Positions 1-58,409 of a stretch of 58,409 nt of DNA are shown one piece after another. Under the pieces are notes generated by a model. The model was not told where the DNA came from. It made no database searches and saw only the letters and a program-made list of their open reading frames with translations. This DNA is from Rhodospirillales bacterium RIFCSPLOWO2_02_FULL_58_16 (GTDB lineage: Bacteria > Pseudomonadota > Alphaproteobacteria > Rhodospirillales > 2-02-FULL-58-16). Positions within the stretch are counted from its first letter, which is position 1, and the number at the start of each line of letters is the position of its first letter. The position numbers and the translations under genes are program-made. The stretch is taken from the NCBI GenBank assembly GCA_001830425.1, contig MIAA01000043.1:24780-83188 (forward strand). The letters run 5' to 3'.

Positions 1-298
1 GGGGGGGGACAAAAAGGAAACGCACGACGACTGCGCCGCCGGTCATGACCGAAGCATCTCTGAACTCGAATGAAGTCACGGCGACCTGCCTTTCACACGC
101 TTGCGTTTAGACACATTAATTGTAGGGTTATTGTACGATGGAATCATCAAAAGTAAAGTGACCTGCATCACATGTAGATTAAAATTTGGTATATTAGAAT
201 GTTTCCAGTTTATCCGGACCAAGTCCGCGCATGACATTAAAAAATTTAGGATAAGGTTTAATCAATCATGATGCGCCCGAATGAATCAAAACACCGGA
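1..298. other. Intergenic sequence at window start, no gene seen
   Basis: The window opens on a run of eight G. No reading frame with a plausible start, ribosome binding site or family resemblance was seen. From about position 115 the stretch is AT-rich. A short piece near 224-236 resembles the right arm of repeat family B but is too short to call. Confidence 0.5.
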
Positions 299-1753
299 TT
301 ATTTCAGGCGCCTGCGCCGCCGACGCCTTAACATGATTAGAGGAAATTCCGTCAACATCCTTAATCCGGCGATGCTGGAAAGGTTTTTCACGCTCTGGCG
401 CATCGAAATAATAAGCTCGTCGATGACGATGCGTTTCTCGACCTCGCCGGCCTCTTCAACCAAGGCAAGGCGGCGGATTGAATAGACGCCGATCAACGTC
501 GCAAACATGAAAAAGAAATCCCATTGCCTGAGGTTCAGGATTTCGGCGACCGGTCCCGCCTCTCCGCCCGACCATTGGAGAAGCATGAAAAGCGCCTGAT
601 TGTTGAAGAAGTCGATGGTCAGGCCGCCGATAATGGGCGCGATGCCGGCCGCCGACGAATTGATAAGGCTCGTCACCGCCATATAGGACGCGGCCTCGCC
701 CGCCGGCGCCAGCTTCAGCGAAATGGTGGAGGTGGACAGCGTCACTCCCGCCGTGGCGATGCCGGTGAAGATGTGAACGACGACCAGTAACGGGATGGTC
801 AAAGCGTGCTTCTCGGGAAACGCCGTAAACGTCCAGGCGAAGATACAAATGATAAACAGCGGCGCGCACACCCGGAGTACGGATTTGTTGGAAAACAGGT
901 CGGCAATCACCCCCCAACGCCGAATCATCAGCACATTGGCGGTCTGACTGATTATCATCAGCAGGGTGACGGTCGTAAGGCTTAAGTCAAGACGCTCGAA
1001 CAAGTAGACGGTGAAGAACGGCGCCGCCAGATTGACCGCGAAGTTCCACGGCGCCAGAAACATGATCAGCCGCCGGAAGTTGCGGTCTCTGAACGGCAGG
1101 GTCAGGCGATCATAAAGGTTAATGGCCGCCGCCTCCGACATCGGCGGTTCGGGAATTTTCCGCAGGCAGTAGGTGCTGTAGACGCCTGCGAAAAAAGCAA
1201 TCACCAGAAGGACGGGATAGGCGATCAGGCGTCCTTCCGGCTGCCATTCGCCCCAATTATCGATCAGCAATGCGCCCAGTAAGCTGATAACCACCCCCAA
1301 TATGGTCATCAGCTTTTGCCGTTGGGCGAAAAAGCGGCCCATGCGTTTTTCGGGAATGATGTCGCGCATCCACGAGTTCCATCCGCAGGCGACCACGGCG
1401 CCCAGGCTATAGCGGAATGTCAGCCCGATGATCAGAAACGTCAGCGCCCAGAACGGTTCCGGCATGAACGCGGCAAGCGCCATTACCAGCACCATCGGCC
1501 GGCTTAACGCGGCAAAAACAAAAGAAATCAGCCGTCTCTTGCGAACCTTCTCGATAAGGATCACGGCGGGTAGCTGTAAAAACTGGGTCAGGAACGGAAT
1601 GGCGGCCAAAAACCCGATGACGACATTGCCGGCGTCAAGGGTCAAAGCATAGGCGACGAGGAACGGCCCGATAGTAAGGGTTTCCATGACCTGCGACGCA
1701 AGGCCGGCGCGGATAACCCACGGCAACCCACGGGTTATCTCCCGTCGGGTCAA
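299..1753 (-). CDS. MFS transporter, 12-TM type
   Basis: A 484-residue hydrophobic protein with about 12 predicted membrane segments in two halves and a central cytoplasmic loop near residues 205-235, which is major facilitator superfamily architecture. The substrate cannot be told from sequence. The C-terminus is a very basic tail with seven consecutive arginines, which should face the cytoplasm. The given start is TTG and lies only 3 bases from a weak GA-rich stretch; the in-frame ATG at residue 23 is a possible alternative, although it would remove most of the N-terminal cytoplasmic segment. The gene lies downstream of atpC on the same strand, separated by repeat copy A1, so co-transcription with the ATP synthase operon is unlikely. 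The fold is secure, the role unknown. Confidence 0.8.
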   Translation of the reverse strand: MTRREITRGLPWVIRAGLASQVMETLTIGPFLVAYALTLDAGNVVIGFLAAIPFLTQFLQLPAVILIEKVRKRRLISFVFAALSRPMVLVMALAAFMPEPFWALTFLIIGLTFRYSLGAVVACGWNSWMRDIIPEKRMGRFFAQRQKLMTILGVVISLLGALLIDNWGEWQPEGRLIAYPVLLVIAFFAGVYSTYCLRKIPEPPMSEAAAINLYDRLTLPFRDRNFRRLIMFLAPWNFAVNLAAPFFTVYLFERLDLSLTTVTLLMIISQTANVLMIRRWGVIADLFSNKSVLRVCAPLFIICIFAWTFTAFPEKHALTIPLLVVVHIFTGIATAGVTLSTSTISLKLAPAGEAASYMAVTSLINSSAAGIAPIIGGLTIDFFNNQALFMLLQWSGGEAGPVAEILNLRQWDFFFMFATLIGVYSIRRLALVEEAGEVEKRIVIDELIISMRQSVKNLSSIAGLRMLTEFPLIMLRRRRRRRLK

Positions 1754-1829
1754 TCTCTCGTCGGGGTCAAGAGCCTTAAAAATCGGTAGTGACCCTCATC
1801 CTCAAAGTGCGTGAAATAAAATCAGCCTG

Positions 1830-1990
1830 TTAACACCCGGCGCGTTGACTGAAATAAGCACTGTTTTATGGACCACAGAGGCTCAGAGACACAGAGGAGG
1901 GTAGAGAAAAAGAAAAAGCAGGAAGAAAACTTCGCTTGATCTTCTCTGCGCCTCTGCGCCTCTGTGGTCAAAACACATAGGCCGATAATT
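1830..1990. repeat. Dispersed repeat family A, copy 1
   Basis: About 160 bases are nearly the same as 8272-8431. Both copies start with TAACACCCGGCGCGTTGA and end with GATAATT. Inside is an inverted repeat: GACCACAGAGG at 1871-1881 pairs with CCTCTGTGGTC at 1959-1969, with a purine-rich centre. It sits between atpC and the MFS gene and, transcribed, could fold into a long hairpin acting as an operon boundary. No protein is encoded. Confidence 0.85.
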
Positions 1991-2000
1991 GCAATTACCC

Positions 2001-2426
2001 CTAATGCCCGGTCTTGTTTACGCTTGCCGCCGCCGCCAGCATGGCTTCGGCGATGCGGATTTTTCTTTCTATGGATTTGGCCGTAGCGCCTCCCGGCTGG
2101 GCGGATCGCAGGCGAGCCTGGGCGTCCGCCAGATCGGCATTGACGCTGTCGCGGTTAATGTCGCCGATATCCATCGCCTTTTCGGCAAGCAGGGTGCAAC
2201 GCTCCGGGCCGACCTCGGTGAAGCCGCCGGAGACGAAGACGCGCCGGATTATTGCGCCTTTCCTGTAAATATTGACGACGCCGGGGCGGACGGTGGAAAT
2301 CATCGGCGAATGTTCGGGCAGGACGCCGAAGTCGCCCTCGCTGCCGGGGATGACGACCATATCGACATCCTCGGCAAGCATGAGCCTTTCCGGCGTCACC
2401 AGTTCGAATTCCACCGTTTCGCCCAT
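2001..2426 (-). CDS. atpC: F1 ATP synthase subunit epsilon
   Basis: A 141-residue central-stalk subunit that couples rotation to catalysis and can inhibit the reverse reaction. The N-terminal beta-sandwich is clear (residues 1-85, with the family stretch SEGDFGVLPEHSPM), followed by a C-terminal helical hairpin rich in Ala and Arg. The ATG follows the atpD stop codon with no gap, so the two are translationally coupled. It is the last gene of the atpHAGDC operon. Length and order are typical for alphaproteobacteria. Confidence 0.96.
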   Translation of the reverse strand: MGETVEFELVTPERLMLAEDVDMVVIPGSEGDFGVLPEHSPMISTVRPGVVNIYRKGAIIRRVFVSGGFTEVGPERCTLLAEKAMDIGDINRDSVNADLADAQARLRSAQPGGATAKSIERKIRIAEAMLAAAASVNKTGH

Positions 2427-3872
<1,446 letters not shown>

Positions 3873-3895
3873 TCAGCGTTAAAAACATAATTAAT

Positions 3896-4789
3896 TCAAA
3901 GTGCTTCCGCGCCGGAGATGATCTCGATCAACTCCTTGGTAATAAATGCCTGACGGGTCCGGTTGTAGATAAGCGTCAGGCTGTCGATCATTTCGCCGGC
4001 GTTGCGTGTCGCGCTGTCCATAGCGGTCATCCTGGCGCCGTGTTCCGAGGCGGCGCTCTCCACCAGCGCCTGGAACATCTGGACGCCGATGTTGCGCGGC
4101 AGCAACTCGGCCAAAATGTCAGCTTCCTCAGGCTCGAAGATAAAGGACGCCCTGAATCTGTCGTCGTCATCTTCCTCGTCATCCTGGCCGGGGGAAGCGA
4201 TAAACGGAATAATCTGCTGGCGGGTAAGCACCTGGGTCATCGCCGACTTAAAACGATTGAAGATAAAAGTGCATACATCAAACTGGCAGGACTCGAACAA
4301 GATGGCGATCTTTTCGCCTAATTCGGCGGCCTCTCCATAGGTCACTGATCGGCGACCGATGCCCTGGACATGTTCGATGATGTTGTCCCCGAACTCGCGT
4401 TTCAGCGCCTCGCGCCCTTTGCGGCCGACGCAAAACAGCTTGACCGTTTTGCCCTGCCCCCTGAGTTCGTTGGCCATTTTCCGCGTTTCGCGGATGATCG
4501 AGCCGTTGAAACTGCCGCAAAGGCCGCGATCAGCGGTGAACGGCACAATCAAATGGGTTTGATCATAGCCGGTTCCGGCCAACATCGGCGGCGCCCCTTC
4601 GTTGCCGGCTGACGCTTTCGCCAGCGAGCCGATCATGCGTTCCATGCGCGAGGCATAGGGGCGCGACGCCTCGGCGTTCTCGTGGGCGCGGCGCAGCTTG
4701 GCGGCGGCCACCATCTTCATGGCCGCCGTAATTTTCTGCGTCGATTTGACGCTTTTAATCCGTATCTTGAGATTTTTGAGATTCGGCAT
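3896..4789 (-). CDS. atpG: F1 ATP synthase subunit gamma
   Basis: A 297-residue rotor shaft subunit. It begins with the family signature NLKIRIKSVKSTQKIT and a long N-terminal helix, has the central TADRGLCGSFNGS motif, and ends in the conserved C-terminal helix with the MDSATRNAGEMI segment. An acidic insertion (DDEEDDDD, near residue 200) lies in the variable middle domain. Third gene of the operon, 28 bases after atpA. Confidence 0.97.
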   Translation of the reverse strand: MPNLKNLKIRIKSVKSTQKITAAMKMVAAAKLRRAHENAEASRPYASRMERMIGSLAKASAGNEGAPPMLAGTGYDQTHLIVPFTADRGLCGSFNGSIIRETRKMANELRGQGKTVKLFCVGRKGREALKREFGDNIIEHVQGIGRRSVTYGEAAELGEKIAILFESCQFDVCTFIFNRFKSAMTQVLTRQQIIPFIASPGQDDEEDDDDRFRASFIFEPEEADILAELLPRNIGVQMFQALVESAASEHGARMTAMDSATRNAGEMIDSLTLIYNRTRQAFITKELIEIISGAEAL

Positions 4790-4817
4790 TAGGCGTTATT
4801 CCGGTCGGCCCCTGACT

Positions 4818-6347
4818 TTAGCTGAACGTCTTGAGGAAGTTTTCAATCAACTTGGCGAGCTTGGCTTCGGTCTCTTTCGACAACGCCTTCTCCGTGCGGA
4901 TGGAGGCAAGGATGTCGGCGCCGTTGACACGCACTTCATCAAGCAGGGCGTCTTCAAAACGGGTTACGTCCTTGATGGCGATGCCGTCGAGATACCCTCT
5001 GACGCCGGAGAAAATGCTGACTACCTGTTCCTCTATGGACAGCGGAGAATACTGCGGTTGCTTGAGGAGTTCGGTCAGCCGCTCGCCACGGGCAAGCAGT
5101 TTCTGCGTTGACTGATCGAGGTCCGATGAAAACTGGGCAAAAGCCGCCATCTCGCGGTACTGAGCCAGTTCCAGCTTGATCTTGCCGGCCACCTGCTTCA
5201 TCGCCTTGACCTGGGCGGCGGAGCCGACGCGGCTCACCGACAGGCCGACGTTCACCGCCGGGCGGATGCCCTTGTAGAACAACTCGGTCTCCAGGAATAT
5301 CTGGCCGTCGGTGATCGAGATGACGTTGGTCGGGATATAAGCCGAAACGTCCCCGGCCTGGGTCTCAATGACGGGCAGCGCCGTCAGCGAGCCGGCGCCG
5401 GCGGCATCGCTCATTTTGGCGGCGCGTTCAAGGAGGCGTGAATGCAGGTAGAAGACATCGCCGGGATAGGCTTCGCGTCCGGGCGGGCGGCGCAGCAACA
5501 ACGACATTTGGCGATAGGCTACGGCATGTTTGGAAAGATCGTCGTAGAAGATCACCGCGTGCATGCCGTTGTCGCGGAAGTACTCGCCCATGGTGCAGCC
5601 GGTGTACGGCGCCAGGAACTGCAACGGCGCCGGCTCGGAAGCGGTGGAGGCGACGACGATTGAATACTCCATCGCGCCGTTATCTTCCAGGGTCTTGACC
5701 AGTTGCGCCACCGTCGAGCGTTTTTGTCCGATGGCGACGTAGATGCAATATAATTTCTGGGATTCGTCGCCGGTCTCGTTGATTTTTTTCTGATTGATGA
5801 TGGTGTCGATGATGACTGCCGTCTTGCCGGTCTGGCGGTCGCCGATGATCAACTCGCGTTGACCGCGTCCGATGGGGATCAGGCTGTCGATGGCCTTGAT
5901 GCCGGTCTGCACAGGCTCATGCACCGACTTGCGCTGAATGATGCCCGGCGCCTTGATCTCGACGCGCGCCCGCGCTGCGGCCTTGATCGGACCTTTGCCG
6001 TCAATCGGCTCGCCCAGGCCGTCAACGACGCGGCCCAGCAGCTCTTTGCCTATCGGCACGTCAACGATGTCGCCGGTGCGTTTGACGGTATCGCCTTCCT
6101 TGATGGTGCGGTCATTGCCGAAGATGACGATGCCGACGTTGTCGGCTTCCAGGTTCAGCGCCATTCCTTTGATGCCGCCGGGAAACACAACCATTTCGCC
6201 GGCCTGGATATTATCCAGCCCGAAGGCGCGGGCGATGCCGTCGCCGACCGACAATACCTTGCCTACCTCGGCGACATCGGTCTCGGTTCCAAAATTTTCG
6301 ATCTGTTCTTTTAGAATTGCGGAGATTTCGGCGGCCCGTATTTCCAT
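4818..6347 (-). CDS. atpA: F1 ATP synthase subunit alpha
   Basis: The 509-residue non-catalytic nucleotide-binding subunit of F1. Walker A is [11 protein letters not shown] near residue 170. The [20 protein letters not shown] signature and the arginine-containing segment [13 protein letters not shown] are present. The ATG overlaps the atpH stop by one base (TAATG), which indicates translational coupling. Full length and typical. Confidence 0.98.
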
Positions 6348-6907
6348 TACCTAACCCCTATCATAGCAAGCCGTAACTGTTGCAGTTTGGTGTTGAGCGA
6401 ACTATCGACCATGCGCGAGCCGACCTTGACGATCAAGCCGCCGAGCAGACCGGAATCGACGTCGGCTTCAACGACTACCTTGCCGCCCACCGCTTTTTGC
6501 AGGGAAGCGGTTATATCGTTTAATTGTTCGGCGCTCAATTTGACGGCTGAGGTCACCTCGACGGTGGTCTCGCCGCGATGTTTCGCCAGCATATTCATGA
6601 AAACGTGAATCATCGACGGCAAGGCGAACAGGCGACGATTATGAACAACCGCGCCGACGAAGCGTTCGGTCAGATCGCACATGCCGGCCTTTTTCAGGAG
6701 GCCTTCCATGGCTTTCCCCTGCTCGGTTCTAGTCAACATCGGTGAACGGATTACGCGGTAAAGGTCATCGCTTTCGCGAATCATCTTTCCCAGATTTTTA
6801 AGGTCTTCGGCTATCCGGTCGAGTTGCTTGTGCTCTTGCGCCAACTCGAACAGAGCCGTGACATAGCGGCCAGCGAGTCCGGTCGCGCCTGAAATCCCGG
6901 ATGACAC
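6347..6907 (-). CDS. atpH: F1 ATP synthase subunit delta
   Basis: A 186-residue peripheral stalk subunit joining the top of F1 to the b subunits of F0. The N-terminal [11 protein letters not shown] and the C-terminal [16 protein letters not shown] signature are clear. The start is GTG with GGAG nine bases upstream. It is the first gene of the operon; atpB, atpE and atpF are not in the window, which fits the split F1/F0 arrangement usual in alphaproteobacteria. Transcription presumably starts in the 6908-7112 divergent gap. Confidence 0.95.
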
Positions 6908-7112
6908 CTGAAAAAACTCCGATTTCCAAAAAAACTACAGGAACCGACAAGCTTCCGAAGAAACTGAACGCCCCCGCCCGAAAGGCGACTGTTGTCTAGC
7001 ATACCATTTTACGCCATGCAAGTTGGCTTGGAGCGGTCACCGGCCGGAGCATATTATAATAATACTATGTTGAATGTATCGTGCTATAGTCCTCCGACGT
7101 CCGGGGTTCATT

Positions 7113-8240
7113 ATGCAAAACAGTACGCCGCAAACCGACCCGGCCTCAGGCCGGGTTATCAAGGTTTCCGTTTTCAGCGGCAACGACATCTTCAGGAATG
7201 ACGCTTTCGGGGCGCTCTCTCCGTTTTATCTGGTTTCGGCCTTCGATACCGCCGACGGAGCGTTGGAGAGGATGCTGTCAAGTCCCCCGTCCGCCATCAT
7301 CATCGACACAAAATTGCAGCCTGTGGGAGGAGTCGCTTTTCTCAAGAAAATACATGAAACTGAAAAATTAAATCATATCCCGGCCCTTATCGTCACCCAT
7401 TCCCAGCGCCCGGAAGATCACGAGGAAGCAAAACAGGCGAAGCCTGACGCTTTCCACACATGGCCGCTGCGCAAGAGCATATTTCTTGAAACCGTTTCGC
7501 GCATGGCCAACAGCTCGGTTGAGAAAGGCTGGGACAGTCTTCCGCCGATTCAAGCCGCCGTTCTCCGGGAAACCGTCAGCGTCTTCAGGAACAGTTTTCA
7601 CGTCGTCCGCAACGGCCAGCCCTTGCCCCTTTCGCAAATCGAGGAAAGCAGCGGGCCGTTGATCGAGGCCGTCAGCTCCAACCGGTTCGGCGGCATCCTG
7701 AACGGTTTGCGCGATCATGACGATTACACCTATGTCCACAGCATGCGCGTTTCCATCCACCTTTCCATGCTCGGCCACGCCATGGGCATCCGGGGAGACG
7801 ACCTCAAGACATTGGCCGTCGGAGGGCTGGCCCACGACATCGGCAAGTCCCTGGTGCCGATTGAGATTCTCAACAAACCGGCCAAGCTGACCGCCGAGGA
7901 GTGGCCGTTGATGCGGGATCATGTTCTCCATTCCAAGGCCGTCTTTGACAGGTCGCCCGACATCGGCAAGGGGATCACCATCATCGCCCTTCAACACCAT
8001 GAAAAACTGGACGGCAGCGGCTATCCCTATGGCCTGAAGGGCAAGGAATTGAACGATCTGGCGCGTATGGCCTCCATCGTCGATATCTACGGAGCGCTTA
8101 ACGACCGCCGCGCCTACAAGCCGCCGTTTCCTCCGGAAAAAGCCCTGGAGATCATGTCGGAAATGAAGGATGGATTGGACCAGAATCTGGTAAAATTGTT
8201 CGGCGATTTGTTACTGAACGCGGAACATGCGGTTGATTAG
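7113..8240 (+). CDS. HD-GYP domain response regulator
   Basis: About 375 residues. Residues 15-130 resemble a receiver domain and keep the acceptor-position aspartate (IIIDT), but lack the usual N-terminal acidic pair and the conserved lysine, so phosphorylation is doubtful. The C-terminal half is a full HD-GYP domain with HDIGK, HHEKLDGSGYP and DIYGALNDRRAY, the motif set of cyclic-di-GMP phosphodiesterases; hydrolysis of cyclic di-GMP is the family inference. An in-frame ATG at 7074 has no ribosome binding site, so the ATG at 7113 (GGGG just upstream) is preferred. The stop TAG runs directly into a G12 tract. Divergent from atpH. Confidence 0.88.
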   Translation: MQNSTPQTDPASGRVIKVSVFSGNDIFRNDAFGALSPFYLVSAFDTADGALERMLSSPPSAIIIDTKLQPVGGVAFLKKIHETEKLNHIPALIVTHSQRPEDHEEAKQAKPDAFHTWPLRKSIFLETVSRMANSSVEKGWDSLPPIQAAVLRETVSVFRNSFHVVRNGQPLPLSQIEESSGPLIEAVSSNRFGGILNGLRDHDDYTYVHSMRVSIHLSMLGHAMGIRGDDLKTLAVGGLAHDIGKSLVPIEILNKPAKLTAEEWPLMRDHVLHSKAVFDRSPDIGKGITIIALQHHEKLDGSGYPYGLKGKELNDLARMASIVDIYGALNDRRAYKPPFPPEKALEIMSEMKDGLDQNLVKLFGDLLLNAEHAVD

Positions 8241-8270
8241 GGGGGGGGGGGAGGTTGCTGCCGATATCCC
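8240..8270. repeat. Repeat family C, left half, with G12 tract
   Basis: Twelve G (8240-8251, the first being the last base of the HD-GYP stop codon) run into AGGTTGCTGC, which matches the GGGGGAGGTTGCTGC part of the family C copies at 30475 and 37249. The right half of that element appears only after repeat A2, at 8442. Confidence 0.6.
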
Positions 8271-8271
8271 C

Positions 8272-8431
8272 TAACACCCGGCGCGTTGATCGGAATAAGC
8301 ACTGTTTTATGAAATACAGAGGCTCAGAGACACAGAGGAGGGTAGAGAGAAAAAGAGAAAGCAAGAATAAACTTTACTTGATCTTCTTTGTGCCTCTGTG
8401 CCTCTGTGTCAAAACACACAGGCTGATAATT
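8272..8431. repeat. Dispersed repeat family A, copy 2
   Basis: About 160 bases nearly identical to 1830-1990, with the same ends and the same internal inverted repeat of CACAGAGGC-type sequence around a purine-rich centre. It lies between the two halves of a family C element, which suggests insertion. With its flanks it fills most of the 340-base gap between the HD-GYP gene and prfB; nothing in that gap looks coding. Confidence 0.85.
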
Positions 8432-8441
8432 CCCTCTTCAT

Positions 8442-8480
8442 ACCCCCTCTAACTCCCCCTTAAAAAGGGGGAGAATTTTT
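8442..8480. repeat. Repeat family C, right half
   Basis: ACCCCCTCTAACTCCCCCTT followed by AAAAAGGGGGAGAATTTTT matches the right part of the copy at 30475-30555. It can form a CCCCCTT/AAGGGGG hairpin followed by a T-run and so could terminate plus-strand transcripts. Confidence 0.6.
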
Positions 8481-8580
8481 CAGAGTCATTCTTTACGGCC
8501 ATTGGTATTATGATCATTGCCCCGGTCCCGCATCCCGGATAAAAGATCATTGTTGCTTACTTTCAGGGAGTCTTCCGCCC

Positions 8581-9703
8581 ATGCGCGCCGAGATAGAATC
8601 ATTGGTTCAAGACATCAAACAGTCGCTGGAACTGTTGAGGAGGCATCTTTGACTACGACAACGCGGTGCGGCGCCTGGATGAATTAAACGCCGAGGCCGA
8701 AAATCCCGACTTGTGGAACAGTCCGGCCAAAGCGCAGGAGATTATGCGCGAACGCACCATGCTCATCAGCGGCATCAGCTCCATCCGCTCCCTTGAGCGC
8801 GAACTCGCCGATAATATCGAACTGCTGGAGATGGGCGAAGCGGAAGGCGACGCCGGCGTAATCGCCGAGGCCGAGACGGCGCTGACGGCGGCGCATGCCG
8901 CCGCCGCCGAGGCGGAGCTGGAATCCTTGTTGTCGGGAGAGGCCGACGCCAACGACTGTTATCTGGAGGTCCATGCCGGCGCCGGCGGCACCGAGGCCCA
9001 GGACTGGGCCGAGATGTTGCAGCGCATGTATGTGCGCTGGGCCGAGCGGCGCGGCTACAAGGTGGAGTGGATCGAGGAAAGCGCCGGCGAGAGCGCCGGC
9101 ATCAAATCGACCACCCTCAAGATCAAGGGAAACAACGCCTACGGTTGGCTCAAGACCGAAAGCGGCGTCCATCGGCTGGTGCGGATATCGCCCTATGATT
9201 CAAGCGCCCGGCGCCATACCAGCTTCTCCTCGATATGGGTCTATCCGGTGATCGACGACAATATCGAGATCGAGGTGAACGACAAAGATTTGCGGATCGA
9301 TACCTACCGGTCATCCGGCGCCGGCGGCCAGCATGTCAACAAGACCGACAGCGCCGTGCGCATGACCCACCTGCCCACCGGCATCGTCGTCCAGTGCCAG
9401 ACCGACCGCTCCCAGCACAAGAACCGGGCCGCCGCCATGGCCATGCTGAGGGCGCGCCTCTATGAACGCGAGTTGAAGATACGCGAGGACGAGGCCCAGG
9501 CCCAGCATGACGCCAAGACCGATATCGGCTGGGGCCATCAGATACGCTCCTACGTCCTGCAACCCTACCAGATGGTCAAGGATTTGCGCACCAATGTCGA
9601 GACTTCCAATACGCAAGGAGTGCTCGACGGCGATCTGGACCCCTTCATGGCCGCCTCCCTGGCCTCCCGCATCAAGGGCGGAGTCGGCCCTATTGTAAAA
9701 TAA
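8581..9703 (+). CDS. prfB: Peptide chain release factor 2 (programmed +1 frameshift)
   Basis: Releases finished peptides at UGA and UAA stop codons. Codons 1-23 start at ATG 8581 and end at an in-frame TGA (8650-8652); the rest of the protein is read one base further on, from GAC at 8651, giving about 373 residues. The shift site is the classic AGGAGG-CAT-CTT-TGA-C. The catalytic GGQ motif ([12 protein letters not shown]) is present. The stop-codon recognition tripeptide reads SPY where the E. coli factor has SPF. A GTG at 8666 could look like the start of a truncated gene, but that would lose the N-terminal helix. The 3' end overlaps the convergent fliL-like gene by 14 bases. Confidence 0.95.
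8638..8653 (+). promoter_or_regulatory. prfB +1 recoding site
   Basis: An internal Shine-Dalgarno AGGAGG (8638-8643) lies three bases before the slippery codon CTT (8647-8649), followed by TGA and C (8650-8653). These are the elements known to drive autoregulatory +1 slippage in bacterial RF2 genes: when RF2 is scarce, UGA is read slowly and ribosomes shift into the full-length frame. The downstream frame is open at once, which supports function. Confidence 0.95.
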
Positions 9704-10169
9704 ATTCCTTGAACATGACGGCTCGTATCTTGGCCGGGGCCAGCTCGCGGTCGATGACTTCGGCAAATCCGCCGCGCAGCCTGTCGACTCCTTCCTTGCC
9801 GACCACTTCGGAGCGCGTCAATGAACGCAGGAAGACCTGAAGGGCGTCGATGATTTTCGCCTCTTTCTCCTTGAACTGCGGTATGTAGGAAGCTGATATC
9901 TCGATCATCGGTTTCAGCTTGATGAACGGCGAAGTACACTTGTCGGTCTTCAGATCGACGATTATTTGTCCCATTTCGTGGAGAACAGGCGGTTCCGGCA
10001 AATCAATGACCGCCAGCGTCGATCCCTGATCTTTTTCATCGCCGTGGCCGGCGAACATAAAGAAATAAGCCCCGCCGCCGCCGGCTGCCAGAACGATCAG
10101 GGCGGCGACGATGATGATGATCATTTTCTTCTTGCCGCCCTTGGGCGCTTCGTCTTCTTTTTTGTCCAT
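9690..10169 (-). CDS. fliL: FliL-like flagellar basal body-associated protein
   Basis: A 159-residue protein with a short basic cytoplasmic N-terminus, one membrane helix (about residues 15-37) and a periplasmic domain with the FliL pattern: a beta-strand segment ([21 protein letters not shown]) then a long helix and a SRSL-like LRSLTRSEV segment ending near the C-terminus. FliL stabilises the stator-rotor interface of the flagellar motor. The ATG at 10169 has GGAGG five bases upstream; the TTG one codon earlier is less likely. No other flagellar genes are nearby, so the symbol rests on domain resemblance. Confidence 0.75.
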
Positions 10170-10189
10170 CAAGACCTCCCCATAATTCC

Positions 10190-11446
10190 CTACTTTAATC
10201 GCTCCGCTACGCCGGCGTAGCTTTCGATGTGCGCGATCCGGCCGAGCGCGGTGAGCGTCGGCGTGGACGAGATCAGGCGTTCCGCCACCCGTTTGATGTC
10301 GGACGCCTGCACCGCTTCGACGCCGGCGATAATTTCATCAATGGCAAGAGGTCGTTTGAAAACCATCATCTGACGGGCAAGCTGTTCGCAGCGCGATGAT
10401 GTGCTTTCCAGGGACATAAGGATGCCGGACTTGATCTGGGCGCGGGCGCGGACCACTTCCTTGTCGGTGACGTCGCAACAGATTTTCCGGGCTTCCTCGC
10501 AGATCAGGGGGACTACCCGGATCATCTCTTTCTCGCCGGCGCCGGCGTAGACGCCGAGGACGCCGCCGTCGGCATAGCACGACAGGAATGAGTAGATGCT
10601 GTAGACCAGACCGCGCTTCTCGCGGATTTCCTGGAACAGACGCGACGACATGCCGCCGCCGAACAGCGTTGACAGCACCGAAGCAGGGTAGAAGTCGGGG
10701 TCTTTGAACCCCACGCCGTTAAAGCCGATAACCACATGCGCCTGTTCCAGATCACGCTCCTCGCGGTAGTCGCCGCCTGCGTAGCTGAGTTTGCCGGGAG
10801 GGCAGGGGACGCCGTCCGGCAGTTCCGACAAGTGGGTTTCCGCCAGTTCAACCAGCCGATCATGATCGACCCGTCCCGAGGCCGCCAGGACCATCCCCGG
10901 CGCCGTGTAGTGGACGTTCAAATAGTCGATGATGTCTTGGCGCGGTATGTTGCTCACCACTTCCAACGACCCCAGGACCGGCCGGCCTACGGGCTGGTCA
11001 GGAAAGGCGGTCTTCTGAAAGTGGTCAAAGATGATGTCATCAGGGGTGTCGTCGGCCTGATTGATTTCCTGGATGATAACGGCGCGCTCATTGGTCAGTT
11101 CTTCCTCGTCCATGAGAGGATTCCGGATGATGTCGGCGATGATATCGACCGCCAACGCCATATCTTCCTTGAGGACTTTTGCGTAAAAAGAAGTGTTCTC
11201 GCGTGAGGTGTAGGCATTGATATGGCCGCCGACGGACTCGATTTCCTCGGCGATTTCCCTGGCGTTGCGCCTTTTGGTGCCCTTGAAGGCCATATGTTCA
11301 AGCAGATGGGAAACGCCGTTGTTTTCAAGGGTCTCGTAGCGGGAGCCGCCTTCGATCCAGATGCCGACAGACGTTGTCTCGACGGAGTCCATGGGATCGC
11401 TGACTACGCGGAGGCCGTTGGCAAGGGTTGAAACGCGGACGGTCAT
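10190..11446 (-). CDS. M16 family zinc metallopeptidase (processing peptidase-like)
   Basis: A 418-residue protein of the pitrilysin family. The inverted zinc motif HLLEH lies near residue 47, with the downstream glutamate in ELTNERAVIIQEI, so the catalytic half is intact. The C-terminal half carries the inactive M16 repeat with the GMSSRLFQEIREKRGLVYS segment. Related to mitochondrial processing peptidase beta and to alphaproteobacterial homologues; the bacterial substrate is not known. Its ATG overlaps the thrC stop (ATGA), so it is co-translated with thrC. Confidence 0.92.
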   Translation of the reverse strand: MTVRVSTLANGLRVVSDPMDSVETTSVGIWIEGGSRYETLENNGVSHLLEHMAFKGTKRRNAREIAEEIESVGGHINAYTSRENTSFYAKVLKEDMALAVDIIADIIRNPLMDEEELTNERAVIIQEINQADDTPDDIIFDHFQKTAFPDQPVGRPVLGSLEVVSNIPRQDIIDYLNVHYTAPGMVLAASGRVDHDRLVELAETHLSELPDGVPCPPGKLSYAGGDYREERDLEQAHVVIGFNGVGFKDPDFYPASVLSTLFGGGMSSRLFQEIREKRGLVYSIYSFLSCYADGGVLGVYAGAGEKEMIRVVPLICEEARKICCDVTDKEVVRARAQIKSGILMSLESTSSRCEQLARQMMVFKRPLAIDEIIAGVEAVQASDIKRVAERLISSTPTLTALGRIAHIESYAGVAERLK

Positions 11447-12858
11447 CGCAGGCTGTCCGAGATATAGTCCCGCACCGCGTTCAGGTCGTTGGGTAAAGTA
11501 TGCAGGCGCTCCGTGCGTTCCAGCAGGTCGGCCAGATGAGGCGGCAGCTTGGGGCGGACCCTCGTGGCTTCCTCCACGGCGTCGGGAAATTTGGCGGGAT
11601 GGGCGGTGGCCAGAGCAATCATCGGCCCCCCGGCGCCTTTGCCTATGGCGGCGCGACCGGCGGCGACGCCGACCGCCGTGTGAGGATCAAGCAATTCCCC
11701 GGTTTCCCGGTAAATAGTTCTAATCATCGCCTTGGTCTCCTCGTCATCGAAACGCTCGCCGTCAAACAGCGAAAGGGCTTCATCGAGGGTCGCCCGCTCC
11801 AATCCGAAAGAGCCGGTTTTGCTGAATTTATCCATGACTTCCGTTACCCGGCTTCCGTCCCGCCCCAACAGGTCGAACAGCAGGCGCTCGAAATTGCTGG
11901 ATATCTGGATATCCATGCTGGGACTGATGGTCGAATGCACGGCGCCGGTTTCCATGATGCCGGTTTTCAGAAACCTGTACAGGATATCGTTACGGTTGGA
12001 GCCGATCACAAGACGCTTCACCGAAAGCCCCATCCTGCTTGCGGCGTACCCGGCGAAGACATTGCCGAAATTGCCGGTGGGAACAGCAAAGGAAACCGGC
12101 CTGTCGGGAGCGCCCAGCTTTACCCCGGCAATGAAGTAATAGGATATCTGGGCCATGATTCTCGCCCAGTTGATCGAATTGACGGCGCCGAGGCGGCAGC
12201 GGTCGCGGAAGGCCTGATCGTTGAACATGGCTTTCACCATGTTCTGACAGTTATCGAAGGAGCCTTCGACGGCGATGTTGTGAATGTTGGGAGAGGCCAC
12301 CGTGGTCATCTGGCGACGCTGCACCTCGGACACCCGGCCCCTGGGATGAAGGATGAAGACCTCAAGGGCGTCACGGTCCCGGCAGGCCTCAATGGCCGCC
12401 GAGCCGGTGTCGCCCGAGGTGGCGCCGATAATGGTCAGACGCTCGCCGCGATTTTTCAGCACATGATCGAACAGGCGTCCGACCAATTGCAGGGCGTAAT
12501 CCTTGAAGGCCAACGTCGGTCCATGGAACAATTCCATCAGCCACAAGTCGCCGGTTTCATCCAGTTGTTTGAGGGGAGCCACATCGGGATGGGAAAAGCC
12601 CCGGTAAGCGTCGGCGGTCATGGCGGCGAAATCATCGCTGTCGATGCAGCCGCCGAGGAACGGCTCCATCACCCGCGTCGCCTGCTCGGCGTAGGGCAAA
12701 CCTTTAAGGGCGCGGATGTCGTCGGCGGAAAATTGAGGCCAGGCATCGGGGACATAAAGACCGCCGTCACGGGCCAGACCGGCCAGCAACACGTCGTCAA
12801 AGGGAAGGGCCGGCGCCTTGCTGCGGGTAGAGACGTATTTCACGGGCATTTTTTTCAT
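11443..12858 (-). CDS. thrC: Threonine synthase
   Basis: 471 residues. Converts O-phosphohomoserine to threonine with pyridoxal phosphate. The cofactor lysine is in the motif FHGPTLAFKDYALQ near residue 113, followed by GATSGDTGSAAIEA, which binds the phosphate. The N-terminus VKYVSTRSKAPALPFDDVLLAG is typical of the long proteobacterial class. Two ATG codons three codons apart could both start it. It precedes the M16 gene with a 4-base overlap. Confidence 0.96.
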   Translation of the reverse strand: MKKMPVKYVSTRSKAPALPFDDVLLAGLARDGGLYVPDAWPQFSADDIRALKGLPYAEQATRVMEPFLGGCIDSDDFAAMTADAYRGFSHPDVAPLKQLDETGDLWLMELFHGPTLAFKDYALQLVGRLFDHVLKNRGERLTIIGATSGDTGSAAIEACRDRDALEVFILHPRGRVSEVQRRQMTTVASPNIHNIAVEGSFDNCQNMVKAMFNDQAFRDRCRLGAVNSINWARIMAQISYYFIAGVKLGAPDRPVSFAVPTGNFGNVFAGYAASRMGLSVKRLVIGSNRNDILYRFLKTGIMETGAVHSTISPSMDIQISSNFERLLFDLLGRDGSRVTEVMDKFSKTGSFGLERATLDEALSLFDGERFDDEETKAMIRTIYRETGELLDPHTAVGVAAGRAAIGKGAGGPMIALATAHPAKFPDAVEEATRVRPKLPPHLADLLERTERLHTLPNDLNAVRDYISDSLR

Positions 12859-12873
12859 GTAAGTTGTTTTGTC

Positions 12874-14370
12874 TCACGCCAAGTATCGCTGCCGCAAGTG
12901 CCTCTTGAAGGCGTCCGGGTTGAGCGGTCGGCCTGTCGCCTCGGTCATCAGGTCATGGGACGTAAGCAGCGAGCCTTTGCCGTGGACGTTTTCGCGCAGC
13001 CACGCCAGCAGGGGGACAAAGTCGCCCCGGCGAATGCCTTCGACGATTCCCTCGTTTGAATTCCTGGCCGCTTCAAAGAGTTGCGCCGCCGCCATCGCCC
13101 CCAGGGTGTAAGTGGGGAAATAGCCCCAGTCGCCGCCGAACCAGTGGATATCCTGAAGACAGCCTTCCCGGTCGTTGGGCGGGGTCAAACCCAACATACG
13201 CTTCATGCCGTCGTTCCATGCCGCCGGCAGATCGGCGACCCGGAGATCGCCGGCGATCATCGCCTTTTCGAGTCGATAGCGAAGAATGACGTGGGACGGA
13301 TAGGTGACTTCGTCGGCAACGACGCGGATGAACCCCGGCTCGACTTTGGTATAGAGATTGAACAGGTTATCCGCTTCCCAGGCCGGGCCTTCGCCGTCGA
13401 ATGCCTCGGCGAACAACGGCGCGGCGAAGGACAGGAAGTCGCGGCTGCGGCAAACCTGCATCTCGATCAACAGCGACTGGCTCTCATGAATGGACATGCC
13501 CGACGCCCGTCCCGCCGGCTGACCGCGCCATTCTTTCGGCAGGCCCATCTCGTAAAGGGCATGGCCGGTCTCGTGCAGAACGCCCATGATTGAAGAGGTA
13601 AAATCATTCTTGTCGTAACGGGTGGTGATGCGCACGTCATCGGGGGAGCCGCCGCAAAAGGGATGCAGGCTGACATCCAGGCGACCATGGGTGAAGTCGA
13701 ACCCCAGCGCCGTCATCAGGCGCATGCTCAAGCGCCGCTGCCGGTTCACCGGGAACGGCCCCCGAGGAACAATCGCGGCGGGCCTCTGCGCCTGCCGCAG
13801 AAGAACTTCTTTCAGAAAATCGGGCAGGAAGGCCTCCAGATCGGAAAACTCGGCGTCGATATCATCCGATCCGGCCGACGGATCGTATTTGTCGAGCAGC
13901 GCGTCATAAGGACTGAGACCGAGTCTTTCGGCCTTGGCGGCGGCGGCCTCGCGCACCAGATCCAGCAGGGCTTCCAGGCCGGGCCTGACGGCGGCGAAAT
14001 TGCTTTCGGGCCGGGCCGTGCGCCATGCCGTCTCGCATTTCGAGGACGCCTTTGACAGCGCCGTCACCATATCCTCGGTCAGAGCAGACTCATGAAGCCA
14101 CATGTGCTTCATTCTACGCAGGTTGGCAGTCTGCCGAATGTCGAGTCCGCCGTCGCTCTCTGCGGCCTCCAGCAGTTCCTCAATCTCCGGGGAGACCAGG
14201 AGGCCGTGACCGATGGCCTTCATCACCGCAAGTTGTTCGCTTCTGGCTTCCGCCGAGCCGCTCGGCATCATCGCCGCCCAGTCCCATTGCAGCATCGCCT
14301 CTGCGTCGCCGAGCGTCATCAGGCGTTGGAAACGGGCGACAAGCTGTCGGTAGTGGGAATTAGAGTTCAT
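12874..14370 (-). CDS. M32 carboxypeptidase (Taq type)
   Basis: A 498-residue metallocarboxypeptidase removing C-terminal residues from peptides. The zinc motif HETGH lies in GVLHETGHALYEMGLP, and the third ligand region HESQSLLIEMQ follows at the usual distance. The protein is almost entirely helical with no signal peptide, so cytoplasmic. Its ATG overlaps the ctaB stop by 4 bases, placing it in the ctaB-thrC-M16 run of minus-strand genes. Confidence 0.94.
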   Translation of the reverse strand: MNSNSHYRQLVARFQRLMTLGDAEAMLQWDWAAMMPSGSAEARSEQLAVMKAIGHGLLVSPEIEELLEAAESDGGLDIRQTANLRRMKHMWLHESALTEDMVTALSKASSKCETAWRTARPESNFAAVRPGLEALLDLVREAAAAKAERLGLSPYDALLDKYDPSAGSDDIDAEFSDLEAFLPDFLKEVLLRQAQRPAAIVPRGPFPVNRQRRLSMRLMTALGFDFTHGRLDVSLHPFCGGSPDDVRITTRYDKNDFTSSIMGVLHETGHALYEMGLPKEWRGQPAGRASGMSIHESQSLLIEMQVCRSRDFLSFAAPLFAEAFDGEGPAWEADNLFNLYTKVEPGFIRVVADEVTYPSHVILRYRLEKAMIAGDLRVADLPAAWNDGMKRMLGLTPPNDREGCLQDIHWFGGDWGYFPTYTLGAMAAAQLFEAARNSNEGIVEGIRRGDFVPLLAWLRENVHGKGSLLTSHDLMTEATGRPLNPDAFKRHLRQRYLA

Positions 14371-15317
14371 ATTGATTGGAAAAACGCCTTGTCGGCCATC
14401 ATGAAAACAAAGATCAGAAACAGGTAAAGGATGGAATACAGGAACATCGGCTTGGCGGTCGCTTCCTGGATTTCGGACTCATCGCCCCAGACGCGCAGCG
14501 CGTGACGCAGCAGCCATCCGTCGAGCGCCAGCGCCGCCGCGCCATAAAAAATTCCCGCCATGCCTAGATACACGGGCATCAGCGTCACCGGAACCAGCAA
14601 CACGCTATAAGCCAGGATTTGCTTTTTGGTGGCCCGCACCCCGGACACTACCGGCAGCATCGGCACTCCGGCCTTGGCGTAGTCGCTGCACCGGTACAGC
14701 GCCAGCGCCCAAAAATGGGGCGGCGTCCAAATGAATATAATGGCGAACAAGGCTATTGAGCCGATGTCTACGCTTCCGGTCACCGCCGCCCAGCCGATCA
14801 TCGGCGGAAAGGCTCCGGAAGCGCCGCCGATAACGATGTTCTGGGGGGTGCGCCGTTTCAGCCACATGGTGTAGATGAAGACGTAATAGACGATGGTCAA
14901 CGCCAGCAGCGCCGCCGCCGCCTTGTTTACCAGCATCGTCATCGCCGCCACCGACAGCACCGACAAAACCGTCCCCACCCACAGCGCATGACTCGGCGCC
15001 ATGCGCCCGGCGGGAACAGGGCGGTTCTTGGTGCGCGACATTTCCAGATCAATGTCGCGGTCATACCACATGTTAACGGCCCCGGAACCACCGGCGCCGA
15101 TGGCGATGTAGAGGATCGCATTGAGCGCGGTCCATAAATCCAGTTTGCCCGGCGCCATGTACAGGCCGGCGACTCCGCTGAACACCACCAGCGACATTAC
15201 TCTGGGCTTGAGCAGGACGGCGTAGTCCCTGACGCGGGCGAAGGCGGCCACATCCTCGGGAGACTTCAATAAGACGACGTCCCCGGCGGTTACCGGTTGT
15301 TCTTCGTCTTGCCGCAT
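14367..15317 (-). CDS. ctaB: Protoheme IX farnesyltransferase (heme O synthase)
   Basis: A 316-residue UbiA-family polytopic enzyme that adds a farnesyl group to heme B to make heme O for terminal oxidases. The first prenyl-diphosphate binding motif is [21 protein letters not shown] near residue 83, and the second conserved loop ([20 protein letters not shown]) follows. About eight or nine membrane helices. It lies 50 bases after the oxidase-like gene and is followed by the M32 peptidase, consistent with one transcript. No classical oxidase subunits II or III are nearby. Confidence 0.95.
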
Positions 15318-15367
15318 TTCATCCCCCCATTTGCCTCGTCGATTTTACACATATCATGCCGAAACTT

Positions 15368-16762
15368 TTATGGCGCGGGTTTTCGTAGAAGGGCGGCTGC
15401 CACCGTCCAGATAAACATGACGCCGCCGATCACCGCGACCAACGCTCCGACGCCGTTCATATACATGCCGACGACGGCCCAGAAGGCTTCAAGTCCCTGC
15501 GCGGCGCCGGCGGTCTTGCGCGGCGCGCCGTAGCCTCCGGCCAGGAACAAGCCGATACAGGCGAAAAACTGTCCGCCGCCGAACAGATAGAATTGGGCCG
15601 ACAGCGCCTTGCCCCGCTTCACCGTTCGCCCCAGCAGGGGCAGGAACAAGGCGTAAAACAGCCCCATGAAGGCCAGATTAATGCCGGCGATGACGCCGTG
15701 GTAGTGGGCCGGAGTGCGGGTGTCGGCGCCGTCAACGAACAGGCCGAGCATGCCGCCGGCGCCGAATACCAGGGGCGACAGAACCAGCGCCAGAAAGGCC
15801 GGCTCTTTCCATGGGAACGCCCGGCCTTTCCTGCGTATGCCGAGCGTCCCGAAAAGCCCGGCGACGGCGGCCAGCAGCGTCGGCGGTGCCAGCGCGTACT
15901 GAAGATTGGTGAAGGCTATCGTCTGCTCCGCCGAGAAGGCCTCAAAGATAAAATAGAGCATTATCGCCGCCGGCGCCGCCGGCGCCAGCAACATCAACGA
16001 CGCCCGGTACGCTCCGTCGCCGATAACATTGCCGATGCTCAGGCGTCCGAGCATGTACCACGCTGTCAGCAACAACGACACATTGACGAACTGCAACAGA
16101 TGGCCGCCGCCCCAGAACAGGTCCTCGTTAAAGGCGTGAGAGGCTTCGGTCCCCCACAGACTCCCCAGAGCAAAAGCTCCGCAGGCCAATGCCGCAAGAT
16201 AAATCACGGCGGCGCAAACGATGCCGAAACAAACCGGCTCCAGGGGACCGGCCCGTCCGGCAAGGTTGACCAGCAGCCGCAGCGCCGCCAGCCCGATGCT
16301 TATCGCCAGCGCCGCAACGCCGGCGTAGTAGAGGGGATTAATGATCACAGGCACATAGTTATTGAGCGAAGCCTCGCCGCGATCAAGGAAAGCGGGAACG
16401 AACAACAGGACGCATGACAGCGCGGTTCCGGCGACCGCCGCCTTACCGAGATTATCCGATCGCGGGGCGCCGCCGGATATCTTGAGAGCGGCCAGATGAA
16501 GCAGTCCGCCGAAGACCGACAGGAACCACACCACGAATGAAAACACCACATGGATCACCAGCCCCTTGTGGAAGAAGTCCAGCGGCCACGGAAACACGCC
16601 TTCAACGCCGGGAATCCTCGACAGCGCCAGCAGCAGCGCGAAGATGCCTGCTGTCGCCAGGGAGGCTGTCGCCAGCGCCGCCCACCCTCTGAGTTGGCTC
16701 CCGGCGGCATCGCCGGCGGCGACATCGGCGAACCCGGAATAAAAATCAGAGTTATTTGTCAT
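15368..16762 (-). CDS. Heme-copper-oxidase subunit I-like membrane protein lacking the CuB His pair
   Basis: 464 residues counted from the ATG at 16762, which overlaps the DUF420 stop as TGATG; an upstream in-frame extension is disfavoured. About 12 membrane helices. Compared from memory with ba3/cbb3-type subunits: His71 (IHVVFSF) fits the low-spin heme ligand of helix II; His221 (WGGGHLLQF) fits the helix VI copper ligand, with Phe at the place of the crosslinked tyrosine; His353 and His355 (TPAHYHGVIAG) fit the helix X heme ligands. The helix VII region (about 255-280) has no His-His pair, so a normal CuB site is not possible. No subunit II is nearby. Oxygen reduction is doubtful; a heme-binding, electron-transfer or sensing role is possible. 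Confidence 0.72.
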   Translation of the reverse strand: MTNNSDFYSGFADVAAGDAAGSQLRGWAALATASLATAGIFALLLALSRIPGVEGVFPWPLDFFHKGLVIHVVFSFVVWFLSVFGGLLHLAALKISGGAPRSDNLGKAAVAGTALSCVLLFVPAFLDRGEASLNNYVPVIINPLYYAGVAALAISIGLAALRLLVNLAGRAGPLEPVCFGIVCAAVIYLAALACGAFALGSLWGTEASHAFNEDLFWGGGHLLQFVNVSLLLTAWYMLGRLSIGNVIGDGAYRASLMLLAPAAPAAIMLYFIFEAFSAEQTIAFTNLQYALAPPTLLAAVAGLFGTLGIRRKGRAFPWKEPAFLALVLSPLVFGAGGMLGLFVDGADTRTPAHYHGVIAGINLAFMGLFYALFLPLLGRTVKRGKALSAQFYLFGGGQFFACIGLFLAGGYGAPRKTAGAAQGLEAFWAVVGMYMNGVGALVAVIGGVMFIWTVAAALLRKPAP

Positions 16763-17217
16763 CACATCGCTATGCCCGGAGCGGGAAACAGGTGAACCGA
16801 CATTACATAAACGATAACGCCGGAAGCCGAAACATAAAGCCACAACGGCAAGGTCCAGCGGGCCATTTTGCGGTGCTTGTCAAACCGGCCTTTGAGCGCC
16901 CTGAAGGCCGTCCACGGGGCCAGAACCGGAATGGCGACGGCGATGGATACATGGGCGACGAGGATGGAGAAATAAACGGTGCGGATTGCTCCTTCGCCGC
17001 CGAACTTCGCCAACCCGGCATTGGCGTGGTAGTAGATATAGACGGCCATGAAAACCACGGCGACGCTGATTGCGGCCAGCATGCATTTTTTGTGGGAAAG
17101 CCTGTCGCCTCGGCGAATGAACACATAGCCGGTCGCCAACAGGATCGCCGTGGTCATGTTCAAACCGGCCAGGATATGGGGGAAAACAGTGAGATCGCTC
17201 ATTTGCAACGAGAGCAT
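16762..17217 (-). CDS. DUF420 (CtaM-like) membrane protein
   Basis: A 151-residue protein with four membrane helices, in the DUF420/YozB family. In Staphylococcus aureus the related CtaM is needed for heme A oxidase maturation. Conserved histidines occur in FPHILAGLN, LSHKKCMLA and KHRKMARWT. The start could also be the ATG at 17202 (MSDLTVF); neither has a strong ribosome binding site. It is coupled to the oxidase-like gene by a one-base overlap and begins 41 bases after tRNA-Ala on the same strand, so shared transcription is possible. Confidence 0.8.
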   Translation of the reverse strand: MLSLQMSDLTVFPHILAGLNMTTAILLATGYVFIRRGDRLSHKKCMLAAISVAVVFMAVYIYYHANAGLAKFGGEGAIRTVYFSILVAHVSIAVAIPVLAPWTAFRALKGRFDKHRKMARWTLPLWLYVSASGVIVYVMSVHLFPAPGIAM

Positions 17218-17258
17218 ATAGAAGGCGCTCTACCGTTCCAACTTGTCTTTTTTTGTGA

Positions 17259-17334
<76 letters not shown>

Positions 17335-17427
17335 ATTTCCGAATGTTCCGACCGCCGATGCTTTCGGCGCCGGCGGAAGGAATACTGACGAACTGACCCT
17401 AAAGGCAAGCGGAAAACAGTGTGATGG

Positions 17428-17823
17428 TTATCGGCTTTCGTCCACAGTGCCTTCGTCAACGTGTTCTTTGACTTCGGACATATCGTCGTCGTGATTGCCG
17501 ATATCGGAAGCGTCCTCGATCACGCCGTCGTCCTCCTCACCGCCTTCCACGGCTTCCAGCTCGGGTGAATCTTCATCTTCCGGGTCAACGCTTATGTCCA
17601 AGACATCATCGACGTCGTCAAATATCTTTTTGATGGGAATCGCCGCCAATTCCGGTGGAATGACGGTTTCTGCGGGGCGGGCGATTCGCCGTGGCTTTGG
17701 TGTTTTTTCTTCTTTTGCCGGCGTGCCGCATTTCGGACACTCGGCAGGATTACGTTTCAAATCATAGAAGCGCGTGGCGCAGTGCGCGCAAACCCGTTTT
17801 TTTCCCCACTCCGGTTTTACCAC
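17428..17823 (-). CDS. TIGR02300-family zinc-ribbon protein
   Basis: 131 residues from GTG 17823, chosen because GGAG lies eight bases upstream and because family members begin with KPEWGKKRVC-like sequence; an in-frame extension to 17904 is possible but unlikely. A zinc ribbon is formed by CAHC and CPKC around FYDLKRNPAE. The rest is low-complexity and strongly acidic. The family is common in alphaproteobacteria and usually lies beside aroA, as here (divergent). Function unknown. Confidence 0.85.
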   Translation of the reverse strand: MVKPEWGKKRVCAHCATRFYDLKRNPAECPKCGTPAKEEKTPKPRRIARPAETVIPPELAAIPIKKIFDDVDDVLDISVDPEDEDSPELEAVEGGEEDDGVIEDASDIGNHDDDMSEVKEHVDEGTVDESR

Positions 17824-18010
17824 CCGAAAAACTCCGACTGTTGTTGTTTCTGTTTTAGCGATTACGTTGCCAATAGCAACGCTGAAGGGTTCTGTCAAAA
17901 GCAAATAAACGGGGAGGCGAAAAAACCTTCATTATATTGATCAAGTCAACCCTACCGCCGCGCCGGATATTCGTGGTAGAGACTCCCGGTCAAAACAAAA
18001 GGGACAAGAA

Positions 18011-19333
18011 ATGACGCCGTTGGTTTCTCACCGCTGTCGAGCGTTGACCGGGAACATAATTGTTCCCGGCGACAAGTCAATATCGCACCGCGCCCTGATG
18101 ATCGGCTCAATGGCGATCGGAGAAACCATCGTTAAGGGGCTGCTTGAAAGCGAAGACGTGTTGCGCACCGCCCGGGCCGTGAGTTCCCTCGGCGCCGCCG
18201 TCAATCGCGAGGCGGACGGCTCGTGGCGCATACTCGGGCGCGGCGTCGGCGGACTGACGGCGCCGGCGTCGGCGCTGGATATGGGCAACTCCGGCACCTC
18301 GGCCAGACTGTTGATGGGAATTCTGGCGGCCCACCCTTTTGCCGCCTCTCTTCACGGCGACGCCTCGTTGAGCAAGCGCCCCATGGAGAGGGTGATGGCG
18401 CCGCTCAGGCTTATGGGCGCCGCCTTCGAGGCCGGCCCCGGCGGACGGTTGCCGCTGACCGTCAAGGGCTGTGACAGCCCGCTTCCCATCGAGTACGAAC
18501 TGCCGGTGGCGTCCGCCCAGGTGAAGTCGGCGATATTGCTGGCCGGACTTAACACTCCGGGGCAAACGACGGTGATTGAACGGCGTCCCACCCGCGACCA
18601 TACGGAGTTAATGCTTCATCACTTCGGCGCCGAGGTTACGGTTCAAGACCTGCCCGGCGGCGCACGCGCCGTTACGGTTAAAGGCGAATCAGAACTGACA
18701 GGCCGTGAAGTGACGGTTCCCGGCGATATTTCGTCGGCGGCTTTTCCTTTGGCGGCGGCGATATTGGTCGAGGGTTCTAAAATCATCATTCGCAACGTCG
18801 GCTTCAACCCCCGGCGCAAGGCGCTGGTTGATACCCTGCTTGAAATGGGGGCGGATATCGTAGTCGCCAACTTTAGAAAACAAGCCGGCGAAGACGTGGC
18901 GGATATTGAGGCAAGATACAGCAGGCAGTTGAACGGCGTCGTGGTCCCGGCGCATCGCGCTCCCTGGATGATCGACGAATATCCGATTTTGGCGGCGATA
19001 GCGGCCTGCGCTGAAGGCGAAACGCGCATGCTCGGCATCGGCGAGCTTCGGGTAAAGGAAAGCGACCGGATCGAAGCCATGGCGCAAGGCCTCGGCGCTT
19101 GCGGCGTAGAAGTGAAAACCGGCGAAGATTGGCTGGCGGTTCAAGGCTCAGGAAAGCCCCCGCAAGGCGGGGCCATGATTGCGGCCAACCTGGACCATCG
19201 CATCGCCATGGCTTTTCTGGTGCTGGGCATGGTAAGTGAAAGGCCTGTCGCCGTTGATGACGCTTCGGCGATAGAAACCAGCTTTCCGGGATTCGCCGAT
19301 ATAATGAACGGCCTCGGCGCGGACATCAGGTAG
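18011..19333 (+). CDS. aroA: 3-phosphoshikimate 1-carboxyvinyltransferase (EPSP synthase)
   Basis: 440 residues. Joins shikimate-3-phosphate and phosphoenolpyruvate in the shikimate pathway. The start has AAGGG eight bases upstream. Family motifs: [14 protein letters not shown] near residue 19, [12 protein letters not shown] near 95, [13 protein letters not shown] near 170, TRDHTE near 195. SAQVK and RDHTE resemble the class II enzymes seen in alphaproteobacteria. In the GNSGTSAR loop the residue after Ser is Gly rather than the Ala known from one tolerant class II enzyme. First gene of the aroA-cmk-rpsA block; cmk follows after 7 bases. Confidence 0.97.
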
Positions 19334-19340
19334 GATAATC

Positions 19341-19982
19341 ATGATCATCGCTATCGACGGGCCGGCGGCGGCCGGCAAAGGGACACTGGCCAAGCGTTTG
19401 GCCGAGCATTTCGGACTGGCTCAACTTGAGACCGGCCTGTTGTACCGCGCCTGCGGCCTCAAGGTGGTGCGCGCCGGCGGCGACCCCCGCTGCGTAAAAA
19501 CAGCGGAGGAAGCCGCCAGGGCGTTGGCGCCCGCCGATCTGAACAGCCCCGATTTAAGAAGCGACGTCGCCGCCGTCGCCGCTTCCGCCGTCGCCACCAT
19601 CCCCGAAGTCAGGGCGGCTCTTTTGGACTTTCAGCGTTCCTTTGCCGAACGTCCGCCGGGCGGCGCAAAAGGCGCGGTGCTTGACGGACGCGACATCGGC
19701 ACTACCGTTTGTCCAAGCGCCGAAGTCAAACTGTTCGTCACCGCTTCCGTTGAGGTGCGCGCAGAACGTCGTCTTAAAGAGTTGCTAGGACGCGGACTAG
19801 AAGCTATATATGCCCGCGTTCTGCACGATATGAAGGAGAGGGATGCTCAGGATTCGGGGCGTGCGGCCTCTCCGCTGGAGCCGGCCGAGGATGCTTTCGT
19901 GCTTGATACCAGCAAACTTGACGCCGACGCGGCGTATGCTGCGGCTCTTGAGTACGTCGAATCGCTGAACCTGTCCGGGTAA
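19341..19982 (+). CDS. cmk: Cytidylate kinase
   Basis: A 213-residue nucleoside monophosphate kinase that phosphorylates CMP and dCMP. P-loop [16 protein letters not shown] at residues 4-19. The [22 protein letters not shown] segment is the family signature. AGGA lies six bases before the ATG. It sits between aroA and rpsA, a conserved order across proteobacteria. Confidence 0.96.
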
Positions 19983-20082
19983 CGGCCACGCGCCGTCCGG
20001 GGCGGATTGAAACCTAAGCCAAGACCGCCGGAATCAACCGGTCGGCCTGTATATTTTGATAGAAATAAGGAAACCTGAAGAG

Positions 20083-21912
20083 ATGGCTCCTGCAAACATG
20101 ACACATGCTACCGATGCCGCCGATACCAACGTTCCCCCGACCGGCGAGAATTTTGCCGAACTCCTCGAAGAATCAATGGGCGCCAAGGGCTTTGAGGGCC
20201 GCGTTGTCACCGGCCGCGTGATCAAGATCGACGGCGACGCGGTGTTGATTGATGTCGGCTTGAAGTCCGAAGGGCGCATATCCCTGAAGGAATTCGCCAC
20301 CCCCGGAAAAGAAACCGTGATCGAACCCGGCGATACAATCGATGTTTTTGTCGAGCGTTATGAAGACAAGGACGGCATGGTCCGCCTCAGCCGCGAGAAG
20401 GCGCGCCGCGAGGAAGCGTGGACGGAGATGGAAAAAGCTTTCACCGGAGCCGTGCGCGTCAACGGCGTCATTTTCGGCCGGGTCAAGGGCGGTTTTATCG
20501 TCGATCTCGCCGGCGCCGTCGCCTTCCTGCCCGGCAGTCAGGTGGATATCCGGCCGGTGCGCGACATCGGACCTTTGATGGGGACGCCCCAGCCGTTCCA
20601 GATTCTCAAGATGGATCGCGCCCGCAACAACATCGTTGTTTCCAGGCGCGCCGTGCTGGAAGAAACCCGCGCCGAGGAACGCTCCGAATTGATCGCCAAC
20701 CTCAAGGAAGGCCAAGTCCTGGAAGGCGTGGTCAAGAACATCACCGACTACGGCGCCTTTATCGATCTCGGCGGCGTTGACGGCTTGCTGCATGTAACCG
20801 ACATGGCGTGGCGTCGCATCAATCACCCCTCTGAAGCGTTGCAGATCGGCGAGACCGTCAAGGTGCAGGTGATCCGCTTCAATGCCGAGACTCAGCGCAT
20901 TTCACTGGGCATGAAACAGCTCGAAGTCGACCCCTGGGAGGGAATCAAGACCAAGTACCCGGCGTCTTCCAAGTTTACCGGGCGAGTCACCAACATCACC
21001 GATTACGGCGCCTTCGTCGAGTTGGAGCCGGGCGTTGAGGGGCTGGTGCATGTCTCGGAAATGAGCTGGACCAAGAAAAACATTCACCCCGGTAAAATCG
21101 TTTCGACCAGTCAGGAAGTCGAGGTCATGGTGCTCGACACCGATCCGGAGAAGCGACGCATCAGCCTCGGCCTGAAACAGTGCTCCTCTAATCCCTGGGA
21201 GGCGTACGCCCAATCCTGCGTCGTCGGCTCCGAAGTCGAAGGCGAGGTCAAGAACATCACCGAATTCGGCCTGTTCATCGGGCTTACCGGCGATATCGAC
21301 GGCATGGCTCATCTTTCCGACCTGTCATGGTCCAAGCCCGGCGAGGAAGCCCTGGCCGATTACAAGAAGGGCGACATGGTCAAGGCCAAGGTGCTTGATA
21401 TTGACGTCGCCAAAGAACGGATCAGCCTCGGCATCAAACAGCTTGCCGATGATCCCTTTGCGAATGACGGCGTCAATCTCAAGAAGGGCGCCGTCGTCAC
21501 CTGCACCGTCACCGCCGTCACTGACGGCGGCATCGAGGTGCTGGTCAATGACTCGGTTGCCGGATTTATACGCAAGGGCGATCTGGCGCGTGAGCGCAGC
21601 GAGCAAAGGCCGGAACGTTTCGCCGCCGGCGAAAAGATCGACGCCAAGATAACTCAGGTGGATCACAATACCCGCCGCCTGACCCTGTCCATTAAGGCCC
21701 GTGAGACCGAAGAGGAAAAGAAGGCGATGGCCGACTACGGGTCGTCGGATTCCGGCGCCAGCCTGGGCGATATCCTGGGCGCCGCCCTTAAGGAAAAGAA
21801 AGCCGCCGATAAGGACGATGCTAAACCGGCCAAGAAGCCGGCGGCGAAAAAAACCGCCGCCAAGAAGGCATCGACGAAAAAAGCCGCCGCCGAAGCCGGT
21901 GAGGAGGCCTGA
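20083..21912 (+). CDS. rpsA: 30S ribosomal protein S1
   Basis: 609 residues from ATG 20083; an upstream in-frame TTG at 20056 has no better support. Six S1 RNA-binding repeats are visible. The last four have the usual pattern (VKNITDYGAFIDLGG, VTNITDYGAFVELEPG, VKNITEFGLFIGLTG and a weaker final repeat); the first two bind the ribosome. It brings structured mRNAs to the 30S subunit. The C-terminal tail (about residues 570-609) is Lys/Ala low complexity, a lineage-variable feature. Followed by repeat B1. Confidence 0.96.
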   Translation: MAPANMTHATDAADTNVPPTGENFAELLEESMGAKGFEGRVVTGRVIKIDGDAVLIDVGLKSEGRISLKEFATPGKETVIEPGDTIDVFVERYEDKDGMVRLSREKARREEAWTEMEKAFTGAVRVNGVIFGRVKGGFIVDLAGAVAFLPGSQVDIRPVRDIGPLMGTPQPFQILKMDRARNNIVVSRRAVLEETRAEERSELIANLKEGQVLEGVVKNITDYGAFIDLGGVDGLLHVTDMAWRRINHPSEALQIGETVKVQVIRFNAETQRISLGMKQLEVDPWEGIKTKYPASSKFTGRVTNITDYGAFVELEPGVEGLVHVSEMSWTKKNIHPGKIVSTSQEVEVMVLDTDPEKRRISLGLKQCSSNPWEAYAQSCVVGSEVEGEVKNITEFGLFIGLTGDIDGMAHLSDLSWSKPGEEALADYKKGDMVKAKVLDIDVAKERISLGIKQLADDPFANDGVNLKKGAVVTCTVTAVTDGGIEVLVNDSVAGFIRKGDLARERSEQRPERFAAGEKIDAKITQVDHNTRRLTLSIKARETEEEKKAMADYGSSDSGASLGDILGAALKEKKAADKDDAKPAKKPAAKKTAAKKASTKKAAAEAGEEA

Positions 21913-21923
21913 CAGGGTAATCT

Positions 21924-22100
21924 AATGAAGGGGCTTGATCCTATTTTGCCGTCATGGCCGTGCTTGTCACGGCCATCCACGTCTTGTTTTCAGGATAGAG
22001 TAGACGTGGATACGCGGGTCAAGCCCGCGCATGACAGATAGGAAAGTCCGTTGTGAACGGACCCTCCCTTACTAAGGAGATATTCAGTCGGTTGCCCTGG
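21924..22100. repeat. Dispersed repeat family B, copy 1
   Basis: About 175 bases shared with 29925-30100 and 49613-49783. Two stem-loops, ATGGCCGTG-CTTGT-CACGGCCAT and GCGCGGG-TCAAG-CCCGCGC, are held between GTCATG/CATGAC ends and a longer stem (CCACGTCT/AGACGTGG), giving a branched fold. In this copy a third hairpin, GTCCGTT-GTG-AACGGAC, follows. It fills the gap between rpsA and sppA; no coding potential seen. Confidence 0.85.
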
Positions 22101-22129
22101 GGGGCCTGATCTTTATATACTGAGGAAAT

Positions 22130-23059
22130 ATGCTGTTGGATGCCGATAACATTGTCGACAGGCGCCGTCTCAAGCGCAAGTTGACTTTCTGGCGGTTATC
22201 CGCCGTGGTCGCGGCGGTCATTGCGGCGGTCGTCGCGGCGGGACGCATCGGCGATATCGGCGATATCGGCGGCAAAATAGGCGGCGACGATCATGTCGCC
22301 CGCCTTGATGTCAGCGGCATTATTCTCGAAGACTATGACCGGGACAGGGCGCTTGATAAACTTGCCGATGACGGCAATGCCAAGGCCCTGGTTGTCTACA
22401 TCAACAGTCCCGGCGGCACCGTTGTCGGCGGCGAGGACCTCTTTCACAATATCCGGAAAATCGCCGGCAGGAAGCCTGTGGTCGCCCTGATGGGAAGCAC
22501 CGCCACCTCCGCCGGTTACATGACGGCGCTGGCCGCCGATCACATCATTGCGCGGGAAGGGACCGTCACCGGCTCTATCGGCGTCCTCATGCAGTCGGCG
22601 GACATGACCGGACTTTTGGACAAGCTCGGCATCAAGCCTGAAAACGTCAAGAGCCACCCGTTAAAGGCTCAACCCAATCCTCTGGAGCCTTTCAGCGAAG
22701 AGGCCCGCGAAGCCGCCAGAAACGTGGTCATGGACCTTTTCAATATGTTCGTTGATATGGTTGTTGACCGCCGCAAAATGAACCATGACCAAGTGATGAA
22801 GATGGCCGACGGGCGTGTTTTCACCGGTCGTCAGGCAAAGGAAAACGGCCTTATCGACGCCATCGGCGGTGAGTTTGAAGCGCGACGCTGGCTGAATGAA
22901 ACTCATAAAATCTCCGATTCCCTGCCGCTCAGGAATGTAGACATCGTGCGCAAAGGGCAGGTCTGGCGCGATCTTCTCGGCGCGAATATAGGAAAAATAC
23001 TTTTTTCTGAACGACTTGGCCTTGACGGCCCGATATCTATTTGGCACCCTGACAGTTGA
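22130..23059 (+). CDS. sppA: Signal peptide peptidase SppA (S49)
   Basis: A 309-residue membrane-anchored serine protease of the short SppA class, which degrades signal peptides left in the membrane. One N-terminal membrane helix (about residues 23-41), then the S49 domain with INSPGGTVVGGE, the Ser nucleophile segment GSTATSAGYM, the AREGTVTGSIGVL strand and GRVFTGRQAKENGLIDAIGG. GAGGA lies just before the ATG. The position between rpsA and ihfB is typical for alphaproteobacteria. Confidence 0.93.
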   Translation: MLLDADNIVDRRRLKRKLTFWRLSAVVAAVIAAVVAAGRIGDIGDIGGKIGGDDHVARLDVSGIILEDYDRDRALDKLADDGNAKALVVYINSPGGTVVGGEDLFHNIRKIAGRKPVVALMGSTATSAGYMTALAADHIIAREGTVTGSIGVLMQSADMTGLLDKLGIKPENVKSHPLKAQPNPLEPFSEEAREAARNVVMDLFNMFVDMVVDRRKMNHDQVMKMADGRVFTGRQAKENGLIDAIGGEFEARRWLNETHKISDSLPLRNVDIVRKGQVWRDLLGANIGKILFSERLGLDGPISIWHPDS

Positions 23060-23088
23060 TCTAATATTTCAACGGACGGAATGCGGAC

Positions 23089-23373
23089 ATGACCAAGTCG
23101 GAATTGATTGTGCGTCTCGCCGAGGCCAATCCTCACCTCTATCGGCGGGATGTAGAGCGCATAGTCACCACTGTTTTCGAGGAGATTATCACCGCTCTTG
23201 CCGACGGCAATCGTGTTGAACTTCGCGGCTTTGGAGCGTTCCTGGTCAAGGAGCGCGGGTCCCGCACGGGACGCAATCCCAGGACCGGCGCTATGGTGAG
23301 CGTCATCGCCAAGAACATTCCTTACTTCAAAACCGGGAAGAAGCTCCGCGAGAGGCTGAACGCCGGCTCCTGA
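23089..23373 (+). CDS. ihfB: Integration host factor subunit beta
   Basis: 94 residues. A DNA-bending nucleoid protein that pairs with IhfA. It begins [12 protein letters not shown], as usual for IhfB, has the [10 protein letters not shown] strand and the DNA-intercalating arm [24 protein letters not shown]. It lies downstream of rpsA and sppA as in related genomes. Confidence 0.95.
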
Positions 23374-23399
23374 ACCTGCCGTCAACACCGGAAGGAACA

Positions 23400-23756
23400 A
23401 TGACAAGACTGCTTTCCTGGATCGTCACGGCGCCGCTGGCGATTATCGTCATCGCCTTTTCCGTATCCAATCGCTCGACCGTGACGTTGGAGTTGTGGCC
23501 GCTTCCGTTCGTCGTGGAGATGCCCCTGTTCGTCGCCGTGCTGGGCGGCGCCGTCGCCGGCTTTCTGGCGAGCGGCTTCATTGCCTGGATTTCCGGCGCC
23601 GCCGTGCGCTCGCGGGCGCGCTCCCTGTCTTATCGGGCCGAGGCGGCGGAACGCGAGGCGGCGGAGCTTCGCGACAAGTTGGCGAGGCTTGAGGCCGAGA
23701 CCCACGTTTTTCATCATCAAGCTCTTTCCGCTCCCATCAAGGCCGAAGCGGCTTAG
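23400..23756 (+). CDS. LapA-domain (DUF1049) membrane protein
   Basis: 118 residues with two membrane helices (about 5-24 and 40-62) and a C-terminal coiled coil rich in Ala, Glu and Arg, the LapA/DUF1049 pattern. In E. coli, LapA works with LapB in lipopolysaccharide assembly control; a related envelope role is inference. The conserved segment SNRSTVTLELWPLPF is between the helices. Ends 7 bases before pyrF. Confidence 0.82.
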   Translation: MTRLLSWIVTAPLAIIVIAFSVSNRSTVTLELWPLPFVVEMPLFVAVLGGAVAGFLASGFIAWISGAAVRSRARSLSYRAEAAEREAAELRDKLARLEAETHVFHHQALSAPIKAEAA

Positions 23757-23763
23757 CGGTCCC

Positions 23764-24477
23764 ATGACCGTCACCAGTTCCGGCGGACGTGTTTTTGTCG
23801 CCCTCGACACCGTGGACGTTGGGCGCGCCGCAGCGCTTGCCGGTCGTCTTAAGGGCGTCGTCGGCGGCGTCAAGCTGGGCAAGGAGTTCTTCACCGCCAA
23901 CGGTCCCCAGGGAGTGGAACGGGTTTCCGCCGCCGGCCTCCCGGTGTTTCTCGATCTCAAGTTTCACGACATCCCCAATACGGTAGCCGGCGCGGTGCGG
24001 GCGGCGCTGGCGCTGAAACCTTTTATGCTCAATGTGCATGCCTCCGGCGGCGCGGCGATGATGAGGGCTGCGGTCGATGCCGCCGCCGAGGCCGGAGACG
24101 ACCGCCCCCTGATGCTGGCCGTGACCGTGCTGACATCGCTGGATGCCGACGACCTCAAGGCGACGGGCGTTGCCGGCGCCGTATCCGAACAGGCGGCGCG
24201 GTTGGCGTCGCTGGCCGAAGACTGCGGCATGGACGGGGTAGTGTGCTCGGCTTTCGAGGCCGGAATGCTCAGGCAACGCCTTGGCCCCGATTTCAAACTG
24301 GTGGTCCCCGGCGTCCGCCCGGTTTGGGCGTCCGCTGACGATCAGAAGCGGATAATGACGCCGGCTGAGGCGGTAAACGCCGGCGCCGATTATCTGGTGG
24401 TGGGGAGGCCGATAACCGGGGCGGTCGATCCTGTAAAGGCGGCTGAAAAAATCGCCGCCGAATTGGCTTCTGCCTAA
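23764..24477 (+). CDS. pyrF: Orotidine 5'-phosphate decarboxylase
   Basis: 237 residues from ATG 23764; a longer frame upstream overlaps the LapA gene and lacks family similarity. Makes UMP from OMP. The catalytic segment is LDLKFHDIPNTVAGAV near residue 60, and the phosphate-binding loop is VPGVRPVW plus the GRPITGAVDP segment. The stop overlaps the trpF start by one base (TAATG). Confidence 0.95.
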   Translation: MTVTSSGGRVFVALDTVDVGRAAALAGRLKGVVGGVKLGKEFFTANGPQGVERVSAAGLPVFLDLKFHDIPNTVAGAVRAALALKPFMLNVHASGGAAMMRAAVDAAAEAGDDRPLMLAVTVLTSLDADDLKATGVAGAVSEQAARLASLAEDCGMDGVVCSAFEAGMLRQRLGPDFKLVVPGVRPVWASADDQKRIMTPAEAVNAGADYLVVGRPITGAVDPVKAAEKIAAELASA

Positions 24478-25118
24478 TGGCTATCGACGTTAAAATTTGC
24501 GGGCTGAGTACGCCGGAAACCGTGGCCGCCGCCGTCGAGGGCGGGGCCAAGTACGTCGGCTTCGTTTTCTATCCGCCGTCGCTTCGTGCTGTGACATTGG
24601 AACAGGCCAAGGAACTGGCCGCCGCCGTGCCCAAGCATGTCAAAAGGGTCGGTCTAGTGGTAAACCCGGACGATAAGACGTTGCGGTCTATCGTCAAAGG
24701 CGGGTTTATCGACTTGTTGCAACTTCACGGACGCGAGATTCCCGAAAGAGTGGCTGAGGTCAAGAAGAAATTCGGCCTGCCGGTGATCAAGGCCATCGCC
24801 ATTTCCTGCCCTGATGATGTGGAGGCGGCGAAGTCCTATGAGGCCGTCGCCGATATTTTGTTGTTTGACGCCCTGGCGCCGGAACATTCAACCACGCCCG
24901 GCGGCAATGCCCTGGCCTTTGACTGGCAACTGATTCATGGCTATGTGTGGAAAAAGCCGTGGATACTGGCCGGCGGGTTGAATGTCGGCAACCTTCAGAA
25001 AGCGGTTCTCGCCTGTGACGCCACGGCGGTCGATGTCTCATCCGGCGTTGAGGTCTCCCGTGGCGTAAAAAGCGCGGGCAAAATTCGGGAATTCCTGAAA
25101 ATGGCCGAGATGCTTTGA
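24477..25118 (+). CDS. trpF: Phosphoribosylanthranilate isomerase
   Basis: 213 residues. Third step of tryptophan synthesis from chorismate. Motifs: the catalytic Cys segment VKICGLSTPE at residues 5-14, YVGFVFYPPSLR, LLQLHGRE, and the phosphate-binding end ILAGGLNVGN with AVDVSSGVE. Translationally coupled to pyrF. In many alphaproteobacteria trpB and trpA follow trpF; here they do not. Confidence 0.95.
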   Translation: MAIDVKICGLSTPETVAAAVEGGAKYVGFVFYPPSLRAVTLEQAKELAAAVPKHVKRVGLVVNPDDKTLRSIVKGGFIDLLQLHGREIPERVAEVKKKFGLPVIKAIAISCPDDVEAAKSYEAVADILLFDALAPEHSTTPGGNALAFDWQLIHGYVWKKPWILAGGLNVGNLQKAVLACDATAVDVSSGVEVSRGVKSAGKIREFLKMAEML

Positions 25119-25139
25119 CCGAATGAAAGGGACAGAAAA

Positions 25140-25766
25140 ATGAAAATCGAGAAAGTTGCTTTCTGCGTTCTCACAACGGCGATGCTGCTCATGGTTACTG
25201 TGTTGCATCACGCACCGGCGATGGCGCAGGTCAAAAAAGAATCTCCGAAGGCGGGGGCCGCGCCGTCCGCCCAACAACCGGCGTCCAACAAGAAGTTCGG
25301 GGATTGGACATTGATCTGCGAGAACGTCCCCGCCGCCGCCCCCGACCCCAAGGCCAAGGACAAAAAAGCCGCCGTCCCGACCCAGGAATGTTTTTTGAAC
25401 CAGACCCTTGCTTCCCAGGTGGGGGAGGGGGAGCAGGCCAGGCAGGGGCGTCTGCTCACCGCCAATATCAGCATGGCCGGTCAGGATAAGGAAAGAAAGC
25501 CGTTGCTGATCCTGTTTCTGCCTTTCGGCGTCGCCATCCAGCAGGAGGTCGGGGTGGATATCGAGAACGGGCCGCAGCTCAAGGGCAAGATGGATACCTG
25601 CCTCCAGGCCGGTTGCCGGGCCGCCTTCTTGCTGGATGACAATACCGTTGCGGCGTTAAAGCAGGCCAAGACTGCCCGGATCGGGTTCGCGCCTGTGGGC
25701 GGCAACGCCGTGGGGGTGACGCTTCCGCTGGCGGGGCTGGCCGAGGGAATCGCCGGCCTGAAGTAG
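25140..25766 (+). CDS. IalB-family periplasmic protein
   Basis: 208 residues with a clear signal peptide (about 1-30, hydrophobic core then APAMAQ). The mature part has the invasion-associated locus B pattern: FGDWTLICEN, a Cys in ECFLNQTL, KPLLILFLPFGV, and a Cys pair region TCLQAGCRAAFLLDD. The family is named after a Bartonella gene but is widespread in free-living alphaproteobacteria, so a virulence role should not be assumed. Function unknown. Confidence 0.85.
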   Translation: MKIEKVAFCVLTTAMLLMVTVLHHAPAMAQVKKESPKAGAAPSAQQPASNKKFGDWTLICENVPAAAPDPKAKDKKAAVPTQECFLNQTLASQVGEGEQARQGRLLTANISMAGQDKERKPLLILFLPFGVAIQQEVGVDIENGPQLKGKMDTCLQAGCRAAFLLDDNTVAALKQAKTARIGFAPVGGNAVGVTLPLAGLAEGIAGLK

Positions 25767-25936
25767 AGACAATTATTCCTCTCCTGCCTCCTCCTTGGTT
25801 AAGGATGGGAAAGTGGTTAGCGGCAGGCGCGTGGCAAATCGGCAACATACATGGCGCCTTTCAGAAAATGCCGGTTGCAAAATTATGCGGCGTTCGTTAT
25901 TGGTAATATCGGGGTTTTCTGTGAATCATTATTTTA

Positions 25937-28900
25937 ATGCCGGAAGTTCAAAGACGAAGGGAAGCGTTGGATGAAAAGCGATTCGGTAGTTTCGTTGTCG
26001 GATACCGGCAAGGGGGGGGGGCGTTCGGAAAATTTCTCCGCATGCCGATTTCGGCATTGGCCCTTGTCGCCGGCATTGCCATGCTTGCCTCTTCGCCGGT
26101 TGTCGCCGCCGAGCAGGATGACGCAGTAGACGACAGTTCGTCCACCGCGTTGACGGTGGGGAACTCCGCCAAGTTTACCGCTCCCGCCGCCGGCACGGAT
26201 GAAATTTTCACGATCGGCGCCGGCGTGACCGTCGGCGAAGGCGGCATAGTCGTGTCCGCCACCACCGCTAACGGCGTAGGCGCCCTGACGTTCGCCGGCG
26301 CATCGACGGCGACCGGCACCATCGGCGCCACCGGCAACCGGCTCGGTATTCTCAACGCCGGCGCGACCGGCACGACGGCGACCTTCACCGGCAACATCTT
26401 CGCCGTCACCACCAATGTGACGGGCGGCGCCGCCGGCACCATCGCCCTCCAGGGCGACCTTACCGGCACTACGCTCGACTTCGACGCCGACGGCACGGTG
26501 ACGCTCGCCACCGGCAAGAACATCACCGCCGCCATCACCGCCACCACCGCCAACAACGGCACGTTGACCCTCGCCGGCACCCACACCATCACCGGCGCCA
26601 TCGGCGTCATCGCCGGCGGCAACGAGTTGAAGCTGATCACCCTTGCCGGCGGCGGCGTAGTGACCACCACCGCCAATGTGGCCGCCACCTCGATCAACTT
26701 CACCGGCGACGGCAACCTGAAGATCGCTACCGGCAATACGGTGGAAGGCGCGATCACCACCGGCACCACCAACACCGGCACCCTCACCATGGACGGCGCC
26801 GGCGCCATATCGAGTCAAGTCGGCGCCAATGGCGCGGTGCTGAAGCTGGTTACCGTCGGCAACGGCGCGGTGGCGGTCAACGGCGACGTCTACGCGACCG
26901 CCGTGAACTTCGCCGCCGATAATACGTCCACGGTTGCGGCGGACAAGAAGATCGTCGGCGCAGTGACCACCGGAACCACCAATACCGGCACATTGACCTT
27001 CGCCACCACGACTGCCGCCACGACGCTGGTCAGCGGCAACGTCGGCGCCTCCGGCGCGTTGTTGAAGGCGGTTAACAGCACGGCCGGCAACGGAATCACC
27101 AACACTTTCGGCGGCGACATATACGCCACCACCACGACCTTCACCGGCGGCAATGCGACGTCGGTATTCGCCGTCGGCGGCGATATATCGGGCACCACGC
27201 TTGCCTTGGTCACCAACGGCGTTGTCAATATCGCGGCGGGCAAGAATGTGACTGCGGCCGTCACCACGGGCACGGCCAATATCGGCACCCTGAACTTCGC
27301 CGGGACCAACACGGTCACGGGGAACATCGGCGTGATCGGCGGGAACGAATTTTTGGCCTTCAACGTCAACGCCGGCACCGTGACCATGGGCGGCAACTTC
27401 GCGGCCGCCACCACCACGGTCGCCGCCTCGTCCACCCTGAAGACCACGGCGGCGCGAACCTACGAAGGCATTATCGCCAACAGCGGCACGCTTGATCTGG
27501 GCGGCACGTTGACGGCGACTTCCGGCGGCGGCGCTCTCGCCCTCGGCGCCTCCGCGACCTCCGCCATCGTTCTCGGTCAGGTCTCGGTCTATGCCGGCGG
27601 CGTGGTGATCAATGCGACGGACACCAACGTAACCGCCGCCAACGCCGTCACGGTTACTCCACATACGTTATTTACCTCAGGCACGTTGACGCTGGTTGAT
27701 GTCACCACCGGCACCAATGCCGCCAGCACCCAATACACGGTGACCGGCAACGCCCTGACGAGTTACGCGGTGACCGGGGGCGGGGGCGCTACCGACCTTA
27801 CCATCACCGCCACCAGGAAAGCTTCTTCGGCGATTGCGGCGAGTCTCGGAACGACCGCTTCGGCGGGCAATGCCCTCGGCGCCGGCGTCGATGCTACGGC
27901 GAATGATGCGACGGTTACCGCCGCTTATAATACTGCCCTGACGGCCGGCGGCGCGGAGGCCAAGAAGGCCGCCGAACAGTCCGAACCGATAAAGGTCGGG
28001 GCCGGGACTGCGGCCATGGCGCAGACCGGCAGTACGGCGTTCAACACCGTCAATATGCGTCTTGCCTCCATTCGCGAAGGCGGCGAATACGCCGGACGCG
28101 AGCGCACCGGCTTCGCCACCGGCAATTCCGGCCTGAACAAGGGAGTCTGGATGCGTCCGTTCGCCAACGTCGGCGACCAGGACAAGCGCGACGGCTTCGA
28201 GGGCTATAATTCCATCACCGGCGGCCTTGCCGGCGGCTTTGACGCCAAGGTCGGCGATAACTCCCGCATCGGCGTCGGCGTCAGTTATGGACGGTCATGG
28301 GTCGATGGCGACGGCGTGGCGAATAACCAGTCCGACATCGACAGTTACCAGGGCATGGTTTACGGCGATTATACCGCTTCGCGCTTTTATTTTGAAGGCA
28401 TGGCCGGTTACGCCTACAATGAGGTGAATACCGAACGCAGCGTTACCTTCGGCGGGTTAAGGCGCACCGCTCAAGGCGACTATCAGGCCGATCAGTACAT
28501 GGGCCGCATCGGCGCCGGCATACCCATCACCATCGCGAGCGGGCATGTGTTTACGCCCAACATCGGCTATCAGTACACCCGTCTGAACGGCGAATCCTAT
28601 ACGGAGACCGGGGCGGGCGCGTTGAATCTCAGAGTGAACCCCGACGACACCAACATCGGCCTCGCGATGGCGGGGCTGCGCTATAACGCCACTTTCTCGA
28701 CCGGCATCGGCAGTTTCAAGCCGGAGTTGCGGGCCGGAATGATGTATGACACCTTCGGGGAATCCGGGCAGTCGTCGTCCACATTCACCGGAGGCGGCGC
28801 GGCCTTCGCCACCACCGGGGCGGATAATGCCGACTTTTCGGGAACGGGAGGGGCCGGACTTACCTACACCGCTCCCAGCGGCGTAATTTCCATACGCGCC

Positions 28901-28972
28901 GACTATGACGCCGAGGCCAAAGAAGATTTCGTCGGTCACAGCGGGCGGCTTGAAGGCCGGTGGAACTTCTAG
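25937..28972 (+). CDS. Autotransporter with repetitive passenger, possibly phase-variable
   Basis: The open frame encodes 1011 residues: signal peptide ending near SSPVVAAEQ (about residue 57), a Thr/Gly/Ala-rich beta-helix passenger with repeats of about 70 residues (units begin GTLT), and a C-terminal 12-strand autotransporter beta-barrel (about 725-1011) ending in Phe (RLEGRWNF). The start is unclear. ATG 25937 is in frame but has no ribosome binding site. ATG 25971 has GGGAAG at good spacing but is in another frame, reaching the passenger frame only if the G10 tract at 26012 becomes 11 or 8. ATG 26042 would give a signal peptide without a basic N-region. A terminator follows at 28998. Likely a surface adhesin; inference from fold. 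Confidence 0.85.
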   Translation: MPEVQRRREALDEKRFGSFVVGYRQGGGAFGKFLRMPISALALVAGIAMLASSPVVAAEQDDAVDDSSSTALTVGNSAKFTAPAAGTDEIFTIGAGVTVGEGGIVVSATTANGVGALTFAGASTATGTIGATGNRLGILNAGATGTTATFTGNIFAVTTNVTGGAAGTIALQGDLTGTTLDFDADGTVTLATGKNITAAITATTANNGTLTLAGTHTITGAIGVIAGGNELKLITLAGGGVVTTTANVAATSINFTGDGNLKIATGNTVEGAITTGTTNTGTLTMDGAGAISSQVGANGAVLKLVTVGNGAVAVNGDVYATAVNFAADNTSTVAADKKIVGAVTTGTTNTGTLTFATTTAATTLVSGNVGASGALLKAVNSTAGNGITNTFGGDIYATTTTFTGGNATSVFAVGGDISGTTLALVTNGVVNIAAGKNVTAAVTTGTANIGTLNFAGTNTVTGNIGVIGGNEFLAFNVNAGTVTMGGNFAAATTTVAASSTLKTTAARTYEGIIANSGTLDLGGTLTATSGGGALALGASATSAIVLGQVSVYAGGVVINATDTNVTAANAVTVTPHTLFTSGTLTLVDVTTGTNAASTQYTVTGNALTSYAVTGGGGATDLTITATRKASSAIAASLGTTASAGNALGAGVDATANDATVTAAYNTALTAGGAEAKKAAEQSEPIKVGAGTAAMAQTGSTAFNTVNMRLASIREGGEYAGRERTGFATGNSGLNKGVWMRPFANVGDQDKRDGFEGYNSITGGLAGGFDAKVGDNSRIGVGVSYGRSWVDGDGVANNQSDIDSYQGMVYGDYTASRFYFEGMAGYAYNEVNTERSVTFGGLRRTAQGDYQADQYMGRIGAGIPITIASGHVFTPNIGYQYTRLNGESYTETGAGALNLRVNPDDTNIGLAMAGLRYNATFSTGIGSFKPELRAGMMYDTFGESGQSSSTFTGGGAAFATTGADNADFSGTGGAGLTYTAPSGVISIRADYDAEAKEDFVGHSGRLEGRWNF
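26012..26021 (+). repeat. G10 homopolymer tract in autotransporter 5' end
   Basis: Ten G in a row between the best-placed start (ATG 25971) and the signal peptide. Slippage by +1 or -2 would join that start to the long frame. Tracts of this kind act as translational on/off switches in several surface protein genes of other bacteria. Confidence 0.6.
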
Positions 28973-28997
28973 GCGACGGCTGCTTTGGGAAAACAAG

Positions 28998-29031
28998 AAT
29001 GGCCCTGCCGCGAGTCAGGGCCATTTCTTTT
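28998..29031 (+). terminator. Rho-independent terminator after autotransporter
   Basis: AATGGCCCTG and CAGGGCCATT form a perfect 10-base stem around an 8-base loop, followed by TCTTTTATT. It starts 26 bases after the autotransporter stop. Confidence 0.85.
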
Positions 29032-29057
29032 ATTGTAAAGCCTATGCGGAGCGGGTA

Positions 29058-29891
29058 ATGCGCGTGAAGCAAAATACGGCGGTTGTTGCCGCTGCGGGAC
29101 TGCTGGTTGCCGGGTGCTTCTCCGTTGATCGACCGGAGGTGGCCGGGGAGATCGCGACGCGGGCGGGAATGACGGCGTTGCAGGTGAACGGCGGCGCCTT
29201 TGTGCTTCAGACCTTCATGCGACTTGGGAAACCGGGAGCGCCGATTCACGTTTATGTGGAGGGAGACGGCTTTGCCTGGATCAACCGGTCTCAGCCGTCC
29301 CCCGACCCGACGCCCACCGACCCGACGGCGCTTCGTCTGGCGGCGGCGGACCCAAGCCCGAACGTGGTCTATGTGGCCAGACCCTGCCAGTATGTGCGAA
29401 GCGGCGGGAGTCGGCGCTGCGAGGAGGATTACTGGACCGAGCGGCGTTTTGCTTCCGAGGTCGTGGAAAGCGTCGATGAAGTGATCGGAAAGCTGAAGGA
29501 GAGGGGAGGGGGCGGCCTCATCGACTTGTTCGGCTTCTCGGGCGGCGGGGCCGTTGCGGCATTGACGGCGGCGCGGCGAACGGACGTGGCGAGCCTACGC
29601 ACCGTGGCCGGTAATCTGGACCATGTGGTAATGAATCAGAGGGCCGAGGTCAGTCCCTTGATCGGTTCGCTCAATGCCGCCGATGTGGCGGACAAGCTCT
29701 CCGCCGTTCCCCAGATTCATTTTATCGGAGGGGAGGACAATATCACGCCATCCTATATCGCCGAAAGCTACAAGGCGCATGCGCGCCGAAAGGATTGCAT
29801 CGCCATTGTTCCGGTTCCCGGCGTTTCGCATATCGATGGATGGACGGAGCGATGGGGGAGCCTTTTGAAGCGTAATTTGCCTAAGTGCTGA
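29058..29891 (+). CDS. Putative lipoprotein with alpha/beta-hydrolase fold
   Basis: 277 residues from ATG 29058 (GGAG seven bases upstream). The signal peptide ends in the lipobox LVAGC at residues 17-21, so the mature protein is probably lipid-anchored. A serine hydrolase triad can be proposed: Ser in GFSGGGAVA, Asp in GGEDNITP, His in GVSHIDGW, in the right order and spacing. The substrate is unknown. It follows the autotransporter terminator, so it should have its own promoter, and is followed by repeat B2. Confidence 0.75.
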   Translation: MRVKQNTAVVAAAGLLVAGCFSVDRPEVAGEIATRAGMTALQVNGGAFVLQTFMRLGKPGAPIHVYVEGDGFAWINRSQPSPDPTPTDPTALRLAAADPSPNVVYVARPCQYVRSGGSRRCEEDYWTERRFASEVVESVDEVIGKLKERGGGGLIDLFGFSGGGAVAALTAARRTDVASLRTVAGNLDHVVMNQRAEVSPLIGSLNAADVADKLSAVPQIHFIGGEDNITPSYIAESYKAHARRKDCIAIVPVPGVSHIDGWTERWGSLLKRNLPKC

Positions 29892-29924
29892 TCTGCGCCA
29901 GATCGGGTGTTGTTGCAGGACAAT

Positions 29925-30100
29925 CGAATGAAACAACCCGGTTCTATTTCACCGTCATGGCCGGGCTTGTCCCGGCCATCCACGTCTTCTTTACCATGGC
30001 GACGAACAAAAAGACGTGGATGCGCGGGTCAAGCCCGCGCATGACGAACAAGAATGGCGACTCTTTGGCTATTATGGAGACATTCAGTTGATTGCCCCGG
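29925..30100. repeat. Dispersed repeat family B, copy 2
   Basis: Second copy of the 21924 repeat. The first stem-loop reads ATGGCCGGG-CTTGT-CCCGGCCAT, so both sides of one base pair differ from copy 1. The outer stem CATCCACGTCTT/AAGACGTGGATG and the GCGCGGG/CCCGCGC hairpin are perfect. It takes up most of the 334 bases between the lipoprotein and DUF2934 genes; nothing else is seen there. Confidence 0.85.
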
Positions 30101-30225
30101 GCGTAGATTTTTTCCGAGTGCGTTTTTGCTGCGATTGATGTACAATGCACCATTGCGGGGGACACGGCATAGATATTTATGCTTTAGTTGAGGGGGATTT
30201 AATCATAAATGAAAGGGTTACGACT

Positions 30226-30432
30226 ATGAACGAGCAGCAGGCCAAGTATATACAGGAGCGCGCTTTTTTCCTTTGGGAAGCAGAGGGCGGTCCCGAGGGA
30301 CGGGATTTGGACTATTGGCTCAGGGCGGAGCAGGAAGTGCTGACCGGGAGCAGTTTCTCCTCGGCGGCTGATATCAGCAAAAAGGCTATCGCCAATTCCG
30401 CCAAGAAAACGTCCCGCACCAGGAAGGGGTAA
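30226..30432 (+). CDS. Small DUF2934 protein
   Basis: 68 residues from ATG 30226 with AAAGGG nine bases upstream. The N-terminal 35 residues (IQERAFFLWEAEGGPEGRD, then YWLRAEQEV) match the DUF2934 pattern common in alphaproteobacteria. The tail is basic, Lys/Arg/Ser-rich. Function unknown. It lies between repeats B2 and C2. Confidence 0.75.
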   Translation: MNEQQAKYIQERAFFLWEAEGGPEGRDLDYWLRAEQEVLTGSSFSSAADISKKAIANSAKKTSRTRKG

Positions 30433-30474
30433 TACCGACGGTCATTGATATTGACCGTTGACAGCTCCCGCGCT

Positions 30475-30555
30475 TTCCCCTCCTTACCAAGGAGGGGGCA
30501 GGGGGAGGTTGCTGCAACGACCCCCTCTAACTCCCCCTTGAAGCAAGGGGGAGGA
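30475..30555. repeat. Repeat family C, copy 2
   Basis: CCCCTCCTTACCAAGGAGGGG then CAGGGGGAGGTTGCTGC, then ACCCCCTCTAACTCCCCCTT-GAAGC-AAGGGGGAGGATTTT. Two hairpins lie in series, and the second, followed by TTTT, could terminate transcription from the DUF2934 gene. The rest of the 247-base gap up to glgB shows no gene. Confidence 0.8.
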
Positions 30556-30679
30556 TTTTGCTGTTTTTTGCAGGCCCCGGCGTGTAATCGGCGCCGGGGC
30601 AATTTTGTGTACTCGTTTCCCCCGGACTGGTAATCTGATTCCAATACCTTATTTCCAGGCATCAGGGGTGTTTTAAGCG

Positions 30680-32890
30680 ATGATCAGCAAGAATCACGAC
30701 GCCGTCAGCGCCATTGTCGGCGCCGGCCATTCCGACCCTTTCTCTTTCCTCGGCATGCACGTCGAGGATGGGGATGGGCTGGCGGTGCGCGTCTTTCTCC
30801 CCGGCGCCGATACGGTTGATGTCATCGACGCGGCCACCGGCAAGGCTTTGTCCAGGATGCGCCGCGCTCATAAGGAAGGTTTTTTCATATCCCGTCTTAG
30901 CGGGCGAAACGAGCGCTTTGCCTACCGGTTGCGGGTTGATTACGGCGACGGCGGGCGGGAAATAGATGATCCCTTCCGCTTCCCCCCGGCGTTCGGCGAA
31001 CTGGACGCCCACCTGATCGCCGAGGGCAGTCATCTCGAAAGCTACCGCAAGCTGGGAGCGCATCGCATAACCCTGGAAGGCGTCGATGGAGTATGCTTCA
31101 GCGTTTGGGCGCCCGGCGCCGGACGAGCCAGCGTCGTCGGCGACTTTAATAACTGGGACGGGCGGCGCCATCCCATGCGCCGGCACCCAAGCTGCGGCGT
31201 GTGGGAAATCTTTATTCCCGGCATAACCAAAGGCGCTCTTTACAAATTCGAGATCACGGACGGCGGCGGACATTTGCTGCCGTTGAAGAGCGACCCTTAC
31301 GCTTTCCGTTGCGAGGTCCCGCCCAAAACCGCCTGTGTCGTCGAGGGCCTAGGCTCATATAAGTGGAAGGACGCTTCGTGGATGGCTTCCCGTCACCGGG
31401 CCAACGCCCACGGCGCCCCGATGAGCATCTATGAGGTCCATCTCGGTTCATGGCGGCGGGCGCCTGATGAGGGCTGTCGCTTCCTCACTTACCGGGAGAT
31501 GGCCGATCAACTGGTTTCCTATGTGAAAGACATGGGCTTTACCCATATCGAGATGATGCCGATCAGCGAGTTTCCCTTCGACGGCTCATGGGGCTATCAG
31601 CCCATCGGCCTGTTCGCGCCGACCGGCCGCTTCGGATCGCCGGATGAATTCCGCGCCCTGATCGACGCCTGCCACCAGGCCGGCATCGGCGTTATCCTCG
31701 ACTGGGTGTCGGGCCATTTCCCCGAGGACGCGCACGGTCTCGGCCTGTTTGACGGCACCCACCTTTATGAACATTCGGACCCGCGCCAGGGGCGGCATAT
31801 GGACTGGGGTACGTTGATATATAATTACGGACGCACCGAAGTCGCTAATTTCCTTCTGTCCAACGCCCTGTTCTGGCTGGAACATTATCACATTGACGGC
31901 CTTAGAATGGACGCCGTCGCCTCTATGCTTTACCTGGATTACAGCCGCAATAAAGGAGGGTGGATTCCCAACGTCTACGGCGGCAATGAAAACCTGGAGG
32001 CCGTCTCTTTCATCAAGCGCGTGAACGAGCTGGTCTATGCGCGTCACCCCGGCGCCTTTACCGTCGCCGAGGAATCAACGGCGTGGCCGATGGTCTCGCG
32101 GCCTACCTATCTCGGCGGTCTGGGTTTCGGCTTCAAATGGAATATGGGCTGGATGCACGACACCCTGGGCTACATCGCCAAAGACCCGATTCATCGCCAG
32201 CATCACCAGAACGAAATCACTTTCGGCCTTCTTTACGCTTTCCACGAAAACTTCATTCTGCCGCTGTCCCATGACGAGGTGGTTCACGGCAAGGGATCGA
32301 TCCTCGGGCGGATGCCGGGCGACAAATGGCAACGCTACGCCAACCTGCGCGCCTACTACGCCTTCATGTACGCTCACCCCGGCAAGAAACTGCTGTTCAT
32401 GGGGGCCGAGTTCGGCCAGGAGAACGAGTGGAACCACGCCGCAAGCCTGGACTGGCATCTGTTGGAGGACCCGCTCAATAAAGGAGTTCAGGATTTAGTG
32501 CGCGACCTCAATCGCCTTTACAGAGGAGCGCCGGCGCTGCATGAACGTGACTTCGATCATCATGGCTTCTCCTGGATCGATTGCCACGACCATGCGCAAA
32601 GCGTCTTGTCTTTCCTGCGCCGGGGCGATGATCCCGATGACATCATGGTCGTCGTCAGTAATTTTACGCCGGTAGTGCGCGAAGGCTATCGCATCGGCGT
32701 TCCTTACGCCGGGTCCTATGAAGAATGCCTGAATACCGACTCGTCTTATTATGGCGGCTCAAATGTCGGCAATTCGTCCGCCGTCAAGGCGGACGAGGAG
32801 CCTATGCACGGATACCCCTATTCCCTGTCTCTGACCCTGCCGCCGTTGGCCACCCTGATGATCCGCCCCGTAGACAGGGGTAGTGAATGA
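30680..32890 (+). CDS. glgB: 1,4-alpha-glucan branching enzyme
   Basis: 736 residues. Makes alpha-1,6 branches in glycogen. Domain order: N1/N2 carbohydrate-binding modules (about 15-220, with [22 protein letters not shown]), GH13 barrel (about 250-600) and C-terminal beta domain. Catalytic residues: nucleophile Asp in [12 protein letters not shown], acid Glu in VAEESTAWP, transition-state Asp in [12 protein letters not shown]. The stop overlaps the glgX start (ATGA). First gene of the glgB-glgX-malQ operon. Confidence 0.97.
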
Positions 32891-35094
32891 CCTTCAAATC
32901 AAAACCGCTGATGTGGCCCGGAAAATCATGGCCGCTGGGCGCCACATGGGACGGCAAGGGAGTCAACTTCGCCCTGTTTTCGGAGAATGCCGAAAAGGTG
33001 GAGCTGTGCCTGTTTGACCCCCAGGGTAAAAAGGAGCTGGAGCGCATCCCGCTTCCTGAGTACACCGACCAGGTTTGGCACGGCTATTTGCCCAACATCA
33101 ATCCGGGGAAGTTGTACGGCTACAGGGTGTACGGACCTTACGACCCTCATCGCGGGCACCGCTTCAATCATCACAAGCTGCTGGTCGATCCCTACGCCAA
33201 GGGACTTTACGGCAAGCTGACCTGGCACGCGGCCAATTTCGGTTACACCATGGACAGCCCCAAGGGAGACCTGTCATTCGACAGGCGGGACAATGCCCGC
33301 TATGTGCCGAAGTGCATGATCATCGACACCGCTTACAATTGGGGAATCGATCAGCCGCTGGATTTGCCATGGCATGAGACCATCATCTATGAAATGCAGG
33401 TCGCCTCCATGACCGCCCGCCACCCTGATGTGCTGGACGCCATGCGCGGCACCTTCGCCGGGGTGACTGTCTCCGATGTCATCGAACATATCAAGGACCT
33501 GGGGGTTAATGCCGTCGAGTTGCTGCCCATTTTCCCGTGCGCCGATGAACGCAATATGGAAGCCTTGGGCCTTAAAAACCATTGGGGCTATAACCCCTTC
33601 GCCTTCTTCACGCCTGACCCCCGTTTCCTGGCCGGCGGCCATCCCAACGAATTTCGCACCATGGTCCGCAACTTCCATGACGCCGGCATCGAAGTCATCC
33701 TCGACGTGGTGTTCAACCATTCGGGCGAGGGCGGTCACACCGGGCCGACGCTGAGCATGCGCGGCATCGACAACAAGTCCTATTATTGCCTGATGCCCGG
33801 CGATGAGCGCCACTATATCGACCAGACAGGCTGCGGCAACACGCTGAATCTTATCCATCCCCGCGTCCTGCAAATGGTCATGGATTCGTTGACCTACTGG
33901 GTCAAGGAGATGCATGTAGACGGCTTTCGCTTTGACCTTGCCTCGACGCTGGGGCGTGACGACAGAGGCTTCAACCCCAATGCCCCCTTCCTCAACGCGG
34001 TGCGGCATGCGACGGCGCTGTACGGCGCCAAGCTTATCGCCGAGCCTTGGGATTTGGGTCTGGGCGGCTACAAGCTGGGAAGCTTTCCTCCCGGCTGGTC
34101 GGAATGGAACGACAAGTACCGCAATACCGTGCGCGGTTTCTGGAAGGGCGATGGCGGCATCATCGGCGATCTGGCTTTCAGCCTCACCGGCTCCAGCAAC
34201 AGGTTCGAGCACAAGGGGCGCCGTCCCCGTTCCTCGCTTAACTTCGTCACCGCTCACGACGGTTTTACCCTGGAGGATTTGGTCACCTACGAGAGAAAAC
34301 ATAATCAGGCCAATCTTGAAGACAACCGCGACGGAACCGACGACAACATCAGTTGGAACTGCGGCGTCGAAGGCCCCACCGACGACGAGGCCGTCCGCGC
34401 CCTGCGCTTCAGGCAGAAGCGCAATTTCATGGCGACGCTGTTGCTGTCACAAGGCATCCCCATGTTGCTGGCCGGCGACGAACTGGGCCATTCTCAGCAA
34501 GGCAACAACAATGCTTATTGCCAGGATAACGAAATAACCTCGATCAATTGGGAGCCTTTGCACGGCGAGGACCGGGAATTTTTTGAATTCGTCAAGGCGC
34601 TGATTCACCTTCGCCGGAAGCACCCGGTATTTCGTCGTCCGCTGTTCTTCCACGGCGGGTATATCGGGGATTCCGCAGTTAAGGACATCACCTGGTTGTC
34701 CCCGGACGGACGCGAACTTACCCATGATGAATGGCGGCTGTCCTTTGCCCGCTGTTTCGGCTTTCATCTGGGCGGCGACACCGGCGAGCATTTTTCACGC
34801 GGCGGCGAGAAGCAGGTGGACGACCGCTTCATCGTTCTGCTTAACGCCGACAAGGAACATATCGGCTTTAAGTTGCCGCCGCCCGAACTCGGTCAGGAAT
34901 GGAAGGTTCTTATTAATACCGCCAACCCGAAGATCGAAGCCGAAGGACCGATCTTTCACGCCCGGCAGGCATTTCCTCTGCAAAGCCGTTCTCTGGTCTT
35001 GTTGATTCAGGTAACAGGCCATTTGGCGGCCGACGGAGCGAACGGCCAGCAAATACTTAACTTTAACAGCCTCGGCGAGAAAGTCGGCGGATGA
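32887..35094 (+). CDS. glgX: Glycogen debranching enzyme
   Basis: 735 residues. Isoamylase-type GH13 enzyme cutting alpha-1,6 links of limit dextrin. CBM48 at the N-terminus ([22 protein letters not shown]), then the barrel with [23 protein letters not shown] (nucleophile), IAEPWDLG (acid) and [12 protein letters not shown]. Coupled by 4-base overlaps to glgB upstream and malQ downstream. Confidence 0.96.
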
Positions 35095-37235
35095 GGAATC
35101 TGGACCGCTTGGCAACGCTTGCCGGCATCGAGGAATCCTATTGGGATATTTTCGGCGTCTTTCATCAAATTAACGATCACGCCAAGATGTCCATCCTGTC
35201 GGCGATGGGATTTTCCGTTGGCTCCCCCGAGGCCGTCGATGAAAGTCTCAGGGAATTTAACGAGCGCCCCTGGCGGCGTCTGCTGGAGCCGGTCGTAATA
35301 ATGCGGAGCGGTTCCGTATTTGCGGCGCCGCTGACCTTGCCTCAGGATTTATGGCAAGGGGAAGTGCGCTGGCGGGTGGCGGCGGAGGACGGAAGCGTTG
35401 TCGAGGGCAGGTTCCATCCCGTCGATCAAACGCCTTCGGATATGCGCGATGTGAACGGCGGAACGATGGCGCGGTTCAGCCTTCCTTTGCCGGCGGACCT
35501 TGGACAAGGGTATCACCGCCTGTTTATCAGCGCCGGCGATTCAAAAGCCGAAACCGTCCTGATTATCGCTCCGCCCAAGGCTTATGCGCCGTCGTGGCTG
35601 GAAGAGGGCCGACGGCTGTGGGGCATCGCCTGTCATCTATATTCGCTGCGCTCGGAAAGTAACTGGGGCATCGGCGACTTTACGGACTTGGCTGAATTGA
35701 GCAGGATCACCGCCGTGCTCGGCGGAACGTCGGTAGGCGTCAATCCGCTGCACGCCTTGTTTTCCATGCATCCGGACCATGCCAGTCCTTACTCGCCGTC
35801 CAGCCGCCGCTTTCTTAATCCTCTTTATATCGACGCTATCGCCGCGTCGGAATTCCAGGACTGTCCCGAGGTGCGGGCGCTGGTCGCAACGCCCGGATTC
35901 GCCGAGCATCTGGGCAAGGTCAGAGCCGCAGATTATGTGGACTATTCCGCCGTCAGCGCCGGCAAGCTGATGATGCTGGAACGCATGTATGAATTATTTG
36001 CCGAGCGTAATCCGCCGGTGCGCTCCGCCTTCGACGATTTCGTTAATGAAGGCGGAACGGCGCTCCATCACTTCGTTTTGTTTCAGGCTCTGCATGAACA
36101 TTTTCATGGGCGGCCATGGAGCGAGTGGCCTCATGCCTACAGCAGTCCCGACGCCGACGGCGCTCAGGCTTTTGCCGTAGCCAATGCCCATCGCCTCGAA
36201 TTTCACGCCTACCTGCAATGGCTGGCCGATGAGCAGTTGGCGGCGGCGGCGTGCGCCGGGGAAGGCATGGAGGTGGGGCTGTACGCGGACCTTGCCATCG
36301 GCACCGATCAAAACGGCGCCGACGCCTGGAGCGACTCCGGCTCCATAGTCCACGGCGCCCGCTTCGGAGCGCCGCCCGACGCTTTCAACGCCCAAGGGCA
36401 GGACTGGGGAATGCCGCCGTTCCATCCTCATAACTTACGGGAGGAGGCTTACGAACCGTTCATTCAAATACTGCGCGCCAACATGCGCCACGCCGGGGCG
36501 CTGCGCGTCGATCATGTCATGGGGCTGATGCGTCTCTACTGGATTCCGCCGGGCGAGAAGGCCGACAGCGGCGCCTATGTGCGTTACCCCTTTGACGACC
36601 TGCTCGCTATTCTGGCTCTGGAAAGCGTGCGTAACAAATGCCTGGTCATAGGCGAGGACCTGGGAACGGTGCCTGACGGCTTTCGTGAGCGCATGGCCAA
36701 GGAAGGCGCGTTGTCGTACCGGGTTCTGCGCTTCGAGCGTTATCCTGACGGTTTGTTCAAGCGTTCCGAAGTTTACCCCGCTTTATCGGTTACCACTTCC
36801 GCCACTCATGATTTGCCGACCATCAAAGGCTATTGGCTGGGCCGCGACCTGGAACAGAAGCGGCGACTGAATCTTTATAGTTCGCAAGAATCACAGGAAG
36901 GCGATTTTGAAGCCCGCGCCAAGGATCGAATCCTGCTGGCGGCGGCGCTTAATGACCACGACCTGCTGCCTTCCGACTTTCCCGGCGAGGATATCTCTGA
37001 GCAGGATGCCGCCCGTCAACTTATCGTCGCCATGGAGCGTTTCCTGGCGAGGAGTCCTTCCTTGTTGCTGAAAATAAATCTGGATGATCTGCTGGAGGAG
37101 ACCGATCAGATCAACCTGCCCGGCACCGTCGCCGAATATCCCAACTGGCGGCGCAAGAACGCGACCGGCCTGGAAACTCTCGCCGATAATCCCTTCGTTA
37201 ACGAAGTTATCGGGGCGGTGAAGAAGGAACGGTAG
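35091..37235 (+). CDS. malQ: 4-alpha-glucanotransferase (amylomaltase)
   Basis: 714 residues, GH77. Transfers glucan segments between maltodextrins, recycling the short chains left after debranching. An N-terminal extension (about 1-165), as in the longer proteobacterial MalQ, precedes the GH77 barrel, which starts at WGIACHLYSLRSESNWGIGDF. Catalytic residues: Asp in RVDHVMGLMRLYW, Glu in IGEDLGTVPDG, Asp in SATHDLPTIKGYW. Last gene of the operon, followed by repeat C3. Confidence 0.95.
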   Translation: MRNLDRLATLAGIEESYWDIFGVFHQINDHAKMSILSAMGFSVGSPEAVDESLREFNERPWRRLLEPVVIMRSGSVFAAPLTLPQDLWQGEVRWRVAAEDGSVVEGRFHPVDQTPSDMRDVNGGTMARFSLPLPADLGQGYHRLFISAGDSKAETVLIIAPPKAYAPSWLEEGRRLWGIACHLYSLRSESNWGIGDFTDLAELSRITAVLGGTSVGVNPLHALFSMHPDHASPYSPSSRRFLNPLYIDAIAASEFQDCPEVRALVATPGFAEHLGKVRAADYVDYSAVSAGKLMMLERMYELFAERNPPVRSAFDDFVNEGGTALHHFVLFQALHEHFHGRPWSEWPHAYSSPDADGAQAFAVANAHRLEFHAYLQWLADEQLAAAACAGEGMEVGLYADLAIGTDQNGADAWSDSGSIVHGARFGAPPDAFNAQGQDWGMPPFHPHNLREEAYEPFIQILRANMRHAGALRVDHVMGLMRLYWIPPGEKADSGAYVRYPFDDLLAILALESVRNKCLVIGEDLGTVPDGFRERMAKEGALSYRVLRFERYPDGLFKRSEVYPALSVTTSATHDLPTIKGYWLGRDLEQKRRLNLYSSQESQEGDFEARAKDRILLAAALNDHDLLPSDFPGEDISEQDAARQLIVAMERFLARSPSLLLKINLDDLLEETDQINLPGTVAEYPNWRRKNATGLETLADNPFVNEVIGAVKKER

Positions 37236-37248
37236 GAGAGAAATTTTT

Positions 37249-37335
37249 TCCCCCTCCTTACCAAGGAGGGGCAGAGGGAGGTTGCTCACTACCCCCTCCT
37301 GACCTCCCCCTTGAAGCAAGGGGGAGGAACTTTTC
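37249..37335. repeat. Repeat family C, copy 3
   Basis: Closely matches 30475-30555: CCCCTCCTTACCAAGGAGGGG, a GGGAGGTTGCT core and CTCCCCCTT-GAAGC-AAGGGGGAG, then AACTTTT. It lies 14 bases after malQ and may act as its terminator. Confidence 0.8.
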
Positions 37336-37392
37336 TCTACCTACTGACGATGAGTCACTCTTTAAAGCCGCTGGTATAAGGAGACTGTAAAG

Positions 37393-37764
37393 ATGGCAAA
37401 GCCTCAAATCATCTATGGCGACAATGGCCCGGCTTTCGTTGTGCTGCCTATTGCCGAATACTTGGCCCGCTTCCCGGAATCCACTCTTTCCGATGAAGCC
37501 CTTTTTGATTTGGCCCAAGCGCAAAACGATGGAGGCGAACGCACCCCGCATGACGTGGTAAAGCGCCTGATTGACGGAGAAAACCCGGTTAAGGTCTATC
37601 GGGAATGGCGCGCCATGACCCAGGAAGAACTGGCTTTAAGAACCAAAGTTTCCTCCGGGTACGTCAGCCAGATCGAACGTGGCGCTCGCCATCTCTCCAG
37701 GAAGACTCGGGCGATCTTTGCGCAAGCGCTTGGGGTGGACGCTGATGATCTGGAAACGGAGTAA
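37393..37764 (+). CDS. XRE-family antitoxin-like regulator
   Basis: 123 residues; AAGGAG lies nine bases before the ATG. The N-terminal 30 residues (FVVLPIAEYLARF) resemble the short Phd/YefM-like leader in some antitoxins; residues 65-120 form a clear XRE helix-turn-helix (MTQEELALRTKVSSGYVSQIERGARHLSRKT). Such proteins often pair with a RelE/HigB toxin, but neither neighbour is one: repeat C3 lies upstream and glgP downstream, convergent. It could be an orphan antitoxin or a regulator of the flanking glycogen genes. Confidence 0.8.
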   Translation: MAKPQIIYGDNGPAFVVLPIAEYLARFPESTLSDEALFDLAQAQNDGGERTPHDVVKRLIDGENPVKVYREWRAMTQEELALRTKVSSGYVSQIERGARHLSRKTRAIFAQALGVDADDLETE

Positions 37765-37791
37765 CGCCAAGAGGGCGCTTGGCATTGCCCC

Positions 37792-40275
37792 CTAAAACTC
37801 CAGCGGCTTGATCCCCCAGATTTCCTTGGCATAGGCGTGGATAGTCCGGTCGGAGGAGAATTTACCCATGTTGGCGACGTTCATAATGGCTTTGCGCCCC
37901 CATTCCTGCGGGTCGCGGAAGGCCTCGTCAACGCGCTCCTGGCATTTTACATAAGCGGCGTAGTCGGCCAGCAGCAGGTAGTGGTCGCCGCCCCTGAGCA
38001 GGGTATCGACGATAGGCTGGTAGCGGCTATGGTCATGTGAAGAGAAAAAGCCTTCGCCGATCATGTCGATGGCGCGTTTGAGTTCGACATTGTCGTTGTA
38101 GTACCGCCATGGGTCGTAGCCGGCGGCGCGCAGGTTGTGGGCTTCGCCGGTGTCCAGGCCGAAGATGAAGATGTTGTCTTCTCCCACCTCTTCTAAAATC
38201 TCGATATTGGCGCCGTCAAGCGTGCCGATGGTCAGCGCTCCGTTCAGGGCGAATTTCATGTTGCCGGTGCCGGAAGCCTCGGTGCCGGCGGTGGATATTT
38301 GTTCAGACAGGTCGCTGCCGGGGATCACGTCCTCGGCGGTGGTGACGTCGTAGTTGGGGATGAACACCATCTTGAGGCGGCCATTTACCGCCGGATCGTT
38401 ATTGACGATTTCGGCGACGTCGTTGACCAGCCTTATGATCAATTTGGCCATGGTGTAGCCGGGCGCCGCCTTGCCCCCGATGATTACCGTCCGTTTCACC
38501 GCATCACCGTCCTGGTTATCGCGAAGGCGGTTGTAACGGGTGATGACGTGAAGGATATTGAGAAGCTGGCGCTTGTACTCATGGATGCGCTTGACCTGGA
38601 CATCAAACATGGAGGATGGGTCCACATTTATGTGACGTCTCGCGGCAATGAGTCGGGCCAGCCGTTCTTTATTGCGTCTTTTGATGGCGATGAACTTGTC
38701 GCGGAAAGCGGCGTCTTCGCTTAACGGCTCCAGCCCCTTCAGCAGGGACAGGTCCTTGGTCCAGCCGTTGCCCACATGCTCGCTTATCAGCGCCGCCAGT
38801 TCCGGGTTCGCCTGCAACAGCCAGCGTCTCGGCGTGATGCCGTTGGTCATGTTGGTGAACTTGTCCGGGTATATCTTGTCGAAGTCGGCGAACAGCGTAG
38901 AGCGCAACAGCTTGGTATGCAGTTCGGCGACGCCGTTCACCTTGTGGCTGGCGACAATGGCCAGATGAGCCATGCGGATACAGTGGCGCTCCTCATCGAC
39001 CAGCGACATGCGGCGAAGCACGGCGCCGTCGCCGGGGAAAATGTAACGGACCTGCCTAAGAAAGTGATCGTTGATCTGGAAGATCAGCTCCAGATGGCGG
39101 GGCAGCACCCGTCTTATCATGTCGATAGGCCAGGTTTCCAGAGCCTCCGGCAACAGGGTGTGGTTGGTGTAGGAGAAGGTGCGCGTGACAATATCCCATG
39201 CCTTGTCGAAATCATAGCCGTAGACGTCGATGAGCAACCGCAGGAGTTCGGGAACCGCCATCGCCGGATGGGTGTCGTTGAGCTGCAAGGCTACCTTGTT
39301 GGGTAAATCGTCAAGAGAATCCTTGCTCCTCTGGAAACGGGAAAGGATGTCCTGGATGGAGGCGCTGACGAAAAAATACTCCTGCTTGAGTCGCAGTTCC
39401 TGCCCGGTTGCCGTCTTGTCGTTGGGATAGAGAACCTTGGACAGGTTTTCCGACGCCGTTTTGTCTTCGACCGCCTTGATGTAGTCGCCCTCGTTGAAAT
39501 AGTTGAGGTTAAAATCACGGGAAGAGCGGGCCGACCACAGGCGCAGGTTGGTCACCATTTCCGAGTCAAAGCCGGAGAACGGCACGTCAAAGGCCATGGC
39601 CATCACTTCGTTCGTATCCACCCACTGGCATACTTTGTCGCCGGCGGCGTTCTTGAAACAAACGATGGCGCCGTTGAAACGCACCGGATAGATGATGCTG
39701 GAACGCTCGAACTCCCAGGGATTCCCGTAGCGCAGCCAGTTCTCCGGGTGTTCCACCTGCTGGCCGTTTTCGATGCGCTGGGTAAAGATGCCGTATTCGT
39801 AACGGATGCCGTAGCCGAGTCCCGGATAGCTATGAGTGGCCAGCGAATCCATGAAACAGGCGGCCAGCCTGCCCAACCCGCCGTTGCCCAGCGCCGCGTC
39901 GCATTCGCTGTCCTGGATTTCGCCGTAGTTACACCCGAACTCGCCGATAATTTTGGTGACTTTATTATAGAGGCCGAGATCGAGGAGTTGCTTGGTCAGG
40001 CTCCGTCCGATCAGGTATTCCATGGAAAGGTAGTAGACCCGCTTGACGTCCTTGTCATACAGAGTCCGTCCCGTCCTGATGTAACGCTCGGACAGGATGC
40101 CGCGAACCAGATAGGCTATGGCATAGAACCAGTCGCGGGAAGTGGCGAACGCCGGGTCCTTGCCCACATGCTGGATCATAAAATTGAGCAGACCGGCCCG
40201 AATCGACGCCTCGTCATCGAGATCGACCAGATCGCTTTCCATATAGGCCGCTTCGTTCAATTGTTTTTTGGGCAT
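37792..40275 (-). CDS. glgP: Glycogen/maltodextrin phosphorylase
   Basis: 827 residues. Releases glucose-1-phosphate from alpha-1,4 glucan ends; GT35 fold with pyridoxal phosphate. The cofactor lysine is in EASGTGNMKFALNGALTIG near residue 670. N-terminal signatures include YYLSMEYLIGRSL and LGNGGLGRLAACFMDSLAT. Followed on the minus strand by nothing but the convergent XRE gene; glgA lies 15 bases upstream and probably shares its transcript. Confidence 0.97.
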   Translation of the reverse strand: MPKKQLNEAAYMESDLVDLDDEASIRAGLLNFMIQHVGKDPAFATSRDWFYAIAYLVRGILSERYIRTGRTLYDKDVKRVYYLSMEYLIGRSLTKQLLDLGLYNKVTKIIGEFGCNYGEIQDSECDAALGNGGLGRLAACFMDSLATHSYPGLGYGIRYEYGIFTQRIENGQQVEHPENWLRYGNPWEFERSSIIYPVRFNGAIVCFKNAAGDKVCQWVDTNEVMAMAFDVPFSGFDSEMVTNLRLWSARSSRDFNLNYFNEGDYIKAVEDKTASENLSKVLYPNDKTATGQELRLKQEYFFVSASIQDILSRFQRSKDSLDDLPNKVALQLNDTHPAMAVPELLRLLIDVYGYDFDKAWDIVTRTFSYTNHTLLPEALETWPIDMIRRVLPRHLELIFQINDHFLRQVRYIFPGDGAVLRRMSLVDEERHCIRMAHLAIVASHKVNGVAELHTKLLRSTLFADFDKIYPDKFTNMTNGITPRRWLLQANPELAALISEHVGNGWTKDLSLLKGLEPLSEDAAFRDKFIAIKRRNKERLARLIAARRHINVDPSSMFDVQVKRIHEYKRQLLNILHVITRYNRLRDNQDGDAVKRTVIIGGKAAPGYTMAKLIIRLVNDVAEIVNNDPAVNGRLKMVFIPNYDVTTAEDVIPGSDLSEQISTAGTEASGTGNMKFALNGALTIGTLDGANIEILEEVGEDNIFIFGLDTGEAHNLRAAGYDPWRYYNDNVELKRAIDMIGEGFFSSHDHSRYQPIVDTLLRGGDHYLLLADYAAYVKCQERVDEAFRDPQEWGRKAIMNVANMGKFSSDRTIHAYAKEIWGIKPLEF

Positions 40276-40290
40276 CCGGGTTCCAAACTC

Positions 40291-41727
40291 CTATGGCAGA
40301 AGTTCATTATAGAGCGACAGATATTCATTCGCTACTTTCTTCCAACTGAAATCCTGCGTCATCGCGGTTTTTTGAACGACCCGCCAATCCTTGGGCCGGC
40401 GATACAGGTCAACGCCGCGTTTTACCGCGCCGAGCAGTTCCCCGGCCGTCGCCCCGTCGAAGACGAAACCGGTCCCCTCCTTGCCTTGGGAAATATCAAT
40501 CACGCTGTCGGCGAGACCGCCGGTTCGGCGGACTATCGGCAGGGCGCCGTATCTTAAGGCGTATAACTGGGTAAGGCCGCAAGGTTCAAAGCGCGAAGGC
40601 ATAACGACCATATCGGAACCGGCTATGATGCGATGCGCCAGCTCTTCGTCGTAACCGATCTTGACCGCCATGCGTCCTTGGGAAGCGTTCGCCGCCTTTG
40701 TCATGGCGTGTTCCAGTTTTGCTTCGCCCGAACCGAGAACCGTCACCTGGGCGCCGAGGCCGAAGATGCCGTCCAACGCTTTCAGCAGCAGGTCCATGCC
40801 CTTTTGTCTGGTAAAGCGTCCGACGACGCCGAGAAGCGGCGTATCGCCCGCTTCGTTCAGTCCCATCTCGCGTTGCAGCGCGCGCTTGCATTCGGCTTTG
40901 CCGCCAAGCCGGGCGGCCGAGTAGCCGCCGGCAAGCGCCTTGTCGTCGGATGAATCCCATAATCCGTAATCAACGCCGTTGAGAATGCCGCGCAGCAGAT
41001 GAGACTTGGCCCGAATCAGCCCTTGCAGGCCTTCTCCCATCTCTTCGCCTTGAATTTCGCGGGCATAAGCGGGGCTTACCGTGGTGATGCGATCCGAAAA
41101 CTGTAGCCCCGCCTTCATGAACGAGACCTTGCCGTGATACTCGACGCCGTCGATGGAAAACAGGTCGCTGCTCAGACCGATGCTTTGCAGCACCGCACGC
41201 TCAAAAAGGCCCTGGTAGTGAAGATTGTGGATAGTAAAGACGGACGGGGTGCGCGCCCCGTCCCACCGCTTCAGATAAAGCGGAATCAGGCCTGTATGCC
41301 AATCATTGGCGTGCAGCACATCCGGTCGCCAACCGTCTACGGCGCCGCCGCTTGCGACCATGGCCGCCGCCTTGGACAGCAGGGCAAAGCGCAGATGGTT
41401 GTCGGGCCAGACATGGCCTTTCGCATCCTGGTAAAGGCTTCCCGGACGGTCAAACAGGGCCGGACAATCAACCAGCAACGCCGGCACACCGCTATCGGGC
41501 ATGCGGCAGGGCAGCAACCCGGTCTCTCCGGCGCCCAGCGGGTCTCCAAGCGGCGCGCTTGCGCCTTTCGCATCCGCCTTGGCCAGGGCTTCCGGGTAGG
41601 CGGGCAGGATAATTCGCACGTCATTGCCGAGGGCGGCCAATGCCGCCGGCAACCCGGAAGCGACATCGGCCAAGCCGCCGGTCTTGACCAGCGGATAGGC
41701 TTCGGCAACGGCGAATAAAATTCTCAT
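40291..41727 (-). CDS. glgA: Glycogen synthase (ADP-glucose)
   Basis: 478 residues. GT5 enzyme adding glucose from ADP-glucose to glycogen. The N-terminal binding motif KTGGLADVASGLP lies at residues 16-28; the C-terminal catalytic segment MPSRFEPCGLTQLYALRYGALP and RRTGGLADSV are complete. First gene of the glgA-glgP pair. The partner glgC is 6.6 kb away beyond the glycan cassette. Confidence 0.97.
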   Translation of the reverse strand: MRILFAVAEAYPLVKTGGLADVASGLPAALAALGNDVRIILPAYPEALAKADAKGASAPLGDPLGAGETGLLPCRMPDSGVPALLVDCPALFDRPGSLYQDAKGHVWPDNHLRFALLSKAAAMVASGGAVDGWRPDVLHANDWHTGLIPLYLKRWDGARTPSVFTIHNLHYQGLFERAVLQSIGLSSDLFSIDGVEYHGKVSFMKAGLQFSDRITTVSPAYAREIQGEEMGEGLQGLIRAKSHLLRGILNGVDYGLWDSSDDKALAGGYSAARLGGKAECKRALQREMGLNEAGDTPLLGVVGRFTRQKGMDLLLKALDGIFGLGAQVTVLGSGEAKLEHAMTKAANASQGRMAVKIGYDEELAHRIIAGSDMVVMPSRFEPCGLTQLYALRYGALPIVRRTGGLADSVIDISQGKEGTGFVFDGATAGELLGAVKRGVDLYRRPKDWRVVQKTAMTQDFSWKKVANEYLSLYNELLP

Positions 41728-41779
41728 GGAGGGTAACTATCATAGTTGCCGGATTACGCCCAGTCAGTTGACCGCTTTT

Positions 41780-43585
41780 TTACTTCGGCAAGGCGACCAA
41801 AGACGCTTCGATGCCGTTTCTCGATACGATTTTCTTGCGCGCATATTCATGAAGCTTCTGTTCGGCGCCGATAAAAAGGCCATGGTCCGGCCATTGTTGT
41901 TTGTAGCCGCCCGTCCGAACAGCCTCGAAAGCCTCATCCACCGTCGCCGCAAACCGGACCTTTCCGCCATGGGTCCACCAGTCGGCCTCTTTCCTGCCTT
42001 GGGCGGAGGCGCCCAGGTAACAGCGGTTGTAGGCATATGACCGGTAACAAGTCTCGGCAATCTCGTCACGGATGCAAAAGACCGCCCCGTCCGGATTGTT
42101 CCCCAGATATGTGGCGATGGTTTCCTCCACCTCGCGGTTTACGGCGGTTGCCTCCCGGATAAATTCCTTATTGCCTTGGATGTACTCCAGAAAATACGAA
42201 ACTATCCCGATCCCGCTTATTGCGATGAGGAGCGTGAAATTCAACCAACGCCGGGTGGTTTTGGACATCCAAACAAGAAAGGTCATCAGACAGACCATGG
42301 ATGAGATGAAAAGCCGCTCTTTAAGTCCAAAGGTATTTATCGAAGAAAAAGCCTCACCGGCGACTTTCGGGGCGCCGATGATTATGTTGATGGAAATTCC
42401 CATGACGGCTAAAGCGGCAAATATAAAAGCCCTGTCATTGCGGCGAATCAGCCCGTGGACGCCGACCGTCAGCGCAACGATCAGGCAAAGACCCAATTGC
42501 AGGGTCAGCCCATTCACGGGCAGCGCCTGCAAATACGTCTCCCAGCCGGCGTTTTTTAGTCCACCCTGGTTTTTGTACGCGATCAGGCCGGTAGAAATCC
42601 ACGAATGGCTGTAGACATTCGCGCCGACGAGGAAGCCCAGCAGGGACGGCCCGAACGCCCTGGTTACGAACAGGCGCGACGGTTCTGAAATTTTAGCCGA
42701 CCAAAACATTCCCCAGGCGGTGAATGCTCCGGGAATAAGTATGATGACCCAGGACTTCCAGATCAGCCCTTTGAAGGCGATCATATTTGCAAACAGATAA
42801 TCCGGCTCCAGGCTTTGAAAGTATCCATATGCCGTAATCGAAAACTCAAAGGTTAAAAGGAAAACGGCGATAACGGCAACTATCAGCAAAGCCCGTTCCG
42901 TCGGCGGGGGGCATTCGCCGGCGAATCTCTTTGATAAAATATCTCGTCGCGTAAAAATAAAGTCGGCGGCAAGAACAAGCGCGACAGGAATGGCAAAAAC
43001 AATGGAGATATATAATAACGACGTTGCCAGGCCAAAAAGAAAAAACGTCGATAAAGTTACAAGAAGATCATTTTCTTTCTTTGCAAGTACAGCATACAAA
43101 CCTATAGAGAGCGGTACTAATAATAAACCATATATAATGTAGTTGTTAAAAATAGTCGAGAACGCCGCCATGGCCGGCATTGTCGCCATGATAACGCTCA
43201 AGCACAGCGTCACGAACCATGGAATTCGCCCGCGTTCGGCCAGTGCGGCGCTTATCCATCCGCACAAAAACACCATCAGGATAATAAATAAAATGCCGAG
43301 GACAAAAAAACGATCAACGGCCTCTCCGCTTCCGTCGGCGCCGGAAAGAAATACCAGGAACGAACCGATCTCCTGCGTCAGATATCCGGGATGGTGGTAT
43401 GTGGTTATTGCCGTTCCCTTGGTTCCGGCGCAGAACATAAATGCCAAGGCATCGAATTTTCCGATGAGATATCCGCGTCCGGTAATGAAATATTCAACGG
43501 CGAGTACCGACAGAAACGGCATAATAAATGACAAAAAATGCCGTCTCTTGCCGCCGGCCTCAGATAATTTTTCAACAATGCTCAT
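41780..43585 (-). CDS. Polytopic membrane protein of glycan cassette
   Basis: 601 residues, about 12 or more membrane helices through residue 465, then a soluble domain of about 135 residues with several Cys (VFCIRDEIAETCYRSYAYNRCYLG). Architecture resembles membrane glycosyltransferases of the GT-C type, and an Asp/His pattern (FDALAF, TTYHHPGY) occurs in the first loop, but no family signature is certain. It is the last gene of the minus-strand cassette, 7 bases after a methyltransferase. Base composition is AT-richer than the glycogen genes. A sugar transfer or surface-polymer role is inference from context. Confidence 0.6.
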   Translation of the reverse strand: MSIVEKLSEAGGKRRHFLSFIMPFLSVLAVEYFITGRGYLIGKFDALAFMFCAGTKGTAITTYHHPGYLTQEIGSFLVFLSGADGSGEAVDRFFVLGILFIILMVFLCGWISAALAERGRIPWFVTLCLSVIMATMPAMAAFSTIFNNYIIYGLLLVPLSIGLYAVLAKKENDLLVTLSTFFLFGLATSLLYISIVFAIPVALVLAADFIFTRRDILSKRFAGECPPPTERALLIVAVIAVFLLTFEFSITAYGYFQSLEPDYLFANMIAFKGLIWKSWVIILIPGAFTAWGMFWSAKISEPSRLFVTRAFGPSLLGFLVGANVYSHSWISTGLIAYKNQGGLKNAGWETYLQALPVNGLTLQLGLCLIVALTVGVHGLIRRNDRAFIFAALAVMGISINIIIGAPKVAGEAFSSINTFGLKERLFISSMVCLMTFLVWMSKTTRRWLNFTLLIAISGIGIVSYFLEYIQGNKEFIREATAVNREVEETIATYLGNNPDGAVFCIRDEIAETCYRSYAYNRCYLGASAQGRKEADWWTHGGKVRFAATVDEAFEAVRTGGYKQQWPDHGLFIGAEQKLHEYARKKIVSRNGIEASLVALPK

Positions 43586-43592
43586 GATGACC

Positions 43593-44486
43593 CTATGATC
43601 GGCGACGAGCGATCAACAGCATCTCGCCGTTCAGCTTTAACGGCAACATGAGATTACGAAACGGCGCCATGGTAAGAAACGGATATATAAGGTTGCCGAT
43701 CCAATAACGCTTGAGGCTTACCGCCAGAGAAAAAAGCTGGAAATGAACCACATGCGTCCTGTGGTCGATAACCTCGAATCCGGCTTTTTCCATCATAGCG
43801 CCCAAGGTTCGCCGGGAGAAGTAATGCAGGTGCATCCCCTGAAACCACCACCAGCGTTTTCCAAGCAATCGCGGCAACCATGCGTCTATATCGCCGGTAT
43901 AGACAACGATGATTCCGCCGGGCTTAAGGGCCTTTGCGGCGCAATCAATTTCCTTTTGAGGATTGTCCAGATGCTCAATGACGCCGAGCATAGTCAGGAC
44001 GTCGAAATGTTGATTGAAGCCGGTGTCGCTCAGCGGTTCATGGTGAATCGCATGGCGTTGCGAGGCGATAAGCGCCGCCCATTTTGAAAGCTCTATGCCC
44101 TCCACCTCATAGAATTCCTTTGCTTCATCAAGGAATATCCCTGTCGAACACCCTACATCCAGGAGACGCCCGCCGGGGACAATCTCTCGAATATGCTTCA
44201 ACACTCTGCGGGAAGTCAGGCGGCGCTGGCTTTCCGATGACAGATACGTCTCATCAACGGTGTCTTTGTATGCGGAACTCAGATCGGGCATGGGATTGGT
44301 AAAGACCAGACCGCATCCCCGGCATTTTACAATTGCGTATGTCAGTCTGGTTTCAGGGCTGAAATCATAATCTACCGTGGGCGGGCGGTCGCCGATTTCA
44401 TCATGGTGCAATAATTCATGATCATCGCCGCCGCACAGGTTACAGCTAATGTTACTTTTCGAGACCACGGGTTTATTTAGGGTCAT
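43593..44486 (-). CDS. SAM-dependent methyltransferase with N-terminal zinc ribbon
   Basis: 297 residues. Zinc-ribbon-like cysteines CNLC and CRGC flank the N-terminal 60 residues; the class I methyltransferase core follows (LLDVGCSTGIFLDEAKEF, near residue 108, and TMLGVIEHLDNPQKEI). A C-terminal hydrophobic stretch suggests membrane contact. This layout is common in polysaccharide and lipid clusters. The ATG overlaps the previous gene's stop (ATGA). Confidence 0.85.
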   Translation of the reverse strand: MTLNKPVVSKSNISCNLCGGDDHELLHHDEIGDRPPTVDYDFSPETRLTYAIVKCRGCGLVFTNPMPDLSSAYKDTVDETYLSSESQRRLTSRRVLKHIREIVPGGRLLDVGCSTGIFLDEAKEFYEVEGIELSKWAALIASQRHAIHHEPLSDTGFNQHFDVLTMLGVIEHLDNPQKEIDCAAKALKPGGIIVVYTGDIDAWLPRLLGKRWWWFQGMHLHYFSRRTLGAMMEKAGFEVIDHRTHVVHFQLFSLAVSLKRYWIGNLIYPFLTMAPFRNLMLPLKLNGEMLLIARRRS

Positions 44487-45931
44487 ATCTGTTCTTTTCT
44501 CTTTTCGGCCACGATGACCTGATGAGAGAAAAAGTCTCGAACTCCGAAATAGAACTCCACTAACTCAAAACCCGATCCGGCAAGCCATTGTTCGGTCTGG
44601 TTTCGCGATGTTATGTAGGTGTGCTCGGATGGATGCAATTGCCGATCATTTCCGAATAACCGGCTCAGCACAAAGTGTATCATCTTGAATGCATTTACCG
44701 TAAGCCCCCATGATGGGGGCCAGAAAAGAACCAGACGTCCGCCGGGTTTAATAACACGATTGAATTCATCAAGTATTGATGGAATTTCCTTTTCGGTGAA
44801 ATGCTCCATCACTCCAAGATTAAATATGCCGTCATAAGCCGCCTTTTCGGAAGGTATCTCAAAAATATTCCCCAGGATGAGGTTCCGGCGTATCGGATGC
44901 CGGCGGGCATATTCGTTCAGCGCTACCGGAGAGAAATCAAGCGCGTCCACATGAAATATCTTCGCCGCGTCAACGTCAACCTCGCCGCTTCCGCATCCGG
45001 CGTGCAGAAGCCGGGAGCCGTCGACAAAATATCTTTTAAGGAAATGGTTAAGCGCCGGGCGGAAGAGGAAGCGGCGATACAGGCCGGCGATTAAATCATA
45101 CAACCGTTTTCCTTCGTAATTTTCTCGGCTCCAATAGGCGTCCCAATGATCTCTTGCCGCGTCCTTTTCAGCCTCGGGCGAATTCGGGCAGGGGGTCGCA
45201 TAAATCATTTTCCGTAGCGAAAACTTCAGGCGCATACCCAGGGAAATCAGGGAAAGACCGCTGTTCGCAATATCGGCGAAGCGCATTTTTGAATGCCCGT
45301 AGGTCCGGGGCGGAAGCTTGATAGGAACTTCAGCGATGGGAATGCCGTTGGCGTGAAGCCGTGAAAGGCTCTCGTAGAAAAACGCATAGCCCCGGTTTTC
45401 CACCATTTCAATAATGCCGAGGATAGTCCGGTTCAGAGGGTATGCGCGAAAAGCTCCCGTCGCATCATAGGGAAGGCCAAGAATATTCCTGGTCATTAAA
45501 TGGCCGAAATGAGTCAATAATTTTCTCATTAACACCCACCCGTCCAGACTGTCGGGATTGATAAATCTTGATCCCACAACAACGGTGTCTTGTCGGGAGA
45601 GGCGCAGAAAATCGGGGATATCCTCCGGGTCGTGGGTATGATCGGCGTCCATGGTGACCAGAGTTCTAAAGCCGTGCTCACAAGCCCATTTAATTCCTTC
45701 TATGTGAGCGGACCCGATGCCGAGTTTGCCTGCCCGATGCAGAACGTGGATGCGGTTATCATCCCTGACGAACTGATCCAGAATTTTTCCCGTGCCGTCA
45801 GGAGAATTGTCATCAACAAACAGGATTTCCGTTTCAAGGCCGGTGCTTCTAATTTTGGAAACGATCAACGGCACATTCTCGACCTCGTTATAGGTCGGAA
45901 TCATGATAAGCAGGCCCATATTATTATTCAT
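44483..45931 (-). CDS. GT2 glycosyltransferase fused to a methyltransferase
   Basis: 482 residues in two domains. Residues 1-235: polyprenyl-phosphate mannosyltransferase (Dpm1)-like GT2 with IPTYNEVENV, FVDDNSPDGTG and TMDADHTHDPEDIP. Residues 260-482: class I SAM methyltransferase with LLHAGCGSGEVDVDAAK, the acidic VDALDFSP, and FNLGVMEHFTEKEI. A hydrophobic join (ISLGMRLKFSLRKM) could touch the membrane. The fusion suggests both reactions act on one lipid-linked sugar; that is inference. MNNNMG leaves two possible ATG starts four codons apart. Confidence 0.85.
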   Translation of the reverse strand: MNNNMGLLIMIPTYNEVENVPLIVSKIRSTGLETEILFVDDNSPDGTGKILDQFVRDDNRIHVLHRAGKLGIGSAHIEGIKWACEHGFRTLVTMDADHTHDPEDIPDFLRLSRQDTVVVGSRFINPDSLDGWVLMRKLLTHFGHLMTRNILGLPYDATGAFRAYPLNRTILGIIEMVENRGYAFFYESLSRLHANGIPIAEVPIKLPPRTYGHSKMRFADIANSGLSLISLGMRLKFSLRKMIYATPCPNSPEAEKDAARDHWDAYWSRENYEGKRLYDLIAGLYRRFLFRPALNHFLKRYFVDGSRLLHAGCGSGEVDVDAAKIFHVDALDFSPVALNEYARRHPIRRNLILGNIFEIPSEKAAYDGIFNLGVMEHFTEKEIPSILDEFNRVIKPGGRLVLFWPPSWGLTVNAFKMIHFVLSRLFGNDRQLHPSEHTYITSRNQTEQWLAGSGFELVEFYFGVRDFFSHQVIVAEKRKEQI

Positions 45932-45940
45932 ACATACCGC

Positions 45941-46900
45941 TCAGACCCTTTGCCTTTCGGCGTCAACCATGATCTTTGCTATCTGGCCGATGCCGGCATG
46001 CGGTCGCCATGCCGTCGCCTCCCGCAACCGGGCGCTGTCACCGACGAAAAAGCTTTCCATTTCCGCCTTTTCCAGCAGAGATGAATCTTGAATGACATGA
46101 TCGCGCCAGTTCAGGCCGATATAATCGAAAACGGCCTCGACAAAGTCCCTGATGGTGTTTACCCGCCCGCTGGAGATTATAAAATCATCTGCATGGTCCA
46201 GCTCAAGAATTCGCATCATTGCATCGGTGTATTCAGGCGCATAGCCCCAATTAACCTTGCTGTCCAAATTACCAAGAACAAGCCTGTCCCTTGCGCCTCG
46301 TTCAATGGCGACAGCGGATCGTACAATCTTGACGGTAACAAAACGAGCGGAGCGGTGCGGCGATTCGTGATTGTATAGAATCCCGACGCTGCAATAAAGA
46401 TTGTTATGTTGACGGTACATTCGACAGATATTTACTCCGGCGGCCTTTGATATTCCGTAGGGCGAGATCGGCTCCATGGGCGTGGTCTCGTCTTGAGGTG
46501 TCTCTCGCGGAATGCCGAATATATGGCTGGAGGCGGCATAGAACAATCGTGCGGATGGGGCATGAACAAGCATGGCCTGAAGGATGTTCAGCAAGCCGAA
46601 GACATGAACGGAAAAACTCCGCCGCATGATCATCGGGTCGGATGCCGCAGCTTCTTGCGAGGAATGATGATACGCCGCCAGATAGAAAATTTTCTCCGGG
46701 CGTATTGTTAAAATTGTCTCTTTAACCGCCGTTGCGTTGCCGATTGAAACCTTGCCGCACAATTTACCGTCGGGACCATGGAGGCCGGAGCGGCTGATGC
46801 CGTACGCCTTGACATTGATTTCCGATAATTGCCGACTCAGCAAAGTTCCGTCCTGACCTTTGCATCCGACGATCAGGGCTGTGTCATTCTTATGCGTCAT
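45941..46900 (-). CDS. GDP-mannose 4,6-dehydratase-like SDR enzyme
   Basis: 319 residues from ATG 46900, which overlaps the upstream gene by 11 bases; an in-frame TTG further up is less likely. Rossmann motif GCKGQDG at residues 13-19, the catalytic YGISK near residue 147, and NHESPHRSARFVTVKI, all typical of GDP-mannose 4,6-dehydratases (extended SDR). The expected reaction makes GDP-4-keto-6-deoxymannose. It is shorter than usual GMD and its active site Ser/Thr lies in FYAASSHIFG, so substrate could differ. Confidence 0.82.
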   Translation of the reverse strand: MTHKNDTALIVGCKGQDGTLLSRQLSEINVKAYGISRSGLHGPDGKLCGKVSIGNATAVKETILTIRPEKIFYLAAYHHSSQEAAASDPMIMRRSFSVHVFGLLNILQAMLVHAPSARLFYAASSHIFGIPRETPQDETTPMEPISPYGISKAAGVNICRMYRQHNNLYCSVGILYNHESPHRSARFVTVKIVRSAVAIERGARDRLVLGNLDSKVNWGYAPEYTDAMMRILELDHADDFIISSGRVNTIRDFVEAVFDYIGLNWRDHVIQDSSLLEKAEMESFFVGDSARLREATAWRPHAGIGQIAKIMVDAERQRV

Positions 46901-48164
46901 CGGCGGAGAAGATGGTCTTATCGACGATTTCAACCTCAGGCAGGGGAAAAATCAGCTTTCCGCCCTGTTTAAGAAATTCAGATTCGCGGTGGATGAATTC
47001 CCTACGAAAATGCCACGGCAGAACAAGGAAATAGTCAGGATTTGCGCGTCTGGCCTCCTCTTCGGATATGATCGGTATGGCGGTTCCCGGAGTTCGGCAT
47101 CCCCATTTTTCCGGGTTCCTTTCCGCAGCGGCAATGATCATGTTATGGTCTATGCCGCAGTATTGAAGAAGTATGTTCCCTTTCGTTGAGGCGCCGTAAA
47201 GATAGATTTTTTTTCCGGCGGCGGTTTCTCTTTTCACAAGTTCGACAAGGCGATTTCGAATCAACGAGATGCGCGTGAAGAAATCATCAAACAGTTTTAT
47301 GTCATCAAGACCGAGATCGTCTTCAAATTCACGCAGGGAATTGAGGGAGGCAAGATTGTCGGAATAAGGGCCGTTCTTGTGACATGCGGCGATTCTCAGG
47401 CTGCCGCCGTTGCAATCGTTTCGTTCGGCGTCAAAAACCCGAAGCCCGCACCTTTCCATTAAATATTCAATCTGCTTTAAGCAGTAATATTCCAGGTGTT
47501 CATGGCAAATCGTATCAAAAGAATTATTCTCCATCATGGCGGGAAGATAGCTTTGCTCAAGCACCCATATCCCGTTTTTATCCAATATATCAGAGATATC
47601 GGTTACAAATTCTTTCGGGTTTTCAAGGTCATAAAACATTGATATGGACGTTATGACCTTGGCTTTACCCGATGGGGCCAATTTTTCGAAGGCTGATCTT
47701 GAGAAAAACCCCTCATAAGTTTTTACATCCGATGAATATAAATCAGAAAACTTTCCTATAAGGGGGTCTATGCCGAAACGCCGTAAGCCGGCGTTATCAA
47801 AATTCTTCAAGAGTGTTTCGTCATTGCTTCCGATATCAACGACAATGTCCCCGCTTTGCAGGTCGCAACGTTGCTTAATCCAATTTGCAATTCCGGCTAA
47901 ATGGTTGCGCATGCTCATGTTTGTACCGGAACGGTATCCGTATCCGGAGGTGTAAAGCTGGCTGAAATCGACCGTGTCCCTGAGCTGGACAAGTCCACAT
48001 TCTCCGCACTTCACAATTGTCAGCGGAGCCGAAGGCGGGTCGGGTTCATCAGGTCCGGGAAACCGCCCGGACAATGACTGGTTGCCGAGGGAGAAAAGCT
48101 CGACCAGTCCGCCGCTGCGGCAAATACGGCAGGCTTTCACGGGAGAGAAACATTGAGCCGTCAT
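46890..48164 (-). CDS. Sugar C-methyltransferase-like protein
   Basis: 424 residues in the three-part layout of nucleotide-sugar C-methyltransferases: N-terminal zinc-binding domain (CRICRSG and CGECGLVQL), central SAM domain (VVDIGSNDETLLKNF, near residue 100) and C-terminal domain (KIYLYGASTKGNILLQYCG) found in TylC3/NovU-type enzymes. It would act on the keto-sugar made by the following dehydratase, which fits a branched-chain deoxysugar. First gene of the cassette; no gene lies in the 144 bases to the divergent glgC. Confidence 0.85.
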   Translation of the reverse strand: MTAQCFSPVKACRICRSGGLVELFSLGNQSLSGRFPGPDEPDPPSAPLTIVKCGECGLVQLRDTVDFSQLYTSGYGYRSGTNMSMRNHLAGIANWIKQRCDLQSGDIVVDIGSNDETLLKNFDNAGLRRFGIDPLIGKFSDLYSSDVKTYEGFFSRSAFEKLAPSGKAKVITSISMFYDLENPKEFVTDISDILDKNGIWVLEQSYLPAMMENNSFDTICHEHLEYYCLKQIEYLMERCGLRVFDAERNDCNGGSLRIAACHKNGPYSDNLASLNSLREFEDDLGLDDIKLFDDFFTRISLIRNRLVELVKRETAAGKKIYLYGASTKGNILLQYCGIDHNMIIAAAERNPEKWGCRTPGTAIPIISEEEARRANPDYFLVLPWHFRREFIHRESEFLKQGGKLIFPLPEVEIVDKTIFSADDA

Positions 48165-48308
48165 TTCCGAACCTACATTTCCCGGATAATATTTGAATGC
48201 ACGGCGACAGTATCCAAATCATGCCGCCATTGGAACAGGTTTCCTGTAGAGTCCATATGCGCAATCTATATGTGTGGCTTGTTGCGTAAAAATGTGAGAT
48301 AACCGCCT

Positions 48309-49577
48309 ATGCCTCACAGAAAAGAAATCGACGTTAACGCCGCACTGAAGAGCACCCTGGCCTTGGTGCTGGCCGGCGGCAGGGGGAGCAGGCTGTTGAG
48401 CCTTACCGACATCGTCGCCAAGCCGGCGCTGCCGTTTGCCGGCAAGTACCGGATCATCGACTTCCCCCTGTCCAACTGCATCAATTCCGGCGTTCGCCGG
48501 ATAGCCGTGCTTACCCAGTACAAGGCGCATGTTCTGATTCAGCATGTCCAGCGCGGCTGGGGCTTCCTGAAGGCCGAGCTTCGGGAATTCATCGAGGTAT
48601 GGCCGGCCCAGCAACAAACCGAAGACGAAAGCTGGTACAGAGGCACGGCGGACGCCGTCTACCAGAATATTGAAACCATAAAGTCCTACGGCGCCGAGTA
48701 TATCCTGGTGCTGGCCGGCGACCACGTCTACAAGCAGAACTACGCCAAGATGCTGGCCCAGCATATCAAGCGCGGCGCCGAGGTGACGGTGGCCTGCGTC
48801 GATGTCCCCATCGAGGACGCCAAGGGGTTCGGCGTAGTCGGCGTCGGCGATCACGATAACATCGTTAATTTTCTGGAAAAGCCGGACAATCCTCCCTGTA
48901 TTCCCGGCCGGCCGGATCGGGCCTTTGCCTCTATGGGCATATATATCTTCAACGCCGGCTTTCTGTTCAGCCACTTGCACCGCGACGCCAAGGCTGAAGG
49001 GTCTTCCCATGACTTCGGCAAGGATTTGCTGCCCTATCTGGTGTCGGACTGCAAGCTGTATGCTCACCGCTTCGCCGACAGTTGCGTCATGAACAAAGCC
49101 GGTGAAGAGCCTTATTGGCGCGATGTCGGCGCCATTGACGCCTATTGGAAAGCCAACATGGATTTGGCGACCATAACTCCGGCGCTGGACCTTTACGGCA
49201 CGGATTGGCCGATCTGGACCTACCAGGAACAGCGGCCTTCGGCCAAATTCATCTTTGACGACGAAGAACGCCGGGGCATGGCCGTTGACTCGCTGGTGTC
49301 GGCGGGGTGCATCATTTCCGGCGGAACGGTCAGGCGCTCGGTCCTCTTCAACAATGTCCGGGTTAATTCCTATTGTCTGGTCGAGGACACGGTTGTCCTG
49401 CCCGGCGCCGATATCGGTCGCAACGCGATCATCAAAAAGGCCCTTATCGACAGCGACTGTAAAATCCCGATAGGGATGAAAATCGGCGTAGACAAGAAAC
49501 TCGACGCTTCGCGCTTTCACATCACCGAGGGCGGCGTCACCATGGTCACCAAGGATATGCTGAACAAGCTTCTCTAG
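48309..49577 (+). CDS. glgC: Glucose-1-phosphate adenylyltransferase
   Basis: 422 residues. Makes ADP-glucose, the committed step of bacterial glycogen synthesis. Nucleotide-binding LAGGRGSRLLSLT near residue 18, KPALPFAGKYRIIDFPLSNC, and the catalytic GTADAVYQN; a C-terminal left-handed beta-helix follows (VRRSVLFNNVRVNSYCLVEDTVVLPGA). Typical allosteric family length. Separated from glgA/glgP by the glycan cassette and divergent from it. Confidence 0.97.
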   Translation: MPHRKEIDVNAALKSTLALVLAGGRGSRLLSLTDIVAKPALPFAGKYRIIDFPLSNCINSGVRRIAVLTQYKAHVLIQHVQRGWGFLKAELREFIEVWPAQQQTEDESWYRGTADAVYQNIETIKSYGAEYILVLAGDHVYKQNYAKMLAQHIKRGAEVTVACVDVPIEDAKGFGVVGVGDHDNIVNFLEKPDNPPCIPGRPDRAFASMGIYIFNAGFLFSHLHRDAKAEGSSHDFGKDLLPYLVSDCKLYAHRFADSCVMNKAGEEPYWRDVGAIDAYWKANMDLATITPALDLYGTDWPIWTYQEQRPSAKFIFDDEERRGMAVDSLVSAGCIISGGTVRRSVLFNNVRVNSYCLVEDTVVLPGADIGRNAIIKKALIDSDCKIPIGMKIGVDKKLDASRFHITEGGVTMVTKDMLNKLL

Positions 49578-49612
49578 GGACGATAAACACCCCGCATACC
49601 GCAGGGCAATTT

Positions 49613-49783
49613 ACTGAAAGAACTTGATCTTATTTTACCGTCATGGCCGGGCGAAGACCCGGCCATCCACGCCTTCTTTGCCTTGGCGACGAACGAAAAG
49701 ACGTGGATGCGCGGGTCAAGCCCGCGCATGACGAACAAGACGGGCCGTTGTGAACGACTCTTGACATTCAGTTGATTGCCCTG
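49613..49783. repeat. Dispersed repeat family B, copy 3
   Basis: Third copy. The first stem-loop keeps the GGCCGGG/CCCGGCC stem but has a different loop (CGAAGA), and GCGCGGG-TCAAG-CCCGCGC is unchanged. It lies between glgC and tRNA-Gln, in a 253-base gap with no other feature. Confidence 0.85.
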
Positions 49784-49830
49784 TCGCGTACCGTCTACCC
49801 AAGACGAAAATGCTGTGTTAGAAAATAGTC

Positions 49831-49906
49831 TGGGGTGTAGTTCAATTGGTAGAACGTCCGGTTCTGATCCGGAAAGTTGTGGGTTCGATTCCTACCACCC
49901 CAGCCA
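49831..49906 (+). tRNA. tRNA-Gln (anticodon CTG)
   Basis: 76 bases with encoded CCA. The acceptor stem TGGGGTG/CACCCCA starts with U-A as in typical tRNA-Gln. The anticodon stem TCCGG/CCGGA holds TTCTGAT with anticodon CTG. T-loop TTCGATT. Ends 27 bases before the glnS start. Confidence 0.97.
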
Positions 49907-49933
49907 TTTTTTCAATGACATACAGGCTTTGGG

Positions 49934-51586
49934 ATGAGCGAAGCGGCCAGAGACTTTATCCGCGACATCATACGCGGCGATATTGAGGCGGGGCGCACGG
50001 CTTTTGTGGTCACCCGCTTTCCGCCGGAGCCTAACGGTTATCTGCATATCGGCCACGCCAAGTCGATCTGTCTTAATTTCTCCGTCGCCGAGGAGTTCGG
50101 CGGACGCTGCCACCTGCGCTTTGACGACACCAACCCGCTCAGGGAGGAGATGGAATACATCGAATCCATTCAGGAGGATGTGCGCTGGCTCGGCTTTGAT
50201 TGGGGCGAGCACCTTTACTTTTCCTCCGACTATTTCGAGACGCTGTATGAGTGGGCCGTTCTTCTGATCGGCAAGGGCAAGGCTTATGTTGACGATCTAT
50301 CGCCCGATGAGATGCGCCGATATCGAGGCACCCTGACCGCGCCCGGAAAGGATAGCCCGCATCGCAACCGCTCCGCAGAGGAAAACCTGGACCTGTTCAG
50401 GCGTATGCGCGCCGGCGAGTTCAAGGACGGCGAGCGGGTGCTGCGCGCTAAAATCGACATGAGTTCGGGCAACATCAATATGCGCGACCCGGTGATCTAC
50501 CGCATTCTCCATGCCGATCATCCTCGCACCGGCGACAAATGGCGCATCTACCCCACCTATGATTTCACCCATGGCCAGTCGGACGCCATCGAAGGCGTCA
50601 CTCATTCCATCTGCACCATGGAGTTCGAGGACCATCGGCCTCTTTACGACTGGTTTATCGACAATTTGCCGACGCCGTCGCGTCCCCGGCAGTACGAATT
50701 TGCGCGCCTCAACATCACCTATACCGTGTTGTCAAAGCGCAAGCTGCTTCAACTGGTCGCCGACGGGCATGTCGGAGGCTGGGACGATCCCCGTCTGCCG
50801 ACCATCTCCGGCCTCAGACGGCGCGGCTTCCCCGCCGCCGCCATCCGCGACTTCGCCGGCCGCATCGGCGTCGCCAAGGCCAACAGCACGGTCGAAGCGG
50901 CCCTGCTGGAGCATTGCGTCCGCGAACTGCTGAACAAGACGGCCCCGCGCTTCATGGCGGTGCTCAGGCCTCTCAAGGTGGTCATTGCCAATTTCCCGGA
51001 AGGCCGCGTTGAGGACCTGCCTGCCGTCAATAACCCGGAAGACGAAGCCGCCGGATGCCGTTTGTTGCCTTTTGCCCGCGAACTTTATATCGAGCGTGAC
51101 GATTTTATGGAGACTCCGACAAAGGAGTTTTTCCGTCTCGCTCCCGGCCGCGAGGTGCGCTTGCGCTATGCCTACTTCCTCACCTGCGTTGAGGCCGTTA
51201 AGGACGGGGCGGGGGAGGTGGTCGAACTGCGCTGCGTCTATGATCCGAATACCAGGGGCGGCAACGCTCCTGACGGACGCAAGGTAAAGGCCACCATCCA
51301 CTGGGTGTCCGCCGCCCATGCCGCGACCGCCAAGGTGTGTCTTTATGACTATCTGTTCACCGAACCTGATCCGGGCAGGAACGGCGATTTCCTCGACGAC
51401 ATCAACCCGAACTCGCTGACCGTGCTCAAAGGCTGCAAACTGGAGCCGGCCCTGGCTGATGCTCCTCATGGCGAAACGGTGCAGTTTGAACGCCAAGGCT
51501 ATTTCTGCCCGGACAAGGATTCCACCGGGGACAACATCATCTTCAATCGCACGGTCGCCCTGCGCGACATCAAAAAGTCGAAGTAG
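49934..51586 (+). CDS. glnS: Glutaminyl-tRNA synthetase
   Basis: 550 residues. Class I synthetase charging tRNA-Gln directly. HIGH motif in [20 protein letters not shown] (residues 30-50), KMSKS equivalent VLSKRKL near residue 265, then the two-barrel anticodon-binding region to the C-terminus. The length is the bacterial norm without N-terminal extension. It directly follows tRNA-Gln, its own substrate, and may be co-transcribed with it. Many alphaproteobacteria lack GlnRS and use the GatCAB route. Confidence 0.97.
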
Positions 51587-51613
51587 TTCCCCTGATTGGA
51601 TTCCATGATTCTT

Positions 51614-51744
51614 GTTTGTTCACGCGAAGGCGCGAAGACGCAAAGTCATCATGACCATTGACGATCCGCCGGACGCCATCTGTTTTCTCAATCTGCATGG
51701 CGGCTTACCCCTCCTTTTGTCTTCGCGTCTTCGCGTGAAATGCG
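51614..51744. repeat. Inverted-repeat element after glnS
   Basis: TTCACGCGAAGGCGCGAAGAC near the left end and GTCTTCGCGTCTTCGCGTGAA at the right end are near-perfect inverted repeats around about 80 bases. No transposase fits inside. It could be a small non-autonomous element or a long hairpin terminator between the convergent glnS and 51745 genes. Only one copy is in the window. Confidence 0.65.
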
Positions 51745-52125
51745 TTAAGGCGTGGTTTTCCCAAGCCCTTCGAGAACCTTTCTTACCGTGTCTTTATCGG
51801 CGGGCGGTTTGTTTTGATCCATCGAGGGCTTCATTTGGTCGAGACGCCGTGCGCCGGCATCCTTACGCCAGCGCTCCATCGGCGTCGCCGGGCCTTCCGG
51901 AGTGTTTGAGCCGACGGCCGGCTCCTGCCCGGCGTCATGAACGAAGGGAATAACGTGCCAACCGCCCTCTTTCGACAGCATCCATGAACGCCCGGTAAGC
52001 GTATCAATCAGGACCACGCTGTCGGCGACGACCGCCTGAAACCGCCCGACTTCGGCGGCTCCGGCCGGCAAGCCGGCGAGACACGCCGCCCCTGCCAGCA
52101 TAATCGCTAAAATTTTATTCATCAT
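51745..52125 (-). CDS. Small putative secreted protein
   Basis: 126 residues with a convincing signal peptide (MNKILAIMLAGAACLAGLPAGAA) and a mature part starting EVGRFQAVVADSVVLIDTLTG. The first ~45 mature residues look like a small beta fold seen in hypothetical periplasmic proteins; the rest is polar and Pro/Lys-rich. Not recognised as any family. The start is one of two adjacent ATG codons. Divergent from the ABC operon. Confidence 0.6.
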   Translation of the reverse strand: MMNKILAIMLAGAACLAGLPAGAAEVGRFQAVVADSVVLIDTLTGRSWMLSKEGGWHVIPFVHDAGQEPAVGSNTPEGPATPMERWRKDAGARRLDQMKPSMDQNKPPADKDTVRKVLEGLGKTTP

Positions 52126-52175
52126 CGTGTCCCATGGTTATTATTGACCTCCGCGTATTTTTAAGCGACCGTGTC

Positions 52176-52204
52176 TTGACAACCCGCCCCCTCAAAAATA
52201 TATC
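52176..52204 (+). promoter_or_regulatory. Putative sigma70-type promoter for ABC operon
   Basis: TTGACA (52176-52181), a 17-base spacer and TATATC (52199-52204) match the housekeeping consensus well. It lies 102 bases before the ABC ATPase start and points toward it. Based on sequence match only. Confidence 0.5.
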
Positions 52205-52306
52205 CCACCCCGTAAATCGAATCAGCATGTCATTTTTTTGCCGCAATGCCGGGGCCTGATAACTATTAGAGAGCCTGATGTTAAAAGATTTTAGGAGCCG
52301 TGATAT

Positions 52307-53275
52307 ATGGCGGAGATGATCGCCCTTAAGTCCCTGACCAAGCGCTTCGGGACGCTTCTCGCCGTCGATGACGTTTCCATGTCGGTAGCGCGGGGAGAGG
52401 TTTTAGGTTTTCTCGGCCCCAACGGCGCCGGCAAGTCCACCACCATGAAGATGATCACAGGCTTCCTGCCGCCGACATCGGGAACCGCCGTCGTCGCCGG
52501 CTTTGACGTCATCGAGAACCCGCTTGAGGTAAAGCGGCGCATCGGCTATCTGCCCGAGGGCGCGCCCACCTACGGCGACATGACGCCGGCGGCATTCTTG
52601 TCCTTCATCTCGGAAATCCGTGGCTTCAGCGGCGCCGAAAGCCGCAGGCGCATCGCCGAGGCCGTCGACAAGGTGGAGCTGCAAGACGTCCTTAACCAGC
52701 AGATCGACACTCTTTCAAAGGGCTTCAAGCGCCGGGTCGGCCTCGCCCAGGCGATTCTCCATGACCCGGAAGTGCTGATCATGGACGAACCGACCGACGG
52801 CCTGGACCCCAATCAGAAGCACCATGTCCGCGCCTTGATCCGCAATATGGCCGCCGACAAGGCAATCATCATCTCCACGCACATTCTGGAAGAAGTCGAG
52901 GCCGTATGCACCCGCGCCGTAATCATCGCCAAAGGCCGCCTGCTTGCCGACGGCACGCCCGAGGAGTTGCTGGCCAAGGCGCCTAACCATAACGCCGTCG
53001 TCATCAGGGTCGCCGCCGACAAGGCCAAAAAAGTTTGCGCCGAGATCGGCAAGCTGCCCGCCGCCGGGCGCGTTGAAACGCTGGATGATATTGACGGCGC
53101 CGCCGGACTGCGCATCTTCGCCAGGGACGGCGGCAACATCGCCGTAGAAATAGGCGCCATGGTCAGGGACAAGGGGCTGGAGCTTCAGGAAATGTCCATC
53201 GAAAGGGGATCGCTGGACGAAGTGTTCCGTGAGATTACCGCAGGCGCAAGGGATGGAGGCGACAGGGATGCGTAA
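52307..53275 (+). CDS. ABC transporter ATP-binding protein (GldA-like)
   Basis: 322 residues. Walker A GPNGAGKSTTMKM near residue 38, signature LSKGFKRRVGLAQAI, Walker B LIMDEPTDGLDP, H-loop ISTHILEEVEAV, then a 90-residue C-terminal regulatory domain. GGAG lies nine bases before the ATG. It couples ATP hydrolysis to the following permease. The gene set resembles GldA-GldF-GldG of Bacteroidetes gliding, but in proteobacteria this system has no settled function. Confidence 0.92.
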   Translation: MAEMIALKSLTKRFGTLLAVDDVSMSVARGEVLGFLGPNGAGKSTTMKMITGFLPPTSGTAVVAGFDVIENPLEVKRRIGYLPEGAPTYGDMTPAAFLSFISEIRGFSGAESRRRIAEAVDKVELQDVLNQQIDTLSKGFKRRVGLAQAILHDPEVLIMDEPTDGLDPNQKHHVRALIRNMAADKAIIISTHILEEVEAVCTRAVIIAKGRLLADGTPEELLAKAPNHNAVVIRVAADKAKKVCAEIGKLPAAGRVETLDDIDGAAGLRIFARDGGNIAVEIGAMVRDKGLELQEMSIERGSLDEVFREITAGARDGGDRDA

Positions 53276-54002
53276 CGTTCTTATTATCACCAGGCGCGAG
53301 TTCGCCGGTTATTTCGCCACTCCGCTGGCCTATGTGTTTATCGTTATCTTTCTGGCTCTTACCGGAGCGTTCGCTTTCTTTATCGGCGGGTTCTTTGAAC
53401 GCGGGCAGGCTGATTTGTTATCTTTCTTCACCTATCACCCGTGGCTTTATCTCCTTCTGGTTCCGGCGGTCGCCATGCGGCTGTGGGCAGAGGAGCGCAA
53501 GTCGGGAACCATCGAGCTGCTCATGACCTTGCCGATCACCACCACCGAAGCGGTCGCGGGCAAGTTCCTGGCGGCCTGGGCATTCATCGGCATCGCGCTC
53601 GGGCTGACCGCTCCCATATGGATCACCGTCAACGTGCTGGGCGATCCCGATAACGGCGTTATCGTAGCAAGCTATCTCGGCAGCTTTTTCATGGCCGGCG
53701 CTTTTCTCGCTATCGGCAGTTGCGTCTCGGCGTTGACCAGAAATCAGGTTATCGCCTTTATTGTCGCCGCGACGGTGTGCTTTTTGTTCACCATGAGCGG
53801 CATCGAACTGGTGTTGAACTTCTTTCGCGGCTGGACGCCGGAGGTGTTTATCGAGGTTATCGCCTCTCTCAGTTTCCTCACCCATTTTATGTCGGTAACC
53901 GGCGGCGTGATCGACATCAGGGATGTCATTTATTACGGATCGATGATCGCCTTCTGGCTGTTCGCCAACGTCGTCGTCGTCGATCTCAGGAAGGTCGCAT
54001 GA
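53268..54002 (+). CDS. ABC transporter permease (GldF/ABC-2 type)
   Basis: 244 residues from ATG 53268, chosen because GGAGG lies eight bases upstream and the start MRNVLIITRREFAGYF is typical; the gene overlaps the ATPase end by 8 bases. Six membrane helices. ABC-2 signature segment LWAEERKSGTIELLMTLPIT. Overlaps the next gene by ATGA. Confidence 0.9.
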   Translation: MRNVLIITRREFAGYFATPLAYVFIVIFLALTGAFAFFIGGFFERGQADLLSFFTYHPWLYLLLVPAVAMRLWAEERKSGTIELLMTLPITTTEAVAGKFLAAWAFIGIALGLTAPIWITVNVLGDPDNGVIVASYLGSFFMAGAFLAIGSCVSALTRNQVIAFIVAATVCFLFTMSGIELVLNFFRGWTPEVFIEVIASLSFLTHFMSVTGGVIDIRDVIYYGSMIAFWLFANVVVVDLRKVA

Positions 54003-55936
54003 ATTTCCCGGGAAAGATGGATCGCTCAAAAACCACCATGGCCGGGCTGGGCATGGCCGCCGTCCTGTTTCTGGCGGTGAATATTTTCGCCAACATCACC
54101 CTTAATTCCCTGCGCATGGACCTCACCGAGGACAAGCTTTACACGATCTCGGACGGCACGCGGAATGTCCTCGGCAAACTGAACGAGCCGATTTTGGTGC
54201 GGCTCTATTTTTCCAAGGTGCTGGGCGAGCGTAGTCCGGCCCACGCCGCCTATCATTCGCGCATACGCGAATTGCTGGAGCAATATCGGAGCATCTCCGG
54301 CGGCAAGCTGCAATTGGAGTTGGCCAACCCTGAGCCGTTCAGCGACGCCGAGGATCAAGCCGTCGCCTTCGGCCTCAAGGGAATGCCGGTGAACAGCGTC
54401 GGCGATCTCGGCTATTTCGGCTTGGCCGCCGTCAACAGCACCGACGGCAAGGAAGTTATCGCTTTTTTCAACAGAGAACGCGAACAGTTCATTGAATACG
54501 ACCTGACCAAAATCATTTATTCCCTGGCCAGCCCGGATAAAAAATCAGTCGGGCTTATCAGCTCGCTGCCGATTGAAGGCGCCAGGGACGAAGAAGGCCG
54601 GCAACGCTCGGGGGCGTGGATCATCGCCAACCAGATCAGGGAATTCTTTTATGTAATCCCGATTGACCCCGACGCCGAGGCGATTCCGGGCAATCTCAGC
54701 GCCCTGATGGTCGTTCATCCCAGGGGATTGGCCGAAAAGACGCTTTACGCCATCGACCAGTTCGTGCTCGGCGGCGGCAAGGCGCTGGTTTTCCTTGATC
54801 CCAACGCCGAGATTGACTTCCTGAGCAGCGCTCAAGCGGCGGTCAACGCCGGTCCGTCCGATCTGGATCGCCTCATCAAGGCCTGGGGCGTCGTCATGAA
54901 TAAAGACAAGATAGCCGGAGACCTGGATGCGGCCAGACGGGTCAACGCCGGCGGCGCCGGCGGAAAGATAGTTGTTGCCGACTATGTGGCGTGGCTGGGC
55001 CTTACCTCCGCCAATTTTGCCGAAAACGACGTAGCCACCGGTGACATAAAATCCATTAATATGGCGTCATCCGGCATCCTGGAGAAAGCGGAAGGGGCGA
55101 CGACGGAGTTTACCCCGATCATTACCACCGGCGTGAATTCAATGAAGATCAACGCCGAGGCCGTGCGTGTTTCTCCCGACGTGGTTTCCTTGTTCCGCAA
55201 CTTCCGCTCCGAAGGGAAGCCTTTGACTCTCGCCGCCCGAATAAAGGGCGCGACCAGGAGCGCTTTCCCTGACGGGCCGCCGAAACCAAAATCAGGCGGG
55301 AACGGCGATCAGACGACTAAGGCCGACGGCGGCGGCAAGCACTTAAACGAGTCCGTCGCGCCCGTTAACATCATCGTCGTCGCCGACGCCGATATGCTCC
55401 ACGAAAGATTCTGGGTCCAGGAAAGCGAATTTCTCGGTCAGAAGGTATACATACCGTTCGCCAATAATGCCGACTTCGTCATCAACGCGCTGGACAACCT
55501 GAGCGGCAGCGACGCCCTGATCGGCTTGCGCGGGCGCATTCGCATAGCGCGTCCTTTCCACATGGTCGATGAAATCCGCCGCGATGCCGAGCAAAACTTC
55601 CGCGCCAAGGAGGAAGTGCTGATGGGCAAGCTTAATGACGTGCAGTCGAAGCTTGCCCAGCTTCAGGGGAAAAGCGACGAGAGCGGCAACGCCATTCTTT
55701 CCGCTGATGACAAGGAGTCCCTGGCTACCCTGCGCGCCGAGTTGGTGTCCACCCGCAAGGAACTCAGGAATGTGCAGCTTGCGCTCCGCAAAGATATCGA
55801 CAATCTTGATGCGTGGCTCAAGTTCCTGAACATCGCGGCGATACCGCTGTTGCTGGGCGGGGTATTCGTTGTGCTGATGGTTTTGAAGCGTTCGCGGCGT
55901 TCGGTCAAGGCGATGACGACGGGAAGCGGATCATGA
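53999..55936 (+). CDS. ABC-type auxiliary protein (GldG-like)
   Basis: 645 residues from ATG 53999, which overlaps the permease stop. One N-terminal membrane helix (about 15-36), a large periplasmic domain of the ABC_transp_aux type (residues 40-560, with ITLNSLRMDLTEDKLYTIS and LVFLDPNAEIDF), a coiled coil (about 570-615) and a C-terminal membrane helix. The periplasmic part is thought to handle the exported substrate, not known here. Coupled to the DUF4340 gene by ATGA. Confidence 0.88.
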   Translation: MNFPGKMDRSKTTMAGLGMAAVLFLAVNIFANITLNSLRMDLTEDKLYTISDGTRNVLGKLNEPILVRLYFSKVLGERSPAHAAYHSRIRELLEQYRSISGGKLQLELANPEPFSDAEDQAVAFGLKGMPVNSVGDLGYFGLAAVNSTDGKEVIAFFNREREQFIEYDLTKIIYSLASPDKKSVGLISSLPIEGARDEEGRQRSGAWIIANQIREFFYVIPIDPDAEAIPGNLSALMVVHPRGLAEKTLYAIDQFVLGGGKALVFLDPNAEIDFLSSAQAAVNAGPSDLDRLIKAWGVVMNKDKIAGDLDAARRVNAGGAGGKIVVADYVAWLGLTSANFAENDVATGDIKSINMASSGILEKAEGATTEFTPIITTGVNSMKINAEAVRVSPDVVSLFRNFRSEGKPLTLAARIKGATRSAFPDGPPKPKSGGNGDQTTKADGGGKHLNESVAPVNIIVVADADMLHERFWVQESEFLGQKVYIPFANNADFVINALDNLSGSDALIGLRGRIRIARPFHMVDEIRRDAEQNFRAKEEVLMGKLNDVQSKLAQLQGKSDESGNAILSADDKESLATLRAELVSTRKELRNVQLALRKDIDNLDAWLKFLNIAAIPLLLGGVFVVLMVLKRSRRSVKAMTTGSGS

Positions 55937-56970
55937 AGTCAGGCGCCTTGACCGCCTTGACCGCCGTCACCGTCATCGCGGTAATCGCGGCGGCGTTGTC
56001 AACCGGCGCCAGGGACAGCCGTCAGGCTGTCGAGGGAACCGGGCAGAAGGCGTTTCCCCGGCTTTTGAATACTATTAATGACGTCAACACAATCGCCATC
56101 AAGCATCCGAACGGCGCGATGACCATCGAACGTTATCCGGATCGATGGGGGGTCGTCGAAAAGGGCGGCTTTCCGGTGCAGGGCGTTGCGGTTCGCAAAT
56201 TCCTTCTTGATCTGGCGCGCCTCGAACAGGCGGAGGCGAAGACCGGCAACAAGGAACGTCATGCTCAGTTAAATTTGCTGGACCCGGCTAATGAGAACGC
56301 AAATTCCACGGGCATCACCATCAAGGACAAGGGCGGCAAGGTAATGGCGGCGCTGATTGTCGGAAATAACGCCGGCGCCCTTAAAGGGTTGAGCGGCACA
56401 TATATCCGCAAGCCCGATGATGATCAGACGTGGCTGGCCGGCAGTGAACTGAATGTGAGCGTAAGGGCGAGGGACTGGGTGGAAAAGGCGATCATCGATA
56501 TTCCGCCGAAGAACATTGCCAAAGTCGTCATCCGCCACCCGGACGCCTCGATTCTGACGGTATCAAAATCCTCCCCCGAAGACGCGCATTACGCCGTCGA
56601 AAATCTGCCGCCCGACGCCAAGCTGAAAAGCGAGTATGCGGCCGACGCCATGGCGGCAGCTCTCGACAAGCTGGAACTGGATGACGTTAACAAGGCGGAT
56701 GCGATGACCTTCGCCGAGGAATTTACGGTCAAAGCCGAACTGACCACCTTTGACGGCCTGACGGTGGCGATCGATCTTCTTGAACTCGGCGGCAAGCACT
56801 GGATCAAGCCGGCGGTCAAATCGGCGGACGGGAAACCGGAGTCGGCAAAGCGGGCGGACGACCTGAACGCCAGGATCGGTCCCTGGGCCTATCAGGTTGC
56901 GGCCTTTAAGGTCAGCGACCTGAAAAAACGCATGTCCGACCTGTTAAAAACGAAAAAAAGCGGCGACTGA
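55933..56970 (+). CDS. DUF4340 membrane-anchored protein
   Basis: 345 residues from ATG 55933. An N-terminal membrane helix (about 4-22), then a repeated periplasmic DUF4340 fold: IAIKHPNGAMTIERYPDRWGVV and VVIRHPDASILTVSKSS are the two repeat starts. DUF4340 proteins usually accompany this class of ABC system, as here. Last gene of the operon, ending convergent with the cckA remnant. Confidence 0.85.
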   Translation: MKSGALTALTAVTVIAVIAAALSTGARDSRQAVEGTGQKAFPRLLNTINDVNTIAIKHPNGAMTIERYPDRWGVVEKGGFPVQGVAVRKFLLDLARLEQAEAKTGNKERHAQLNLLDPANENANSTGITIKDKGGKVMAALIVGNNAGALKGLSGTYIRKPDDDQTWLAGSELNVSVRARDWVEKAIIDIPPKNIAKVVIRHPDASILTVSKSSPEDAHYAVENLPPDAKLKSEYAADAMAAALDKLELDDVNKADAMTFAEEFTVKAELTTFDGLTVAIDLLELGGKHWIKPAVKSADGKPESAKRADDLNARIGPWAYQVAAFKVSDLKKRMSDLLKTKKSGD

Positions 56971-56971
56971 G

Positions 56972-57106
56972 CTACCCCTCCAGCACTTCCTTTACCTTGC
57001 CGGCCAGGTCTTTCAGGCTGAACGGCTTGGGCAGGAAGTGGATGCCGGGGTCGCGGGCTATTTCCTCGTTCAGGACGTCCTCGGCATAGCCGGACATCAG
57101 GATTAA
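56972..57106 (-). pseudogene. cckA-like C-terminal fragment (receiver domain end)
   Basis: The frame reads 44 codons that match the very end of alphaproteobacterial CckA: LMSGYAEDVLNEEIAR, then IHFLPKPFSLKDLAGKVKEV and a TAG stop. The conserved lysine of the receiver domain (FLPKPFS) is included. Just upstream, at about 57103-57110, the similarity stops and the RTX gene's C-terminus begins in a different frame, its stop codon overlapping the fragment. CckA is a hybrid kinase that controls CtrA and is often essential, so either the intact gene is elsewhere or this is a breakpoint or assembly join. Confidence 0.75.
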
Positions 57107-58409
57107 GCAATGGAAATGAAATCCGTGGTGACGAGTTGTTGGTTCTCGACCACGGAAACCAGGATCAACTCGTCAGCCGTGATATTGTCAACCGCAGCCC
57201 CGTTTTCGGCGTAGTAGTAAACCGCCGTACTGTTGCTGCCCTGGGCGGCGATCAGGGCGTCGACGCCGCTGGTTGGAGCGGAACCGACGGACATATAGGC
57301 ATTGATCTTGGCAATCAGAGCAGCGAAGCCGGATACCGTCAGATCGGCATCGGCAAGGGTGGTCCCGGCCGCATTGGTCAGGAACAAGGCCTCGTGAGTG
57401 GCGTTAAAATCAACCGTCGCATTGGTAGCCCATGAGAGAGATGTATTGGTTGCCCCCATATCGTTAACGGCGGCGGCCATGGTATCAAGCAAGCTGAACT
57501 TGTCGGCGCCGGAAACAAAGTCGGTAATCCTGTCATAGCCGGTAGCCGCTCCCGCCGCCGCCCCGTCGGTGATCGCCATGTATTGGAAAATATCTACCCC
57601 ACTGCCGCCTATCAGGATATCAGCGCCGCCACCGCCGTTGAGAGTGTCATTGCCGGCGCCGCCGTCAAGAGTGTCATTGCCGGAGTTGCCGCTGATGACT
57701 TCATTGATCGCGCTGCCGGTGATGGCATCGTTCCCCGTGCCGCCGGTGATGGTCTCGGTGTTGGAAACAGTCAACGTGTTGGTCCCGTCGGCAAGCGTCA
57801 GCGCGTCGGCGGTGCCCGCTCCAAGATTGATCGTTCCCGAGACCTGCGCCGCGCCCAGCGTAATGGCGTCGTTCCCCGTGCCGCCGGTGATGGTCTCGGT
57901 ATTGGAAACAGTCAACGTGTTGGTCCCGTTGGCCAGCACAAGACGGTCGGCGCCGCCTCCGAAGTCAAAGACCCCCGAGACCTGCGTCGCGCCCAGCGTA
58001 ATGGCGTCGTTCCCCGTGCCGCCGGTGATGGTCTCGGCGTTGGAAACAGTCAACGTGTTGGTCCCGTCGGCAAGCGTCAGCGCGTCGGCGGTGCCCGCTC
58101 CAAGATTGATCGTTCCCGAGACCTGCGCCGCGCCCAGCGTAATGGCGTCGTTCCCCGTGCCGCCGGTGATGGTCTCGGTATTGGAAACAGTCAACGTGTT
58201 GGTCCCGTTGGCCAGCACAAGACGGTCGGCGCCGCCTCCGAAGTCAAAGACCCCAGAGGCCTGCGCCGCGCCCAGCGTGATGGTGTCGTTCCCCGTGCCG
58301 CCGGTGATGGTCTCGGTATTGGAAACAGTCAACGTGTTGGTCCCGTTGAAAAGGGTTATGGAGTCAGTCCCCGTCCCCAGGTTGATCGTTCCCGAGGCCT
58401 GCGCCGCGC
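57103..58409 (-). CDS. RTX-type repetitive secreted protein, 5' end beyond window
   Basis: At least 434 residues, open to the window edge, so partial; no start in the window is convincing. From the N-terminal side: repeats of 46-47 residues alternating two kinds (one with SGVFDFGGGADRLVLANG, one with SGTINLGAGTADALTLADG), each ending NTLTVSNTETITGGTGNDAI-like; then RTX nonapeptides (GNSGNDTLDGGAGNDTLNGG) that should bind calcium; then a Gly-poor C-terminal domain (about 170 residues) fit for a type I secretion signal. Probably a secreted adhesin or surface protein. No type I secretion genes are in view. Confidence 0.8.
   Translation of the reverse strand, partial: AAQASGTINLGTGTDSITLFNGTNTLTVSNTETITGGTGNDTITLGAAQASGVFDFGGGADRLVLANGTNTLTVSNTETITGGTGNDAITLGAAQVSGTINLGAGTADALTLADGTNTLTVSNAETITGGTGNDAITLGATQVSGVFDFGGGADRLVLANGTNTLTVSNTETITGGTGNDAITLGAAQVSGTINLGAGTADALTLADGTNTLTVSNTETITGGTGNDAITGSAINEVISGNSGNDTLDGGAGNDTLNGGGGADILIGGSGVDIFQYMAITDGAAAGAATGYDRITDFVSGADKFSLLDTMAAAVNDMGATNTSLSWATNATVDFNATHEALFLTNAAGTTLADADLTVSGFAALIAKINAYMSVGSAPTSGVDALIAAQGSNSTAVYYYAENGAAVDNITADELILVSVVENQQLVTTDFISIA
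57745..58409 (-). repeat. Tandem repeat array, alternating 141/138-bp units
   Basis: The segment GGTGATGGTCTCGG recurs at about 57745, 57886, 58024, 58165 and 58303, spaced 141, 138, 141 and 138 bases. Two unit types alternate, so the true near-identical repeat is about 279 bases. The array runs past the window end. Confidence 0.9.

Follow-up and report, generated by a model that had tools for sequence, protein, structure and literature searches.

CGTC-tagged REP dimers lie within mini-transposon-like shells in a Rhodospirillales genome

The window, by which we mean the whole stretch of 58,409 nucleotides analyzed here (Rhodospirillales bacterium RIFCSPLOWO2_02_FULL_58_16, contig MIAA01000043.1), contains three related copies of a repeat, Family B, at 21924, 29925, and 49613, as a sequence-only reading of the same DNA had proposed. 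All five matches to CATCCACGTCTT in the window (at most one mismatch; 0.24 by chance) fall within these copies, and as single-stranded DNA copies 1 to 3 fold with z-scores of −6.7, −6.2, and −4.0, each beating all 200 shuffles. That reading had also described the repeats as bounded by GTCATG/CATGAC, which would form an outer stem around two stem-loops. These motifs are present and can pair, but they are not the ends of the element, and they form their stem in competition with the last pairs of each hairpin, one or the other appearing in the folds. When the three copies are aligned, conservation exceeds the hairpins described earlier and reaches a left limit at CAGGGCAATCnAnTGAA and a right limit at its reverse complement. 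The element thus continues to terminal inverted repeats, which sets the full extent of the copies as follows:

21913 to 22099, plus strand: Family B copy 1, full MITE-like element (shell M1) with a REP dimer inside
21903 to 21912, unstranded: copy 1 left target copy, GGAGGCCTGA, 9 of 10 positions identical to the right copy
21913 to 21929, plus strand: copy 1 left terminal inverted repeat, from the end search
21950 to 21985, plus strand: copy 1 REP unit 1, GTG/CAC stem type, followed by the foreign spacer GTTTTCAGG
22001 to 22036, minus strand: copy 1 REP unit 2, covariance model match
22083 to 22099, minus strand: copy 1 right terminal inverted repeat, from the end search
22100 to 22109, unstranded: copy 1 right target copy, GGGGGCCTGA
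29916 to 30099, plus strand: Family B copy 2, full MITE-like element (shell M1) with a REP dimer inside
29953 to 29988, plus strand: copy 2 REP unit 1, covariance model match
30011 to 30046, minus strand: copy 2 REP unit 2, covariance model match
49602 to 49783, plus strand: Family B copy 3, full MITE-like element (shell M1) with a REP dimer inside
49592 to 49601, unstranded: copy 3 left target copy, CCGCATACCG, 8 of 10 positions identical to the right copy
49639 to 49675, plus strand: copy 3 REP unit 1, with a 6-nt loop
49698 to 49733, minus strand: copy 3 REP unit 2, covariance model match
49784 to 49793, unstranded: copy 3 right target copy, TCGCGTACCG

A search of the window against Rfam returned two tRNAs only. 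Outside Family B, the window also holds a separate 81-nt repeat at 1831 to 1911 and 8272 to 8352, whose two copies are 91% alike and have inverted CACAGAGGC-type arms close by, and units of about 138 to 141 nt in tandem at 57695 to 58409, which lie within a long minus-strand reading frame and likely encode a repeat protein.

The outer layer of the element, which we call shell M1, has 17-bp imperfect terminal inverted repeats (CAGGGCAATCnACTGAA) and measures 182 to 187 bp in the window copies. With up to three mismatches allowed, the M1 end matches the window six times, at both ends of the three copies (0.25 matches expected), and the genome (2.73 Mb, 53 contigs) 24 times, against a single match for the reversed control. 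Five full-length elements of 182 to 196 bp emerge from this search, three in the window and one each on contigs C29 and C14, together with a left half (C39) and a right end (C1). M1 thus shows the features of a MITE, namely terminal inverted repeats, no coding capacity, and several copies (five full). Identity between the ten bases on either side of an M1 element averages 6.2/10, compared with 2.15 for flanks taken from different elements; the signal peaks at a length of 10 only and is reached by 41 of 5000 permutations, close to the minimum attainable with five elements. The individual 10-bp target duplications are imperfect, with 9, 8, 6, 5, and 3 of 10 positions shared, that of copy 2 being weak (6/10). 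The stop codon of an S1-domain protein gene falls within the left target copy of copy 1, with GGCCTGA occurring a second time behind the element.

The orthologous sites speak to the history of these copies. The gene for the S1-domain protein and, after it, that for an S49 peptidase flank copy 1, and all five same-family relatives that carry both genes lack an M1 end and a REP unit at this site. The same comparison yielded no counterpart for copy 3, as none of the seven relatives with gltX has glgC on the same locus. The five full M1 copies sit in different gene contexts. Terminal inverted repeats, target duplication, and absence from the copy 1 site in five of five relatives therefore support the history of mobility that the sequence-only reading had suspected. 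A DNA search with copy 2 found a match in at least 19 of 31 genomes, our own included; none of the relatives has a full M1 element with a REP dimer among the matches listed, and dispersal is accordingly seen in one genome only.

The M1 ends begin CAGGGCAAT... (also given as CAGGGCAATC). The accessible part of PMC2266710 describes the IS4Sa subgroup of the IS4 family by ends of the form CA------T and duplications of 8 to 10 bp, and the M1 ends and the 10-bp duplication conform to this. IS4 elements also have a DDE transposase with a YREK motif; the element encodes none, and a PF01609 search of its own genome, a draft assembly with gaps, gave no match. We therefore class M1 as having IS4-like ends rather than as a member of IS4. 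Judged by their sequence, the ends point to a DDE transposase rather than a REP-type (Y1) one. The exact M1 end occurs at 62 loci in GTDB genomes, mostly by chance, and three of these loci (L181, L157, and L159) have an inward-facing second end within 3 kb. Of the three, L157 was considered as a parent IS and rejected, both ends falling within open reading frames, and L159 was judged by eye only. At L181 (positions 372 to 476 of a Magnetospirillum contig) lies a 105-bp element that looks like a MITE; its ends are M1-like, and it contains a CCCCTCGCCCGCAAGCGGGCGAGGGG palindrome but no REP dimer.

The inner layer consists of hairpins built to a common plan: CGTC unpaired at one end, a 9-bp stem mostly starting AT (ACC or TT in a few units), a loop of 5 nt (three units have 6 nt), and a CCA tail of the form CCACGTCTT. 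By tag, stem, loop, and tail, these hairpins are the CGTC-tagged REPs set out in the accessible text of PMC3733652, a superfamily marked by an unpaired CGTC (or TGTC/CCTC) tag, stems of 8 to 9 bp that open with AT pairs, loops of 4 to 5 nt, and a CCA-like tail. The interior of Family B holds two such units head to head, and this arrangement predominates among the 26 REP groups, 15 being head-to-head (+−), three tail-to-tail, seven single, and one triple. Searched with a covariance model of the unit, the genome yields 66 matches at E ≤0.1, of which 51 fall below 1e-8. Some units lie at a contig end (L063, end of C12) or beside runs of N (L058, L060, and L064), so that the REP count of this assembly is a lower bound. 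At three loci (L057, L061, and L062, at C20:74128, C38:10037, and C20:21306), the middle of a REP hairpin is replaced by an inverted CCCCCGG...CCGGGGG-type hairpin, as if one had been copied into another.

Could a REP-associated tyrosine transposase (RAYT, Y1 type) be moving the REP dimers, as the sequence-only reading had proposed to check? The genome does contain one Y1_Tnp gene (C16:57296-57622, 52 bits), the sole Y1-type (RAYT-like) transposase gene found, a 280-codon reading frame in locus L065 (C16:53000-62000). However, no CGTC REP unit lies in the 9 kb around it, the tag is CGTC and not GTAG, and target duplications of 10 or 8 bp are not expected of HUH transposases, which sets the 10-bp duplications of M1 and the 8-bp duplications of a second shell (in relative G012, below) against this mechanism. 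Likewise, PMC3733652, as far as its accessible text goes, found no CGTC unit flanking such genes. The distinguishing marks of REPIN/RAYT systems, the GTAG tag and a RAYT gene flanked by REPs, are thus not seen here; a role of this gene as the mover is unsupported, and we regard it as very improbable.

We then turn to the difference between copies 1 and 2, which the sequence-only reading had interpreted as a pair of compensating mutations. The difference is real: the first hairpin has a GGCCGTG/CACGGCC stem in copy 1 and GGCCGGG/CCCGGCC in copy 2, and copy 3 retains the latter stem with a new loop that is one base longer. Covariation over the collected copies is also pronounced. Stem pairing across 24 distinct REP units amounts to 98.1%, six of the nine pairs show two-sided changes, and none of 500 shuffles reaches the covariation score, a test that kinship among the sequences inflates; sliding the arms abolishes the signal. 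As the 24 units had been picked partly for pairing, the selection was redone with tag and tail only, and is thus blind to pairing. It yielded 56 sequences, of which 42 pair at 9/9 positions, five at 8, and one at 7, the remaining eight being chance-like sequences that pair at 5 or fewer. Pairing maintained in this way, along with the position of all three window copies just downstream of a plus-strand reading frame, is what one would predict if a transcribed hairpin were under selection, for instance for mRNA end protection or attenuation, and had accumulated true compensatory mutations.

Several observations argue against this explanation. Intermediates with half-changed stems are hardly seen, and identical stem types are found again in other genera. 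Furthermore, the stem type is linked to its surroundings: a GTTTTCAG spacer comes after the GTG/CAC stem in 9 of 13 rows, compared with 2 of 38 for other stem types (51 rows in all, with related copies counted as independent and one chance row, C14:112972, included), and copy 1 has this stem and this spacer together. With C25:51930 left aside, the copy 1 spacer resembles those of the other four M1 copies no better than shuffled sequence does (398 to 499 of 500 shuffles equal it), but it beats all 500 shuffles against three other elements. The spacer is therefore foreign to the other M1 copies, and the first hairpin and spacer were replaced together. Consequently, the claim of compensating mutations is not supported, as a hairpin type moves en bloc with its spacer rather than arising through two point mutations; on these alignments, the change between copies 1 and 2 is best read as a swap of hairpin type by segment replacement. 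Predicted terminators show no excess in 21700 to 30400 either (12 versus 10.5 expected). Template switching that perfects palindromes would be expected to yield an identical pattern without selection. We therefore consider selection on a transcribed hairpin distinctly unlikely as the source of the covariation. As two-sided stem changes can come from the exchange of whole segments, covariation in mobile palindromes is on its own no evidence for a functional RNA.

Dimers are not confined to M1. In the same genome, REP dimers of the Family B type also lie between two other sets of conserved ends, M2 (GGTCATTGATATTGACCGTTG) and M3 (GCGCGTCAGGATTGAT); a further shell pair was recognized by eye at C32:41128 and C20:21306, and each of the elements at C27:111391 and C20:74128 combines two shells into a chimera. 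The 11 M2 end matches, sorted by eye, comprise five with REP dimers, one remnant with a nested hairpin, four with a CCCCTCC palindrome, and one with neither. One M2 left end lies in the window (from 30439-30460 onward) and is followed by a CCCCTCCTTACCAAGGAGGGG palindrome in place of the REP dimer, without any REP unit. Among the nine paired M3 elements, again judged by eye, two hold the Family B type of dimer and seven another CGTC-tagged one (GTCATTGCG type); these seven, at L111, L116, L120, L125, L130, L132, and L135, are shells of 189 to 206 bp with the repeat pair GTCATTGCGACCG...GCAATCCAG. We claim no target duplication for M3, as the nine elements give only a weak 4-bp signal. Overall, among the matches listed, a non-REP end is common to at least two groups for 22 of the 27 REP groups in this genome (35 groups were found, and eight were dropped as chance hairpins far from known REP places; loci L033, L035, L063, L096, and L098 are left out of the count).

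The relatives extend this picture. Genome G012 has six paired shells with GGCTCTTCGACGTT ends that are unrelated to M1, and their target duplication peaks at exactly 8 bp (6.5/8 versus 3.07; 9 of 5000 permutations). The cargo is a CGTC REP dimer in four of the six and a CCCTC palindrome in the other two. The ends presumably resemble those of the ISL3 type; a search for the ISL3 transposase (PF01610) gave none in G012, G017, or our own genome (G000), and one match each in G018 and G027, genomes where dimers stand alone. In G017, dimers have long common flanks with CTGTCCGGTT ends (by eye). Among the matches listed, a non-REP end is shared by 4 of 13 groups in G012 and 7 of 9 in G017 (some of the latter groups being weak), but by 0 of 11 in G015 and 0 of 13 in G018; in G027, 2 of 20 groups among the matches listed pass the threshold, with a score of 15 that lies within the shuffle range (maximum, 19). 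Thus, REP dimers stand alone in some genera and are the cargo of shells in others, and the dimers without shared flanks in G015, G018, and G027 imply that shells are not their sole route.

We therefore propose that each Family B copy is probably the relic of a nonautonomous DDE-type MITE with a CGTC REP dimer as cargo, which was moved in trans by a transposase that is now missing, and whose hairpin units and spacers were exchanged between shells. The starting points of this proposal are direct observations: the ends, the duplication length, the five full copies in different gene contexts, the absence of the element from the copy 1 site in relatives, and the dimers in unrelated shells. Movement of the shell is then most likely given its ends and duplications, and exchange of units given the chimeras and the block exchange. 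As searches of the genome turned up no parent transposase, we infer transposition in trans, in which a transposase since lost from this genome would move the shell and the REP dimer would travel as a passenger. Near-identical palindromes may allow hairpin units and spacers to be exchanged between shells, whether through recombination, conversion, or template switching. Such exchange would yield mosaics, in which an entire stem type switches at once yet stays paired.

Alternatively, the REP dimer itself might be the mobile part, inserting into MITEs whose palindromic middles are preferred targets, so that the shells were REP-free earlier. This alternative is serious because shells with other cargo exist, namely the CCCCTCC palindrome in 4 of 11 M2 matches, the CCCTC palindrome in two of six G012 shells, and the M1-like Magnetospirillum element. 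Dimers with unique flanks in G015, G018, and G027 also favor it, as does the wording of PMC3733652, which in its accessible part speaks of REP dimers inserted within palindromes. However, in all five full M1 copies the dimer sits in one register and the flanking inner sequence is common, which requires that the element was assembled once and then moved as a whole, and so favors dispersal as a unit. Moreover, no shell equal to a filled shell minus its dimer was found, the cargo being replaced and not simply absent. On balance, we judge separate insertion of dimers rather unlikely, and retain the REP dimer as passenger of a mobile shell.

A broader version of this proposal is quite possible, though we would lean somewhat against it: CGTC REP dimers could be a traveling cassette, repeatedly picked up by unrelated DDE mini-transposons (M1, M2, M3, the 8-bp shell of G012, and the G017 shell) and reshuffled at the hairpins. 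If so, a hairpin pair in the middle of the element may help the mini-transposon, for example if it draws the two ends together or shields the neighbors of the element. Reshuffling of cassettes and shells at hairpins would let REPs spread although they have no transposase themselves, a question that the accessible text of PMC3733652 leaves open, and suggests how hairpin repeats lacking one could disperse. With REP dimers inside shells that have transposon-like ends and two fixed duplication lengths (10 bp and 8 bp), this idea is directly testable. In the partial literature collection that we searched, no title or abstract describes REP dimers nested in MITE shells.

How do these elements compare with known systems? 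REPINs combine GTAG-type REPs with an HUH transposase, whereas the tag is CGTC here, the ends are of the DDE type, and no REP lies near the Y1 gene. The likeness to REPINs, which are mobilized by RAYT in what is accessible of PMC3116915 and PMC2817692, lies in paired inverted palindromes dispersed across the genome. In Neisserial mosaics, a small repeat flanks larger ones; here, instead, the REP dimer sits in the middle of the shell between inverted ends. The dRS3 and mosaic elements of Neisseria nonetheless share the combination of CGTC-type repeats with other repeat families in mosaics, dRS3 being CGTC-1 in the part of PMC3733652 at hand. The IS4-derived bacterial MITEs covered by the accessible sections of PMC2266710 are similarly short and noncoding, with terminal inverted repeats starting CA with T at position 9 and a target duplication of about 10 bp; M1 differs in that no parent element was found in its genome and its interior is a REP dimer, not an IS remnant. 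With the CGTC-tagged REPs of Di Nocera, De Gregorio, and Rocco (2013; PMC3733652, accessible part), the elements share the CGTC tag, the 9-bp stem that begins with AT, the loop of 5 nt, and the CCA tail, as well as head-to-head dimers and the lack of an adjoining transposase. In two species of that study, REP dimers lie inside longer palindromes, which the same part of the text does not describe as transposon ends with target duplications, and for which it leaves the mover open. Here, in contrast, the dimers lie in several shells with transposon-like ends, two of which have duplications of fixed length.

Follow-up and report, generated by a model that had tools for sequence, protein, structure and literature searches.

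Poly-G tracts that switch the reading frame of surface proteins are best known in host-adapted bacteria, e.g., Campylobacter and Neisseria. In Neisseria, a poly-G tract located in the signal-peptide coding region of pilC has been experimentally shown to switch this surface protein. In the lic2A gene of Haemophilus influenzae, the repeat is reportedly preceded by multiple initiation codons that are not all in one frame, with differential expression as the outcome. Two autotransporter genes of Campylobacter, capC and capD, carry a G tract of about 9-10 residues, which lies in the coding sequence of capD and upstream of the start codon of capC; the position of the tract is conserved across the genus, its length varies, and in capC gene decay showed no relation to tract length (PMC7168839). 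In Treponema pallidum, a poly-G tract is found upstream of the outer-membrane protein gene tprL, whose start and signal peptide have been re-annotated, and the effect of this tract on transcription has been tested (PMC7864442). In C. jejuni, switching is reportedly mediated by G tracts of at least 8 residues, and the cut-off used by PhasomeIt for G/C tracts is 7 (PMC6321876). More generally, homopolymers at gene 5' ends have been proposed to act as a switch in the case of poly-A/T (PMC2831843). No example of poly-G phase variation in alphaproteobacteria was encountered in the literature searched, which does not by itself prove its absence.

The window analysed here, a stretch of 58,409 nucleotides (contig 43, positions 24780-83188, of a 2.73-Mb genome in 53 contigs), contains an autotransporter gene with a run of ten G (G10) near its 5' end. 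The closest named matches to the rpsA gene of this genome are for the most part MAGs labelled Rhodospirillales or Rhodospirillaceae. As for capC and capD, the G tract, which is of similar length, belongs to an autotransporter gene; unlike them, with their genus-wide tract position and varying lengths, the locus is known from one genome. As in pilC, the poly-G would lie in the signal-peptide coding region of a surface-protein gene, but pilC belongs to another gene family and another bacterial class, and its switching was shown by experiment. The alternative starts in different frames 5' of the tract resemble what is said of lic2A, which differs by its tetranucleotide repeats, its experimentally mapped starts and its product, a glycosyltransferase and not an autotransporter. 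As for tprL, the poly-G is found in the start region of a surface-protein gene, but the tprL tract lies upstream. G10 also exceeds the G/C repeat cut-off of 7 for contingency loci, a value set for Campylobacter. By analogy, the locus would work, on paper, like these known systems, of which it is a credible candidate member; as a contingency locus of a known kind, it is a credible but unproven candidate. If so, such surface heterogeneity would extend to other alphaproteobacteria, via an uncharacterised Rhodospirillales-like lineage.

The autotransporter gene and the frames upstream of its tract

The autotransporter gene is preceded by trpF-like and IalB-type genes, and a promoter scan found none. 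Its PF03797 beta-domain is complete (E 2.4e-50, profile positions 1-255 of 255, residues 737-991 of 1011) and lies at the C-terminus, as in type Va (classical) autotransporters. PF03797 was matched once in a profile search of the whole genome, this gene being its sole Pfam autotransporter. The features of the 5' region are collected in Table 1.

Table 1. Features of the autotransporter locus (window positions; SD, Shine-Dalgarno).
Feature	Position	Strand	Remarks
Autotransporter gene	25937..28972	+	1011-residue frame; repetitive passenger and C-terminal PF03797 beta-domain
First ATG of long frame	25937..25939	+	Without evident SD
GAAGGGAAG, SD-like site	25956..25964	+	Anti-SD duplex -5.3 kcal/mol
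TTG start candidate	25967..25969	+	In long frame at 10 G; same SD, shorter spacing
ATG with best-placed SD	25971..25973	+	Frame off at 10 G, joined at 8 or 11 G
G10 homopolymer, putative slippage tract	26012..26021	+	Read in sequence
FGKFLR n-region and hydrophobic signal-peptide core (FGKFLRMPISALALVAGIAMLASSPVVAA)	26024..26110	+	Compared with homologues
First in-frame ATG 3' of tract	26042..26044	+	Signal peptide would be without basic n-region

The ten G described in an earlier note on this DNA are present, and its statement that the best-placed ribosome-binding site is that of ATG 25971, a start out of the passenger frame as assembled, agrees with both the SD duplexes and the frame check. 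Pairing with the anti-SD sequence is strongest, and the spacing good, for ATG 25971, compared to -2.1 kcal/mol for ATG 25937 and -3.5 kcal/mol for ATG 26042. The note had considered 25937 and 26042 to be the sole in-frame starts, which is wrong, since the long frame has a further start, TTG 25967, which it overlooked and which shares the SD of ATG 25971; the SD scan window ends 7 nt before ATG 25971 and 3 nt before this TTG, whose spacing is thus 4 nt shorter.

Three frames lead into the tract. In the long frame, which is open after TGA 25922, the start codons are ATG 25937 and TTG 25967; in the second they are ATG 25971 and TTG 25995. The third is closed by a TAG at 25987, with no ATG, GTG or TTG beyond it. 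The passenger frame is joined by the long frame at 7, 10 or 13 G, by that of ATG 25971 when there are 8 or 11 G, as had been claimed and as frame computation confirms, and by the third frame at 9 or 12 G. At 10 G, the ATG 25971 frame stops after 52 codons. By frame arithmetic, a change in tract length alters the frame for any start 5' of the tract.

One quite possible reading, which we hold tentatively and short of calling it probable, is that of a switch. The G10 tract would lie within the translated leader of the autotransporter, 3' of the initiation site and 5' of the signal-peptide core, and replication slippage at the tract would alter the reading frame. As start codons are found in two frames 5' of the tract, three outputs are predicted. 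The stronger output would come from tracts of 8 or 11 G, through initiation at the well-placed ATG 25971; at 7, 10 (the assembled length) or 13 G, initiation at ATG 25937 or TTG 25967 would give a weaker, and probably weak, output; at 9 or 12 G, no full-length product would be made, because of the stop at 25987 and the lack of any ATG, GTG or TTG after it, and expression would be off. It is more doubtful that all of this holds together as an alphaproteobacterial contingency locus with three states, where the tract would select one or the other of two unequal initiation sites with separate leaders, or none, and set the sole autotransporter to strong, weak or off. The tract, the frames, the starts and the SD scores are observed; translation through the tract, the relative strength of the starts, slippage itself and any benefit from switching are presumed. 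The three-state prediction, and the compatibility of any start 5' of the tract with switching, refine the earlier note; the anatomy that it described is correct and its interpretation partly supported, the switching itself being hypothetical. The genome possesses both mutS and mutL and its mismatch repair looks intact, so that hypermutability of tracts through loss of mismatch repair is unsupported.

Probable translation across the tract and the choice of start

A hydrophobic core, as expected of a Sec-type signal peptide, is present and, as previously described, FGKFLR is located directly 5' of it in the long frame. A basic n-region exists only with initiation 5' of 26042: starting from Met 26042, the n-region has no K/R, whereas there are two in the preceding ten residues (GGGAFGKFLR), and these, the only K/R here, sit between the tract and Met 26042. 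In homologues from the order and the class with a readable N-terminus, whose likely start was chosen by eye, K/R precede the signal-peptide core in 21/21 cases (1 to 5 each). The sequence MGQMFRKILLGGSSALALLATAPAYA of L022 is similar to FGKFLRMPISALALVAG. As the n-regions of the homologues are all basic and that from 26042 is not, initiation 5' of the tract would be likelier than at 26042, and any one-base slip would then change the product.

Codon scores were read against those of real gene starts (2.6 +/- 5.0) and non-coding leaders (-3.4 +/- 5.5). On the 3' side of the tract, FGKFLR scores +2.6 in the long frame (6 codons) and the shifted frame -12.9 (26 codons), which fits coding in the long frame and disfavours the shifted one. 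On the 5' side, the ATG 25971 frame scores +3.3 (13 codons) vs -1.5 for the long frame (14 codons), which slightly favours the former; this evidence is weak, as coding and non-coding DNA are barely distinguishable by it. On the stronger argument, that of the signal peptide, translation probably passes through the tract, in which case tract length would set the frame for 25937, 25967 and 25971 alike, with a different ON length. A start at 25937, which had been proposed as a refutation of switching, would merely make 10 G the ON length.

The genus is represented by one genome and the family by nine others, none of which (0/9) contains the autotransporter gene. No homologue sharing the leader was found among the genus, family, order, class and genome contigs searched. 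The two best homologue matches (48-50%) are truncated where their contigs end, and no G run of at least 8 occurs in the leader of any homologue whose 5' end is available.

G runs, counted by pattern search, number 29 of 8 G, 10 of 9 G, 4 of 10 G, 3 of 11 G and 1 of 12 G in the genome. A general richness of the genome in poly-G was considered and rejected, as runs of at least 10 G are not over-represented (8 observed vs about 16 expected under an independent-base composition model), and the existence of the tract is therefore unsurprising. This counts against a switch, since known phasomes usually have tracts in excess, a trait that is supporting and not strictly defining. At least one G10 run is found in 258/297 genomes of the order. 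What is notable is the position of the tract, in what is probably the coding part of the leader of the only autotransporter. Elsewhere in the genome, a G11 run (L001:1501-1511) lies near a contig end, immediately 5' of an apparent tRNA 3' half, perhaps at an assembly join.

Among the explanations that involve no switch, the one that survives best, unlikely as we consider it, is translation from ATG 25937 or TTG 25967 with a long leader, in which G10 would be an incidental in-frame Gly-Gly-Gly. The long frame is indeed open as assembled, and in-frame coding G10 tracts are found elsewhere, in the same genome (L166, DctP-like, and L168) and, several times, in relatives; in genomes of the family, some runs of at least 10 G are located just 5' of plausible starts (L235, L240), whereas others encode Gly stretches in frame. 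The earlier note had discounted 25937 for its absent SD, which does not follow: the SD scores of 24 window genes range from 0 to -9.3, and 6/24 are at -2.9 or weaker, i.e., a quarter are about as weak as that of 25937, which can therefore not be dismissed. An incidental Gly stretch fits less well with the codon score of the long frame 5' of the tract (-4.6 over 24 codons), which is like that of non-coding DNA, and with the better SD/ATG pair being out of frame.

The assembled G count may also be wrong by one, the true gene having a fixed 11 (or 8) G; this would be an ordinary gene starting at ATG 25971, the model whose SD is best and whose codon score is gene-like. Assembly of poly-G is prone to errors, and its length is hard to call: a G11-N9-G8 assembly gap is found on the same contig, at the left edge of the window (window 1-8; contig 24760-24787), and in related assemblies contigs end in poly-G. 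The autotransporter tract is nevertheless internal, with unique flanks, and we consider a miscount rather unlikely.

G runs in the leaders of other genes

Runs of at least 9 G on the sense strand are concentrated at gene 5' ends, 6 of the 17 other runs of this length in the genome lying on the sense strand within about 100 bases around a gene start (P about 1e-4, an approximate value from a simple binomial with assumed gene number and 100-base leaders). The six leaders are those of dxs, nuoC, motA and genes for terB-like, hlyC-like acyltransferase and cytochrome bd subunit I-like products. As the duplex between G9 and the anti-SD amounts to -10.9 kcal/mol, leader G runs may be ribosome-binding elements, and in leaders such as those of dxs and nuoC the length of G9 cannot alter the frame. 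motA was considered as a second frame-switch gene and set aside: a TTG right after its G9 yields a plausible MotA N-terminus, so that this G9 seems to be a leader or SD element. Since such runs occur in housekeeping leaders, a leader G run alone is no sign of phase variation, and their concentration there is a warning against calling each of them a switch; the autotransporter tract differs in being probably inside translated sequence.

The same concentration and anti-SD pairing could however be taken to mean that the autotransporter starts at ATG 26042, its tract being part of a 5' untranslated leader like the G9 preceding dxs, nuoC, terB, motA and the hlyC-like gene, and perhaps binding the anti-SD. 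We consider this improbable: the tract ends 20 nt upstream of 26042, which is far for an SD, and the signal peptide would lack the basic residue that all 21 homologues have. Far less probable still is that ATG 25971 feeds the passenger at 10 G through transcriptional slippage or a ribosomal -1 frameshift at the G run: a shift of -1 is what its frame requires, and G GGG GGG could serve as a slippery site, but the leader RNA folds in an ordinary way (z -0.80) and a matching site is found in no homologue.

Two other regions of the window deserve mention. The prfB gene (RF2; PCRF and RF-1 domains downstream) displays the classic programmed-frameshift layout at window 8640-8670 (SD-like gaggagg, then cttTGAc), and upstream of it a G12 run (window 8240-8251) overlaps the TAG that terminates an HD-domain response-regulator-like gene. 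At the other end, a tandem repeat of 138/279 bases (window 57722-58409) extends to the end of the window and overlaps a minus-strand frame (57103-58332) with RTX calcium-binding repeats (PF00353).
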